In this document: piece by piece, positions 1 to 64,000 of the stretch | How positions within the stretch are numbered: the first letter of the stretch is position 1 | Layout: the number at the start of each line of letters is the position of its first letter | Origin: Marinilongibacter aquaticus | GTDB lineage: Bacteria > Bacteroidota > Bacteroidia > Cytophagales > Spirosomataceae | Assembly (NCBI RefSeq): GCF_020149935.1 | Contig: NZ_CP083757.1 | Location: 2,753,501 to 2,817,500 of the forward strand | DNA length: 64,000 bases | Direction: 5' to 3' | Notes under the pieces: generated by a model | The model's input: the letters and a program-made list of their open reading frames with translations, nothing else | Told to the model about the DNA's origin: nothing | Database searches by the model: none | Made by a program: the position numbers and the translations under genes

Positions 1-632
1 AAGACGGAGGATGGGCTTTTTGTAGCGGAGGAGATCAGAATGCCCGTGGAAAAGATGGCTACAAAGATGAGGTGGGCATTGGCCGTTTGAACATTTTGGA
101 TGTGCAGCGTCAGATCCGTTTCATGAGCAAGCCTGTCATTTGTGTGGTGCCCGGTTGGGCAGTAGGCGGAGGGCACAGTTTGCACGTGGTTTGCGATTTA
201 TCATTGGCCAGCAAAGAGCATGCGATTTTTAAACAAACCGATGCCAATGTGGCCAGCTACGATGCGGGCTATGGTTCAGCTTATTTGGCTCGTCAAGTTG
301 GTCAGAAAAGAGCACGTGAAATATTCTTTTTAGGTCGGAATTATTCGGCCCAAGAGGCTTTTGAAATGGGCATGGTCAATGCGGTAATACCGCACTACGA
401 GCTGGAAGACACGGCTTTTCAATGGGCCCAAGAAATTTTAGAGAAAAGTCCAATGGCCATTCGTATGCTGAAATATGCTTTCAATATGATCGATGACGGC
501 ATGGTGGGCCAGCAGATATTTGCAGGAGAAGCCACGCGTTTGGGCTACATGACCGACGAAGCGAAAGAAGGACGCGACGCCTTTCTGGAAAAGCGTCGAC
601 CGGAATTTGAGAAATTCCCCAAATATTCTTGA
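1..632 (+). CDS. menB: 1,4-dihydroxy-2-naphthoyl-CoA synthase, 3' part
   Basis: Cytoplasmic enzyme of menaquinone synthesis that closes the second ring of o-succinylbenzoyl-CoA. The reading frame is already open at base 3, so the N-terminus (roughly 65 residues by family length) lies before the window. The visible part has the crotonase hallmarks: GWAFCSGGDQ and PGWAVGGGHSL, which form the CoA and oxyanion sites, then the DAGYGSAYLARQVG segment, the RNYSAQEAFEMGMVN motif typical of MenB, and a C-terminal RPEFEKFPKYS tail. It ends just before a bidirectional hairpin terminator shared with the convergent glycosyltransferase. Menaquinone is the usual respiratory quinone of Bacteroidota and would be the electron sink for the many dehydrogenases in this window (inference). 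Confidence 0.93.
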   Translation, partial: DGGWAFCSGGDQNARGKDGYKDEVGIGRLNILDVQRQIRFMSKPVICVVPGWAVGGGHSLHVVCDLSLASKEHAIFKQTDANVASYDAGYGSAYLARQVGQKRAREIFFLGRNYSAQEAFEMGMVNAVIPHYELEDTAFQWAQEILEKSPMAIRMLKYAFNMIDDGMVGQQIFAGEATRLGYMTDEAKEGRDAFLEKRRPEFEKFPKYS

Positions 633-641
633 TTTCAACAC

Positions 642-673
642 AAAGGCCCCAATTTTCGAATTCGGGGCTTTTT
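642..673. terminator. Bidirectional hairpin terminator
   Basis: GCCCC at 646-650 pairs with GGGGC at 664-668, and the flanking A and T runs extend the stem on both sides, so it can stop transcription from menB on the plus strand and from the glycosyltransferase on the minus strand. It sits in the 39 bp gap between the two convergent stop codons. Confidence 0.7.
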
Positions 674-1382
674 ATTTGAAAAGGCCGTATCGCAGAATGC
701 AATAGATGGCTCGAAAACCATCTTTCCAGTTTATTTTCTTCCCTTCTTCATAGGTTCGGCCATAATAAGAAATGCCTACTTCGTAAATTCTGATTTTGGG
801 AATTCGGGCGATTTTTGCCGTTACCTCAGGTTCGAAACCAAACCGTCTTTCTTTCAGGTCCAAACTTTTCACATGAGCGGTACGAAAAAGCTTGTAACAC
901 GTTTCCATATCCGTAAGATTGAGATTGGTCGTGGCGTTCGAAAGCGTGGTGAGCAGCCGGTTGCCGATAGAATGCAAAAAGAAAAGTACGCGATGGGGTT
1001 TGCCGCCCATAAAACGTGAACCGTATACCACGTCGGCAAAGCCTTCAACAATGGGCTTCAGCAGGATATTGAATTCTCTGGGATCGTATTCCAAATCGGC
1101 ATCTTGCACAATGAGGAGGTCGCCCGTGGCGTGGGCAATTCCACTGTGAATGGCCGCACCTTTTCCTCGGTTTTCGGTATGCGAAACCAGCTTGATGATT
1201 TCCTGCGGGTTCTCCTTCGCAAAGCCTTCGGCGATTTCGACGGTACGGTCTTTCGAGAAATCATTGACCACAATTATTTCTTTTTGAATGTCGTTGATCA
1301 ATGTCGCCGCACAAACTTTTTCTAAAATGGCTGAAATAGTGTGCTCTTCATTATAAGCAGGAATGACGACCGAAAGGACCAT
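672..1382 (-). CDS. Family 2 glycosyltransferase (DPM1-like)
   Basis: A 236-residue GT-A fold glycosyltransferase of the dolichyl/polyprenyl-phosphate sugar synthase type. Near the N-terminus it has VVIPAYNEE, then the nucleotide-binding [10 protein letters not shown] (about 38-47) and the metal-binding QDADLEYD (93-100). There is no transmembrane tail, unlike the second GT2 enzyme at 34035, so it is likely a soluble or peripheral protein acting at the inner membrane. The product could be a polyprenyl-phosphate mannose or glucose; the substrate cannot be read from sequence. It is a single-gene unit, convergent with menB. Confidence 0.85.
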
Positions 1383-1504
1383 ACGCGAGTATTGTTGTTT
1401 GAGATAGGCCTGCGAATACCGAATGAATGGATTCGAAAAACAGGACTACAAAAATAGAGCATGTTTTTTGTCCTTTGTACATTCTTTACAAATGATCTGC
1501 CCAT

Positions 1505-2872
1505 TTAGGCCAAATAAACGGTTTTGGCATTCATAAACTCGCGAATTCCGTGCAGCGAAAGTTCGCGTCCAAAGCCGCTGTTCTTTATGCCGCCAAAAGG
1601 TAGTCTTGGATCGGATTTCACAAACTGATTGACAAAACAGCTTCCGGCTTCGAGTGCGTATTTGGCAATCCGTTCTCCACGGGAAACATCTTCCGTGAAA
1701 ACACAGGCACCTAGTCCAAATACACTGTCGTTGGCAATGCGAATAGCTTCGACTTCATTTTCCACACAAATGACCGAAGCCACTGGGCCAAAAAGTTCTT
1801 CGTCGTAGGCGGGCATTCCCGGAGCAACGTCTGTCAGTATCGTAGCGGGATAAAAAGCTCCATTTCGCTCAGGAACTTTACCGCCCAATATGCATTTCGC
1901 CCCTTTTGCGAGACTGGCAAGTACTTGGGCATGGAGTTCGTCCCGCAGGTCCGTTCGGGCCATGGGAGCGAGGCTTGTCGTGCTGTCAAAAGGGTCGCCC
2001 ATTTTGGCGTTGGCCATTTCTGCTTTGAACTTCTCCAAAAACAAATCATACACTTCGCGTACAATTATAAAGCGTTTTGCACCAATACAACTCTGTCCGG
2101 AATTCAACAAGCGACTGCTTGCACACTGTTTTGCGGCCAAATCCAAATCGGCATCTTCCAAAACCAGATAGGCGTCTGAGCCGCCCAATTCCAATACCGC
2201 CTTTTTAATTTTCGCCGCGGCTTTTGAGGCTACGGCTGCACCAGCCTTTTCGCTTCCGGTCAGGGTTACGGCCTTTATGATCGGATTTTCGATGATGTCC
2301 GAAACCTGATGGCTTGAAATCAGCAAATTGGTAAATAATCCTTCAGGAAATCCGGCTTTTAAGAAGACTTCTTCGATGAAGATGCCACATTTTGGCACAT
2401 TGGAGGCGTGTTTCAAAACACCAGCATTGCCAGCCATTAAGGCTGGTGCAGCAAACCGGAAAACCTGCCAAAAAGGAAAATTCCAAGGCATTACCGCCAA
2501 TATCAGTCCCATTGGCCTATACGAGACGAAACTTTTCTGGGCATCGGTTTCGATGATTTCATCTTGTAGAAAACCTTCTGCCTTTTCTGCATAATAGGTA
2601 CAAACCCAAGCACACTTTTCTACTTCGGCAAGGGCAGATTGGTAGGTTTTGCCCATTTCTTCACTTATCGTTCGGGCATATTTGCTTTGGTTTTCGCGTA
2701 AAACGGCCGCAGCATTGAGCATTTTCTCCTTTCTTTCGGCAAATGAAGAGCCTTTCCAATTTTGGAATGCATCTTCTGCTTTCAAGAGTTTTTCTTCTAT
2801 TTCTGCAGCAGAAAGGGTTTCATATTCTGCAAGGATTTCTTCCGTAAACGGGTTGCTGCTCTGAAATTTCAT
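1505..2872 (-). CDS. NAD(P)-dependent aldehyde dehydrogenase (succinate-semialdehyde type)
   Basis: A 455-residue aldehyde dehydrogenase. The proton-abstracting Glu is in LELGGSD (E228) and the catalytic Cys in NSGQSCIGAKRFI (C262). The C-terminal PFGGIKNSGFGREL motif is also typical. Length and the start 'NPFTEE' resemble the short succinate-semialdehyde dehydrogenases (Sad/YneI, GabD group) that oxidise succinate semialdehyde or related aldehydes to acids. The exact substrate is inferred from family resemblance only. It lies 9 bp downstream of the sugar dehydrogenase gene stop on the same strand, so the two could be co-transcribed. Confidence 0.85.
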   Translation of the reverse strand: MKFQSSNPFTEEILAEYETLSAAEIEEKLLKAEDAFQNWKGSSFAERKEKMLNAAAVLRENQSKYARTISEEMGKTYQSALAEVEKCAWVCTYYAEKAEGFLQDEIIETDAQKSFVSYRPMGLILAVMPWNFPFWQVFRFAAPALMAGNAGVLKHASNVPKCGIFIEEVFLKAGFPEGLFTNLLISSHQVSDIIENPIIKAVTLTGSEKAGAAVASKAAAKIKKAVLELGGSDAYLVLEDADLDLAAKQCASSRLLNSGQSCIGAKRFIIVREVYDLFLEKFKAEMANAKMGDPFDSTTSLAPMARTDLRDELHAQVLASLAKGAKCILGGKVPERNGAFYPATILTDVAPGMPAYDEELFGPVASVICVENEVEAIRIANDSVFGLGACVFTEDVSRGERIAKYALEAGSCFVNQFVKSDPRLPFGGIKNSGFGRELSLHGIREFMNAKTVYLA

Positions 2873-2881
2873 AGGATTTTC

Positions 2882-4042
2882 TTATTCTTCGAAAGTATAA
2901 ATTTTGCCATCGAAAGCACAAAAGTAAAGTTCGTGGTTTTCGTCTGTACCAAAGGCCGCGATGTTTAAATCGGTATCGAAAAGGGTTTGATTGGAAAAAC
3001 TTCCACCATCGGTTTCGCTGAGGGCGTAAATTCGGCCAGACACATAATCGGCGAATATGTATTTCCCGAACAGAGAACCGGCCTTTTTGCCGCGGTATGC
3101 ATAGCCTCCTGTAATGGATTTATCGCCCGTACTTTGCGGAATTTCTAAAACTGGAGCCGTAAACCCTTCCGAATTGCTCCCGTTTTCATAGGTGTGCAAA
3201 CCTTCCATTTCATTCCAGCCGTAATTTTTTCCTTTCTCAATGATGTCAATTTCTTCGAATTTATTCTGGCCCACATCTCCACACCAAAGTCGGCCTGTGG
3301 ACGAATCGAAGCTGATTCGCCAAGGATTGCGTAAGCCGAATGCATAGATTTCGGGGCGTGCATTTTTGTCCTGTACAAATGGGTTGTCTGCCGGAATGCC
3401 GTAGTTGTTGCCGTTTTGCGGGCTATCTACATCAATTCGTAAAATACTGCCCAACAAAGAACCAGGATTTTGTCCATTCTCTTTTGGGTCGCCTCCTGAG
3501 CCGCCATCGCCAACAGAAATGTATAAAAAGCCATCGGGTCCAAAAGCCACTTGACCTCCGTTATGATTGTTGTACGGTTGAGCGTACCGGAGCAAAACCA
3601 ATTCGCTGGAGGCGTCGGCTTTATTCGGGTCTTTCTTGTCTACTGAAAATCGGGAAATTAGCGTTTCGCTGCTCGAAACGGTGTAGTTTACGTAGAAATA
3701 GCCATTTTCTTTAAAGTTTGGGTGAAAGGCCAAGCCGAGCAGGCCTTCTTCGTTTCCCTTGTCGTCTACCGCACCCGAAATGTCCAGAAATGTATTTCGC
3801 GATTTCACATTTCGTTTGTTTTCAAAAACGGAAATCAGTCCTTCTTGTTCGACCACAAAAGCACGGTTGGAGCCATCTTTTGGCGATTGGAAATCAACAG
3901 GGCGTTTGAATTTCAAATTCGGGAAGGCTTCTATGTATTTCAAATTGCCTTTTGTTTCGGGCTCTTGAATCTGATTTTCGCCTTCTGTGCAGGCAGGTGC
4001 AAGGAAAGCAGACAGAGAAAGGAAGAGAAAGATCGTTTTCAT
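2882..4042 (-). CDS. PQQ-dependent sugar dehydrogenase, lipoprotein
   Basis: A 386-residue six-bladed propeller of the soluble aldose sugar dehydrogenase (Yli/GDH) family, which oxidises sugars with PQQ in the periplasm. The start at 4042 is chosen because it gives a clean lipoprotein signal (MKTIFLFLSLSAFLAPAC); the longer frame up to 4123 adds a non-signal extension. Family motifs include GLLGLAFHPNF, YNNHNGGQVAFGPDG with its active-site His, ISVGDGGSGGDP and GLRNPWRISFD. Its electron acceptor may be one of the cytochrome c domains encoded elsewhere (inference). It is divergent from the GH43-like gene at 4129. Confidence 0.88.
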   Translation of the reverse strand: MKTIFLFLSLSAFLAPACTEGENQIQEPETKGNLKYIEAFPNLKFKRPVDFQSPKDGSNRAFVVEQEGLISVFENKRNVKSRNTFLDISGAVDDKGNEEGLLGLAFHPNFKENGYFYVNYTVSSSETLISRFSVDKKDPNKADASSELVLLRYAQPYNNHNGGQVAFGPDGFLYISVGDGGSGGDPKENGQNPGSLLGSILRIDVDSPQNGNNYGIPADNPFVQDKNARPEIYAFGLRNPWRISFDSSTGRLWCGDVGQNKFEEIDIIEKGKNYGWNEMEGLHTYENGSNSEGFTAPVLEIPQSTGDKSITGGYAYRGKKAGSLFGKYIFADYVSGRIYALSETDGGSFSNQTLFDTDLNIAAFGTDENHELYFCAFDGKIYTFEE

Positions 4043-4128
4043 GTAAATTAGGGGCTTAGTTTGAACCAATGATTTTGTTCCGCACACGATTAAAAACCAT
4101 AGGGAACTACAAGGTAAACCCAATTGAA

Positions 4129-5868
4129 ATGAAAAAAATTGCTTTTATCCTGCTTATATTTCTGGGCAGCGACAGCTTTTGCCAGCAGCAAACGTACTGT
4201 AATCCAATGAATTTGGATTATGGCTATACGCCAATTCCGAACTTTTCTGAATGGGGCAGGCACCGGGCGACGGCTGATCCCGTGATTGTGAATTATAAAG
4301 GCATGTATTTGCTTTTTTCAACAAACCAATGGGGCTATTGGTACAGTAAAGACCTTTCGGACTGGACCTACGTTTCGCATAAATTTCTGAGGCCACGAAA
4401 TAAAGTCTACGACGAGCTTTGTGCTCCGGCTGTAGGGATTGTCGGCGATACTGTTTTGGTCTTCGGCAGCACATACACAAGTGAATTTACACTTTGGGGA
4501 AGCACAGACCCTATGAACAACAAATGGTTTCCCCTTGTAGAAAATTTTGAGATCGGTGGTTGGGATCCCGATTTTTTCACCGACACCGATGGCCGCTTGT
4601 ATATGTACAACGGGAGCAGCAATGTTTATCCTTTGTACGGGATAGAGCTAGACAGGAAAACATTCGAGCCAATTGGTACACGAAAAGAGCTCTTTCTGCT
4701 TCAGGGTTGGCGATACGGTTGGCAAAGGTTCGGAGAGCACATGGACAATACGTTTCTCGACGCTTTCATGGAAGGAGCACACATGACCAAACACAAGGGA
4801 AAGTATTATTTGCAGTATGCAGGGCCGGGTACAGAAATAAGTGGGTATGCCGATGGGGTGGCAGTGGGCGATTCTCCGCTGGGCCCTTTTCGCACACAAT
4901 CCGATCCATTGAGTATGAAGATTGGAGGTTTTGCCCGAGGGGCAGGACATGGGGCTACCTTTAAAGACAATTGGGGAAACTATTGGCACGTTAGCTCGAT
5001 AATGCTTTCGGTCAAAAATAACTTTGAGCGGCGACTGGGTTTTTGGCCTGCGGGCTTCGACAAAGACGATACGATGTATTGCAACACCGCTTTTGGCGAT
5101 TACCCGCATTATTTGCCCAGCCAAAAGGCCAATCATTTGGAATCGCAGTTTACGGGTTGGATGCTTTTAAATTACAATAAACCCGTGGAGGTTTCGAGTA
5201 TTTTGGGCGGTTTTATGCCCAACAATGCTGTTGATGAAAACATGAAGACCTATTGGTCGGCAAAAAGCGGAAATCCAGGAGAATGGTTTGTTGCCGACCT
5301 CGGCGAAGTTTCCGAGGTGCGGGCCATACAAATAAACTATGCAGATCAGGATGTCGACAGCAGCTTTCTGGGCAAAGTGCAGCATATATCGCACAAGTAT
5401 GAAATCTATATTTCTGATGACAAAGAGCATTGGGAATTGCTGATTGACAAAAGTAAAAATGAAAAGGATGTACCACACGACTATGTTGAGCTTGTAAAAC
5501 CGGTTCACGCACGTTATCTGAAAATGGTAAATGTCGCCATGCCAAGTGGAAAGTTCGCTTTGAGCGGATTTCGCGTTTTTGGGCATGGAACGGGCAAGAA
5601 ACCGGAAAAGGTGAAACAATTTTTTGTACTTCGCACCGAAAAGGATAAACGAAGCGGTTGGATAAAATGGAGCCCGATGAGCGACGCCTTTGCCTACAAT
5701 ATCTATTACGGAACAGATCCGGACAAGCTTTACAACTGTATAATGGTCTACAGCAACAATGAATATTGGTTTGCGGGGATGGACAGCAAAAAAACATACT
5801 ACTATACCATTGAAGCCATCAATGAAAACGGTGTTTCCGAGCGATACGAAATTCAAAAGGTAGAATAG
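4129..5868 (+). CDS. GH43-like glycoside hydrolase with F5/8 type C and Fn3-like domains
   Basis: A 579-residue exported enzyme; the start at 4129 gives a signal peptide ending at DSFCQQ. Residues about 25-330 form a five-bladed propeller of GH43 type: TADPVIVNYKGMYLLFSTN with the likely catalytic-base Asp, GWDPDFFTDTDGRLYMY, EGAHMTKHKGKYYLQY with the likely acid Glu, and GHGATFKDNWGNYWHV. Residues about 345-500 look like a discoidin (F5/8 type C) carbohydrate-binding domain (VDENMKTYWSAKSGNPGEWFV) and the C-terminus resembles an Fn3 domain. GH43 relatives usually cleave arabinose or xylose side chains of plant polymers; the substrate here is not determined. Confidence 0.8.
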   Translation: MKKIAFILLIFLGSDSFCQQQTYCNPMNLDYGYTPIPNFSEWGRHRATADPVIVNYKGMYLLFSTNQWGYWYSKDLSDWTYVSHKFLRPRNKVYDELCAPAVGIVGDTVLVFGSTYTSEFTLWGSTDPMNNKWFPLVENFEIGGWDPDFFTDTDGRLYMYNGSSNVYPLYGIELDRKTFEPIGTRKELFLLQGWRYGWQRFGEHMDNTFLDAFMEGAHMTKHKGKYYLQYAGPGTEISGYADGVAVGDSPLGPFRTQSDPLSMKIGGFARGAGHGATFKDNWGNYWHVSSIMLSVKNNFERRLGFWPAGFDKDDTMYCNTAFGDYPHYLPSQKANHLESQFTGWMLLNYNKPVEVSSILGGFMPNNAVDENMKTYWSAKSGNPGEWFVADLGEVSEVRAIQINYADQDVDSSFLGKVQHISHKYEIYISDDKEHWELLIDKSKNEKDVPHDYVELVKPVHARYLKMVNVAMPSGKFALSGFRVFGHGTGKKPEKVKQFFVLRTEKDKRSGWIKWSPMSDAFAYNIYYGTDPDKLYNCIMVYSNNEYWFAGMDSKKTYYYTIEAINENGVSERYEIQKVE

Positions 5869-6018
5869 TTGATTTTCTAGGAGACCGCAGGAAAAGCGGC
5901 GAAGATGATGGAACACAAAGATTTAATGGAAAACCTTTTTACCAATACACCAATATTTCTTTCTTTGGAAGACAAAAGATCCTTATAGGTCTTCAAGCCT
6001 AAACTATTAAAACTCAAT

Positions 6019-6930
6019 ATGCCCACAGGAACACACGATGCCTTGGATGATCCAAGGAACGCCGATGTCAAAATTTTCATCAATGGGGTTTTATTGCCTC
6101 GTCACGACGCCAAGATCTCTGTATTCGATAGCGGGTATTTGGTGGGAGATGGCGTTTGGGAGGCCTTGCGTTTGCACAAAGGGAAATTGCTTTTTTTGGA
6201 GAAGCATTTCGATCGACTGTGGCAGTCGGCAAAAGCCATCGGAATGCGTTTGAGTTTCACGAGAGAGGATTTGGAGAAAAGTATTTGGCAAACGGTAAAG
6301 GCGAATGAAATGTACGATCACGTACATATTCGGGTAATGGTTACGCGGGGCATAAAGAAAACCCCTTCACAAGATCCCCGTTTGACGATATCGGGCCCCA
6401 ATGTGGTGATTATTGCTGAACACAAAGAGGCATCTGGCGAAACCAAAAAGAAAGGCATTACACTTTTTACGAGTACTGTACGGCGTGGTTCGCCCGACTA
6501 TCTCGACCCTCGCTTGAATTGCCACAGCAAACTGCACGAAGTGCAAGCTCTTATTCAAGCTTTGGAAGCGGGTGCCGATGAAGCTCTGATGCTCGATATA
6601 AACGGCTTTGTGTCTACTTGCAATTCGACAAACTTTTTCATGGTCAAAGGACAAGAAGTATGGACATCCACAGGGCAGTATTGCATGAACGGGATAACAC
6701 GCGGAAATGTAATCGCACTTTGCCAGCAAAACGGAATTGTCTGCCGAGAGAAAAATTTCTCTTTGTTTGATGTCTATGGAGCAGACGAAGCCTTTGTTAC
6801 AGGTTCTTTTGGTGGGCTTACTCCTGTAAATAAAATAGACGGACGAGAAATAGGCCCCGGTGGTTTTGGGCCGATTACGAATAAAATAAACCAACTGTAC
6901 GAGAATTTAATAAAGGAAGAAAGCAAGTAA
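6019..6930 (+). CDS. Class IV aminotransferase-like protein (BCAT-like) lacking canonical PLP residues
   Basis: A 303-residue protein with the fold-type IV aminotransferase layout: FINGVLLPRHDAKISVFDSG, GDGVWEALRLHKGKL, and GITRGNVIALCQQNG near the C-terminus. A hand alignment places the usual PLP-binding Lys at R165 (in DPRLNCHSK) and the usual Glu after the NG turn at T200 (FVSTCNSTNFF), so ordinary transaminase chemistry is doubtful; K171 lies six residues further on. It stops 1 bp before the sulfotransferase-like gene. As far as I recall, plants have 'BCAT-like' proteins in which the same two domains are fused, which supports a joint function. The reaction is unknown. Confidence 0.75.
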   Translation: MPTGTHDALDDPRNADVKIFINGVLLPRHDAKISVFDSGYLVGDGVWEALRLHKGKLLFLEKHFDRLWQSAKAIGMRLSFTREDLEKSIWQTVKANEMYDHVHIRVMVTRGIKKTPSQDPRLTISGPNVVIIAEHKEASGETKKKGITLFTSTVRRGSPDYLDPRLNCHSKLHEVQALIQALEAGADEALMLDINGFVSTCNSTNFFMVKGQEVWTSTGQYCMNGITRGNVIALCQQNGIVCREKNFSLFDVYGADEAFVTGSFGGLTPVNKIDGREIGPGGFGPITNKINQLYENLIKEESK

Positions 6931-6931
6931 A

Positions 6932-7657
6932 ATGGACAACATAAAACGCATTTGTATGTGGTCGGGACCACGAAATATCTCTACCACTTTGATGTACGCT
7001 TTTGCTCAACGAGCCGATACGAAAGTATTTGATGAGCCGCTTTACGGCTATTATTTGAAAAATTCGAATACAGAGAAAAGCCATCCTTTGGCTGAAGAAA
7101 TAATGGACCAAATGGAATGCGATGGCGAAAAGGTGATTGCTGAAATGTTGGCCGATCAATCGAACCCCGTGCTTTTTTACAAACACATGAGCCATCATTT
7201 GCTGGAGCTCGATTTGTCTTTTATGAAAAAGACATTGAATATTCTTTTGACAAGAAATCCCGTGGAAATGTTGCCCTCGTATGATGCCGTTATTCAATCG
7301 CCCAAAATTGCCGATGTCGGTTATCCGCAGCATTTGGATCTGGTTCGGTATTATCAGGAAAATGATATCCCTTTTTGGGTCTTGGATGCCGAGCTTGTGT
7401 TAAGAGATCCGGAGGGGCAATTGAGAAAACTGTGTGCGGCCTTGGGTTTAGAATTTGATGAAGCCATGCTTTCTTGGCCCAAAGGCGGTCGTGTCGAAGA
7501 TGGCATTTGGGCTCCGTATTGGTACAAGAATGTGCAGAACTCGGAAGGCTTTATGCCCTACAAAGCCAAAACGACTCCTTTTCCAGAGCATCTGCACACT
7601 CTTTTAGACGAAGCTCAACCGCTTTACAATGAGCTACGCATGATAGCCCTAAAGTAA
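6932..7657 (+). CDS. Sulfotransferase-like P-loop protein
   Basis: A 241-residue cytoplasmic protein starting with MDNIKRICMWSGPRNIST, where SGPRNIST corresponds to the 5'-phosphosulfate loop of sulfotransferase-like P-loop proteins. Other conserved pieces are FDEPLYGYYL, ECDGEKVIAEML, FLAST-type helix LLTRNPVEMLPSY and a C-terminal EDGIWAPYWYKNV. Such proteins are often annotated loosely as sulfotransferases or as branched-chain aminotransferase-like. It is directly coupled to the class IV aminotransferase-like gene (1 bp gap), and the two probably work together. The substrate is not known; the gene ends 1 bp before the convergent DUF4377 lipoprotein. Confidence 0.75.
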   Translation: MDNIKRICMWSGPRNISTTLMYAFAQRADTKVFDEPLYGYYLKNSNTEKSHPLAEEIMDQMECDGEKVIAEMLADQSNPVLFYKHMSHHLLELDLSFMKKTLNILLTRNPVEMLPSYDAVIQSPKIADVGYPQHLDLVRYYQENDIPFWVLDAELVLRDPEGQLRKLCAALGLEFDEAMLSWPKGGRVEDGIWAPYWYKNVQNSEGFMPYKAKTTPFPEHLHTLLDEAQPLYNELRMIALK

Positions 7658-7658
7658 A

Positions 7659-8018
7659 TCAGTTCACTTTGGTTTTGGAAACCAGTTCGAGAAGCGTGTA
7701 AACCGTATCGTGGCCATCTTCGGGAGGGTTGCTCAGCTTTTTGATGGAAACCTTCAATTCGTATTTGTAACCTTCTTCAAAATCGAAACCTTCAATGCGA
7801 TACTGAGAAATCGTATAGGCGTCTTCTTGGCCATTTTCGTGCACAGTGATATACGGAACCAGTACAGAGGGATCGGCTGGAGGCATGGCTCCACCCATTG
7901 TGATTTCGGCGTCTACTGTAAGATTGACCACCCGCTCGCTGGGGGAGTCTTTATCGCAAGAAGCTAGAAAAATAAGTGCAAAGAGAAAGAATAGCGTGCT
8001 GGCAGAGCAGTTTTTCAT
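7659..8018 (-). CDS. DUF4377 domain lipoprotein
   Basis: A 119-residue small lipoprotein with signal and lipobox LIFLASC (about residues 16-22). The rest resembles DUF4377: a first strand with ITVHENGQED and then YRIEGFDFEEGYKYELKV, ending in YTLLELVSKTK. Proteins of this group are exported, and the domain often sits beside META/HslJ-like domains; no enzymatic role is known. It is convergent with the sulfotransferase-like gene, and its upstream side faces the 248 bp region in front of the large dehydrogenase operon. Confidence 0.7.
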   Translation of the reverse strand: MKNCSASTLFFLFALIFLASCDKDSPSERVVNLTVDAEITMGGAMPPADPSVLVPYITVHENGQEDAYTISQYRIEGFDFEEGYKYELKVSIKKLSNPPEDGHDTVYTLLELVSKTKVN

Positions 8019-8266
8019 AAGGTTTGGCTTTAAATTATTTGAAAACGAAGGTAGGGAAGGAGAACAGGCCTTTCAACGCTTTGATTTAAATCTTAACTAA
8101 CGGTCTTTCAAGCTTTTGGGAGCAGAGCGTTCAAAAAATACAGATTGGTCTACGTATATAGGTCGTTTTTTGTCCTTTTATGATACAGCTTTGACGATTT
8201 AGCAAGAAATTTGAACAGATTGTCTATTTTAGACAACGTTTATTTAACCCTACACCTACGATCTCC
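8019..8266. other. Intergenic region upstream of the dehydrogenase operon
   Basis: A 248 bp divergent gap between the DUF4377 lipoprotein gene and the large operon. It is AT-rich, especially from 8130 to 8250, and must hold the promoters for both directions, but I find no exact TAnnTTTG box. There is a short inverted repeat TGTCTATTTTAGACA at 8221-8235 (TGTCTA/TAGACA with a 3-base loop), a possible operator close to the start of the first operon gene. Confidence 0.4.
8221..8235. promoter_or_regulatory. Inverted repeat, possible operator
   Basis: TGTCTA and TAGACA form a perfect 6 bp inverted repeat with a 3-base centre, 32 bp before the start codon of the first gene of the dehydrogenase operon. 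The size and position fit a repressor or activator site, but no matching regulator gene is adjacent. Confidence 0.35.
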
Positions 8267-26029: not shown

Positions 26030-26956
26030 TTACTTGAAGAGGCCTTTGGGATCGGCCTGTTTTTCCAACAATTGGGAAAGCAGGCCAGTGTCCAAATCAG
26101 AAGGTTTGAGCGAATATCCTTTATGAAAATCGCTCCAAGCTTCGTCAATTTTGTTTTCCAAGAGGTGCATTTTCGACATTTGAAAATAGGCATTGGCAAA
26201 ATTTGGAGCCAATAAGGTGGCGTCGCTCAATAACTTATTCGCTTTCTGAAGGTCTATGCTGTGGCTGTTTTCCAGATAACAGGCCAAGTGCACCGTGGCC
26301 AAGTCGACCATCAGGCTCACATTGAATTTGCTATCCCGCTGTATACCTTGGCTCATCAATTTGATGGCATCTTCGTATTTTCCCTGTTGATATTCGATAA
26401 CGCCTAGGCCCCAAAATGCGTCGATATTGTTTTCATCGAGAAGATAGGCCAGATTGAAGCGGTAGGTAGACATCTCTTTGCTTCCTTCAGAGAGGTATTG
26501 CCAGCCCATATCCGAGAAAAAGCGACTGGCTTTGTCGCGGCTTTCGAAATTTTTATCACAATTTTCAAGGAAAAGGCGATCTTCTTCAAGCTGCACGGCA
26601 CTTTTCTGGTAATCTCCAAACAAGGGGATTTCGTAAATATTCAGACCCTCCGGGGCCATTTTTCCGATAAAAACAACTTGATGTTCTGTTTCGATAATCG
26701 ATTGATTAATCGATTTGAATTGCTTCGGTTCGAAAAGAACTTGCTGCTCCTTTTCGCTGTCCAAAGCCACTTCGCCGCTCGCGGGCCTGCGACCGATTCC
26801 CTGACCCAGCACATCGGATTTTAAAACCCCTTGTTGGCCAAAGCTTTGCAAGCCAATCAATGACAATAAGCCTATCTGAACACTTTTTAGCACTGCGGTT
26901 TTGATTAGATTTTTGCCCTTACATAACGAGAGCTTCCGCAAATTATTGAATCTCAA
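26030..26956 (-). CDS. TPR-repeat exported protein of unknown function
   Basis: A 308-residue protein with an N-terminal signal segment (LLSLIGLQSFGQ) and C-terminal tetratricopeptide repeats: about residues 140-300 hold NIDAFWGLGVIEYQQGKYEDA, KFNVSLMVDLATVHLACYL and FANAYFQMSKMHLLENKIDEA-type units. It likely serves as a protein-protein scaffold in the periplasm. It lies 10 bp downstream of the DEAD-box helicase gene on the same strand. It faces the M3 peptidase gene tail to tail with a 5 bp gap. No more specific family was recognised. Confidence 0.7.
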   Translation of the reverse strand: MRFNNLRKLSLCKGKNLIKTAVLKSVQIGLLSLIGLQSFGQQGVLKSDVLGQGIGRRPASGEVALDSEKEQQVLFEPKQFKSINQSIIETEHQVVFIGKMAPEGLNIYEIPLFGDYQKSAVQLEEDRLFLENCDKNFESRDKASRFFSDMGWQYLSEGSKEMSTYRFNLAYLLDENNIDAFWGLGVIEYQQGKYEDAIKLMSQGIQRDSKFNVSLMVDLATVHLACYLENSHSIDLQKANKLLSDATLLAPNFANAYFQMSKMHLLENKIDEAWSDFHKGYSLKPSDLDTGLLSQLLEKQADPKGLFK

Positions 26957-26966
26957 AGAAAAATAA

Positions 26967-28271
26967 CTATTTCCGCCTGCCTTTTCGTGCTTTTTTAGGT
27001 TTGAATGTCGACGACTTACCGGGCTTGTTCTTCTTTTCGTGAAAGGCTCCTTTAAAAGTAGGGTCTTCCTTTTTACGTTGGTTGTCGATTTCCCTTAAAA
27101 TTGCCTGTTGTTCGTCGAACGGCGTGCTGGGTACGTCCACTTCTTTGGGGATGGCCCTTCTAGGAATTTCCGCACGGATTATTTTTTCGATTTTGCCGAT
27201 ATGGTAGGCCTCAGCCGGAGTCATGAACGTAATCGCTTGTCCTGAAAGATTTGCCCTACCGGTGCGGCCAATACGGTGCACATAATCTTCGTAAATCACA
27301 GGGACATCAAAATTGATCACGTGACTGACCTCCAAGATGTCTATTCCACGGGCGGAGACGTCGGTTGAAACCAACACGCGGATGTTTCCTTCACGGAAAG
27401 CATTGATTGAATTCAGGCGTGTATTTTGGCTTTTATTGGCGTGAATTACCCGTACAGAATCTTTATTCAAAACCTTTCTTTCCAAGAAATGGAATACATT
27501 GTCGGCGACCGTTTTCGTCCGACAAAAAACTATGGCCCGCTGCAATTCGTCTTGTTGAACCAGATTGGAGAGAAGATTGATTTTGGTTCGAAAATTCGGT
27601 GTTTCGTATAATACTTGCTCTACGGTTTCGGCTGTCGTGGCTTGTGGTGTGATTTCTACCCTCACAGGAGCCTCTAAAAATTCGTAGGAAAGCCTTTCTA
27701 CTTTTTCGGGAAATGTGGCCGAGAAAAGAAGGTTTTTGCGTTTTCGAGGAATCACTTCCAATATTTTTCGGATTTGCGGCATAAAGCCCATATCCATCAT
27801 TTTATCGGCTTCATCGAGCACCATGTATTGCAAGTCCTTGGTCACGATTTCTCCTTTAAGGTAAAGGTCCATAAATCGGCCTGGAGTGGCCACAAGGATA
27901 TCGATCCCCGCTTGTAAGGCTTCGATTTGGGTTTTGGTGCCTGTGCCACCATAAATGGCTTTGTGGCGGACATCGGTATAAAGGCCGAGTTCGGCTATCG
28001 CCGTATCAATTTGAACCGCGAGTTCGCGTGTAGGCGTCAATATAAGGCATCGGATGTGTTGTCCCTGGGCATATTTTATTTTCATAAGCAGGGGTAAAAC
28101 AAAAGCCGCTGTTTTGCCTGTGCCGGTCTGTGCGATCCCGAGGACATCGTGCCCTTCCAGAATAAGCGGGATGGCCTCTTTTTGAATGGGGCTGGGCGAA
28201 GTGTAGCCCAACTCTTCGATGGCCGTGAGCAATTGCTTGTTGAGGTTGAAAATACCAAATGCACTTTCCAT
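26967..28271 (-). CDS. DEAD-box ATP-dependent RNA helicase (RhlE-like)
   Basis: A 434-residue RNA helicase with the motif set in order: Q motif near YTSPSPIQKEAIP, Walker A AQTGTGKT (47-54), PTRELAVQ, VLDEADK, SATFP, DVSARGIDI, and HRIGRTGR. The C-terminal tail is rich in Lys/Arg (KPKKARKGRRK) and probably binds RNA. It unwinds RNA duplexes in ribosome assembly or cold adaptation (family knowledge). It is 2 bp after the membrane-protein gene stop on the minus strand, so likely in the same transcript. Confidence 0.9.
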   Translation of the reverse strand: MESAFGIFNLNKQLLTAIEELGYTSPSPIQKEAIPLILEGHDVLGIAQTGTGKTAAFVLPLLMKIKYAQGQHIRCLILTPTRELAVQIDTAIAELGLYTDVRHKAIYGGTGTKTQIEALQAGIDILVATPGRFMDLYLKGEIVTKDLQYMVLDEADKMMDMGFMPQIRKILEVIPRKRKNLLFSATFPEKVERLSYEFLEAPVRVEITPQATTAETVEQVLYETPNFRTKINLLSNLVQQDELQRAIVFCRTKTVADNVFHFLERKVLNKDSVRVIHANKSQNTRLNSINAFREGNIRVLVSTDVSARGIDILEVSHVINFDVPVIYEDYVHRIGRTGRANLSGQAITFMTPAEAYHIGKIEKIIRAEIPRRAIPKEVDVPSTPFDEQQAILREIDNQRKKEDPTFKGAFHEKKNKPGKSSTFKPKKARKGRRK

Positions 28272-28273
28272 GC

Positions 28274-30211
28274 TTATTCTGCTAATGTTTCGAAATGATA
28301 CTCAAAATTTTCCTGAAATCCCCAGGCAGATTCAGACCAAAAGGTCAAGGATTCAATGGTTTTATTGCCCTTGAGCTGAAGATTAAAGCGGGCAAAGTCT
28401 TCTTGCGATACGACACGCTGGCTGGCCAAAACGCCCCCCTTCAAAATGGGTGGAGGAATGCGGAAGTTTTCTTCACTCGCGTCTGTATACACAACTTTAC
28501 AGCGTAAAAAGGGCGGCTGATAAAGCAGGCGAGCCAACTTGCCCCAAAGGTTGTATCGAATATCGGCCTTTAAATATACAATTTCTTGATTTGGCTTTAC
28601 GGCAATGGACTGGGCGATTTGTCCCGATTGGTTGGCCCATTTTTTGTACACGTGCTTTTTTACGGCTCTCTTCTTCTCGAATAAGAAATAGTTTCCGTCT
28701 TCCGTGTCTACAGTGTCCCGAAGGCTGTAATTGGTACGCAGGGCTAAGTAGGCTCCTTTGTCCATCCAAAATGGATTTTGTTCGCGATAGTCGTGTATCT
28801 GTGCCAAAACATATTCCGGGGCATTGGCGGAGCAATAAAGAGCCTCGTTTTTTTGTGCAAGCCAATCGCTGTTGGCTTGGTAAGTTTGAATGATCGGCCG
28901 AGGGCGGTAGTTCAATTTGTTGAAATAGACAAAGGACACTTCCCAAGGCATAATGTCTATACTCGATTGCCCAATTTCCGCTTTAACTGCGGCGGGCAAG
29001 ATGCGTGCTTTGTTCATGTCATCCTGCTCAAAATTATTCGCATAATCGTAAGTTGCCAATTTTTGAAAATAGCGGAGTGGATTTTTCTCTTTAAGTACAT
29101 GCCATGCGGCCAAGGGACTATGGTTTGTGCGAATTTCTTCGGCCACCGTATTGGGCAAAAAGAAAAGCATGTAATCCTTGAAATTGTACTGGGTGTAGCT
29201 GAGGCGAATAAACTGCGTGGCAACCAATTGCAGGATCAAAACTGAAGCCAGCAATCTGCCCGAATTTCGAAAGGAAACCGCAAAGAGGTAAACCAAAACA
29301 GCCAACATGGGCATCAACAAAAAGAAGCCGAAAACGTTGTAATGGGCAACGGCCGTGTGGGCTTGCTTGAAACACAAAAACCAAGCCATGGCTATGAGCA
29401 AATAGAGGTAAATGTTCTTTCCCAAAAAGGCAATGTTCTGCAAGATGTGCAGTAGCACAAGCAGCACAATTGCACCTTCGAAAAACAAGAGCAAAAGGAA
29501 TTCCTTTCTACGAAGGTGGTTCACGGCTTGTGCATCTTGATAGGCATCGATGATTTTCAGGCTGGACGCAAGGTAATCGGATAGCGACACATTCAGTAAA
29601 AAGGCAAAGGCCAACGTCAGAAGCAAAAGAAGTACAGTGACGATGCCGGCGGTTCGCCAAGTGATTATTTTTTGCCAAGCAAAAAATAACATTGAGCCAA
29701 TGAACACAAAATAGGCGATCAGGCTGAGGTTTACTTTAATGTAAAAAATGAGTACCGAGAGTATTGTACCCATCAAAAGGGCCATTGTGTTTCGGGTGCG
29801 ATACACATACAGCAACCAAAACAGCAACAGATAAAATAAGGTGAACGTCGTGTCGGAGAAAAAGCCCCAAGGCAAAAAGATGATAACGGAAATTAATGCC
29901 GCTTTCCACCAATTTTTTCCGGCTTGATAGAATGAAAGCTTGATTATGAACAAGTATTGGGCCAGAAGAAACACTTGAAAGAAAAAGCTTACAAAAGGGC
30001 TTACCCTTTTGGGCAGCAGCAAGGTGTTTAGGTAACCCAAAGGGCCGTAATTGAAAATAAAGTCTTTGCCAAAAACAAAATGTTTGTCGATTGCCATCAC
30101 CAGCGATTCCGTCCAAGAGGGGTCTATGCCGATTCCGGCATAGCCGAATGGTACAGAGGTGGAGAAGAACAGCAGGGCGAAGCAAATCAGAAACAGGTTT
30201 TGCTTGGACAT
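28274..30211 (-). CDS. Multispanning membrane protein, possibly GT-C-like
   Basis: A 645-residue integral membrane protein, with about 10-12 hydrophobic segments in the first 400 residues and a soluble C-terminal domain. The start at 30211 (MSKQNLFLICF) gives a natural N-terminal helix; an upstream ATG at 30241 would add ten residues. Near residue 35 it has IDPSWTESL and FGKDFIFNYGPLGYL, a pattern I recall from uncharacterised bacterial membrane proteins that resemble GT-C glycosyltransferases. That assignment is weak. It lies between the lpdA terminator and the helicase gene. Confidence 0.6.
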   Translation of the reverse strand: MSKQNLFLICFALLFFSTSVPFGYAGIGIDPSWTESLVMAIDKHFVFGKDFIFNYGPLGYLNTLLLPKRVSPFVSFFFQVFLLAQYLFIIKLSFYQAGKNWWKAALISVIIFLPWGFFSDTTFTLFYLLLFWLLYVYRTRNTMALLMGTILSVLIFYIKVNLSLIAYFVFIGSMLFFAWQKIITWRTAGIVTVLLLLLTLAFAFLLNVSLSDYLASSLKIIDAYQDAQAVNHLRRKEFLLLLFFEGAIVLLVLLHILQNIAFLGKNIYLYLLIAMAWFLCFKQAHTAVAHYNVFGFFLLMPMLAVLVYLFAVSFRNSGRLLASVLILQLVATQFIRLSYTQYNFKDYMLFFLPNTVAEEIRTNHSPLAAWHVLKEKNPLRYFQKLATYDYANNFEQDDMNKARILPAAVKAEIGQSSIDIMPWEVSFVYFNKLNYRPRPIIQTYQANSDWLAQKNEALYCSANAPEYVLAQIHDYREQNPFWMDKGAYLALRTNYSLRDTVDTEDGNYFLFEKKRAVKKHVYKKWANQSGQIAQSIAVKPNQEIVYLKADIRYNLWGKLARLLYQPPFLRCKVVYTDASEENFRIPPPILKGGVLASQRVVSQEDFARFNLQLKGNKTIESLTFWSESAWGFQENFEYHFETLAE

Positions 30212-30238
30212 GGCAAAATGGTTTTTATTAATAACAAA

Positions 30239-30270
30239 CAAACCCTGACAATGCGAAATGTCAGGGTTTG
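30239..30270 (-). terminator. Terminator downstream of lpdA
   Basis: CAAACCCTGACA (30239-30250) and TGTCAGGGTTTG (30259-30270) form a perfect 12 bp stem. On the minus strand it follows the lpdA stop codon and is trailed by TTTGTTATT. Confidence 0.75.
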
Positions 30271-30291
30271 CTATCTATGTTCACAGAATTA

Positions 30292-31683
30292 TTAAAGGTG
30301 AATCACCTCGTCGTAGGCCGCAGCCGCAGCTTCCATAATGGCTTCCGACATCGTGGGGTGAGGGTGAACCGACTTCACGATTTCCATACCCGTTGTTTCC
30401 AGTTTTCTGGCTACTACCGCTTCGGCGATCATTTCGGTTACGTTTGTGCCAATCATGTGGCAGCCCAACCATTCGCCGTATTTGGCGTCGAAGATCACTT
30501 TCACAAAGCCTTCAGGCGTGCCCGCCGCTTTGGCTTTTCCAGAAACCGAGAAAGGGAATTTCCCTACCTTAATTTCGTATCCGGCTTCTTTGGCTTGGGC
30601 TTCGGTATAGCCTACAGAGGCGATTTCTGGCGTACAATACGTACAGCCAGGGATGTTGTTGTAATCAAGCGGTTGAGGATGATGACCTGCAATTTTTTCT
30701 ACACAAATAATACCTTCGGCAGAGGCCACGTGTGCCAATGCTTGGCCAGGAACTACATCGCCGATAGCGTAATAACCCGGCATGTTGGTTTCGTAAAATT
30801 CATTGACCATGATCTTGCCGCGATCTGTGGCGATGCCCACATCTTCCAAACCAATGTTCTCGATGTTGGCGGCAATTCCGGCAGCAGAAAGTACTACATC
30901 GGTTTCGATCACGATTTCGCCGTCTTTTGTTTTTACGGTCGACTTGCAGCCTTTGCCGCTGATGTCCACCTTCTCCACAGAAGAGTTGGTGAGTATGTCG
31001 ACACCGATTTTCTTATATTGTTTGGCCAATTCTTTCGACACGTCCTCGTCTTCTACGGGTACGATTCTCGGCATAAACTCAACGATCGTCACTTTCGTGC
31101 CCATGCTGGCATATACGTAGGCAAATTCCACACCAATAGCACCCGAACCGATAACCAACATTGATTTGGGCTGCTTTTTCAAGCTCATGGCTTTGCGGTA
31201 CTCAATTACTTTTTCGCCATCGATTGGCACATTGGGCAATTCGCGAGCACGAGCTCCAGTGGCGATGATCACGCTTTTGGCGTCGTATGTTGTAGCTTTT
31301 CCCTCTTCATCGGTCACTTCAACTTTTTTGCCTGGCTTTATTTTTCCATAACCTTTTATCACATCGATTTTGTTTTTCTTCATCAAGAATTCGATGCCCT
31401 TACTCATGCCATTGGCCACACCACGAGAACGTTGGATCACTGCATCAAAATTGGCTTCTGCTTTAGAAACGGTGATGCCGTAGTCTTCGGCATGTTGAAT
31501 GTAGTTGAATACCTGAGCCGATTTCAACAAGGCTTTGGTAGGAATACAACCCCAGTTTAGGCAAATGCCACCAAGGCTTTCCTTTTCTACAATAGCGGCT
31601 TTCAATCCCAATTGAGAGGCCCTAATTGCTGTTACATACCCGCCTGGGCCACTACCCAACACGATCACATCATATTGTGCCAT
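30292..31683 (-). CDS. lpdA: Dihydrolipoyl dehydrogenase (E3)
   Basis: A 463-residue flavoprotein disulfide reductase of the pyruvate and 2-oxoglutarate dehydrogenase complexes or the glycine cleavage system. The FAD loop is GSGPGGYVTA (10-19), the redox-active pair C41-L-N-W-G-C46, the NAD loop VIGSGAIGVEFA, and the FAD loop GYYAIGDVV near the C-terminus, with the catalytic His-Glu in HPHPTMSE. All canonical residues are present. It is a single gene with its own terminator. Confidence 0.96.
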   Translation of the reverse strand: MAQYDVIVLGSGPGGYVTAIRASQLGLKAAIVEKESLGGICLNWGCIPTKALLKSAQVFNYIQHAEDYGITVSKAEANFDAVIQRSRGVANGMSKGIEFLMKKNKIDVIKGYGKIKPGKKVEVTDEEGKATTYDAKSVIIATGARARELPNVPIDGEKVIEYRKAMSLKKQPKSMLVIGSGAIGVEFAYVYASMGTKVTIVEFMPRIVPVEDEDVSKELAKQYKKIGVDILTNSSVEKVDISGKGCKSTVKTKDGEIVIETDVVLSAAGIAANIENIGLEDVGIATDRGKIMVNEFYETNMPGYYAIGDVVPGQALAHVASAEGIICVEKIAGHHPQPLDYNNIPGCTYCTPEIASVGYTEAQAKEAGYEIKVGKFPFSVSGKAKAAGTPEGFVKVIFDAKYGEWLGCHMIGTNVTEMIAEAVVARKLETTGMEIVKSVHPHPTMSEAIMEAAAAAYDEVIHL

Positions 31684-31830
31684 ATAGTTTTCTAATTTCG
31701 GTTTTAAAATCTAAGCCCAAAAATAAGGAAAAATAAGTGAGTATGATGAATTCAAGAGGAATTGGAGGCCATGCCAGAACACAAAGGCAAAAATTGATTA
31801 ATTTGGGAGCCGTTTATCAACCCTGACTTC

Positions 31831-33945
31831 ATGAAGAAATTAATTATTCCTGTTTTTCTGGCGGCTTCCCTTTTTTCCTGTGAGCAAAAGCAATCGCAGA
31901 GTTACGAAAAATGGACAAATTATGGTGGAACAAAGGACGCCTCAAGGTACTCCTCTCTTGCCGAAATCAACAAGGAAAATGTAAAGCAGCTCGAGGTGGC
32001 TTGGGAATACCACTCGGGCGATGCCACCGAAAAATCCCAGATTCAATGCCAGCCCATTGTGGTAGATTCTTTGATTTACGGCACCACGCCTAAGTTGAAT
32101 TTGGTGGCCTTGCATGTGGCGACAGGCCGCGAAGTCTGGCGTTTCGACCCTTTTGAAGTGCTCGGCGGAGAAAACTCTTGGGCGGGTACAAACAGAGGAG
32201 TAGCCTATTTTCCGGATGAAAACGGGGGACGTATTTTCTTTTGTGCCGGTAGTTTTCTGCTTTGCGTTAATGCCCGAACCGGGCGAGCCATTGAGGATTT
32301 TGGACAAGGAGGCAAAGTGGATTTGCAACTCGGTTTATCCGATGATCCGGAAAGGAAATTTTTGGTGGTTTCGAATACCCCCGGAATCGTGTACAAAGAC
32401 AAGATAATCGTGGGCATGCGTCTTTCAGAGGGGCTCGATGCCGCTCCGGGTTATGTACGAGCCTACAATGTGCACAGTGGCAAGCAGGAATGGGTATTTC
32501 ATACGATTCCGAAAAAAGGAGAGAAAGGATACGAAACCTGGGACTCTGAATACATCGACAAAATCGGTGGAGCGAACAACTGGTCGGGCATGTCTTTGGA
32601 CGAAAAAAGAGGGCTAGTGTTTGTACCTACGGGCTCGGCCACATATGATTTTTGGGGTGGATACAGAAAAGGCGACAACCTGTTTGCGAATTCCTTGATC
32701 GCCTTAAATGCAGAAACTGGAGAAAGGGTTTGGCATTATCAAATCGTGCACCACGATGTGTGGGATCGTGACTTGCCGGCAAACCCAAATTTGCTGACAA
32801 TCAAAAAAGAAGGAAAGGAAATCGATGCCGTAGCTCAAATAACCAAACACGGCTTCATTTATGTTTTCGACCGCGAGACCGGAAAGCCCATTTTCCCAAT
32901 TGAAGAAAAGGCTATTCCTCAATCGAAAATGGAGGGTGAATTTGGCTCCGCAACACAGCCCATTCCCAGTTTGCCAGAGCCTTTTGCCCGACAAACCATT
33001 TCGGATAAGGACATTTTAAACCTCACTCCCGAATTGCACGAAGAGGCCAAAGCTCTTTTTGGGCAAGCCGATTACGGAAACATGTGGTTTTCGCCGAATC
33101 AAGAAAAGCCATTCGTTTTGTTGCCCGGTTTTGATGGCGGTGGCGAATGGGGCGGAGCGGCCGTAGATCCAGAATCGAATATTTTGTACGTGAATTCCAA
33201 TGAAATGCCTTGGTACGTGGAAATGGAAAAAAACGAGGCTTCTGGGAAGAAAATGACGGGAAGTGGCTTATATGCAAACAATTGTGCGAATTGTCATGGA
33301 GCAGATCGAAAGGGAAACAATTCGGCTTTTCCCTCTTTGGTTAATATCAAAGAGAAGTACAGGAAATCCGAAGTGTTGGGCATTTTGAAATCGGGGAGAG
33401 GCGGAATGCCGTCTTTTGCTCATTTGTCTGAAGCCGAAAGAAATGCAGTGGCTGATTTTCTTTTGGGATTGGAAAACGATTCGGATAAAAAGGAATTGGA
33501 AGGCGGAGAGGCCAAATTGGTTTCGCCATATCTGATGAAGGGTTACAGGAAAATGTTGACGAAAGCGGGCTACCCAGCGATTAATCCACCATGGGGAAAT
33601 TTGACGGCGGTAGACCTGAATTCGGGAAAAATTGTTTGGCAGTCGGTTTTGGGCGAGTTCCCGGAATTGACGGCCCAGGGCTTTCCGGCGACAGGACGTG
33701 AAAACTACGGCGGCCCTGTGGTGACAAAAGGCGGTTTGGTTTTCATCGCCGCCACCGAAGACGAAATGATCAGAGCTTTTGACAAGGATACCGGTGAAAT
33801 TCTCTGGCAGCATAAACTGCCTTTTGGTGGGCATGCCACACCGGCAGTGTACAAATGGGAAGGCAAGCAATACATTGTGATTGCATGCGGTGGAGGAAAG
33901 AGCGATAGGTCTGGCGATATGTATGTAGCTTTTGCTTTGCCTTAG
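31831..33945 (+). CDS. PQQ-dependent dehydrogenase with embedded cytochrome c domain, lipoprotein
   Basis: A 704-residue quinoprotein with a lipoprotein signal (LAASLFSC at about 10-17). The eight-bladed propeller starts with WTNYGGTKDASRYSSLAEIN and has tryptophan-docking repeats such as LNLVALHVATGREVW and IALNAETGERVWHYQ. A haem domain is inserted before the last blades, with C485-A-N-C-H489 followed by GADRKGN. The final blades carry NPPWGNLTAVDLNSGKIVW. It oxidises a sugar or alcohol in the periplasm and transfers electrons to its own haem. It is a clear paralogue of the gene at 54778. The PQQ biosynthesis genes are not in this window. Confidence 0.88.
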   Translation: MKKLIIPVFLAASLFSCEQKQSQSYEKWTNYGGTKDASRYSSLAEINKENVKQLEVAWEYHSGDATEKSQIQCQPIVVDSLIYGTTPKLNLVALHVATGREVWRFDPFEVLGGENSWAGTNRGVAYFPDENGGRIFFCAGSFLLCVNARTGRAIEDFGQGGKVDLQLGLSDDPERKFLVVSNTPGIVYKDKIIVGMRLSEGLDAAPGYVRAYNVHSGKQEWVFHTIPKKGEKGYETWDSEYIDKIGGANNWSGMSLDEKRGLVFVPTGSATYDFWGGYRKGDNLFANSLIALNAETGERVWHYQIVHHDVWDRDLPANPNLLTIKKEGKEIDAVAQITKHGFIYVFDRETGKPIFPIEEKAIPQSKMEGEFGSATQPIPSLPEPFARQTISDKDILNLTPELHEEAKALFGQADYGNMWFSPNQEKPFVLLPGFDGGGEWGGAAVDPESNILYVNSNEMPWYVEMEKNEASGKKMTGSGLYANNCANCHGADRKGNNSAFPSLVNIKEKYRKSEVLGILKSGRGGMPSFAHLSEAERNAVADFLLGLENDSDKKELEGGEAKLVSPYLMKGYRKMLTKAGYPAINPPWGNLTAVDLNSGKIVWQSVLGEFPELTAQGFPATGRENYGGPVVTKGGLVFIAATEDEMIRAFDKDTGEILWQHKLPFGGHATPAVYKWEGKQYIVIACGGGKSDRSGDMYVAFALP

Positions 33946-34005
33946 AAAATGGACATTTGTTTCTAGAAGCTGAAGACACTTGGGCATTCTATCTCAAATC
34001 TTCAT

Positions 34006-34013
34006 TAGTTTTG
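34006..34013 (+). promoter_or_regulatory. Bacteroidota -7 promoter element for the GT2 gene
   Basis: TAGTTTTG matches TAnnTTTG exactly, with a TTG (33980-33982) at about -33 spacing and the ATG 29 bp downstream. Confidence 0.55.
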
Positions 34014-34034
34014 CAGCACAATTTCTTACGCAAT

Positions 34035-34979
34035 ATGATTTCGATTGTAATCCCGATTTACAACGAGGAGGAAAACCTCCAAAACCTTTACGCACGTCTT
34101 ACAGCTGCTTCGCCTTCTTGGAAAGAAGAATATGAAATCGTGCTGGTGGACGACGGCTCGGCCGATCGGTCTTTGGAAATGATGACCGAGTTTGCCAGAA
34201 AGGACTATCATGTGCGGGTGATCAAACTTTCGAGGAACTTTGGGCACCAACCGGCTATTTCCGCGGGTATTCAAGAGGCCAAAGGCGACGCCGTGGTGAT
34301 AATGGATGGCGATTTGCAAGATCCGCCAGAAGAATTGCACCGTTTTTTGGACAAATGGCGTGAAGGCTACGAAGTGGTGTATGCCGTAAGAACGAAAAGA
34401 AAAGAAGGATTTTTCAAAAAATTGGCATACTCCTCCTTTTACCGACTTTTGGCTGCAATTTCCGAGATTGATATTCCCTTGGACTCGGGTGATTTCTGTG
34501 TGATGGACCGGAAAGTCGTGAATACCATTGTGAAGGAAATGCCGGAACAGCTGCGGTTTGTTCGTGGCTTGCGGGCCTATGCGGGATACAAACAAATTGG
34601 GGTAACCTACGAGCGAGCCGAACGTGCTGCAGGGGAGGTGAAATACACCTTCAAGAAATTGATAGAATTGGCTCTAGATGGCCTTTTTGGTTTTTCGAAC
34701 GTACCGCTTCGTTTGGCTACATATTTGGGTTTTATTATCGCGATCCCTTCTTTTCTGACGGGCTTCTTCTTCATTCTGCACCGCATAATGGGTTTCAAAG
34801 TTTTGGGGCATACACCCGCCGAAATTCCGGGTACAACAACCTTGACCGTCGGTATGTATTTTTTGGGAGGTGTCACGCTGATCATTTTGGGTATTTTGGG
34901 CGAATACATCGGAAGGATATACATTGAGGTGAAAAGACGCCCGTTTTTTGTCATTGATGAGATCATAGAAAAAGAGTAA
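34035..34979 (+). CDS. Family 2 glycosyltransferase with membrane tail (GtrB-like)
   Basis: A 314-residue polyprenyl-phosphate sugar transferase. The start at 34035 (MISIVIPIYNEEEN) is directly after the promoter element. Key motifs are VLVDDGSADRS (37-47) and MDGDLQDPPEE (90-100), and two transmembrane helices lie in the C-terminal third (FIIAIPSFLTGFFFIL and YFLGGVTLIILGILGEYIG). GtrB-like enzymes load glucose on undecaprenyl phosphate for O-antigen modification; DPM1-like ones make mannosyl lipids. It is 5 bp before the AraC-type regulator, so the two are co-transcribed. Confidence 0.86.
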   Translation: MISIVIPIYNEEENLQNLYARLTAASPSWKEEYEIVLVDDGSADRSLEMMTEFARKDYHVRVIKLSRNFGHQPAISAGIQEAKGDAVVIMDGDLQDPPEELHRFLDKWREGYEVVYAVRTKRKEGFFKKLAYSSFYRLLAAISEIDIPLDSGDFCVMDRKVVNTIVKEMPEQLRFVRGLRAYAGYKQIGVTYERAERAAGEVKYTFKKLIELALDGLFGFSNVPLRLATYLGFIIAIPSFLTGFFFILHRIMGFKVLGHTPAEIPGTTTLTVGMYFLGGVTLIILGILGEYIGRIYIEVKRRPFFVIDEIIEKE

Positions 34980-34984
34980 TTGCA

Positions 34985-35830
34985 ATGCTTCGGGTTCCTT
35001 CTGAAATAGCCGACGATCATTTTGAGTCTTTGAAGATTCAAGAACTGACTTTCGTGGCTTATCGGAGCGATGTGTATCCCACAAAAAACGAAGTGTATTT
35101 TGAAGAAAACGCGGTGCTCTATGTACTCGAGGGGGAGAAAAAGTTTGTGGGTACCGACAAGCAGGTGACTGTGCGAAAAGGCGATGTGTTTTTCGTACGA
35201 AGAGGGTATTATTTAATGTCCGAATCGATTGATGAATCTTATCGCAGTTTGGTTTTTTTCATCGATGAAAAGCTGATCAAAGATTTTGTGAATCAGAATG
35301 TGGAGCTTTTCCCGAAAGATAAATTAGAAGGCAAAGAAATGCCCACGTTGCTCATTTTGCCCACCGACGAGCGTTTTGGGAAATTTGCAGAATCCGTTTT
35401 GCCATACTTCAGGTCGAAGACAGCTTATTTGCATCATTTTCTCAAGCTGAAATTGCAAGAACTTTTGTTGCATTTGCTGTCATACGATTCGGGCGATTTC
35501 TTCAAAGCCCTTCTCTATCAGATATTTCAAGGTGAAAAAGCGGACTTGGAATACCTCATGCAAAATTATTATTTGAAACCCTTGACCATTCAAGAATTGG
35601 CGAGGCTTTCGGGCCGAAGCCTTTCCGCTTTCAAACGGGATTTCCATGAACATTTTGGTGCCCCGCCTGCGAAATGGATCAAAGAAAAACGCCTGGAAAG
35701 GGCGGCCTTTTTATTGAAAAATTCGAGTAAGCACGTGAATGAAATTGCCGAAGAGGTGGCCTACGAAAGTGTTTCGCATTTTATCAAAGCTTTCAAAAGC
35801 AAATTCGGCGTTACGCCCGCTCAGTTTTAA
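34985..35830 (+). CDS. AraC family transcriptional regulator
   Basis: A 281-residue regulator. Residues about 20-110 form a cupin-like effector domain (VYFEENAVLYVLEGEKKFV, VRKGDVFFVRRGYY) and the C-terminal 95 residues hold two helix-turn-helix motifs: PLTIQELARLSGRSLSAFKR and the AraC signature with NEIAEEVAYESVSHFIKAF. It probably responds to a small ligand and controls nearby or distant genes. It begins 5 bp after the GT2 stop and overlaps the end of comB by 4 bp on the opposite strand. Confidence 0.86.
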   Translation: MLRVPSEIADDHFESLKIQELTFVAYRSDVYPTKNEVYFEENAVLYVLEGEKKFVGTDKQVTVRKGDVFFVRRGYYLMSESIDESYRSLVFFIDEKLIKDFVNQNVELFPKDKLEGKEMPTLLILPTDERFGKFAESVLPYFRSKTAYLHHFLKLKLQELLLHLLSYDSGDFFKALLYQIFQGEKADLEYLMQNYYLKPLTIQELARLSGRSLSAFKRDFHEHFGAPPAKWIKEKRLERAAFLLKNSSKHVNEIAEEVAYESVSHFIKAFKSKFGVTPAQF

Positions 35831-36540
35831 GCCAATTTCACCAACTCACCGACCGTGTTTAAACCAACGACCACATCGTAAAGGTCGATCTCCAAACAAA
35901 AAGGAATGTCTTTTCCACCCGAGAGGTTTTTGAGCCTTTTGAGGTGGCTCGCTCTTTGCAAATAATCGAGGAGATTATTTTCGGCAACAGTGTATGTGCT
36001 CAGAGCCAGGTGTGTAGAATCGCCCTCCAATTCAAAAGTATTTTCCAGACTTTTGGCCAAAGCTCCGCCAAAGAGTACATCTTCGAGTCCGGGATGGCCT
36101 TTCCATCCTGCACAAACAACCACAACAGATTGGCCTTGGCTTTTCAGGTAATTTGCCGTGGCAGAAAGATTTGAGAAAGAAGCCACCAGTACTTGGTCTG
36201 CATCCTGTTTAGATTTGTCGATGGCCAAAGTTCCATTCGTTGTGGTCATGACCACTTTCTTGCCTATCGCTTCTGGTTTCATGTAACTGAAAGGGGAGTT
36301 GTCCAAATCAAAGCCTTCGATCATGAGAGCATGTCTTTCGCCACCAGCGAGATAGCCTTTCGATTGATACTCGCGACAAACCTCCACTTCGATCACTGGT
36401 TTTATGGCTTCAATGCCATGCTGAATACCTGCGACAATGCAGCTCGTGGCCCGGAAAACATCGGTGACAACCACAATCTTATTTTTCAAATCATGTTGGT
36501 GGATAAGCTCGTGGCTTAGGCAAATTTCGAGGCTACTCAT
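35827..36540 (-). CDS. comB: 2-phosphosulfolactate phosphatase (ComB family)
   Basis: A 237-residue Mg-dependent phosphatase that makes sulfolactate from phosphosulfolactate in the coenzyme M route of methanogens. The motifs VVVTDVFRATSCIVAGIQHG, GGERHALMIEGFDLDNSP, VMTTTNGTLAIDKS and VCAGWKGHPGLEDVLFGG are those of the family. In Bacteroidota no coenzyme M is made, so a role in sulfonate metabolism, perhaps sulfonolipids, is possible (inference). No other sulfonate gene is adjacent. The gene stands alone on the minus strand. Confidence 0.85.
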   Translation of the reverse strand: MSSLEICLSHELIHQHDLKNKIVVVTDVFRATSCIVAGIQHGIEAIKPVIEVEVCREYQSKGYLAGGERHALMIEGFDLDNSPFSYMKPEAIGKKVVMTTTNGTLAIDKSKQDADQVLVASFSNLSATANYLKSQGQSVVVVCAGWKGHPGLEDVLFGGALAKSLENTFELEGDSTHLALSTYTVAENNLLDYLQRASHLKRLKNLSGGKDIPFCLEIDLYDVVVGLNTVGELVKLA

Positions 36541-36567
36541 TTGTCAAATTTTCGGCAAATATAGTAT

Positions 36568-38055
36568 TTATCTGTTTTCTGCGTAAAAAACGCTGATGAG
36601 TTCCGCGTAGCAAGCGACTTTATCAGAGCCTTTTATTTCAATTTCGGCTTCTATAATCAGTTTAAGCCCAGCACCTTTGGTTTCTAAAGCGTGTTTCAAT
36701 TTCGCCCGAAGTCGAATTTCGCTTCCTGTCGAAACGGGCCTTAAAAAGCGAACCTTGTCTAGGCCATAATTAACTCCAATTGTAGAAAATGTAACAGCGT
36801 AAATTTGATTGAGTAGATAGGGCATTAGCGAAAGAGTAAGAAAGCCATGGGCAATGGGTGTGCCAAATTTGGAGTTACGCGTTCTTTCTTGATCGAGGTG
36901 AATCCATTGCTCGTCGCGTGTCGAAAGGGCAAAAGAATTGATTTGTTCTTGATCGATTTTGAACCAAGAGCTTTCGCCCAAATATGTGCCTATCAAGCTT
37001 TTGGCCTGAGCCGTGGTTTCTATTTTTAAAACTTGTGTTGCCGCAGCGGGTATGGGTATTGCGTCTGGGTCTATTTCAGGAGCAATGTGAACAAGTGCCT
37101 TGCCAATGACTTCTCTGGCCTTTAGGCTTTGCAAGGCTTGGAGGGCTTCCTGCATGGAGTACGTGCTCTGAATATGCGGCTTGATTTTATTTTGGATACG
37201 CCATTGGGCAATGGCCTCAAAATTGGTTTGGGCCTTTTCGGGAAACTCCCGCGAAAAGCGACCATAAAAAACACCAAGGATTGCACAGGATTTGAGCAAA
37301 GGAATGTTTAAAGGAATTTTCGGAATTTCGCCGTTGGCAAAACCAACGGTCAAATATCGCCCAGCGAATGCCATACTTCTTAGGGCTTGTTCGGTGTATT
37401 TGCCGCCCACGGGGTCGAAGACCACATCGAGTCCCTTTCCTTCGGTCAATTCCTTGATTCGCTCTTTCAGAGGCTCTACTTCATAATTGATGCAAGCGTC
37501 CGCTCCGTATTTTTTGCAGATTTCGAGCTTTTCTTCATGCGACGCAGCCGCAAACACCTTTGCTCCTTTGGCTTTGGCCAATTGAAGTGCCGCAAGTCCC
37601 ACACCTCCGGAAGCCCCCAAAACCAAGAGGCTTTGGCCCAATGTCAATTGGCCTCGATCGAAAAGGGCGTGATACGCAGTACCAAAATTGTAGAAGAGGC
37701 TGGCCGCATCACGAAATGAAATTCCGGCAGGGATTGTATGAATCTGCTCTTCTTTGAGCGTAATTTTTTCGGATAAGCCTCCCCATTTGCAAAGGCTGAA
37801 AACGGCATCGCCAATTTTAAACCGATTGATATTTTCGCCTATTGCCTCTACAATTCCCGAAATTTCGCCCCCAGGCGAAAAGGGCAAATCGGGTTTGAAT
37901 TGATATTTGTTCTCGAGAATGAGCAAATCGGGAAAATTGATGCCGCAAGCCACTACACGAATGCAGACTTCATCAGGGCCAATTTGTGGTTCTGCAATGT
38001 TTTCAAGAGACAGGGCTTCAGGATTGGCAAATTCACGACAAACTAAGGCTTGCAT
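36568..38055 (-). CDS. Fusion of quinone oxidoreductase-like MDR domain and MaoC hydratase domain
   Basis: A 495-residue protein with two enzyme domains. Residues about 1-325 are a zinc-free medium-chain dehydrogenase of the quinone oxidoreductase/enoyl reductase type: LENKYQFKPDLPFSPGGEIS, LLVLGASGGVGLAALQLAKA (NADPH loop) and DVVFDPVGGKYTEQALR. Residues about 340-495 are a MaoC/R-hydratase hot-dog domain: GESSWFKIDQEQINSFALST with the catalytic Asp replaced by Asn-Ser in that stretch, then GTPIAHGFLTLSLMPYL with the family His. The join suggests sequential C=C hydration and reduction of an acyl-CoA or ketone. The fused order is uncommon. Confidence 0.8.
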   Translation of the reverse strand: MQALVCREFANPEALSLENIAEPQIGPDEVCIRVVACGINFPDLLILENKYQFKPDLPFSPGGEISGIVEAIGENINRFKIGDAVFSLCKWGGLSEKITLKEEQIHTIPAGISFRDAASLFYNFGTAYHALFDRGQLTLGQSLLVLGASGGVGLAALQLAKAKGAKVFAAASHEEKLEICKKYGADACINYEVEPLKERIKELTEGKGLDVVFDPVGGKYTEQALRSMAFAGRYLTVGFANGEIPKIPLNIPLLKSCAILGVFYGRFSREFPEKAQTNFEAIAQWRIQNKIKPHIQSTYSMQEALQALQSLKAREVIGKALVHIAPEIDPDAIPIPAAATQVLKIETTAQAKSLIGTYLGESSWFKIDQEQINSFALSTRDEQWIHLDQERTRNSKFGTPIAHGFLTLSLMPYLLNQIYAVTFSTIGVNYGLDKVRFLRPVSTGSEIRLRAKLKHALETKGAGLKLIIEAEIEIKGSDKVACYAELISVFYAENR

Positions 38056-38134
38056 AAGGCATTAAAAGGTTTTGAATGAACAAAAGAGTCATTTAAGAAT
38101 ATGTTAAAGTCGAAGCGGCATAAATATTTGAGGA

Positions 38135-38142
38135 TAAATTTG
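38135..38142 (+). promoter_or_regulatory. Bacteroidota -7 promoter element for the thioredoxin-family gene
   Basis: TAAATTTG matches TAnnTTTG. It lies inside the longer open frame starting at 38101, which argues that translation starts at the ATG at 38242 instead. Confidence 0.45.
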
Positions 38143-38241
38143 CGTTTATTGACTGGACGAATTCCGTCTGCTTTTCAAAAGCAAAAGTATTTAATTCGTA
38201 AATTAATTAAACCATTGAATTGTAAACCAAGCTCTGCGAAT

Positions 38242-38862
38242 ATGAAGATTTTGATTCGAAATATAGCGGCAGTTCTTTTTGTTTTGGGATCTTCGGCCTT
38301 TTCGAAAGCCTTTTCTCAAGCAGATGGATACGGTTTAGGCGATGTGGTAGAAGACTTCAATTTGGCCAATATCGACGGCCGAAAGATATCGATGGCTTCT
38401 TTTGCAGAGGCCAAGGGTTTTATCGTGGTGTTTACCTGTAATCATTGCCCCTTTTCGAAAACATACGAAGACCGCATCGTGGCTCTCGACAATAAATTTG
38501 CCTCCAAAGGTTTTCCAGTATTGGCGGTGAATTCCAACGATCCGCAAGCCTATGAGGAAGACAATTTGGTCAATATGAAAAAAAGAGCGACCGAAAAGGG
38601 CTTTCGTTTTCCCTATTTGGTGGATGACCAAGGCCTTGGGCAACGTTTTGGAGCGACGCGTACTCCGCAAGTTTTTGTCTTGAAAAGAGAAAACGGCCAA
38701 GCCATTGTAAAATACACGGGAGCCATTGACGACAATGCACAGGATTCTGCGGCGGTAAACAAACGCTATGTAGAAGATGCCGTGGATCATCTTTTACAAG
38801 ATAAGCCAGTCATTATCCAAAGTACGCGAGCGATTGGCTGCTCGATCAAATGGAGAGAATAA
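38242..38862 (+). CDS. Exported thioredoxin/AhpC-TSA family protein
   Basis: A 206-residue thiol-redox protein. The start at 38242 gives a signal peptide (MKILIRNIAAVLFVLGSSAF) that the longer frame would bury. The thioredoxin domain carries VFTCNHCPFSKTYE, a CxxC redox site, and the cis-proline loop GATRTPQVFVL. Proteins of this kind reduce periplasmic disulfides or act as peroxidase-like partners. It is a single-gene unit closed by a strong terminator 11 bp after the stop. Confidence 0.86.
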   Translation: MKILIRNIAAVLFVLGSSAFSKAFSQADGYGLGDVVEDFNLANIDGRKISMASFAEAKGFIVVFTCNHCPFSKTYEDRIVALDNKFASKGFPVLAVNSNDPQAYEEDNLVNMKKRATEKGFRFPYLVDDQGLGQRFGATRTPQVFVLKRENGQAIVKYTGAIDDNAQDSAAVNKRYVEDAVDHLLQDKPVIIQSTRAIGCSIKWRE

Positions 38863-38873
38863 ACAAGAAAGAG

Positions 38874-38897
38874 AAGCTGCCGAAAGGCAGCTTTTTT
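38874..38897 (+). terminator. Rho-independent terminator
   Basis: AAGCTGCC, a GAAA tetraloop, GGCAGCTT, and a run of six T: a textbook terminator after the thioredoxin-family gene. Confidence 0.9.
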
Positions 38898-38914
38898 CGT
38901 TTTCAGGCTTTGTG

Positions 38915-38922
38915 TAGTTTTG
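38915..38922 (+). promoter_or_regulatory. Bacteroidota -7 promoter element for mazG
   Basis: TAGTTTTG matches TAnnTTTG exactly and is preceded by a T-rich block at the -33 distance. The ATG is 44 bp downstream. Confidence 0.55.
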
Positions 38923-38965
38923 CATCTGATGCATTCTGTACCTTAAGAATTTAATAATTACGCCA

Positions 38966-39796
38966 ATGGCTATTCCTTCTCCCCCCAATTTGTTTACACC
39001 CGAACGCATGCAGAAACTCATGGCTTTCGACCGTTTGCTTACGATCATGGACGATCTGCGTGAAAAATGCCCATGGGATAAAAAACAAACCATGGAAAGC
39101 CTTAGGCATTTGACTATCGAAGAAACCTACGAGCTATCCGATGCTATTTTGGAAGGCAATCTAGAAGAGGTAAAAAAGGAGTTGGGAGACATTTTATTGC
39201 ATATGGTTTTTTATGCCAAGATCGGCTCAGAAACCAATGATTTTGACATGTCAGATGTGCTTCACGGAATTTGCGACAAACTGATTGCCCGGCATCCACA
39301 TATTTATGGCGATACGAAAGTGGAAAATGAAGAGGAGGTGAAACAGAATTGGGAAAAGCTGAAATTGAAAGAGAAGGGCAATACGTCTGTTTTGGGTGGG
39401 GTGCCAGCCAGTCTTCCGGCTTTGGTGAAAGCGATGCGAATCCAAGAAAAGGCCCGTGGCATTGGCTTTGATTGGGAAGAGAAGCAACAAGTTTGGGAAA
39501 AGGTGGAAGAAGAAATGGCCGAGTTCAAGGAACAATTCAATGCAGAAAAGGCGGAGTTTATTGACAAAGGAAAGGCCGAAGGTGAGTTTGGAGACCTTCT
39601 GTTTTCTTTGGTGAATTATGCCCGTTTTATCGATTTGAACCCAGAAACAGCTTTGGAACGAACCAACAAGAAGTTCATAAAACGTTTTCAATACTTGGAG
39701 CAAAAGGCGGCAGAAAATGGACAATCATTGGCCGATATGAGTTTGAAAGAAATGGACGTGTATTGGGAAGAAGCCAAACATTTGGGAAAAGAATAG
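38966..39796 (+). CDS. mazG: Nucleoside triphosphate pyrophosphohydrolase MazG
   Basis: A 276-residue protein with tandem MazG helical domains that hydrolyses (d)NTPs to NMP and pyrophosphate, cleaning the nucleotide pool. The first domain has LREKCPWDKKQT, LTIEETYELSDAI with metal-binding Glu, and EEVKKELGDILLHMV; the second repeats EEEMAEFKEQFNAEKAEF and EGEFGDLLFSLVNYARF. Both are intact. It has its own promoter and terminator. Confidence 0.93.
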   Translation: MAIPSPPNLFTPERMQKLMAFDRLLTIMDDLREKCPWDKKQTMESLRHLTIEETYELSDAILEGNLEEVKKELGDILLHMVFYAKIGSETNDFDMSDVLHGICDKLIARHPHIYGDTKVENEEEVKQNWEKLKLKEKGNTSVLGGVPASLPALVKAMRIQEKARGIGFDWEEKQQVWEKVEEEMAEFKEQFNAEKAEFIDKGKAEGEFGDLLFSLVNYARFIDLNPETALERTNKKFIKRFQYLEQKAAENGQSLADMSLKEMDVYWEEAKHLGKE

Positions 39797-39811
39797 ACCT
39801 TTGTTCAATAA

Positions 39812-39843
39812 GGGCTTCGCTTGAAATCGAACAAGCGAAGCCC
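39812..39843. terminator. Bidirectional terminator
   Basis: GGGCTTCGCTTG and CAAGCGAAGCCC form a perfect 12 bp stem between the convergent mazG and oxidoreductase genes. Confidence 0.8.
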
Positions 39844-39855
39844 ATAATTTTCGGC

Positions 39856-40950
39856 TTAATTTATTTTCACTTCGCAACCACCGCTTGCTCCAGATTTCAA
39901 AACGGCTTCGACAACGCGGATATCGCGAAGGCCTTCTTCGCCCGGTGCCAAATAGGGTTTTCCCTGCATGATGGCCAAGGCGTCGTCGTCAAGTTGTAAG
40001 GGCTGCTGGCGGTCTACTGGCGTATAGATTTCGGTGCCGTCGGACATGCTGCCTCGGTTTCCTCCGTATCCTGTTTGGGGTTCCATCTTTAGCCAACCTT
40101 TTTCGTAATTGACTTGAAGGTAATTCATGTTTGCTCCGAAGCTCGATTGGCAAGTGGCAATGGCCCCGCTTGGAAATTCCAGCACATATGCGGCGGTTTC
40201 TTCCACTTCGTGGTAAATTTCTGGGCGTGTAGTGGAGGTGATTGCCCGAACTGAAATGGGCTCTTCTCCAGTGGCCATACGAGCACCTTGAATGGCGTAT
40301 ACGCCCATATCGCCCATTACACCACCACCCATGGCTTTCTTTTGTTTCCAATGGTTGGTTCGGCCTTCTACATAGCCTGCAGCGGATTGCAAGAGCTTTA
40401 CCTTGCCAAACTTCTGTTCTTTTACTACCTTTCTGTACGCCTGAATATTGGGATCGTGCTGGCAGCGGTAGCCTATGGCCAAGCCCACTTTGTTTTTCTC
40501 ACAGGCCTCGATCATGGCTTGGCAATCATTTACAGATGGGGCCATGGGTTTTTCGCACCACATGTGTTTACCGATGTTGGCTCCGCGTACCGTATATTCT
40601 TTGTGCATGGAAGGCGGCAAAACCACGTAAATCACATCGATATCGGGGTTGTTGGCAATCTCTTCGTAGGTGTCGTAGGAATATACATTTTTATCGGCAA
40701 TGCCGTATTTCTGCTGCCAAGTGGGAATTTTATCGGCCGAGCCCGTCACAATGCCTTTTAGCTCACAATATTTGGTCTTTTGTAGAGCAGGAGCAAGCAG
40801 GTCGGTGCTGTAGTAGCCGAGTCCGACCAAAGCTACGCCCAATTTCTCTTTTTTGGGTCGGGTTGCAGCCAAAAGCACATGGGGCGAAAATGCGGCCACG
40901 CCAGCGGCAATGGAGGCCTTTTGAATGAAGGATCTGCGTTGTATTGTCAT
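39856..40950 (-). CDS. Gfo/Idh/MocA family oxidoreductase with Tat signal
   Basis: A 364-residue NAD(P)-dependent sugar oxidoreductase carried out of the cytoplasm by the Tat system: the N-terminus has QRRSFIQKASIAAGVAAF. The nucleotide loop is near LGVALVGLGYYSTDLL, and the catalytic stretch MWCEKPMAPSVNDCQAMIEA carries the EKP signature. Tat export suggests the cofactor is bound before export. Members handle keto-sugars, inositols or glycosides; together with the ThuA and dehydrogenase operon this fits an organism that oxidises sugars at the cell surface (inference). Confidence 0.88.
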   Translation of the reverse strand: MTIQRRSFIQKASIAAGVAAFSPHVLLAATRPKKEKLGVALVGLGYYSTDLLAPALQKTKYCELKGIVTGSADKIPTWQQKYGIADKNVYSYDTYEEIANNPDIDVIYVVLPPSMHKEYTVRGANIGKHMWCEKPMAPSVNDCQAMIEACEKNKVGLAIGYRCQHDPNIQAYRKVVKEQKFGKVKLLQSAAGYVEGRTNHWKQKKAMGGGVMGDMGVYAIQGARMATGEEPISVRAITSTTRPEIYHEVEETAAYVLEFPSGAIATCQSSFGANMNYLQVNYEKGWLKMEPQTGYGGNRGSMSDGTEIYTPVDRQQPLQLDDDALAIMQGKPYLAPGEEGLRDIRVVEAVLKSGASGGCEVKIN

Positions 40951-41060
40951 GGTAATGAATAGGTTATAGGTAAAAAAAGGAATTGATAATTTAATTTGTC
41001 ATTCTACTGTGAAAATACAAGAATTATTAGAGAATTTTGGCAAAAAATCGATAGTCTAAA

Positions 41061-41495
41061 ATGAGCTTGGGAGGAAACCGGCCAGAAATGAAGATCATAG
41101 GGCGAAAGGAAAAGGTGCAATTGCCCGAGCTCGGTTTGTTTGGCGTGCGGGCCAAAATCGACACGGGGGCGTATACGAGTAGTTTGCATTGCCTCAGTGC
41201 CAAAGAGTCGAACGGTCGTTTGCTTTGCCAGTTTGAAGAAAAGCACAAAGAAAAGACTTTGATCAAAACGGTGCCTTTTGCCAAGTTCACAAAGCGGAAA
41301 GTGAGAAGCTCGAATGGGCAATTGGATGACCGCTACGCCATCAAAACAAAAATAGGTATAGGAAAAGAAACGTTAGATATTGAACTGACCTTGAGCGATC
41401 GTGGAAAAATGAAAACGGAGATGCTTTTGGGAAGAAAATTTTTAAGAAAAAGATACATGGTAGATGTGTCTACCAAATACAGGTTGTCGAAATGA
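41061..41495 (+). CDS. Retropepsin-like aspartic protease, RimK-associated
   Basis: A 144-residue protein of the RimK-associated protease family (often annotated as ATP-dependent zinc protease). The N-terminal [18 protein letters not shown] leads to a D-T-G-A aspartic protease-like motif in [14 protein letters not shown], and a C-terminal [15 protein letters not shown]. It overlaps the RimK gene by 4 bp (ATGA), which indicates coupling. It may trim or activate the RimK-modified product (inference). Confidence 0.82.
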
Positions 41496-42367
41496 AAATA
41501 GCAATTTTGTCAAGAAACCCCGGTTTGTATTCTACGAACAGATTGAAAGAGGCCGGTATAAAAAGAGGGCACGAGGTGGTGATTTTGAACCCCCTGAAAT
41601 GTGACCTCATTATTGAAAAGAAGAAACCGCAAATCATCTACAATGGCGAGTTGGTCACAGGCGTAGATGCCGTCATTCCTCGCATTGGGGCTTCGGTTAC
41701 ATTCTACGGTACGGCAGTGGTTCGGCAATTTGAAATGATGAAGATTTTCACCACCATCGAATCGCAGGCTTTGGTGCGTTCGCGGGATAAGCTCAGAAGC
41801 TTGCAAGTGCTTTCGCGAGCAGGTTTGGGTTTGCCGAAGACAATTTTCACGAATTATTCAAAAGATTCGGAAGCGGTAATCGATGGAGTAGGAGGAGCTC
41901 CCTGCATAATCAAATTGCTCGAAGGCACGCAAGGTGTAGGTGTGATTTTGGCCGAAACAAAGAGTGCGGCTACTTCTGTGCTCGAAGCGTTTCAAGGTTT
42001 GCAAGCCCGTGTCATTGTGCAGGAATTTATTAAAGAAGCTGGCGGAGCCGATATTCGGGCTTTCGTGGTCGACGGCGTAGTGGTTGGGGCCATGAAAAGA
42101 CAAGGCAAAGAAGGGGAATTCCGCTCCAACTTGCACCGTGGCGGAACGGCCGAGGTGGTTGAGTTGACAGAGGAAGAAGAAAACACCGCTTTGAAAGCCA
42201 CCAAGGTATTGGGTTTGGGCGTTGCCGGGGTCGATATGCTGCGATCGAATACGGGACCAAAAATTATGGAAGTGAATTCTTCTCCAGGTTTGGAAGGCAT
42301 CGAAAGGGCAACAGGAAAAGACATCGCCAAATCGATTATTCGCTATATCGAAAGAAACGTCGACTAG
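41492..42367 (+). CDS. rimK: RimK-type alpha-L-glutamate ligase
   Basis: A 291-residue ATP-grasp ligase that adds glutamate to a protein (S6 in E. coli) or to other peptides or cofactors. The N-terminal [18 protein letters not shown] is characteristic; ATP-grasp motifs are [38 protein letters not shown] and [20 protein letters not shown] with the metal-binding Glu/Asn. The stop codon overlaps the stop of the convergent ZIP gene by 4 bp. Confidence 0.9.
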
Positions 42368-43179
42368 CCCAAAGCGACATCCAAAAACATCATTAGGGCA
42401 AAACCGAACATCGTGCCTACGGTAGAGAGGTCGGTTTTGTCTCCTCTTTGTGATTCGGGAATCAATTCTTCGACAACCACATAAACCATCGCTCCTGCTG
42501 CAAAGGAAAGTGCATAGGGCAAAATGGAGGTGATGCTCAATACAAGATAGGCTCCAACCACCCCGGCGATGGGTTCGACAAGCCCAGAAAGTTGGCCATA
42601 ATTGAAGGCTTTCAATCTGGAAAAGCCTTCTCTTCGCAAAGGGATCGAAACCGCTGCCCCCTCGGGAAAATCTTGTATACCGATTCCAATGGCCAAAGCA
42701 ATGGCTCCAGAAAGTACGCCAATGTCAGGGTTTTGTGCCAGTGCCCCAAAAGCCACACCCACGGCCAGCCCCTCGGGAATATTGTGTAGCGTAATCGCCA
42801 TAATCAGCAAGATGCTCCTTTGCCAAGACGTTTTTACCCCTTCGGCATTTTCCACCTTCTCTCCAAGGTGCAAATGCGGTAAAAATTGATCGAATAAATA
42901 AAGAAAAACGGCTCCGACCAAAAAACCACTAAGGGCTGGAATCCAGCCCGGGGTACCGGCTTCTTCACTCATTTCGATTGCGGGCGACAAAAGCGACCAA
43001 AAACTGGCAGCCAACATAACACCCGCGGCAAAGCCGAGCATGAGGTTGAGCAACTTCTGGTTGATTTCTTTGAAAAAAAAGACCATTGCGGCACCCAAAG
43101 CGGTGACGAAATAGGTAAACATACTCCCGCCTAGTGCGAGAAGCACGGGATTGTATTCGAGAAGCTTTTCTAAATCCAT
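42364..43179 (-). CDS. ZIP family metal transporter
   Basis: A 271-residue membrane permease for zinc or other divalent metals. The family signature [15 protein letters not shown] (with HNxPEG) and the second [15 protein letters not shown] motif are present, along with about eight hydrophobic helices and a metal-binding His-rich loop near [10 protein letters not shown]. It is the last core gene before the accessory island and its start lies 145 bp from the first island gene. Confidence 0.9.
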
Positions 43180-43324
43180 TTTTAGCTAAGTCTAAAAAAA
43201 ATATTATGAAGCCCGAATATAAAGCATATTTTGTGAATATCAGCGATTTGTAAAGAAAAATGCGTATTTGGCCCGGGCTTGCACAGTAGCCACTGCCACG
43301 ACATAGAGCTGCCCCTCGCTGGGT

Positions 43325-44428
43325 TTGTTTTCCCTTTGCACGATTCAGACGAGTTTGGCCGGCGAGTGGGCAAGTACTCCCGAAGGTTTGGAGAGGTTGG
43401 ACCGATGGAATGACATTATGCTCCTGTACAACCTTGGCAGTTTAAGCATAAGCCAAATAGACGATGCCGCCGCTCAATTTGGCGTGTCAAGGGAAGCGAG
43501 GTGGGAGGTCCAAAACTTCGACAACTTTGCTGACGCCCTTCTCAATGCCACCAGATCCAAATTCATAAAGCAGTTGGATGAGGGAAACTTCCTGCAATTG
43601 CAAAGACATTACCTGTCTCTGGACGAGAACCTCAAAGTTGCCTTTGAAGCCGATTTCGTGGATAAGCTTGGAACATTCGGCCACTTTTTCGAACTTGACC
43701 CCGTAAGGAGGGTGGACTCGTGGGAAACACTAATAGCTCACCCATTAATTAGAAAAGATGTTGCGACTCTTACATCAGCCAGTAAGATTTTAGATAATTC
43801 TGGAATAGCAAATATTATAAGTAAGACAGATCTACAAACAACAGTTCAGAAGTTAGCTGAAAAAGGAGTAAGATGTAGAACATGTACAAGCGGAAATCCG
43901 GCATACCGATACATGGATGAAATTCTGGATGATCTTGAACATGGAGCTTCGAAGTTTGGAAATGAATACACTTCAGTAATTACAGGATTTAAGCAAGGAG
44001 GAAATTTTACAGAAGGTGCGATGTTCGTTGCCGATGCAGTTAGAAGATATGGAGATGATTTTCCACCGGGCACATTATTTGAATTTACAGAAGTCACAGC
44101 AGGTGGAGTTCGGAGAGTAGATGTAAGAGTTGGAAATACTTTTTACGAATTCAAGTCTGTCGCTTCTGTTCCCCCGTCAGGTTTTGCGGATCAATTTGTT
44201 AAGGATTTAAATCTTGGAGAAGTAACTCAATTGGATCAACTGAAATGGTGGTTTGATGGAAATAAAGTAAGTAGTCTACCTAAACAACAGTTTTTAGATG
44301 CATTAGATAATGCAAGTGTTCCGCAAAATATTGTTGATAATTTAACGGCAAAATTTGGAGGAAATTCTTGGGATGATATTGTTGATTTGATAGATAATAG
44401 TTTCGATGATATATTTCATGTTAAATAA
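43325..44428 (+). CDS. Truncated polymorphic toxin with PD-(D/E)xK-like nuclease domain
   Basis: A 367-residue frame that begins at TTG 43325 only because an in-frame TAG lies at 43304; it looks like the C-terminal part of a longer protein. Residues about 15-140 resemble pretoxin linkers of Bacteroidota polymorphic toxins (NFADALLNATRSKFIKQL, then RVDSWETLIAHPLIRKD). Base composition turns AT-rich near 43745, right after RKD, where the exchangeable toxin domain starts. That domain contains RRVDVRVGNTFYEFKS, a D...E-x-K pattern typical of nuclease cores. Its stop overlaps the start of the partner gene by one base (TAATG). Whether it is still expressed and secreted is unclear. Confidence 0.65.
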   Translation: MFSLCTIQTSLAGEWASTPEGLERLDRWNDIMLLYNLGSLSISQIDDAAAQFGVSREARWEVQNFDNFADALLNATRSKFIKQLDEGNFLQLQRHYLSLDENLKVAFEADFVDKLGTFGHFFELDPVRRVDSWETLIAHPLIRKDVATLTSASKILDNSGIANIISKTDLQTTVQKLAEKGVRCRTCTSGNPAYRYMDEILDDLEHGASKFGNEYTSVITGFKQGGNFTEGAMFVADAVRRYGDDFPPGTLFEFTEVTAGGVRRVDVRVGNTFYEFKSVASVPPSGFADQFVKDLNLGEVTQLDQLKWWFDGNKVSSLPKQQFLDALDNASVPQNIVDNLTAKFGGNSWDDIVDLIDNSFDDIFHVK

Positions 44429-45453
44429 TGAATTGGGAACAAATAGAAAGTATTGAAAATGTAGTTACAACTTCATATGATTCATTTGATAAAGCTATAT
44501 CAATAGGATTGATAATTTTCTATGATCATGAATCTCAATTGCAAGTATTAAGTACCAGATCATTGAGCCCAATTTGTCATTGTTTAAATGGTGATAGTAG
44601 TTATTACGAAGTTGCAGATGAGTCTGTCTTGTTCAAGTTTGGTAATACAATTAAGAAGTTAAATATTGATAGTTGCACGTTTGAATTATTCTGCAAAACA
44701 GAAGAGGAAAATATTAGTGTACTTAATTCGGGATTTTGTATTGGTTCTACTTCTAAGAGAAAGCCTCGAATTAGAAGAAATGAAGTTATATCTGTAGTAG
44801 ATAATAGTGTTGTTTACAAGTGGGATGATGACAAGACCTTACTAACTTGTGAAGGTGAAAAATTTCTATTTCAAACTAAATTTAAAGGTGACCTATACTT
44901 GGTGAACATTAAAGATGATTTGAGAGTTTGGGACATAATTATAGATGACGGAATACCTGGAAGGAGATATTATCAACACATTGAAAGTAATAATTTATTA
45001 GTTCAAAGATATTTTTCTGTTGACAATCATAACCTTTTGAGAATTGATTTGTCGACTGGTGCTATTTTATGGGAGCTTGAAAATTCCTGTTCCTTTTACA
45101 ATTACGATGAATCGAATTGCAAGCTTTATGGGTTAAGAGGTAAGACCTTCGAAATGATAGATATAGATAAAGGCGAGCGAGAAATCCAAAACGAACTTAG
45201 CGAAGATCTACACATAGTTCCTAACCTCACTTATTACTGTAACGGTCATCTATACTTTTCTGGATATGTCGATAATCGAACTCCTATTTTTGGAGCAGTA
45301 GATGTAGAGAGTGGGAAGTTAGTATTTACGCAAGAAGTGGAAATGTCAGGAGACAAATCTTTCAGAAAAGGTTTGGATCGTCCTGTCGTTGTTGGCAATC
45401 GACTTTATGTTCGGGATGCGATGAAAACTCTCCACATTTTTGAAAGAGTGTAA
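44428..45453 (+). CDS. Putative immunity protein for the nuclease-like toxin (propeller-like)
   Basis: A 341-residue cytoplasmic protein with no signal peptide, coupled by TAATG to the toxin gene and as AT-rich as the toxin domain. It contains recurring strands such as LLRIDLSTGAILWELENS and FGAVDVESGKLVFTQEVE, which look like PQQ/WD-type propeller blades. It does not match a well-known immunity family that I recognise, so the role is inferred from position. It ends at a terminator that precedes leader unit A. Confidence 0.55.
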   Translation: MNWEQIESIENVVTTSYDSFDKAISIGLIIFYDHESQLQVLSTRSLSPICHCLNGDSSYYEVADESVLFKFGNTIKKLNIDSCTFELFCKTEEENISVLNSGFCIGSTSKRKPRIRRNEVISVVDNSVVYKWDDDKTLLTCEGEKFLFQTKFKGDLYLVNIKDDLRVWDIIIDDGIPGRRYYQHIESNNLLVQRYFSVDNHNLLRIDLSTGAILWELENSCSFYNYDESNCKLYGLRGKTFEMIDIDKGEREIQNELSEDLHIVPNLTYYCNGHLYFSGYVDNRTPIFGAVDVESGKLVFTQEVEMSGDKSFRKGLDRPVVVGNRLYVRDAMKTLHIFERV

Positions 45454-45472
45454 AAAATAAAAAGAGATTGAG

Positions 45473-45497
45473 AGCCTCACATCTGTGGGGCTTTTTT
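45473..45497 (+). terminator. Rho-independent terminator after the toxin/immunity pair
   Basis: AGCCTCAC, ATCT loop, GTGGGGCT, followed by T6: closes the first effector/immunity cassette immediately before leader unit A. Confidence 0.8.
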
Positions 45498-45838
45498 CCG
45501 CCTCAGAGTCTCCGTCAGGGACTCCGCTGTACAGGGCAAAGGCTTATCGGGCCACACTATTCCAATATGGAATAGCATTTAGGGTTTAAACATATGCCCG
45601 AAATGCATTTCTCCGTAGATTGTCGTTTTATTGGCTTTGCCCTAATCTTCAAAACCATGCGAATATCCTTTTACTGCTCTTCAGGGCCACCATAGCCCAG
45701 GCCCAGATGGTAGGCAGCGAACAGACCCAAAGCAAAACCCTTTACACGGGCACCTTTACCGTAGGCGGAGACAAGGACACCTATTATCCGGTGGTCTTCC
45801 CCTGTGGAGTCCCTTACGGAGACTCGGCAGGGGGACAA
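45498..45838 (+). repeat. Leader unit copy A (about 341 bp)
   Basis: First of three near-complete copies of a ~350 bp unit (others at 46619 and 49310). It opens with palindrome P1 (CAGAGTC-TCCGTCAGG-GACTC), then a conserved non-coding stretch with the hairpin ATTCCA-ATA-TGGAAT, then a leader ORF, and ends at palindrome P2 (45799-45833). About 11 bases are missing within the signal-peptide codons compared with copies B and D. Confidence 0.85.
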
Positions 45839-45865
45839 AAACAATCGAACATCCCAGTAATTTGA
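45657..45865 (+). pseudogene. Leader protein of copy A, frameshifted
   Basis: The ATG at 45657 matches the leader start of copies B and D, but a deletion just after it removes part of the signal peptide and shifts the frame. The downstream frame still encodes QAQMVGSEQTQSKTLYTGT and GDKDTYYPVVFPCG, then ends at a stop after QKQSNIPVI. No effector follows; the next gene is an immunity-type gene. It is probably a dead copy. Confidence 0.7.
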
Positions 45866-45899
45866 ATAAAAAAATTAGCGAAACAACCGTATTTATACA

Positions 45900-46586
45900 A
45901 TGAAATATTTACTGACAAAATATGTATTTAAAAGATCAATAACGGGAAGCGATTGGCAAATTAGGCCTGCCCCCAAAGGGGCAGATCGAAACTGGTTTAA
46001 TAAGCCTACTAATTATACACAAATTAAATTCGATGAATTTCCTGATTTTATTCCGGATGCTTATTTTGAGTTGGATGAAAAAGGAAAATTTACAGATATT
46101 ATTCGTATTTCAAATACACACGCAAAAGGCTTTTTGGTAAGTCCAAGGGTAAGGGAATTATGGAACGATTTTATTTTGTTGGATCATCAATATTACCCCG
46201 CAACAGTGGTAGCAGAGAGTGGTGAAAAACGTGACTATTTTTTATTTCACATGGCTGCTCAGGATATTAAAGGTTTAGATTATGAAAAGTCCGTTTTTAA
46301 CGATTGTAAACAATTAATTCAGACTAATGATGATGGTTCGCAAGTTTTTGTAGAAACTAAAATAGGTAGGTTAATAGAACGAATACTCCCAACGAAGCCG
46401 CCTCGTTCGTTGGCACTTAAAAAGTTATACTTTGATGAAAAATTCCCTGGGTATGATCTGTTCTATATCCCCTTTTTTATGGTTCTGGAAGATTTTTTTA
46501 TTTCAGAACGGTTGGCAACTGTTATGCAGCGGGAGAAGATGACTGGTTTAGTGTTTGAGGAGCAAAGTATAATTGATGAGTTCTAA
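45900..46586 (+). CDS. Orphan immunity-type protein (Imm11/DUF1629-like)
   Basis: A 228-residue protein without signal peptide. Two segments recall the Imm11 (DUF1629) family: GFLVSPRVRELWNDF with a YFLFHMAAQDIKGLDYEKSV segment, and the C-terminal FFISERLATVMQREKMTGLV. It is preceded only by the dead leader copy A, so no cognate toxin is left. Such orphan immunity genes are common in polymorphic-toxin loci and protect against toxins from relatives (family knowledge). The name is based on my memory of the family pattern. Confidence 0.6.
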   Translation: MKYLLTKYVFKRSITGSDWQIRPAPKGADRNWFNKPTNYTQIKFDEFPDFIPDAYFELDEKGKFTDIIRISNTHAKGFLVSPRVRELWNDFILLDHQYYPATVVAESGEKRDYFLFHMAAQDIKGLDYEKSVFNDCKQLIQTNDDGSQVFVETKIGRLIERILPTKPPRSLALKKLYFDEKFPGYDLFYIPFFMVLEDFFISERLATVMQREKMTGLVFEEQSIIDEF

Positions 46587-46618
46587 AGCTGGATAAAGAT
46601 ATGGATGTAATCCTTTGT

Positions 46619-46970
46619 CCCCTCGCAGAGTCTCCGTCAGGGACTCCGCTGCACGGGGCAAAGGCTTATCGGGCCACACTATTCCAATATGGAATAGCAT
46701 TTAGGGTTTAAACATATGCCCGAAATGCATTTCTCCGTAGATTGTCGTTTTATTGGCTTTGTCCTAATCTTCAAAACCATGCGAAATAAACAAATTATCC
46801 CTTTACTGCTCTTCACAGCCACCATAGCCCAGGCCCAGATGGTAGGCAGCGAACAGACCCAAAGCAAAACCCTTTACACGGGCACATTTACCGTTGGCGG
46901 AGACAAGGACACCTATTATCCGGTGGTCTTCCCCTGCGGAGTCCCTTACGGAGACTCGGCAGGGGGACAA
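46619..46970 (+). repeat. Leader unit copy B (352 bp)
   Basis: Complete copy: P1 (CCTCGCAGAGTC-TCCGTCAGG-GACTCCG), the conserved region with ATTCCA-ATA-TGGAAT and GTTTAAACATATGCCCG, the leader gene start, and P2 at 46931-46965 (13-base arms with one mismatch). It is nearly identical to copy D. Confidence 0.88.
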
Positions 46971-46988
46971 AAAATCAAGATGAGTTAA
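46779..46988 (+). CDS. Leader protein B: signal peptide plus conserved short domain
   Basis: A 69-residue protein beginning MRNKQIIPLLLFTATIAQAQ, a signal peptide with cleavage after AQA, followed by MVGSEQTQSKTLYTGTFTVG and GDKDTYYPVVF. It ends PCGVPYGDSAGGQKIKMS; the PCG...GGQ part is encoded by palindrome P2. The segment GTFTVGGDKDTYYPVVF resembles the start of fibre-like or exported repeat proteins. The following DUF3289-like effector is in another frame: one extra A in the A6 run at 46969-46974 would fuse them. Confidence 0.65.
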   Translation: MRNKQIIPLLLFTATIAQAQMVGSEQTQSKTLYTGTFTVGGDKDTYYPVVFPCGVPYGDSAGGQKIKMS

Positions 46989-47158
46989 TATTAGCTTGTT
47001 GTCAAAATAATTCAAATTCTGGGCGTCAGAATAGAGAAGGATGTATTTCAATCATCCAAGAATTAATTAAATTAAAAAATGAAGAATTAGAGAGTTTTCC
47101 TGAGCCAGGATTTGAGCCGTATATTATAGCTTTCTCGGCCAAAAGGCCAGGATTTAAT

Positions 47159-47860
47159 TTGGATGGTTCACTGGCAGTTGATTTGGTATATTGTGATAAA
47201 ACCAAAGAACAGATACTTGCCCAATATCCCCAAATCCCCAGTGGACTTGTGGACAAAGCAGACGACCTGCTGTTCGATGACATGAAATTTTTGAAAGTAG
47301 GGGCCTACAATTTTGTTTTAAAGGAGAATTTTGATATGATGGTGCAGCATTTTCGGGATAACCAAGGAACCCCTTACAATAACTATCATCTGGATAGGGC
47401 AGCGGAGAAAACGGAAGACTTCAAGCGTTTCCTTGCGGATATCGAAAGAAGTATGAAATATGAACTAAAACTGGATTCGAAGTTTTTTCATAACAAGGGT
47501 GTTTTAAATTATGTTAATGAAAATAATGAAAAACAAATTGGGCATGAAATACTAAGGCCAAAGGTTCAAGGCTATAATGGTCTTTCAATTGCTGTAAATG
47601 ACACTTGGGCATACGATGTGAAAATTGTGGGCTTGAAGGTTTCTGTACCGGAAAAATATTTTTATGCTCATCTGGAAATCACCGTTTGGGATCATTTCGG
47701 TCTTGACGACCTCGATATTGACCCTGATGAAAAGCCTCTATATGCCCGTTTCCCGGGTTTTGATTCTTGGTATATTCTGCAACATAAAATAGGAAAGTGT
47801 TACAAGCCATTCATTACAGAATTGCGTTTTAAACCAATGACTGGAGGTAAATATGACTAA
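47159..47860 (+). CDS. DUF3289-like effector, N-terminally truncated or frameshifted from its leader
   Basis: A 233-residue frame. Its core matches my recollection of DUF3289: MVQHFRDNQGTPYNNYHLDR, GLSIAVNDTWAYDVKI, ITVWDHFGLDDLDID, DSWYILQHKIGKCYKPFIT. DUF3289 is otherwise best known in Enterobacterales and is linked to effector-like proteins. The listed start is TTG at 47159, but the frame is open without a stop back through 46970 into palindrome P2, so the real N-terminus may be the leader protein. It overlaps its partner gene by 8 bp. Confidence 0.65.
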   Translation: MDGSLAVDLVYCDKTKEQILAQYPQIPSGLVDKADDLLFDDMKFLKVGAYNFVLKENFDMMVQHFRDNQGTPYNNYHLDRAAEKTEDFKRFLADIERSMKYELKLDSKFFHNKGVLNYVNENNEKQIGHEILRPKVQGYNGLSIAVNDTWAYDVKIVGLKVSVPEKYFYAHLEITVWDHFGLDDLDIDPDEKPLYARFPGFDSWYILQHKIGKCYKPFITELRFKPMTGGKYD

Positions 47861-48374
47861 GAAATTATCGGCAGCTTTAATAATCGGAATCTTGCTTGTC
47901 TATTTTGGAGCTAGATTATTTTGCAAGCCAAGAATTATTTTAATAGGTTGTGATTTTGATGAAAGCAAGGGACGATTGGTTGAGTCTTACTTTATTGCTT
48001 TCCCACCACAAGACGAAGAAAAATTCATTGATGTAATGGGTGATTTTATCCCGAATAATGAAATAATTGGTTTAAGTCTAAAAGCAAAAAATTATCGGAT
48101 ACAATATTTTTATAAAGAAACTCTAATTTTTAATAGATGGTATTATAAAGGCTTTTTGCATGGCGGCATTGACCCATCTAATGTTTTGACTGACCCAATT
48201 CAATTTCGAAAATATTTACTTGGACGCACACGATTAACTGATAATGTATCAGAGTGTAATCCTTGTGCTTATACCCCAAGTTATTCATTGTATTATGAAG
48301 ATAAGGTCCGGGTGTACAGCCCGAACGGTTGGGAAGGCAACAGGGATTTGAAATGGAAGGAGTTTGAGCACTAA
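47853..48374 (+). CDS. Membrane-anchored putative immunity protein for the DUF3289-like effector
   Basis: A 173-residue protein with one N-terminal membrane helix (LSAALIIGILLVYFGARLF) and a periplasmic or cytoplasmic remainder of unknown fold. It begins 8 bp before the end of the DUF3289-like gene (ATGACTAA overlap), a typical effector/immunity arrangement. An anchored immunity protein would suit a toxin that acts on the cell envelope (inference). Composition is AT-rich like the rest of the cassette. P1-type palindrome copy C follows 24 bp after the stop. Confidence 0.55.
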   Translation: MTKKLSAALIIGILLVYFGARLFCKPRIILIGCDFDESKGRLVESYFIAFPPQDEEKFIDVMGDFIPNNEIIGLSLKAKNYRIQYFYKETLIFNRWYYKGFLHGGIDPSNVLTDPIQFRKYLLGRTRLTDNVSECNPCAYTPSYSLYYEDKVRVYSPNGWEGNRDLKWKEFEH

Positions 48375-48397
48375 AGTTTATGGTTTAGACATTGAGT

Positions 48398-48430
48398 CCC
48401 CTCCCAGAATCTCCGTCAGGGATTCCATGG
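48398..48430 (+). repeat. Degenerate P1 palindrome
   Basis: CCCCTCCCAGAATCTCCGTCAGG and GATTCCATGG follow the P1 pattern with several changes. It lies directly after the anchored immunity gene, as at the other cassette ends. Confidence 0.7.
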
Positions 48431-48448
48431 AGTTAAAGAAATAAACAC

Positions 48449-48680
48449 ATGTATAAACAAAAAATATATCTTCTGTTTGGCCTGTTTTGGGCTAAAGACC
48501 CAACTGATCGGCAGCGAACAGACCCAAAGCAAAACCCTTTACACGGGCACATTTACCGTTGGCGGAGACAAGGACACCTATTATCCGGTGGTCTTCCCCT
48601 GTGGACAAACAGACGGGCAAAGCATACACCCTTTCTCAATTCCGGCAAGCATTTCCCGACTTAATAGTAAAAATATATGA
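48449..48680 (+). pseudogene. Leader-related protein, copy C, frameshifted
   Basis: The ATG at 48449 starts MYKQKIYLLFGLFWAKD, a signal-peptide-like start different from the MRNKQII type. A one-base shift then puts the conserved part in another frame: QLIGSEQTQSKTLYTGTF and GDKDTYYPVVFPCG, followed by QTDGQSIHPFSIPASISRL. P2 is missing: after CCTGTGGAC the sequence diverges. It overlaps the next gene's start by 4 bp (ATGA). The intact ancestor was probably a leader-effector fusion. Confidence 0.6.
48506..48607 (+). repeat. Leader-core repeat, copy C (partial)
   Basis: About 100 bp nearly identical to the core of leader units A, B and D (from GGCAGCGAACAGACCC to CTTCCCCTGTGGAC), but without the upstream non-coding part and without P2. 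Confidence 0.8.
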
Positions 48681-49087
48681 ATAATTACAACAGATTTGAT
48701 TTTACCCCAATAACAATTGACGAGCTATTGGCTCTGTTTAATTCGAATAAAACAATTAGGTCCGGGGGGATCAGTGTTTTTCAAGACTCCATAGGCAAAC
48801 CTGGGGATATAATCTATACCCTGACATCTATAGACAAACATGGCAATGACACGATAGAGTTCAGATTTGGAAGGGACAGAATATCCATTAAAGATCCCGA
48901 TTATATGGTTTCCAATCAAAACATGATTTGTGTGGGCAATTGCTCAACAGTTGACTGGCTGTACAATCCATCAATACACCTTCTCTACGAAATGATAGGA
49001 GATCATTTGAAAACAAGCTCCTTAAAAGGTGATCACTCCTTCCGGACCAAGGAAAATAGGGATGCTTTTAGGTTTTATGGGTGGTAG
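48677..49087 (+). CDS. Unknown small protein, immunity-type position
   Basis: A 136-residue cytoplasmic protein with no family I recognise. It starts MNNYNRFDFTPITIDELLAL and has no signal peptide or membrane segment. It overlaps the end of the copy C leader frame by 4 bp and is followed by a perfect P1 palindrome, so its position equals that of the immunity genes of the other cassettes. Confidence 0.55.
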   Translation: MNNYNRFDFTPITIDELLALFNSNKTIRSGGISVFQDSIGKPGDIIYTLTSIDKHGNDTIEFRFGRDRISIKDPDYMVSNQNMICVGNCSTVDWLYNPSIHLLYEMIGDHLKTSSLKGDHSFRTKENRDAFRFYGW

Positions 49088-49110
49088 GCGACGCTGTTCT
49101 AAAACTTTTC

Positions 49111-49145
49111 CCCTCGCAGAGTCTCCGTCAGGGACTCTGCGAGGG
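49111..49145. repeat. Perfect P1 palindrome
   Basis: CCCTCGCAGAGTC (49111-49123) and GACTCTGCGAGGG (49133-49145) are exact inverted complements around TCCGTCAGG. It is the best copy of the palindrome that begins each leader unit and lies after each cassette. It could also terminate transcription, but no T run follows. Confidence 0.9.
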
Positions 49146-49198
49146 TTATCTTAAATAATATGGCTGTTAAAGTGAAACGTAAGCCTTGTTTTTTTCCC

Positions 49199-49230
49199 GT
49201 CTCAGAGCCTCCGTTAGGTACTCTGTCGAG
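49199..49230. repeat. Decayed P1 palindrome
   Basis: CTCAGAGCCTCCGTTAGG and TACTCTGTCGAG are a worn copy of P1, 54 bp after the perfect copy; only CAGAG/CTCTG arms remain. Confidence 0.6.
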
Positions 49231-49264
49231 AAATCTCTGAGGACAAATAAGAAAAAGAAAACAC

Positions 49265-49309
49265 ATGAATAAACAAAAGATATACATCCTGTTTGCTCTG
49301 TTTTGGTTC
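49265..49309 (+). pseudogene. Truncated signal-peptide start cut by leader unit D
   Basis: ATG at 49265 encodes MNKQKIYILFALFWF, closely similar to the MYKQKIYLLFGLFW start of copy C. It is cut off at the exact first base of P1 of copy D. This shows that copy D entered, or recombined into, an older leader gene. Confidence 0.6.
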
Positions 49310-49661
49310 CCCCTCGCAGAGTCTCCGTCAGGGACTCTGCTGTACAGGGCAAAGGCTTATCGGGCCACACTATTCCAATATGGAATAGCATTTTGGGTTT
49401 AAACATATGCCCGAAATGCATTTCTCCGTAGATTGTCGTTTTATTGGCTTTGCCCTAATCTTCAAAACCATGCGAAATAAACTAATTATCCCTTTACTGC
49501 TCTTCACAGCCACCATAGCTCAGGCCCAGATGGTAGGCAGCGAACAGACCCAAAGCAAAACCCTTTACACGGGCACATTTACCGTTGACGGAGACAAGGA
49601 CACCTATTATCCGGTGGTCTTCCCCTGCGGAGTCCCTTACGGAGACTCGGCCGGGGGACAA
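49310..49661 (+). repeat. Leader unit copy D (352 bp)
   Basis: Complete copy with P1, the conserved upstream region with ATTCCA-ATA-TGGAAT, the MRNK start and P2 at 49622-49656. It differs from copy B by a handful of bases. The next base after the unit is the first base of an effector frame that continues the leader frame. Confidence 0.88.
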
Positions 49662-49868
49662 CCAACTCACACGAGAGGCAAGGATGGGAATGAATACACG
49701 GGTGGCCAAATTTTCAAATTGATTGATGTGATTGGTGACGAAAGGTTCACGCTGGGTAATTTCTTTGGATATAAACCTCAAGTCGATAAAGGCGTTTCGC
49801 CATATGCGAAAGATATCGAAAAGATGAAAGTTATTTTTGAACTTAAAAACGGATTTGATGGGGACTAA
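49470..49868 (+). CDS. In-frame leader-effector fusion (copy D)
   Basis: A 132-residue secreted protein: signal peptide MRNKLIIPLLLFTATIAQAQ, the conserved leader (MVGSEQTQSKTLYTGTFTVD, PVVFPCGVPYGDSAGGQ), then a C-terminal domain from PTHTRGKDGNEYTGGQ to ELKNGFDGD. The join lies exactly at the edge of palindrome P2. The C-terminal domain is about 70% identical to the protein at 50461. The function of the domain is unknown; its place before a lipoprotein gene suggests effector and partner. Confidence 0.7.
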   Translation: MRNKLIIPLLLFTATIAQAQMVGSEQTQSKTLYTGTFTVDGDKDTYYPVVFPCGVPYGDSAGGQPTHTRGKDGNEYTGGQIFKLIDVIGDERFTLGNFFGYKPQVDKGVSPYAKDIEKMKVIFELKNGFDGD

Positions 49869-49871
49869 AGC

Positions 49872-49885
49872 TATATATATATATA
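49872..49885. repeat. (TA)7 microsatellite at a gene start
   Basis: Seven TA units sit between the ATG at 49858 and the lipoprotein signal segment. The ATG is one frame off; loss of one TA unit would restore the frame. Confidence 0.8.
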
Positions 49886-49901
49886 TTCACTTTGTTTATT
49901 A

Positions 49902-50345
49902 TTGTTTGGATGCAGGGCCAAAGATTATGAACGTCATATTTTCATACCTGATGGATATGAAGGGCCTGTCAAGATTCAGTTTGAAGTGGAAACCTCAAAG
50001 AATAAAATAATCAAATACAGAGAAAATGGAGAAGATAAGGCGTTTTTTATTTTCATCACAGGTGATCCAAGACTTTATGAGGTATGCGATGAGCCTATGC
50101 CAAGTGGATATTATACAACCCATAGCTATTATTATTCTTATGACACCCTATATGAAATTAACACAAATGGAAGTATGAGTGACGTATTAGATTCAAAATA
50201 CCCGATTGCGGCCAACCATGGAACATTGGGTGCTGTAAACACAGGACTATCCAGCTATTTCTGGGTTTACAGAGATGAAAACACGGACAGCAAAAGGGAT
50301 TCGTTGACAGTTGCGGCGGATAGTTTATGGGCAAGCCAGCAGTAG
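49902..50345 (+). CDS. Lipoprotein partner of the copy D effector, start possibly phase-variable
   Basis: A 147-residue frame with a lipobox-type segment SLCLLLFGC and then IFIPDGYEGPVKIQFE, which recalls DUF6843-like domains, and SYFWVYRDENTDSKRDS. The TTG at 49902 is a nominal start inside the signal; the natural start is the ATG at 49858, which overlaps the end of the effector gene as in the paralogue, but the (TA)7 tract throws it out of frame. It is about 60% similar to the 50687 protein. A protective outer-membrane lipoprotein role is inferred. Confidence 0.6.
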   Translation: MFGCRAKDYERHIFIPDGYEGPVKIQFEVETSKNKIIKYRENGEDKAFFIFITGDPRLYEVCDEPMPSGYYTTHSYYYSYDTLYEINTNGSMSDVLDSKYPIAANHGTLGAVNTGLSSYFWVYRDENTDSKRDSLTVAADSLWASQQ

Positions 50346-50346
50346 C

Positions 50347-50460
50347 CGCAGCCCCCCGAGCATCGATTATAATCTGAATATTCAATTACGTGAGGATGGC
50401 TATTATTTTATCTAAGGTGTTTGGGATGGCTTTCTTGCCATAGAGGTTTTTGTAGAGGAC
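50347..50460 (+). pseudogene. Remnant of the N-terminal part of the second effector
   Basis: The frame of the 50461 gene continues upstream as PPSIDYNLNIQLREDGYYFI, then a TAA at 50413-50415, then GVWDGFLAIEVFVED. This looks like the end of a larger exported protein's repeat domain, now interrupted by the stop. Confidence 0.55.
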
Positions 50461-50706
50461 ATGGAAACGGGCAAAGTGGATTTGATCTATGAAAAAAAAC
50501 CAACACATACCAGAGGCAAGCAAGGGAATGAATACACAGGTGGCCAAATATTCAAACTGATTGATGTGATTGGTGACGAAAGATTTACAATAGGAAACTT
50601 TTTGGGCTATAAACCCCATACCGACAAGAGTGTTTCACCCTATTTGAAGGACATTGAAAAAATGAAGGTATTGTTTGATCTTAAAAATGGATTTGGTGCT
50701 GATTAG
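50461..50706 (+). CDS. Second small effector domain, leaderless
   Basis: An 81-residue protein starting METGKVDLIYEKKPTHTRGK and continuing YTGGQIFKLIDVIGDERFTI to LKNGFGAD. From PTHTRGK on it is homologous to the effector half of the copy D fusion, so the fusion point of copy D can be read exactly. It lacks a signal peptide; its original N-terminus is broken by the TAA at 50413. It may be silent or a donor for recombination (inference). Confidence 0.55.
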   Translation: METGKVDLIYEKKPTHTRGKQGNEYTGGQIFKLIDVIGDERFTIGNFLGYKPHTDKSVSPYLKDIEKMKVLFDLKNGFGAD

Positions 50707-51178
50707 AAACGCATTTTTAGGTTTTATTTTTGGAATGTTCCTTATTGGCTGCAGACCTGAGGATGGTTGTGAATGTCATTACTTTGTTCCTGATGGTTAT
50801 GAAGGTCCAGTAATAATAAAATATGAGGCAGAAAATTCCAATAATAGAATGATCAAATATGGAGATAAAGTATTTTTTGTTTTTATTACGGGAGATCCAT
50901 CCAAATTTGAATTGAGAGATATTCATTTGCCTAGGTGTTATTTTCAATACCACACCTATTACTATTCAAAAGACACCTTGTATGAAATCAATACAGCCGG
51001 TGGCATGGGAGATGTATTAGATTCGAAATATCCTCTTGCATCTCAACATGCAACATTAGGTGCTGTAAATACAGGAATGTCCGCTTATTTTTGGGTTGAT
51101 AAAGATGAAAATACAGAAGATAAAAAAGATTCGTTAATAAATGCCGCCAAAAAATTATGGGAAATGGGAAGAGAGTAA
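50687..51178 (+). CDS. Lipoprotein partner of the second small effector
   Basis: A 163-residue lipoprotein; the ATG at 50687 overlaps the effector gene by 20 bp and starts MDLVLIRNAFLGFIFGMFLI followed by the lipobox Cys. It then shows YFVPDGYEGPVIIKYEAE and AVNTGMSAYFWVDKDENTED, homologous to the 49902 frame. The intact signal peptide shows what the first copy should look like. It ends with an in-frame stop followed by the open remnant at 51179. Confidence 0.65.
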   Translation: MDLVLIRNAFLGFIFGMFLIGCRPEDGCECHYFVPDGYEGPVIIKYEAENSNNRMIKYGDKVFFVFITGDPSKFELRDIHLPRCYFQYHTYYYSKDTLYEINTAGGMGDVLDSKYPLASQHATLGAVNTGMSAYFWVDKDENTEDKKDSLINAAKKLWEMGRE

Positions 51179-51325
51179 TTTAGTTTAGCTAAAGGCCATA
51201 CAGGTGCTACAAAGAAAATCACCATTTCAATGGACACGGGCAGTTCTGGGGAGTTTGGCCTTGAGTATATATTCGAGAAGTTAGCGGAAGGTTCCCAACC
51301 AATAAAATCTATTTTGGTAAAATAA
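51179..51325 (+). pseudogene. C-terminal remnant of an exported repeat protein
   Basis: Directly after the lipoprotein stop and in the same frame, 48 codons encode GATKKITISMDTGSSGEFG and YIFEKLAEGSQPIKSILVK before a stop. It looks like the C-terminal domain of a large secreted protein and not like the lipoprotein. It has no start codon of its own. Confidence 0.5.
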
Positions 51326-51550
51326 AAGAGACCTTCTTTCGCCCGCCCAGAATTGGCAAAAATGCCCTTCCGCTCCCCCAGCGGTTCTCCGCTGCACAGG
51401 GCAAAGGCTTCTCGGGTTTAAACATATGCCCGAAATGCATTGCCCCGTAGTTATTCTCTTTCAAAAAGGGACGGCAATGCCTATCTACCCTTCATGGTTT
51501 TCAATTGTCGAGCAAAAATCGTAAATCGCAGTTCCTATTATCAAAGACAG
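51326..51550 (+). other. Region between island and argF', with partial leader-unit copy E
   Basis: It holds no gene. From about 51380 to 51450 it carries a partial copy of the leader unit's upstream part: GCTGCACAGGGCAAAGGCTT, then GTTTAAACATATGCCCGAAA and TGCAT, lacking the ATTCCA-ATA-TGGAAT stretch and the leader gene. A small hairpin AGCGG-TTCT-CCGCT lies at 51380-51393. The promoter of argF' should lie in the last 100 bp; no exact TAnnTTTG was found. Confidence 0.6.
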
Positions 51551-52498
51551 ATGAAGCATTTTATTAGTCCAAAAGACGTCCACAGTGTGCCAGAAATGGT
51601 GAAAGAAGGTTTGGCTCAAAAGGCCCACCCTTATGCGAATCAGGCTTTGGGTCGAAACAAAACCCTTTGCCTTTTGTTTTTCAATTCGAGTTTACGCACA
51701 CGCCTGAGCACCCAAAAGGCCGGAATGAACTTGGGCATGAATGTCATCGTCATGAACGTAGGAGCGGACAGCTGGCAGCTCGAATTTGAAGACGGTGTAG
51801 TGATGAGCGGAAGCAAGGCCGAGCATATCCGCGAAGCCGCGGCGGTGATTGGTCAATATGCCGATATTGTAGGCGTTCGGGCTTTTGCGGGTCTTTCCGA
51901 CCGCAACGAAGATTACAAAGAATTGGTGATGCAGAGTTTCAGAGACTTGGCTGGCGTGCCTATCGTGAACTTGGAGTCGGCCACAAGGCACCCTTGTCAA
52001 TCATTGGCGGATCTCATTACGATCGAGGAGTACAAGAAGAAAGAAAAACCAAAAGTGGTACTCACTTGGGCACCACACATAAAGCCCTTGCCACAGGCCG
52101 TGGGCAATTCGTTTGCCGAATGGCTGAATTTGACGGATTATGAGTTCGTGATCACAAACCCCGAAGCCTATGACCTGGCTCCAGAATTTGTGGGTTCGGC
52201 CACTGTCACACGCGATCAGGAGGAAGCTTTTGAAGGAGCGGATTTCATTTATGCCAAAAACTGGAGCTCTTACGAGCGATACGGGCAGGTGATCAGAGGG
52301 CATGAAAATTGGATTATCGATGAGAAGAAAATGGCTTTGACCAACGCGGCCAAATTTATGCACTGTCTGCCGGTACGCAGAGGACTCATTGTAGAAGATG
52401 CTGTGATTGATTCGCCCAGCTCGATCGTGATTCCTCAGGCCGGAAACCGCGTATGGTCGGTTCAGGCGGCATTGAAAAAAATCTTGGAAGCTCTGTAG
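51551..52498 (+). CDS. argF': N-acetylornithine/N-succinylornithine carbamoyltransferase
   Basis: A 315-residue transcarbamylase of the arginine pathway; in Bacteroidota the substrate is N-succinyl- or N-acetyl-ornithine. Carbamoyl phosphate contacts are NSSLRTRLS (S-x-R-T-R at 47-51), HPCQSLADL and FMHCLPVRRG. The start at 51551 (MKHFISPKDV) is chosen because the frame upstream reads through the island repeat. The choice between acetyl and succinyl substrate cannot be made from this sequence by eye. It marks the right edge of the island. Confidence 0.9.
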   Translation: MKHFISPKDVHSVPEMVKEGLAQKAHPYANQALGRNKTLCLLFFNSSLRTRLSTQKAGMNLGMNVIVMNVGADSWQLEFEDGVVMSGSKAEHIREAAAVIGQYADIVGVRAFAGLSDRNEDYKELVMQSFRDLAGVPIVNLESATRHPCQSLADLITIEEYKKKEKPKVVLTWAPHIKPLPQAVGNSFAEWLNLTDYEFVITNPEAYDLAPEFVGSATVTRDQEEAFEGADFIYAKNWSSYERYGQVIRGHENWIIDEKKMALTNAAKFMHCLPVRRGLIVEDAVIDSPSSIVIPQAGNRVWSVQAALKKILEAL

Positions 52499-52508
52499 GT
52501 CAGATAAT

Positions 52509-53540
52509 ATGAAAACGCAAATTTTAGGAATAACGGCCGTTTTGTTTCTTTCGCTTTGGGCCTGTACAGATTCGCAAGAGGAGAAATCAGAGGTTTTGTC
52601 TGGCAATCCTGTTTTTGAAGGTTGGTATGCCGATCCCGAGGGCGTGGTGTTTGGCGATGAATATTGGATTTATCCCACATATTCGGCGGCTTATGGCGAT
52701 CAGCTCTTTCTCGATGCCTTTTCTTCAAAAGACTTGGTGCATTGGGAAAAACACAAGAAAATAATCGATACCACAATTATTAAATGGGTCAAACAGGCCA
52801 TTTGGGCTCCTTCGATTATCGAAGAGGAGGGAAAGTATTATCTCTTTTTTTCAGCCAACGATGTGCAAAGACCCAGTCGAAGCTCTTGGGATCCGAACAA
52901 TACCATCAATCATTTCGGTGGAATCGGTGTGGCCGTGGCCGACTCTCCAAGCGGTCCCTTTGCCGATTTGTTGGGCAAGCCGCTAATTCCAGATTTCCAT
53001 AACGATGCCCAGCCTATCGATCAGTTTGTGTTCAAAGATTCGGACGGCACACATTATATGTTTTATGGGGGATGGGGCCATTGCAATCTGGGAAAATTGA
53101 ATGATGATTTCACAGGTTTCGAGCCTTGGGAAAACGATTCGTTGTTCCGGGAAATCACGCCAGAGGGGTATGTCGAAGGCCCTTTTATGTTCAAGAGAAA
53201 GGGTAAGTATTATTTCATGTGGTCTGAAGGAAACTGGACCGACGACAGTTATCATGTGGCCTATGCCATAGCCGATAAAGCCACGGGGCCTTTCCAAAGA
53301 ATGGGTACGGTACTCGAATCAGATACAACGATTGCCACGGGGGCGGGGCACCATTCGGTCATTCAGAAACCCGGTACAGACGAGTGGTATATGGTTTACC
53401 ATAGAAGGCCCATTCCAAACGAAGGACGCGATCATCGGGTCACGTGTATCGACCGACTTGTGTTCAATGAAGACGGGACCCTAAAGCCGGTGAAAATTAC
53501 TTTCGAAGGTGTGGCAGCCAATCCTATTCGTGTAGAATAA
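52509..53540 (+). CDS. GH43 family glycosidase, lipoprotein
   Basis: A 343-residue exported lipoprotein (VLFLSLWAC) with a five-bladed propeller: GWYADPEGVVFGDEYWIYPT with the catalytic-base Asp, AIWAPSIIEEEGKYYLFFSA, and EGPFMFKRKGKYYFMWSEG with the acid Glu, plus GAGHHSVIQKPGTDEWYMVY. It probably releases arabinose or xylose from plant polysaccharides at the cell surface. It begins 10 bp after argF' stops, although the functions are unrelated. A MFS gene follows 32 bp later. Confidence 0.87.
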   Translation: MKTQILGITAVLFLSLWACTDSQEEKSEVLSGNPVFEGWYADPEGVVFGDEYWIYPTYSAAYGDQLFLDAFSSKDLVHWEKHKKIIDTTIIKWVKQAIWAPSIIEEEGKYYLFFSANDVQRPSRSSWDPNNTINHFGGIGVAVADSPSGPFADLLGKPLIPDFHNDAQPIDQFVFKDSDGTHYMFYGGWGHCNLGKLNDDFTGFEPWENDSLFREITPEGYVEGPFMFKRKGKYYFMWSEGNWTDDSYHVAYAIADKATGPFQRMGTVLESDTTIATGAGHHSVIQKPGTDEWYMVYHRRPIPNEGRDHRVTCIDRLVFNEDGTLKPVKITFEGVAANPIRVE

Positions 53541-53572
53541 GCGAGAATCGATGTAATTCTAAAATTCTTTTT

Positions 53573-54775
53573 ATGCAAAAAGGGCTTGAGAAAAAGGCAG
53601 GGTTGTTGATTTTGATACTTGGCCTTTTGACGGCCATCGGGCCCTTTTCTGTCGATCTTTATCTGCCCGCTTTTCCAGCAATAGCCAAAGACCTGCACAC
53701 CTCGGTCAATACGGTTTCTTTGTCGCTTTCGAGTTTCTTTTTGGGTCTATCCTTGGGGCAATTGCTTTATGGTCCACTATTGGAGCGTTTCGGACGAAAA
53801 AAGCCCATTTATATGGGAATGGTTATTTATATTTTCGCGTCTTTGGGCTGCTTTTGGGCACAAGATGTGGAACATTTGATCGTGTATCGTGGCTTTCAAG
53901 CTGTGGGTTCATGTGCAGGTTTGGTTGCTTCGCGGGCTATTGTTCGCGATTTGTTTGAAACCAAAGAAGTGGCCAAGACATTCTCGATGCTGATGATGGT
54001 GGTGGCAGTTTCTCCAATTGTCGCTCCCAGTTTAGGAGCCTATATCAGTGCCTTTTTGGGTTGGAGAATTGTGTTCGCCACGTTGGTGCTTTTGGCGGTA
54101 TTTATTTTACTCGGCAGTCTTTTTCTCTTACCGGAAAGCAAAGAGCCCGATCCCGACTACTCTTTGATGCCCAAAGTGATTCTGGCCAAATTTTGGGAAA
54201 TACTGCGTCATCCTGTTTTCTTGGTGAATGCCTTTACGGGTGCCATTGCCTATGCCGGACTTTACGCCTATATCAGTGGTTCGCCGCATATTTATATGGA
54301 AGTCTTTGGTTTGAACGAGCAAGAGTTCGGTTGGATATTCGCGATCAATGCCGTGGGTTTAATCAGTTCGAATCAAGTCAACCGCGTGATTTTGAAAACA
54401 TACAAAAGTGAACGGATCATTTTCATAGCCCTCGTGGCTCAATTGGTTTTGGCCTTCATACTGTTGGGCCTAAACCTGCTCGAAGTAGCGAATACATTCT
54501 CTACGACGTTCTTGATTTTTGGCTTTCTTTTCTGTCTGGGTTTTATTTTCCCAAATGCATCGGCCCTGTCTCTCGACCCTTTCAGCCACACGGCAGGCAA
54601 TGCTTCGGCTTTAATGGGTGCGGTGCAAATGGTAGTGGGGGCTTTGGCGTCTTCACTGGTAGGCCTGTTGCAAGGCACCAGCAGTGTAGCCATGTCTTTG
54701 GTCATGCTCATTTGTGGCTTTTTGGCCTTTTGTCTCTTCTTTTTTGGGAGTGTACGGAGGGTCGAGAAAGGCTAG
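53573..54775 (+). CDS. Bcr/CflA family MFS drug-efflux transporter
   Basis: A 400-residue transporter with 12 hydrophobic helices. The N-terminal GPFSVDLYLPAFPAIAKDL and LSLGQLLYGPLLERFGRKKP (the MFS A-motif loop), and RGFQAVGSCAGLVASRAIVRD are those of the Bcr/CflA group, which exports bicyclomycin, chloramphenicol or similar compounds by proton antiport. Substrate is not known here. It converges with the PQQ dehydrogenase gene with a 2 bp gap. Confidence 0.9.
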   Translation: MQKGLEKKAGLLILILGLLTAIGPFSVDLYLPAFPAIAKDLHTSVNTVSLSLSSFFLGLSLGQLLYGPLLERFGRKKPIYMGMVIYIFASLGCFWAQDVEHLIVYRGFQAVGSCAGLVASRAIVRDLFETKEVAKTFSMLMMVVAVSPIVAPSLGAYISAFLGWRIVFATLVLLAVFILLGSLFLLPESKEPDPDYSLMPKVILAKFWEILRHPVFLVNAFTGAIAYAGLYAYISGSPHIYMEVFGLNEQEFGWIFAINAVGLISSNQVNRVILKTYKSERIIFIALVAQLVLAFILLGLNLLEVANTFSTTFLIFGFLFCLGFIFPNASALSLDPFSHTAGNASALMGAVQMVVGALASSLVGLLQGTSSVAMSLVMLICGFLAFCLFFFGSVRRVEKG

Positions 54776-54777
54776 CT

Positions 54778-56862
54778 TTACAGGCTAAAGGCCAAGTATT
54801 GCGAACCGGAATTCGTTTTCAATTTTCCTCCTCCGCAGGCGATTACAAGATACTGTTTGCCATTTACAGCAAAAACACTGGGTGAGGCATAGCCGGCTGC
54901 AGGTAATTTGAACTGCCACAATTGCTTTCCGGTTTTTTTGTCGAAAGCTCGAATCTGTTCGTCTTTTGTGGCGGCGATAAAAACCAAGCCTCCGGCTGTC
55001 ACAGCGGGTCCGCCGTAATTGTCGGTGCCCGTTAAGGGAATTCCTTTCTTGGTTAATTCTGGATATTCACCGAGTGGAACTTGCCACAGCTGTTCGGCAG
55101 TATTCATGTCTATCGCGGTCAGCGTACCCCATGGCGGACGACTGATCGGATAGCCTCGGCTGTCGTACCATCGATTGTATCCTGTATTTAAATATGCCGA
55201 AGTTGAGCGGTTTTCTTCCCTTTCCAAGGCTTTGTCTTTTCCGCTTAAAAAGGCAAAAATGGCTTCCTTTTCTTTGTCGTTCAATTGGGTGAAGGCTGGC
55301 ATCCTTCCTCTCCCTTTTTGCAAAAGTTGTACGAATGTGCGGGTCTCGAATTTATTTTTCACGCTCAAAAGCGAAGGATACGTGCCGTCCTCATTGCCCG
55401 CTCGATCCATACCGTGGCAAGCTTGGCAATTTGCTTCATAAAGCCTTTTTCCCGACGTGTTTGAACCAAGGTTTGGAGCCTTTATCAATGAACTGAACAC
55501 GGGATTTTGTTTCGCAGGAATGTACATTATTCCCTGCTCATCAACTGCGGCACCACCCCATTGGGCTCCACCATCGGTGCCCGGATAGAAAACGGTACGG
55601 GTATATCCTAGCGGAATAAAGGGACTGCCCGTTTTGGCTTTCCGCAACTCGGCAATGATTTCGTCTTTGTTTTCGGCGAAATCGTTCAAATCGTTTTCGG
55701 TAAAGGTTTGTCGGGTAAAAGGTTTGGGCAAAAGAGGGACGGGCTGTGTTTTTGAGGCCAGTTCTCCTTCGATTTCCGAAGCGGGGAAGGCCCTTTCTTC
55801 TATCGGGAAAATGGGCTCACCCGTTTCGCGGTTAAACACGAATACAAAACCTTGTTTGCTCAAGACCGAAACCACGTCTACCGTTTTGTCTTTTCTTTTG
55901 ATGCTAAAAAGGTTTGGGGGAGCAGGAATGTCCCGATCCCAGATATCGTGGTGTACAGTTTGAAAATGCCAAAGCCGTTTTCCGGTTTCAATGTCCAAAG
56001 CCAATAGACAATTGGCAAACAGGTTGTCTCCTTTTCTGTTCCCGCCGTAAAAGTCGAAAGCGGCAGAACCCGTAGGGGCAAAAAGAATGCCTCTTTTCTG
56101 ATCCACGGCCATGCCCATCCAGTTGTTGGCTCCGCCCAAATTCTTGTAGTTTTCGGGTTCCCAAGTGTTGTATCCGAATTCGCCCGGTTGCGGAATGGTA
56201 CGGAATCGCCAAATCTCTTTCCCGGATAATGCGTCGTAAGCTCTGATATCCCCGAGAAGGGCAGAGGCACTTTCAGCCACACGACAGCCCACAACGACGA
56301 CATTTTTGTATATCGCGGGTGGGGTGTTGAGCACCGCGTAGTCGTCAGACCCCGGTCTTTTTATCCCCTCCACCAAGTAGACTTTCCCTTTTGTGCCAAA
56401 ACTTTCGACAGGCTCGCCTGTTTCGGCGTTTAAGGCATAAAGGTAGGCTCCAAAACCAAAAAATATGCGAGCTTCTTGGCCGTCGGTCCAGTAGCTCACT
56501 CCACGACTGCTCATGTTGAAGGTGTCGTCCTGCAGGTTTGTTTTCCAAAATGCCTGCCCGTTTTCTGCATCAATGGCAAAAGCCTGCCGGTCTGCCGAAA
56601 CACCATACAAAATACCGTCCACCACGATCGGGTTGCACTGCATTTGGGTATTGTTTTTGCTCGTATCTGCACCGCCCGAATCGTAAGTCCAAGCGAGTTT
56701 CAGTTGGTTTACATTTTGGGTGTTGATCTGTGCCAATCCTGAAAAATGATTGCGGTCGTCGCCGCCATTGTATGCAGGCCAGTTGTCGGAGTCCGCTTGT
56801 GTTTGGCAGGCGAAAAACAATAAGGTTGCACAAAAAAACAGTAAGTATCGTGTTGTTTTCAT
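54778..56862 (-). CDS. PQQ-dependent dehydrogenase with embedded cytochrome c, lipoprotein
   Basis: A 694-residue paralogue of the 31831 protein. The start at 56862 gives a lipoprotein signal (LLFFCATLLFFAC). The propeller starts WPAYNGGDDRNHFSGLAQIN and ends with RPPWGTLTAIDMNTAEQLW; the haem is bound by C479-Q-A-C-H483, inserted at the same point as in the paralogue. The two share the same order of domains and similar length, so one is a duplication. Substrate is likely a sugar or alcohol. It has no genes in common with the paralogue's surroundings. Confidence 0.88.
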   Translation of the reverse strand: MKTTRYLLFFCATLLFFACQTQADSDNWPAYNGGDDRNHFSGLAQINTQNVNQLKLAWTYDSGGADTSKNNTQMQCNPIVVDGILYGVSADRQAFAIDAENGQAFWKTNLQDDTFNMSSRGVSYWTDGQEARIFFGFGAYLYALNAETGEPVESFGTKGKVYLVEGIKRPGSDDYAVLNTPPAIYKNVVVVGCRVAESASALLGDIRAYDALSGKEIWRFRTIPQPGEFGYNTWEPENYKNLGGANNWMGMAVDQKRGILFAPTGSAAFDFYGGNRKGDNLFANCLLALDIETGKRLWHFQTVHHDIWDRDIPAPPNLFSIKRKDKTVDVVSVLSKQGFVFVFNRETGEPIFPIEERAFPASEIEGELASKTQPVPLLPKPFTRQTFTENDLNDFAENKDEIIAELRKAKTGSPFIPLGYTRTVFYPGTDGGAQWGGAAVDEQGIMYIPAKQNPVFSSLIKAPNLGSNTSGKRLYEANCQACHGMDRAGNEDGTYPSLLSVKNKFETRTFVQLLQKGRGRMPAFTQLNDKEKEAIFAFLSGKDKALEREENRSTSAYLNTGYNRWYDSRGYPISRPPWGTLTAIDMNTAEQLWQVPLGEYPELTKKGIPLTGTDNYGGPAVTAGGLVFIAATKDEQIRAFDKKTGKQLWQFKLPAAGYASPSVFAVNGKQYLVIACGGGKLKTNSGSQYLAFSL

Positions 56863-56955
56863 GATAGTTAGGGCTTGTACATTAAATGTACACTTTTCGC
56901 CCAACAGAGCATAATGTCGTTCAGAAAACAAAGCCCAATACGCCTAGTCAGAGGA

Positions 56956-59451
56956 CTAAAACGTCAAACTGTCCAGTTTTAAACCTTCTATCGGTTGGAT
57001 AATTATGCTTCGGGTACTGTCTCGCACCAAACTGTCTTGAATGGCTTGCAGGCTGTCGCGAAGAATGATTTCCTGAGGGCAATACAAAGAACCGGGATAG
57101 ATTTCCGGTTTCGGGAATTTCCCTCTTTGTAGGCCCGATTGCTTGCTGGCGTATACGCTTTTCATGTAAAGGCCGTATATGGGCAAGGCTGCTCGCCCGC
57201 CTTGGCCGTTTGCCCCTGTAAAGTGAATACGGTTGTCTTCGCACCCTACCCATACGCCCGTCACCAAGCCGGGCACGAGCCCGACAAACCAGCCGTCGCG
57301 GTAATCGTTTGTGGTACCTGTTTTACCACCGACTTCATTGCCGTCGCAAATCCCGTAGGCATAGAGCCTTCGTGAGGTTCCCCCGCTTTGTTCTATAGAG
57401 CCGCGAAGGAGGAAGGACATTTCGTAGGCGTGGTCTTCGCTCATAACTTGAACAGACTTTTCCTCTGTTTCATAAAGTACTTCACCCTCTTGGTTTTCGA
57501 TTCGGGTCAGCAAAACCAGTTCTCCCGATTTGCCCAAGTTGGCAAAGGGCAGGTAGGCTTTGGTAATTTCCTTTAGGCTGATGTCGCTTGTGCCCAAAGC
57601 CAAGGAAAGGTTGGCGTCGAGTTTAGATTCTATGCCGAGTTTATGGGCAAAGTCTATCACATTGTTTACGCCAACTTTCTGGAGCATACGTATCGCTACG
57701 GAGTTTACGCTTTGTCCTAAAGCCATTCGCATGGTCATGGGGTAATACGAGTACGTTCCCGATGAATTTTTGGGTGCCCACACGTCGTTTTTACCATTGA
57801 TTTGTGTCTGAATAGAAAAAGGTTCATCCACAACTGTGGTGCATTTGTCGATGCCTTTTTCGAGAGCGGTAGCATATACGATAGGTTTAAAGGCACTGCC
57901 CACTTGCCTTTTGGCTTGCGAAACATGATCATATTTGAAGTAATCGAAATTGCTGCCGCCAACCCAAGCTTTCACATGAAAATTGGATGCATCGATACTC
58001 AACAGTCCTGCCTGAAGAAATTGGGCCACAGTCTTGATGGAGTCGAGAGTGGAAAGCGTGATTTCCTTTTCACCCTTGTGCGTTAGAATTTGTGTTGGAT
58101 GGGGTTTGGACAAGGCTTCCCAAATCTCTTCTTCCGAAATACCTGAGGCTTTAAGGCTTTTGTATTGCTCGCTATTTTGCACCAAGGTTTGCAGCGTTTT
58201 TTCCGCAGGCATCAAGGGCAGCGTTTTCGTTCTTGGGTTCGCTCTTTTGTATTCGGCTTTTTCTTTAGCGATTTGTCGATCGAACCAGAATTTGTATGTA
58301 CCCTGCTCGGCCACAAGCATTTTTTGAAGTTCGGCCAAATGGTCTTCTACAGCCTTCTCGGCGGCTTCTTGCATTGCTCCATTGATCGAAGTGTAAATAT
58401 TGAGCCCATCGGCATATAGGTTGAAATTGTGTTTTTTGCACCATTCTTCCAATATAGGACGAAGCATCGTACGAAAATATGGAGCTTTTGAGCTTTCTTT
58501 CGTGATCGTCGTAATGTCCAATGAAAGAGGTTGTTTCAGGGCTTCTTCGTAGTCCTCGCGATTGATTTTATCGTAACGAAGCATTTGGCTCAAAACCACA
58601 TTGCGGCGGTTCAGGGCTCTTTCGGGATGCCTTTTGGGGCTGTAATAGCTCGTGCCTTTCAATATACCCACCAAAAGTGCGGCTTCGCTCAGGTTCAGGT
58701 TGTTTGGCTCTTTCGAAAAGAAATGTTGGCTGGCGAGTTTTATTCCGTAGGTATTGTCGCCAAAGTCTACGGCATTGAGGTAAAGGGCCAAAATTTCTTC
58801 CTTTGAAAAGAAGAAATCCATTTTTACCGCCACGTCCCATTCTTTCAATTTGGCAATAATGGTTCGCACCACTGGAATATGGCCCAAAAGTCCTTGTGAA
58901 GAGGCTCTTCGGGTTTTATAAATGTTTTTCACCAATTGCTGATTGATGGTGCTGCCGCCACGCGTATCGCCTTTGGTGGTCGAGATAATCATGCCGGGGA
59001 TGGCCAGAAGGTCAAGGCCCTTGTGTTTGTAAAAACGTACATCTTCGGTGGCAATAAGTGCGTCGATCACCAATGTGTCGATTTCTTCAAACGCTACTGG
59101 ATTGCGGTTTTCAATATAGAATTGGCCCAAGAGCTCGCCTTCTTCGGTGAAAACTTTGCTGGGCACGGGAAGCTTGGGATTGTGGACTTCTTTCATGGTG
59201 GGCATATCGCCGAAAAGCCAAAAAAGATTGAGCTCCAAAGACACGAAAAAGAGAAAAGTAAGGGCGGCCAATGCTTTCAGGAGCAAGAGGATTCTTTTGC
59301 CCTTTCCCGAAGAGCGAAACTGCTGTTTGTCGAAAACGCCCTTTCGCCAAGCCTTGGAAATGCCCGCACGTATTTTCAAAAAAGCGGGGGCATTCCAGAT
59401 GTCTAATAGTTGTTGTTTCAAACCTGAAGTGTTTATGCTAAAACTTTGCAA
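56956..59451 (-). CDS. Class A penicillin-binding protein (PBP1A-like)
   Basis: An 831-residue bifunctional peptidoglycan synthase. After one membrane anchor (about 53-80) the GT51 glycosyltransferase has IATEDVRFYKHKGLD with catalytic E136 and GGSTINQQLVKNIYK. The transpeptidase domain has S519-A-F-K522 (SxxK), a SVNS motif, and K710-T-G (KTGTTNDYRDGW). All catalytic motifs are present. It polymerises and cross-links the cell wall in the periplasm. Confidence 0.93.
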   Translation of the reverse strand: MQSFSINTSGLKQQLLDIWNAPAFLKIRAGISKAWRKGVFDKQQFRSSGKGKRILLLLKALAALTFLFFVSLELNLFWLFGDMPTMKEVHNPKLPVPSKVFTEEGELLGQFYIENRNPVAFEEIDTLVIDALIATEDVRFYKHKGLDLLAIPGMIISTTKGDTRGGSTINQQLVKNIYKTRRASSQGLLGHIPVVRTIIAKLKEWDVAVKMDFFFSKEEILALYLNAVDFGDNTYGIKLASQHFFSKEPNNLNLSEAALLVGILKGTSYYSPKRHPERALNRRNVVLSQMLRYDKINREDYEEALKQPLSLDITTITKESSKAPYFRTMLRPILEEWCKKHNFNLYADGLNIYTSINGAMQEAAEKAVEDHLAELQKMLVAEQGTYKFWFDRQIAKEKAEYKRANPRTKTLPLMPAEKTLQTLVQNSEQYKSLKASGISEEEIWEALSKPHPTQILTHKGEKEITLSTLDSIKTVAQFLQAGLLSIDASNFHVKAWVGGSNFDYFKYDHVSQAKRQVGSAFKPIVYATALEKGIDKCTTVVDEPFSIQTQINGKNDVWAPKNSSGTYSYYPMTMRMALGQSVNSVAIRMLQKVGVNNVIDFAHKLGIESKLDANLSLALGTSDISLKEITKAYLPFANLGKSGELVLLTRIENQEGEVLYETEEKSVQVMSEDHAYEMSFLLRGSIEQSGGTSRRLYAYGICDGNEVGGKTGTTNDYRDGWFVGLVPGLVTGVWVGCEDNRIHFTGANGQGGRAALPIYGLYMKSVYASKQSGLQRGKFPKPEIYPGSLYCPQEIILRDSLQAIQDSLVRDSTRSIIIQPIEGLKLDSLTF

Positions 59452-59575
59452 AGTTTGAGTAAAAATTATGGAAAATAATATTACTTCAAACCATTTATTT
59501 ACACGGTCTTTTTACAAGATCGTTTGGCCACAGGCATCCGTGTCGAATTGGTCGAAAACAACTTTGGCATAAAGC

Positions 59576-61918
59576 CTACTCTTTCCAAAGCAGAGAATTT
59601 TTTGCTGCTCCAGCATACTGTTCACTGACTTTCTTTACCCCCTTTTTCGAGGTGTTTCGAATCGATATTCCCTGCGATTGCTTACCGTTGATTTCTATGA
59701 AAACATTTTTATCGGGGCTGTATTCCAAACCGTCGATCTTGAGATTTTCTACATTGTTTATTTGCAAAACCTTGTCTTTTGCTCGACTGAAAACGTGTAC
59801 ATTTTTAAGGCCAATGTCCTTTGCTTCGTAAATTTTCACACCGTTTTGAGCCGTAATATGCGTATTGGCGATATGAATATTCTCGATTCTCGATTCGGGA
59901 ATGCCCTGCATCATAATGGCCGTTTCGGCCCCTTTGCAATATACCCTTTCGATGAAAAAATTACGGAAGGTAGGTGTGCCCTCGTAGTAAGTTTTGGCTT
60001 CCATGGTGGGCAAGCCTCTTTGTTCGCCAGCCAAGGGAACGGGGTCTTTGGCTTCGTAGTACATATTGAAGCGAATGGCATCGCCCAAAATGTTGTTCAT
60101 ATTGATATCCGATATAAAAATATCTTCAACCACGCCGCCTCGCCCACGTGTTGTTTTGAAACGCAAGCCAATATCGGTGCCCAGAAAGTTGCAATTGTTG
60201 ACATACAGGTGATGAACCCCTCCAGACATTTCCGAACCAATGACAAAGCCGCCGTGACCATGAAAAACCGTGGTGTTGGTAATGATAAAGTGGCTTGTGG
60301 CCACTCCGCGGGCACGGCCCTGTGCGTCGCGACCCGATTTAATCGTGATGGCGTCGTCGCCCGTATCAAAAGTGCAGCCATCCAAAATGCCGTAGGTGCA
60401 AGACTCGAGATCAATGGCATCGTTGTTTTGTCCATACCAAGGGTTTTTCACATTCACATTGACAATGGAAATGTGTTTGCACAATAAGGGGTGCAATGTC
60501 CATGCGGGGGAGTTGAGAAAGGTGAGACCTTCAATAAGTACGTTTCTGCAGGTATTTAGGCTGACCATGTTTGGCCTAAGGTAATCACGCACTTTTTCGT
60601 AATCGGTCATAACCTTGCCTTCGCTTATTTTTCCTGCCCAACTCGCATTGTCATTCCCCAGCTTGGAAGAGGCACTGGGGTACCAAGTGTCCTTTGCATC
60701 ATTCAGCACACCGCCAGACTGTAGCAAGCTTTGCCATTGCGACTCGGTGAGTTTCGATTTCTTCACTTGTTTCCAAACCTGGCCGGCTCCGTCCAGAATG
60801 CCTTTGCCTGTCAGTGCGATATTTTTTAGGCCAAAGCCGGAAATAGGAGCTTGGCAACGGTAGGCTTTTTGGCCTTCCCAGGTCGTTTTTACTATGGGAT
60901 AATCGTTTCTGTTGTCTGAAAATTGTACGAATGCCCCTTCTGCCAAATGCAAATTCACATTGCTTTTCATTTCGATTGGGCCAGAGAGCCAAAAGCCAGA
61001 AGGCACCAACACGACGCCTCCGCCTTGCTTGCTGGCGATGGAAATGGCCGCATTTATTGCTTTGTGACAAAGAGCCTCGCCTCCGCTTTCCGCACCGTAA
61101 TCGCGAATATCAAAGGTGTCCGGTTTGAAAGCGACGGTGTTGACAGTAGGCAATTGATACGTTTTTGTTTTCGGAAAGGGCGAGTCTTTGAGAAAGTTTT
61201 TCAAAGGGGTGTTTGTTTCCACCAATGCTTCGGCCGCGAGTTTGGCCATTACGCGTGCCCCATATGGAGTGAAGTGCGTGTTGTCGCTAAGGCCGTTCGG
61301 AAATTTGGGATAAAGGCCTGCTGCAAGGTTCATGTACAGGTCGGCAGACTCTTCTTCACCCATTGTTTTGAGTAAATCCATGCTTTTTTTGTGCATGTCG
61401 AGTAGGGGTATGTGCAGGTTTTGGGCGATCTCACGCACCACATCGGGGTATTCGCCATGTTGATCAACAAACTGCCCTGAGTCAAACTTTCTTCGGCTTA
61501 CTGGGGTCAATAGAATAGGGAAGGCTCCTTTGGCTTTGGTTTCTTCGATATAACGTATCAGGTTGGCCTTGTAGTCGGTTCGTGGAGCGGCATAGCGGCT
61601 GCTGTCTTGTGTTTTTTGATCGTTGTGGCCAAATTGAATGAAGACATAGTCGCCGGCTTGCAGCTGTTTTTCCACAGTGGCCCAAAGGCCCTCGGTGCGG
61701 AAACTCTTTGTACTTCGGCCATTTTTAGCGTGGTTATGAATGGAAACAGTTTGGGAAAATAATTCATGAAAAACCTGCCCCCAGCCTGTTTCTGGAGCAT
61801 CGTAAGAATTTTTGTTGGCCATGGTGCTATCGCCGATCATAAAAACGCGTGGGCCTGTCTTTTCAGGCTGAAAGGCCAAAAGTGTAAGAATTGTGAGGAG
61901 GTAAAGGGGAAATTTCAT
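59576..61918 (-). CDS. SGNH esterase-GH28 polygalacturonase fusion
   Basis: A 780-residue exported protein. The start at 61918 (MKFPLYLLTILTLL) gives the signal peptide. Residues about 22-255 are an SGNH/rhamnogalacturonan acetylesterase (CE12-like): FMIGDSTMANK with the nucleophile S31, FIQFGHNDQK and SDNTHFTPYGARVMA. Residues about 275-760 are a right-handed beta-helix of GH28: NNDAIDLESC, D518-T-G-D521-D522-A and GHGGFVIGSEMSGGV. It probably removes acetyl groups and cuts galacturonic linkages of pectin. The joined activities in one chain fit deacetylation followed by cleavage. Confidence 0.86.
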   Translation of the reverse strand: MKFPLYLLTILTLLAFQPEKTGPRVFMIGDSTMANKNSYDAPETGWGQVFHELFSQTVSIHNHAKNGRSTKSFRTEGLWATVEKQLQAGDYVFIQFGHNDQKTQDSSRYAAPRTDYKANLIRYIEETKAKGAFPILLTPVSRRKFDSGQFVDQHGEYPDVVREIAQNLHIPLLDMHKKSMDLLKTMGEEESADLYMNLAAGLYPKFPNGLSDNTHFTPYGARVMAKLAAEALVETNTPLKNFLKDSPFPKTKTYQLPTVNTVAFKPDTFDIRDYGAESGGEALCHKAINAAISIASKQGGGVVLVPSGFWLSGPIEMKSNVNLHLAEGAFVQFSDNRNDYPIVKTTWEGQKAYRCQAPISGFGLKNIALTGKGILDGAGQVWKQVKKSKLTESQWQSLLQSGGVLNDAKDTWYPSASSKLGNDNASWAGKISEGKVMTDYEKVRDYLRPNMVSLNTCRNVLIEGLTFLNSPAWTLHPLLCKHISIVNVNVKNPWYGQNNDAIDLESCTYGILDGCTFDTGDDAITIKSGRDAQGRARGVATSHFIITNTTVFHGHGGFVIGSEMSGGVHHLYVNNCNFLGTDIGLRFKTTRGRGGVVEDIFISDINMNNILGDAIRFNMYYEAKDPVPLAGEQRGLPTMEAKTYYEGTPTFRNFFIERVYCKGAETAIMMQGIPESRIENIHIANTHITAQNGVKIYEAKDIGLKNVHVFSRAKDKVLQINNVENLKIDGLEYSPDKNVFIEINGKQSQGISIRNTSKKGVKKVSEQYAGAAKNSLLWKE

Positions 61919-62100
61919 TCGATTAGGGTTTTGTATCCACAAAATAGTAAAGAATCGACAAAGTAAAACGGAAGAGGGGCTAAATCTAAACGTTGGTGTT
62001 TGGATGAGCTTTTGAAATTCTGGGCATAAAGAGCATGTCGAGAAAAAATGAATTTCAATATTCTTCGTTAAATTTTCGTGGAATAAGTCATTAGAAAGCC

Positions 62101-63174
62101 ATGAAAATAAGCCATTGCCTATTCATATTCTTTGTTTCAACTGCACTGGCTTTTGGTCAGGGAGGAAACCCCGCCAATCGCTACTTGAATGCCTACAAGA
62201 AATACCAGAATGCGGCATGTCCGTTGGAGAGCGACGGCATAAAACATTTTATTTATTTTTCAAGAAATCGAGAACAGATTCACGGGCATCCCTTTTTGTC
62301 GATTCCCAGAATTGTAGGCGCACAGATAATGTATTCGTGGAGGCAGCTGGAGCCCGAAAGGGGCGTATACGATTTCTCGATTTTGCGGGAAGATTACGTG
62401 TATCTTTTGGCTCACGGCAAGAAACTGTTTGTTCAATTTCAGGATGTCAGTTTCGATGTAAAATACAAAGCCATTCCCGATTACCTCTTGAGCGAGGAAT
62501 ACGAAGGCGGTTGTACGCTGTCGTTCGATGATCTTGGGCATGCTGACGGCTGGGTGGTCAAAAAATGGAACCGAAATGTGCAAGAGCGTTTTGCTTTGTT
62601 GATGCAAGCTTTGGGCAAAGAATTCGATGGAAAGATAGAAGGGGTAAATTTACAAGAAACGGCCATTGGAATAGACAAGAGCAAAGAGGTCGGATTTAGT
62701 CCGAAACGCTATTCGCAATGTATAAAAGAAAATATGCTCGCTCTTAAAAAGGCCTTTCCGCAATCTACAACTATGCAATATGCCAATTTCATGCCTGACG
62801 AGTGGCTCCCCTGGGAAGACAAAGGCTATTTGCGTTCGATTTATGCCTATGGACAAGAAATTGGTGTCGGTTTGGGTGGCCCCGATTTGATGGTTACCCG
62901 AAAAGGGCAGCTCAATCATGCCCTTGCACTCATGCACGAAAACGACTACACAGTACCGCTTGGAATTGCCGTACAAGATGGAAATTATATCGGAAAAACT
63001 GGAGCCGACGAAGATTACAGTGAAACGGAAGATAGGGGGCAAGCGGAACGCAAAAATGTAGTGCCCCTACTGCATGCTTTTGCTCAGGATTTTTTAAAAG
63101 TGAGTTACATGTTTTGGGTGCATCAAGAACCCTATATTGTTGAGGATGTGATGCCTTGTTTTCGGGGAAATTGA
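62101..63174 (+). CDS. Putative glycosidase-like TIM barrel protein, exported
   Basis: A 357-residue protein with a signal peptide ending near LAFGQG. The pattern IVGAQIMYSWRQLEPERGVY at the first barrel strands resembles clan GH-A enzymes, and KIEGVNLQETAIGIDKSKEV may hold the acid/base Glu; a second Glu in MFWVHQEPYI lies at the expected far end. I do not recognise a family number. Its neighbours are GH28 and glycosidase-like genes, so it likely handles plant sugars. Confidence 0.6.
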   Translation: MKISHCLFIFFVSTALAFGQGGNPANRYLNAYKKYQNAACPLESDGIKHFIYFSRNREQIHGHPFLSIPRIVGAQIMYSWRQLEPERGVYDFSILREDYVYLLAHGKKLFVQFQDVSFDVKYKAIPDYLLSEEYEGGCTLSFDDLGHADGWVVKKWNRNVQERFALLMQALGKEFDGKIEGVNLQETAIGIDKSKEVGFSPKRYSQCIKENMLALKKAFPQSTTMQYANFMPDEWLPWEDKGYLRSIYAYGQEIGVGLGGPDLMVTRKGQLNHALALMHENDYTVPLGIAVQDGNYIGKTGADEDYSETEDRGQAERKNVVPLLHAFAQDFLKVSYMFWVHQEPYIVEDVMPCFRGN

Positions 63175-63194
63175 AACCCGGAAAGAGCATGCAA

Positions 63195-64000
63195 TTATTC
63201 GCCGAGCACTTCCAGCGGAATTTGCACATTGAAAGAGGTGCCGTCGTTTCTTTGGCCCACAGAGACGATCGCACAAGCCGAATACAGGGCTTGGGGCAAG
63301 CCTTCTCCATTGATCAAGAGTTGAGGCCGTTCCAGGCGGTCTACGTGCAGCGTTTTACCATTTTTCAGACGAACCACCTTGGGCATGAAGAAAGGCTTTT
63401 CGGCCAATTGCCACTTTATTCCATCTTCAGACTGCATCAGGGCAAGCCCAGGTTCTTGGCCAGTTACCGCTCCCGTAAAATCTTTGAAAACGGCAAAGAA
63501 AAGAGAATAGGCTTTGCTATACCAAACGTACGGGTCTTCTGTGGAAGCAATTTGGCTTTCTTGATTGCGAATTTCAAAAACCACATCTTCGAGTGCTTTA
63601 AACGGGCCTTCGGGCTTGTCGCCAATCGCCACGCCATGAATGCCCCGCCATACAGGCGTATATTGGTTCCCTTTGAAATAAAGCAGGTATTTGCCGTCGG
63701 ACGGCCGCTGAACCACCGAAGGGTTTACAACAATGATATTGTCGGGTTTGGTTTGTGTGCCTTCAGGTGAAGGGTTTACCAGTTGATCGGGTTTGACACG
63801 GCTTCGCGGACTCAGGAGGGGCTCTTTCGGACGGATGAAATTCCCCGCCATTAAATCATCAAAAGAATCGAAAGCGATAAGGCCGATTTTCTGATTTTGT
63901 TGCACGCGGTTACGCAAGTTTATGCCTTCTGCACCGGGAGCATCTTCACCCGGGTCAACCGAGCCGATATAGTATAAATAATACCGATCGCCAAAGCGTT
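63195..64000 (-). CDS. Glycosidase-like five-bladed propeller protein, 5' part outside the window
   Basis: The frame is open to the window end, where it reads RFGDRYYLYYIGSVDPGED, so the gene starts outside. The visible ~268 residues hold NPSVVQRPSDGKYLLYFKGN, GIHGVAIGDKPEGPFKALED, STEDPYVWYSKAYSLFFAVF and PGLALMQSEDGIKWQLAE, typical of GH43/GH117-like propeller glycosidases. It converges with the TIM barrel gene with a 20 bp gap. Substrate unknown. Confidence 0.75.
   Translation of the reverse strand, partial: RFGDRYYLYYIGSVDPGEDAPGAEGINLRNRVQQNQKIGLIAFDSFDDLMAGNFIRPKEPLLSPRSRVKPDQLVNPSPEGTQTKPDNIIVVNPSVVQRPSDGKYLLYFKGNQYTPVWRGIHGVAIGDKPEGPFKALEDVVFEIRNQESQIASTEDPYVWYSKAYSLFFAVFKDFTGAVTGQEPGLALMQSEDGIKWQLAEKPFFMPKVVRLKNGKTLHVDRLERPQLLINGEGLPQALYSACAIVSVGQRNDGTSFNVQIPLEVLGE

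Follow-up and report, generated by a model that had tools for sequence, protein, structure and literature searches.

The aminotransferase-like protein AT of Marinilongibacter aquaticus appears, on strong support from its aligned relatives, to have lost both the lysine that forms the Schiff base with PLP and the glutamate that contacts N1 of the PLP ring. It is encoded beside a sulfotransferase-like protein, ST, and the evidence strongly supports a conserved functional AT–ST pair, kept across several bacterial phyla. The reading that we favour, at a probability of about 0.4, is that AT would catalyse a PLP- or PMP-dependent step, free of a Schiff-base lysine, on an amino acid sulfonated by ST.

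The gene pair and the fold of AT

The window (the whole stretch of DNA that was analysed, 64,000 nucleotides) contains the two genes where the initial annotation had put them, on the same strand and separated by 1 bp. The genes and the codons discussed below are:

6019–6930, + strand: AT, class IV (fold type IV) aminotransferase-like protein of type A, 303 aa (open reading frame, PF01063)
6932–7657, + strand: ST, Sulfotransfer_5 (ST5, PF19798) protein, 241 aa (open reading frame, PF19798)
6511–6513, + strand: codon of R165, the earlier candidate for the lysine position; R or K in type A
6517–6519, + strand: codon of N167, the Schiff-base lysine position (HMM of lysine-bearing relatives, N174K mutant, invariance)
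6529–6531, + strand: codon of K171, the position of the canonical Tyr (lysine-bearing rows have Tyr)
6616–6618, + strand: codon of T200, the position of the Glu contacting pyridine N1 (HMM; invariant in type A)

AT matches PF01063 over the full domain with 156.5 bits (cut-off 28.5). Among NCBIfam models it matches many for branched-chain aminotransferases (BCATs) and D-amino-acid aminotransferases (D-AATs), each below its curated cut-off. The nearest PDB chain is 7z79 (phmmer, E 6.8e-100), an 'aminotransferase-like' protein of Variovorax paradoxus. An AF2 model of AT based on 47 relatives (mean pLDDT 77.5) superimposes on 7z79 with Z 32.0 and 48% identity, and on BCATs with Z of about 28; together with the PF01063 match this assigns AT to fold type IV. 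The active-site loop 155–172 of the model has pLDDT below 50, so we draw no distance argument for N167 or K171 from it. A single-sequence AF2 fold was poor (pLDDT 38.7) and was discarded.

Residues lost from the PLP site

To locate the active-site columns we used an HMM built solely from 47 lysine-bearing relatives, which places N167 in the lysine column and T200 in the glutamate column. The ungapped phmmer alignment with the Archaeoglobus BCAT 5mqz likewise sets its lysine opposite N167 and its glutamate opposite T200. In addition, the aligned chains of 7z79 and of its sister entry 9j32 ('mutant N174K') differ exactly at the asparagine that matches N167. AT thus has neither the Schiff-base lysine nor the N1-contacting glutamate of class IV aminotransferases, as had been proposed from the sequence of the window, and the assignment of T200 to the glutamate position stands on both the profile and the 5mqz alignment. 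The lysine position itself had been placed at R165, and this has to be moved to N167: R165 would require a two-residue gap relative to 5mqz-type enzymes, and both the profile and 9j32 favour N167. K171, named in the initial annotation as the residue whose alignment with the Schiff-base position would count against the loss, falls in a different column, occupied by Tyr in 44 of 46 lysine-bearing rows and by Lys in all type A rows. We take this Tyr to be the residue that touches PLP O3' in E. coli IlvE.

The altered site is invariant among the relatives of AT. N167, C168, H169, S170, K171 and T200 are identical in 102/102 of them, and at position 165 there are 99 with R and 3 with K.

A clade of lysine-less proteins

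In a tree of 116 proteins, the lysine-less sequences, which we sort into types A, B and C, lie together on one side of a branch with support 100/99. Type A, to which AT belongs, has N167 and T200, and its gene precedes ST. Type B has an invariant H167, keeps E200, and mostly has ST directly in front of AT (for example, L161:4271-5173 and L152:4687-5607). Type C, which includes 7z79, has N167, S or T at 200 and R or K at 171, and is without ST in the loci read. Type A groups with type C (support 100/99), the latter not being a single group, since three rows split off before the remaining type C and type A. Type B carries Leu or Gln at position 171, and Arg stands there in 7z79 and further rows of type C. 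K165 of type B was considered as a relocated lysine; this is unlikely, because some members have H, N or Q there.

AT and 7z79 have the same fold and are about 48% identical; both carry Asn at the lysine place and a Ser/Thr residue at the glutamate place, and they fall together in the clade apart from the lysine-bearing enzymes. The two differ in that 7z79 has Ser where AT has Thr at the glutamate place, and Arg where AT has Lys at position 171. They differ also in setting, the 7z79 subfamily lying near uptake transporters for amino acids or other compounds and without an ST5 neighbour in the loci read. The lysine-less fold itself is already known, the structure of this relative having been in the PDB since 2022. 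Type A occurs in Bacteroidota and, by the titles of the contig records, also in Chloroflexota, Calditrichota, Neomarinimicrobiota and Verrucomicrobiota; no relatives were found in the viral contigs searched.

The phosphate cup and constraint on AT

The columns of R66, I226-T227 and S/T263, which we take to form the PLP-phosphate cup with roles as in IlvE and D-AAT, are conserved in type A, in type B and in nearly all lysine-bearing rows, as are the substrate-side R105 and R110. AT has the Arg, the Ile-Thr and the Thr/Ser of the cup, and the alignments thus show this predicted site to be retained. AT shares fold type IV, the cup and full-length similarity with BCATs (IlvE; 5mqz, 5e25) and D-AAT (1daa), but differs from them in the missing Schiff-base lysine and N1 glutamate and in the Lys that replaces the O3' Tyr.

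At least 98% identity was found at 134 of the 303 positions of AT among the 102 relatives. Identity to the proteins of the window is 69–79% for the AT relatives and about 46–62% for most of their partner STs. The number of near-invariant positions and the higher conservation of AT than of ST argue that AT is under strong constraint and is not a decaying gene.

Pairing of AT with ST

AT is followed by ST in 98 type A loci, with one on the opposite strand, and ST is followed by AT in 24 type B loci. The genes often overlap by a few bases among the relatives. No ST was found beside any of the lysine-bearing rows of this locus count. The single departure from this simple pattern is three Anaerolineae loci in which a lysine-bearing class IV gene is upstream of the AT–ST pair. 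The protein encoded there, directly upstream of the pair, bears both the Lys and the Glu (L059:5018-5926, L060:4966-5919, L101:5064-5915).

We surveyed co-occurrence in 395 genomes of the phylum, counting types A or B as AT. An ST5 protein is present in 53 of the 61 genomes with AT and in 2 of the 334 without it, both of the latter hits being weak (Fisher p 1.7e-54, kinship among genomes ignored). All eight AT genomes without ST5 fall in one family (f30), which shows that some lineages do without ST. In two genomes both genes are kept although they are unlinked, lying on separate contigs in one (G203) and far apart in the other (G231). Only three genomes of a Chloroflexota sample gave a strong ST5 hit, and AT is present in each of them, whereas three genomes with a 53%-identical AT, which S200 and R171 mark as type C, lack ST5. 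The conserved pairing suggested in the initial annotation is thus borne out by the survey and by both gene orders, and we are confident that AT and ST form a functional module. That they are mere neighbours with no shared function, for which nothing speaks beyond the lack of a known pathway, is the least probable of the readings that we considered, because the pairing occurs with either gene in front, spans several phyla, and both genes are retained when unlinked.

ST and the supply of PAPS

The description of the downstream neighbour as sulfotransferase-like holds as well. ST matches PF19798 over the full domain with 147.9 bits (cut-off 23.2), and its PAPS-binding motifs, P13-R14-N15-x-S17-T18 (5' loop) and R108...S116 (3' phosphate), are intact, with P13, R14, N15, S17, T18, R108 and S116 conserved in types A and B. 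An APS kinase is encoded in the same genome, so PAPS can be made. The only PDB match of note to ST is 4gox, short and weak (E 0.0045) and listed as a polyketide synthase; we take it to be a sulfotransferase domain, the sulfate being removed by a subsequent elimination. In a tree of ST proteins the type A and type B labels are clustered and do not form clean clades, with bootstrap values not settled. Similarity to ST also finds Sulfotransfer_5 (PF19798) proteins of Streptomyces clusters, annotated as sulfotransferases. These, however, are just 25–27% identical to ST, and the AT gene is absent beside them in the stretches read.

Genomic context and substrate

In Paracoccus and Pantoea the type C gene comes immediately after amino-acid ABC transporter genes; in Paroceanicella and Ruegeria such transporters are near it, and in Dinoroseobacter it comes after a TRAP transporter. 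In family f30, the type B gene that is without ST directly follows an amino-acid-permease-like gene at four loci, of which three were checked with Pfam:

L144:2907-5267, L151:2917-5191, L156:2824-5068, L157:4070-6323: permease and type B gene of f30

The distant ST relatives without AT are found in Streptomyces stretches with adenylation-domain genes. The transporter, permease and adenylation-domain neighbours point to an amino-acid-type small molecule, which is probably the substrate.

No conserved wider operon was found around type A; the other neighbours vary and recur within lineages only, and they single out no substrate. In about ten loci of Cyclobacterium/Lunatimonas type, thrA, thrB and thrC-like (homoserine/threonine) genes precede the pair, and the closest of them ends a median of 1.3 kb from it (L034:1136-2083, L105:27-2471, L106:4433-5836). 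Five type C loci (L164, L165, L166, L167 and L168) are plasmid records, and a racemase, an enolase-superfamily protein or a pyrroline-5-carboxylate reductase is encoded near the type C gene in them. Elsewhere in the window, positions 8267–18605 hold a likely catabolic run with DUF7133/cytochrome c, ThuA, a xylose-isomerase-like TIM barrel, a mandelate-racemase family protein, a glyoxalase and a hydroxyacid-dehydrogenase-like protein. Positions 45620–51180 (about 5.5 kb) have short open reading frames only (<240 aa), with no tRNA and no Rfam match. None of the PADLOC defence models was matched.

A possible reaction and its alternatives

The internal-aldimine lysine is nearly a defining feature of PLP enzymes. 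The retained phosphate cup, taken together with the loss of the lysine, suggests that AT holds PLP or PMP without an internal aldimine; chemistry of this kind we rate at somewhat short of even odds. AT would bind PLP, PMP or a PLP-amino-acid aldimine with no covalent link to the protein, and N167, H169, K171 and T200 could assume acid-base roles. ST would sulfonate a small substrate of the amino-acid type using PAPS, and the sulfonated compound may be either the substrate of AT or its product. The sulfate ester might then serve as the leaving group in an elimination or replacement step. In fold-type II PLP enzymes a Ser/Thr contacts N1; T200 at this place resembles them, a likeness that speaks for elimination or replacement rather than transamination. 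A precedent for a PLP fold that works without the Schiff-base lysine is ColD, a PMP-dependent dehydratase with His instead of Lys, a residue that type B shares at this position. ColD-type dehydratases, however, are of fold type I and act on sugars, and we do not claim homology.

The alternative closest in probability, though still unlikely, is that AT is a pseudo-enzyme without PLP chemistry, which serves the sulfotransferase as a scaffold or as a subunit for binding or regulation. The joint loss of both signature catalytic residues in type A and the tight, often overlapping gene pairs are what one would expect of such a subunit. A scaffold, however, would need neither an intact phosphate cup nor the substrate-side arginines; type B keeps the Glu, and type B (in f30) and type C occur without ST in amino-acid transport settings. 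Improbable to a further degree is a relocated lysine: K171, which lies a helix turn further along and takes the place of the O3' Tyr, would form the Schiff base, and AT would be a transaminase with a rebuilt site. The identity of K171 in every type A relative and its alignment with a PLP-touching residue of canonical enzymes are consistent with this. The Arg found at this position in 7z79 and type C, and the Leu or Gln in type B, argue that the clade overall is independent of K171; nor would position 165 provide the lysine, because Arg is unable to form a Schiff base and some type B members have H, N or Q in place of K165.

We regard it as very improbable that AT works as an ordinary aminotransferase of branched-chain or D-amino acids. 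Its Pfam and NCBIfam matches to class IV, BCAT and D-AAT models would suggest so, but it stays under every listed NCBIfam cut-off and the lysine is absent in all its relatives. Furthermore, the genome encodes other class IV proteins, including a longer one at C1:3294077 that we take to be the cell's own IlvE, and the cell thus has no need of AT as its BCAT. Among these readings we continue to prefer a lysine-free PLP or PMP step on a sulfonated amino acid, and find it plausible that the pair performs a new reaction, as the initial annotation had supposed.

Likeness to plant proteins and implications

The Arabidopsis proteins At3g05190 and At5g27410 are, we presume, BCAT-like proteins that carry a sulfotransferase domain at the N terminus, that is, the same two domains joined in one chain, in keeping with the plant fusion mentioned in the initial annotation. 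The order of the domains in this fusion would match type B, whereas in type A the genes come in the reverse order and encode separate proteins. A literature search on the bacterial AT–ST pair found no paper, and searches for the Variovorax aminotransferase-like protein, for At3g05190/At5g27410 and for PF19798 with aminotransferases yielded nothing useful. If the pair sulfonates an amino acid to activate it and carries out a PLP or PMP reaction on it without a Schiff-base lysine, this would be an undescribed two-enzyme pathway of several bacterial phyla, and also of land plants if the presumed fusions are homologous; in this full form we hold the proposal only tentatively and think it doubtful.

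The labels 'branched-chain aminotransferase' that are given from a family hit alone are suggested to be wrong for the lysine-less proteins. The AT–ST pair is also a place to seek an unknown sulfonated metabolite, and new cofactor chemistry may be sought in this large, highly conserved clade, which is without the lysine, keeps the phosphate cup and has a link to a sulfotransferase.
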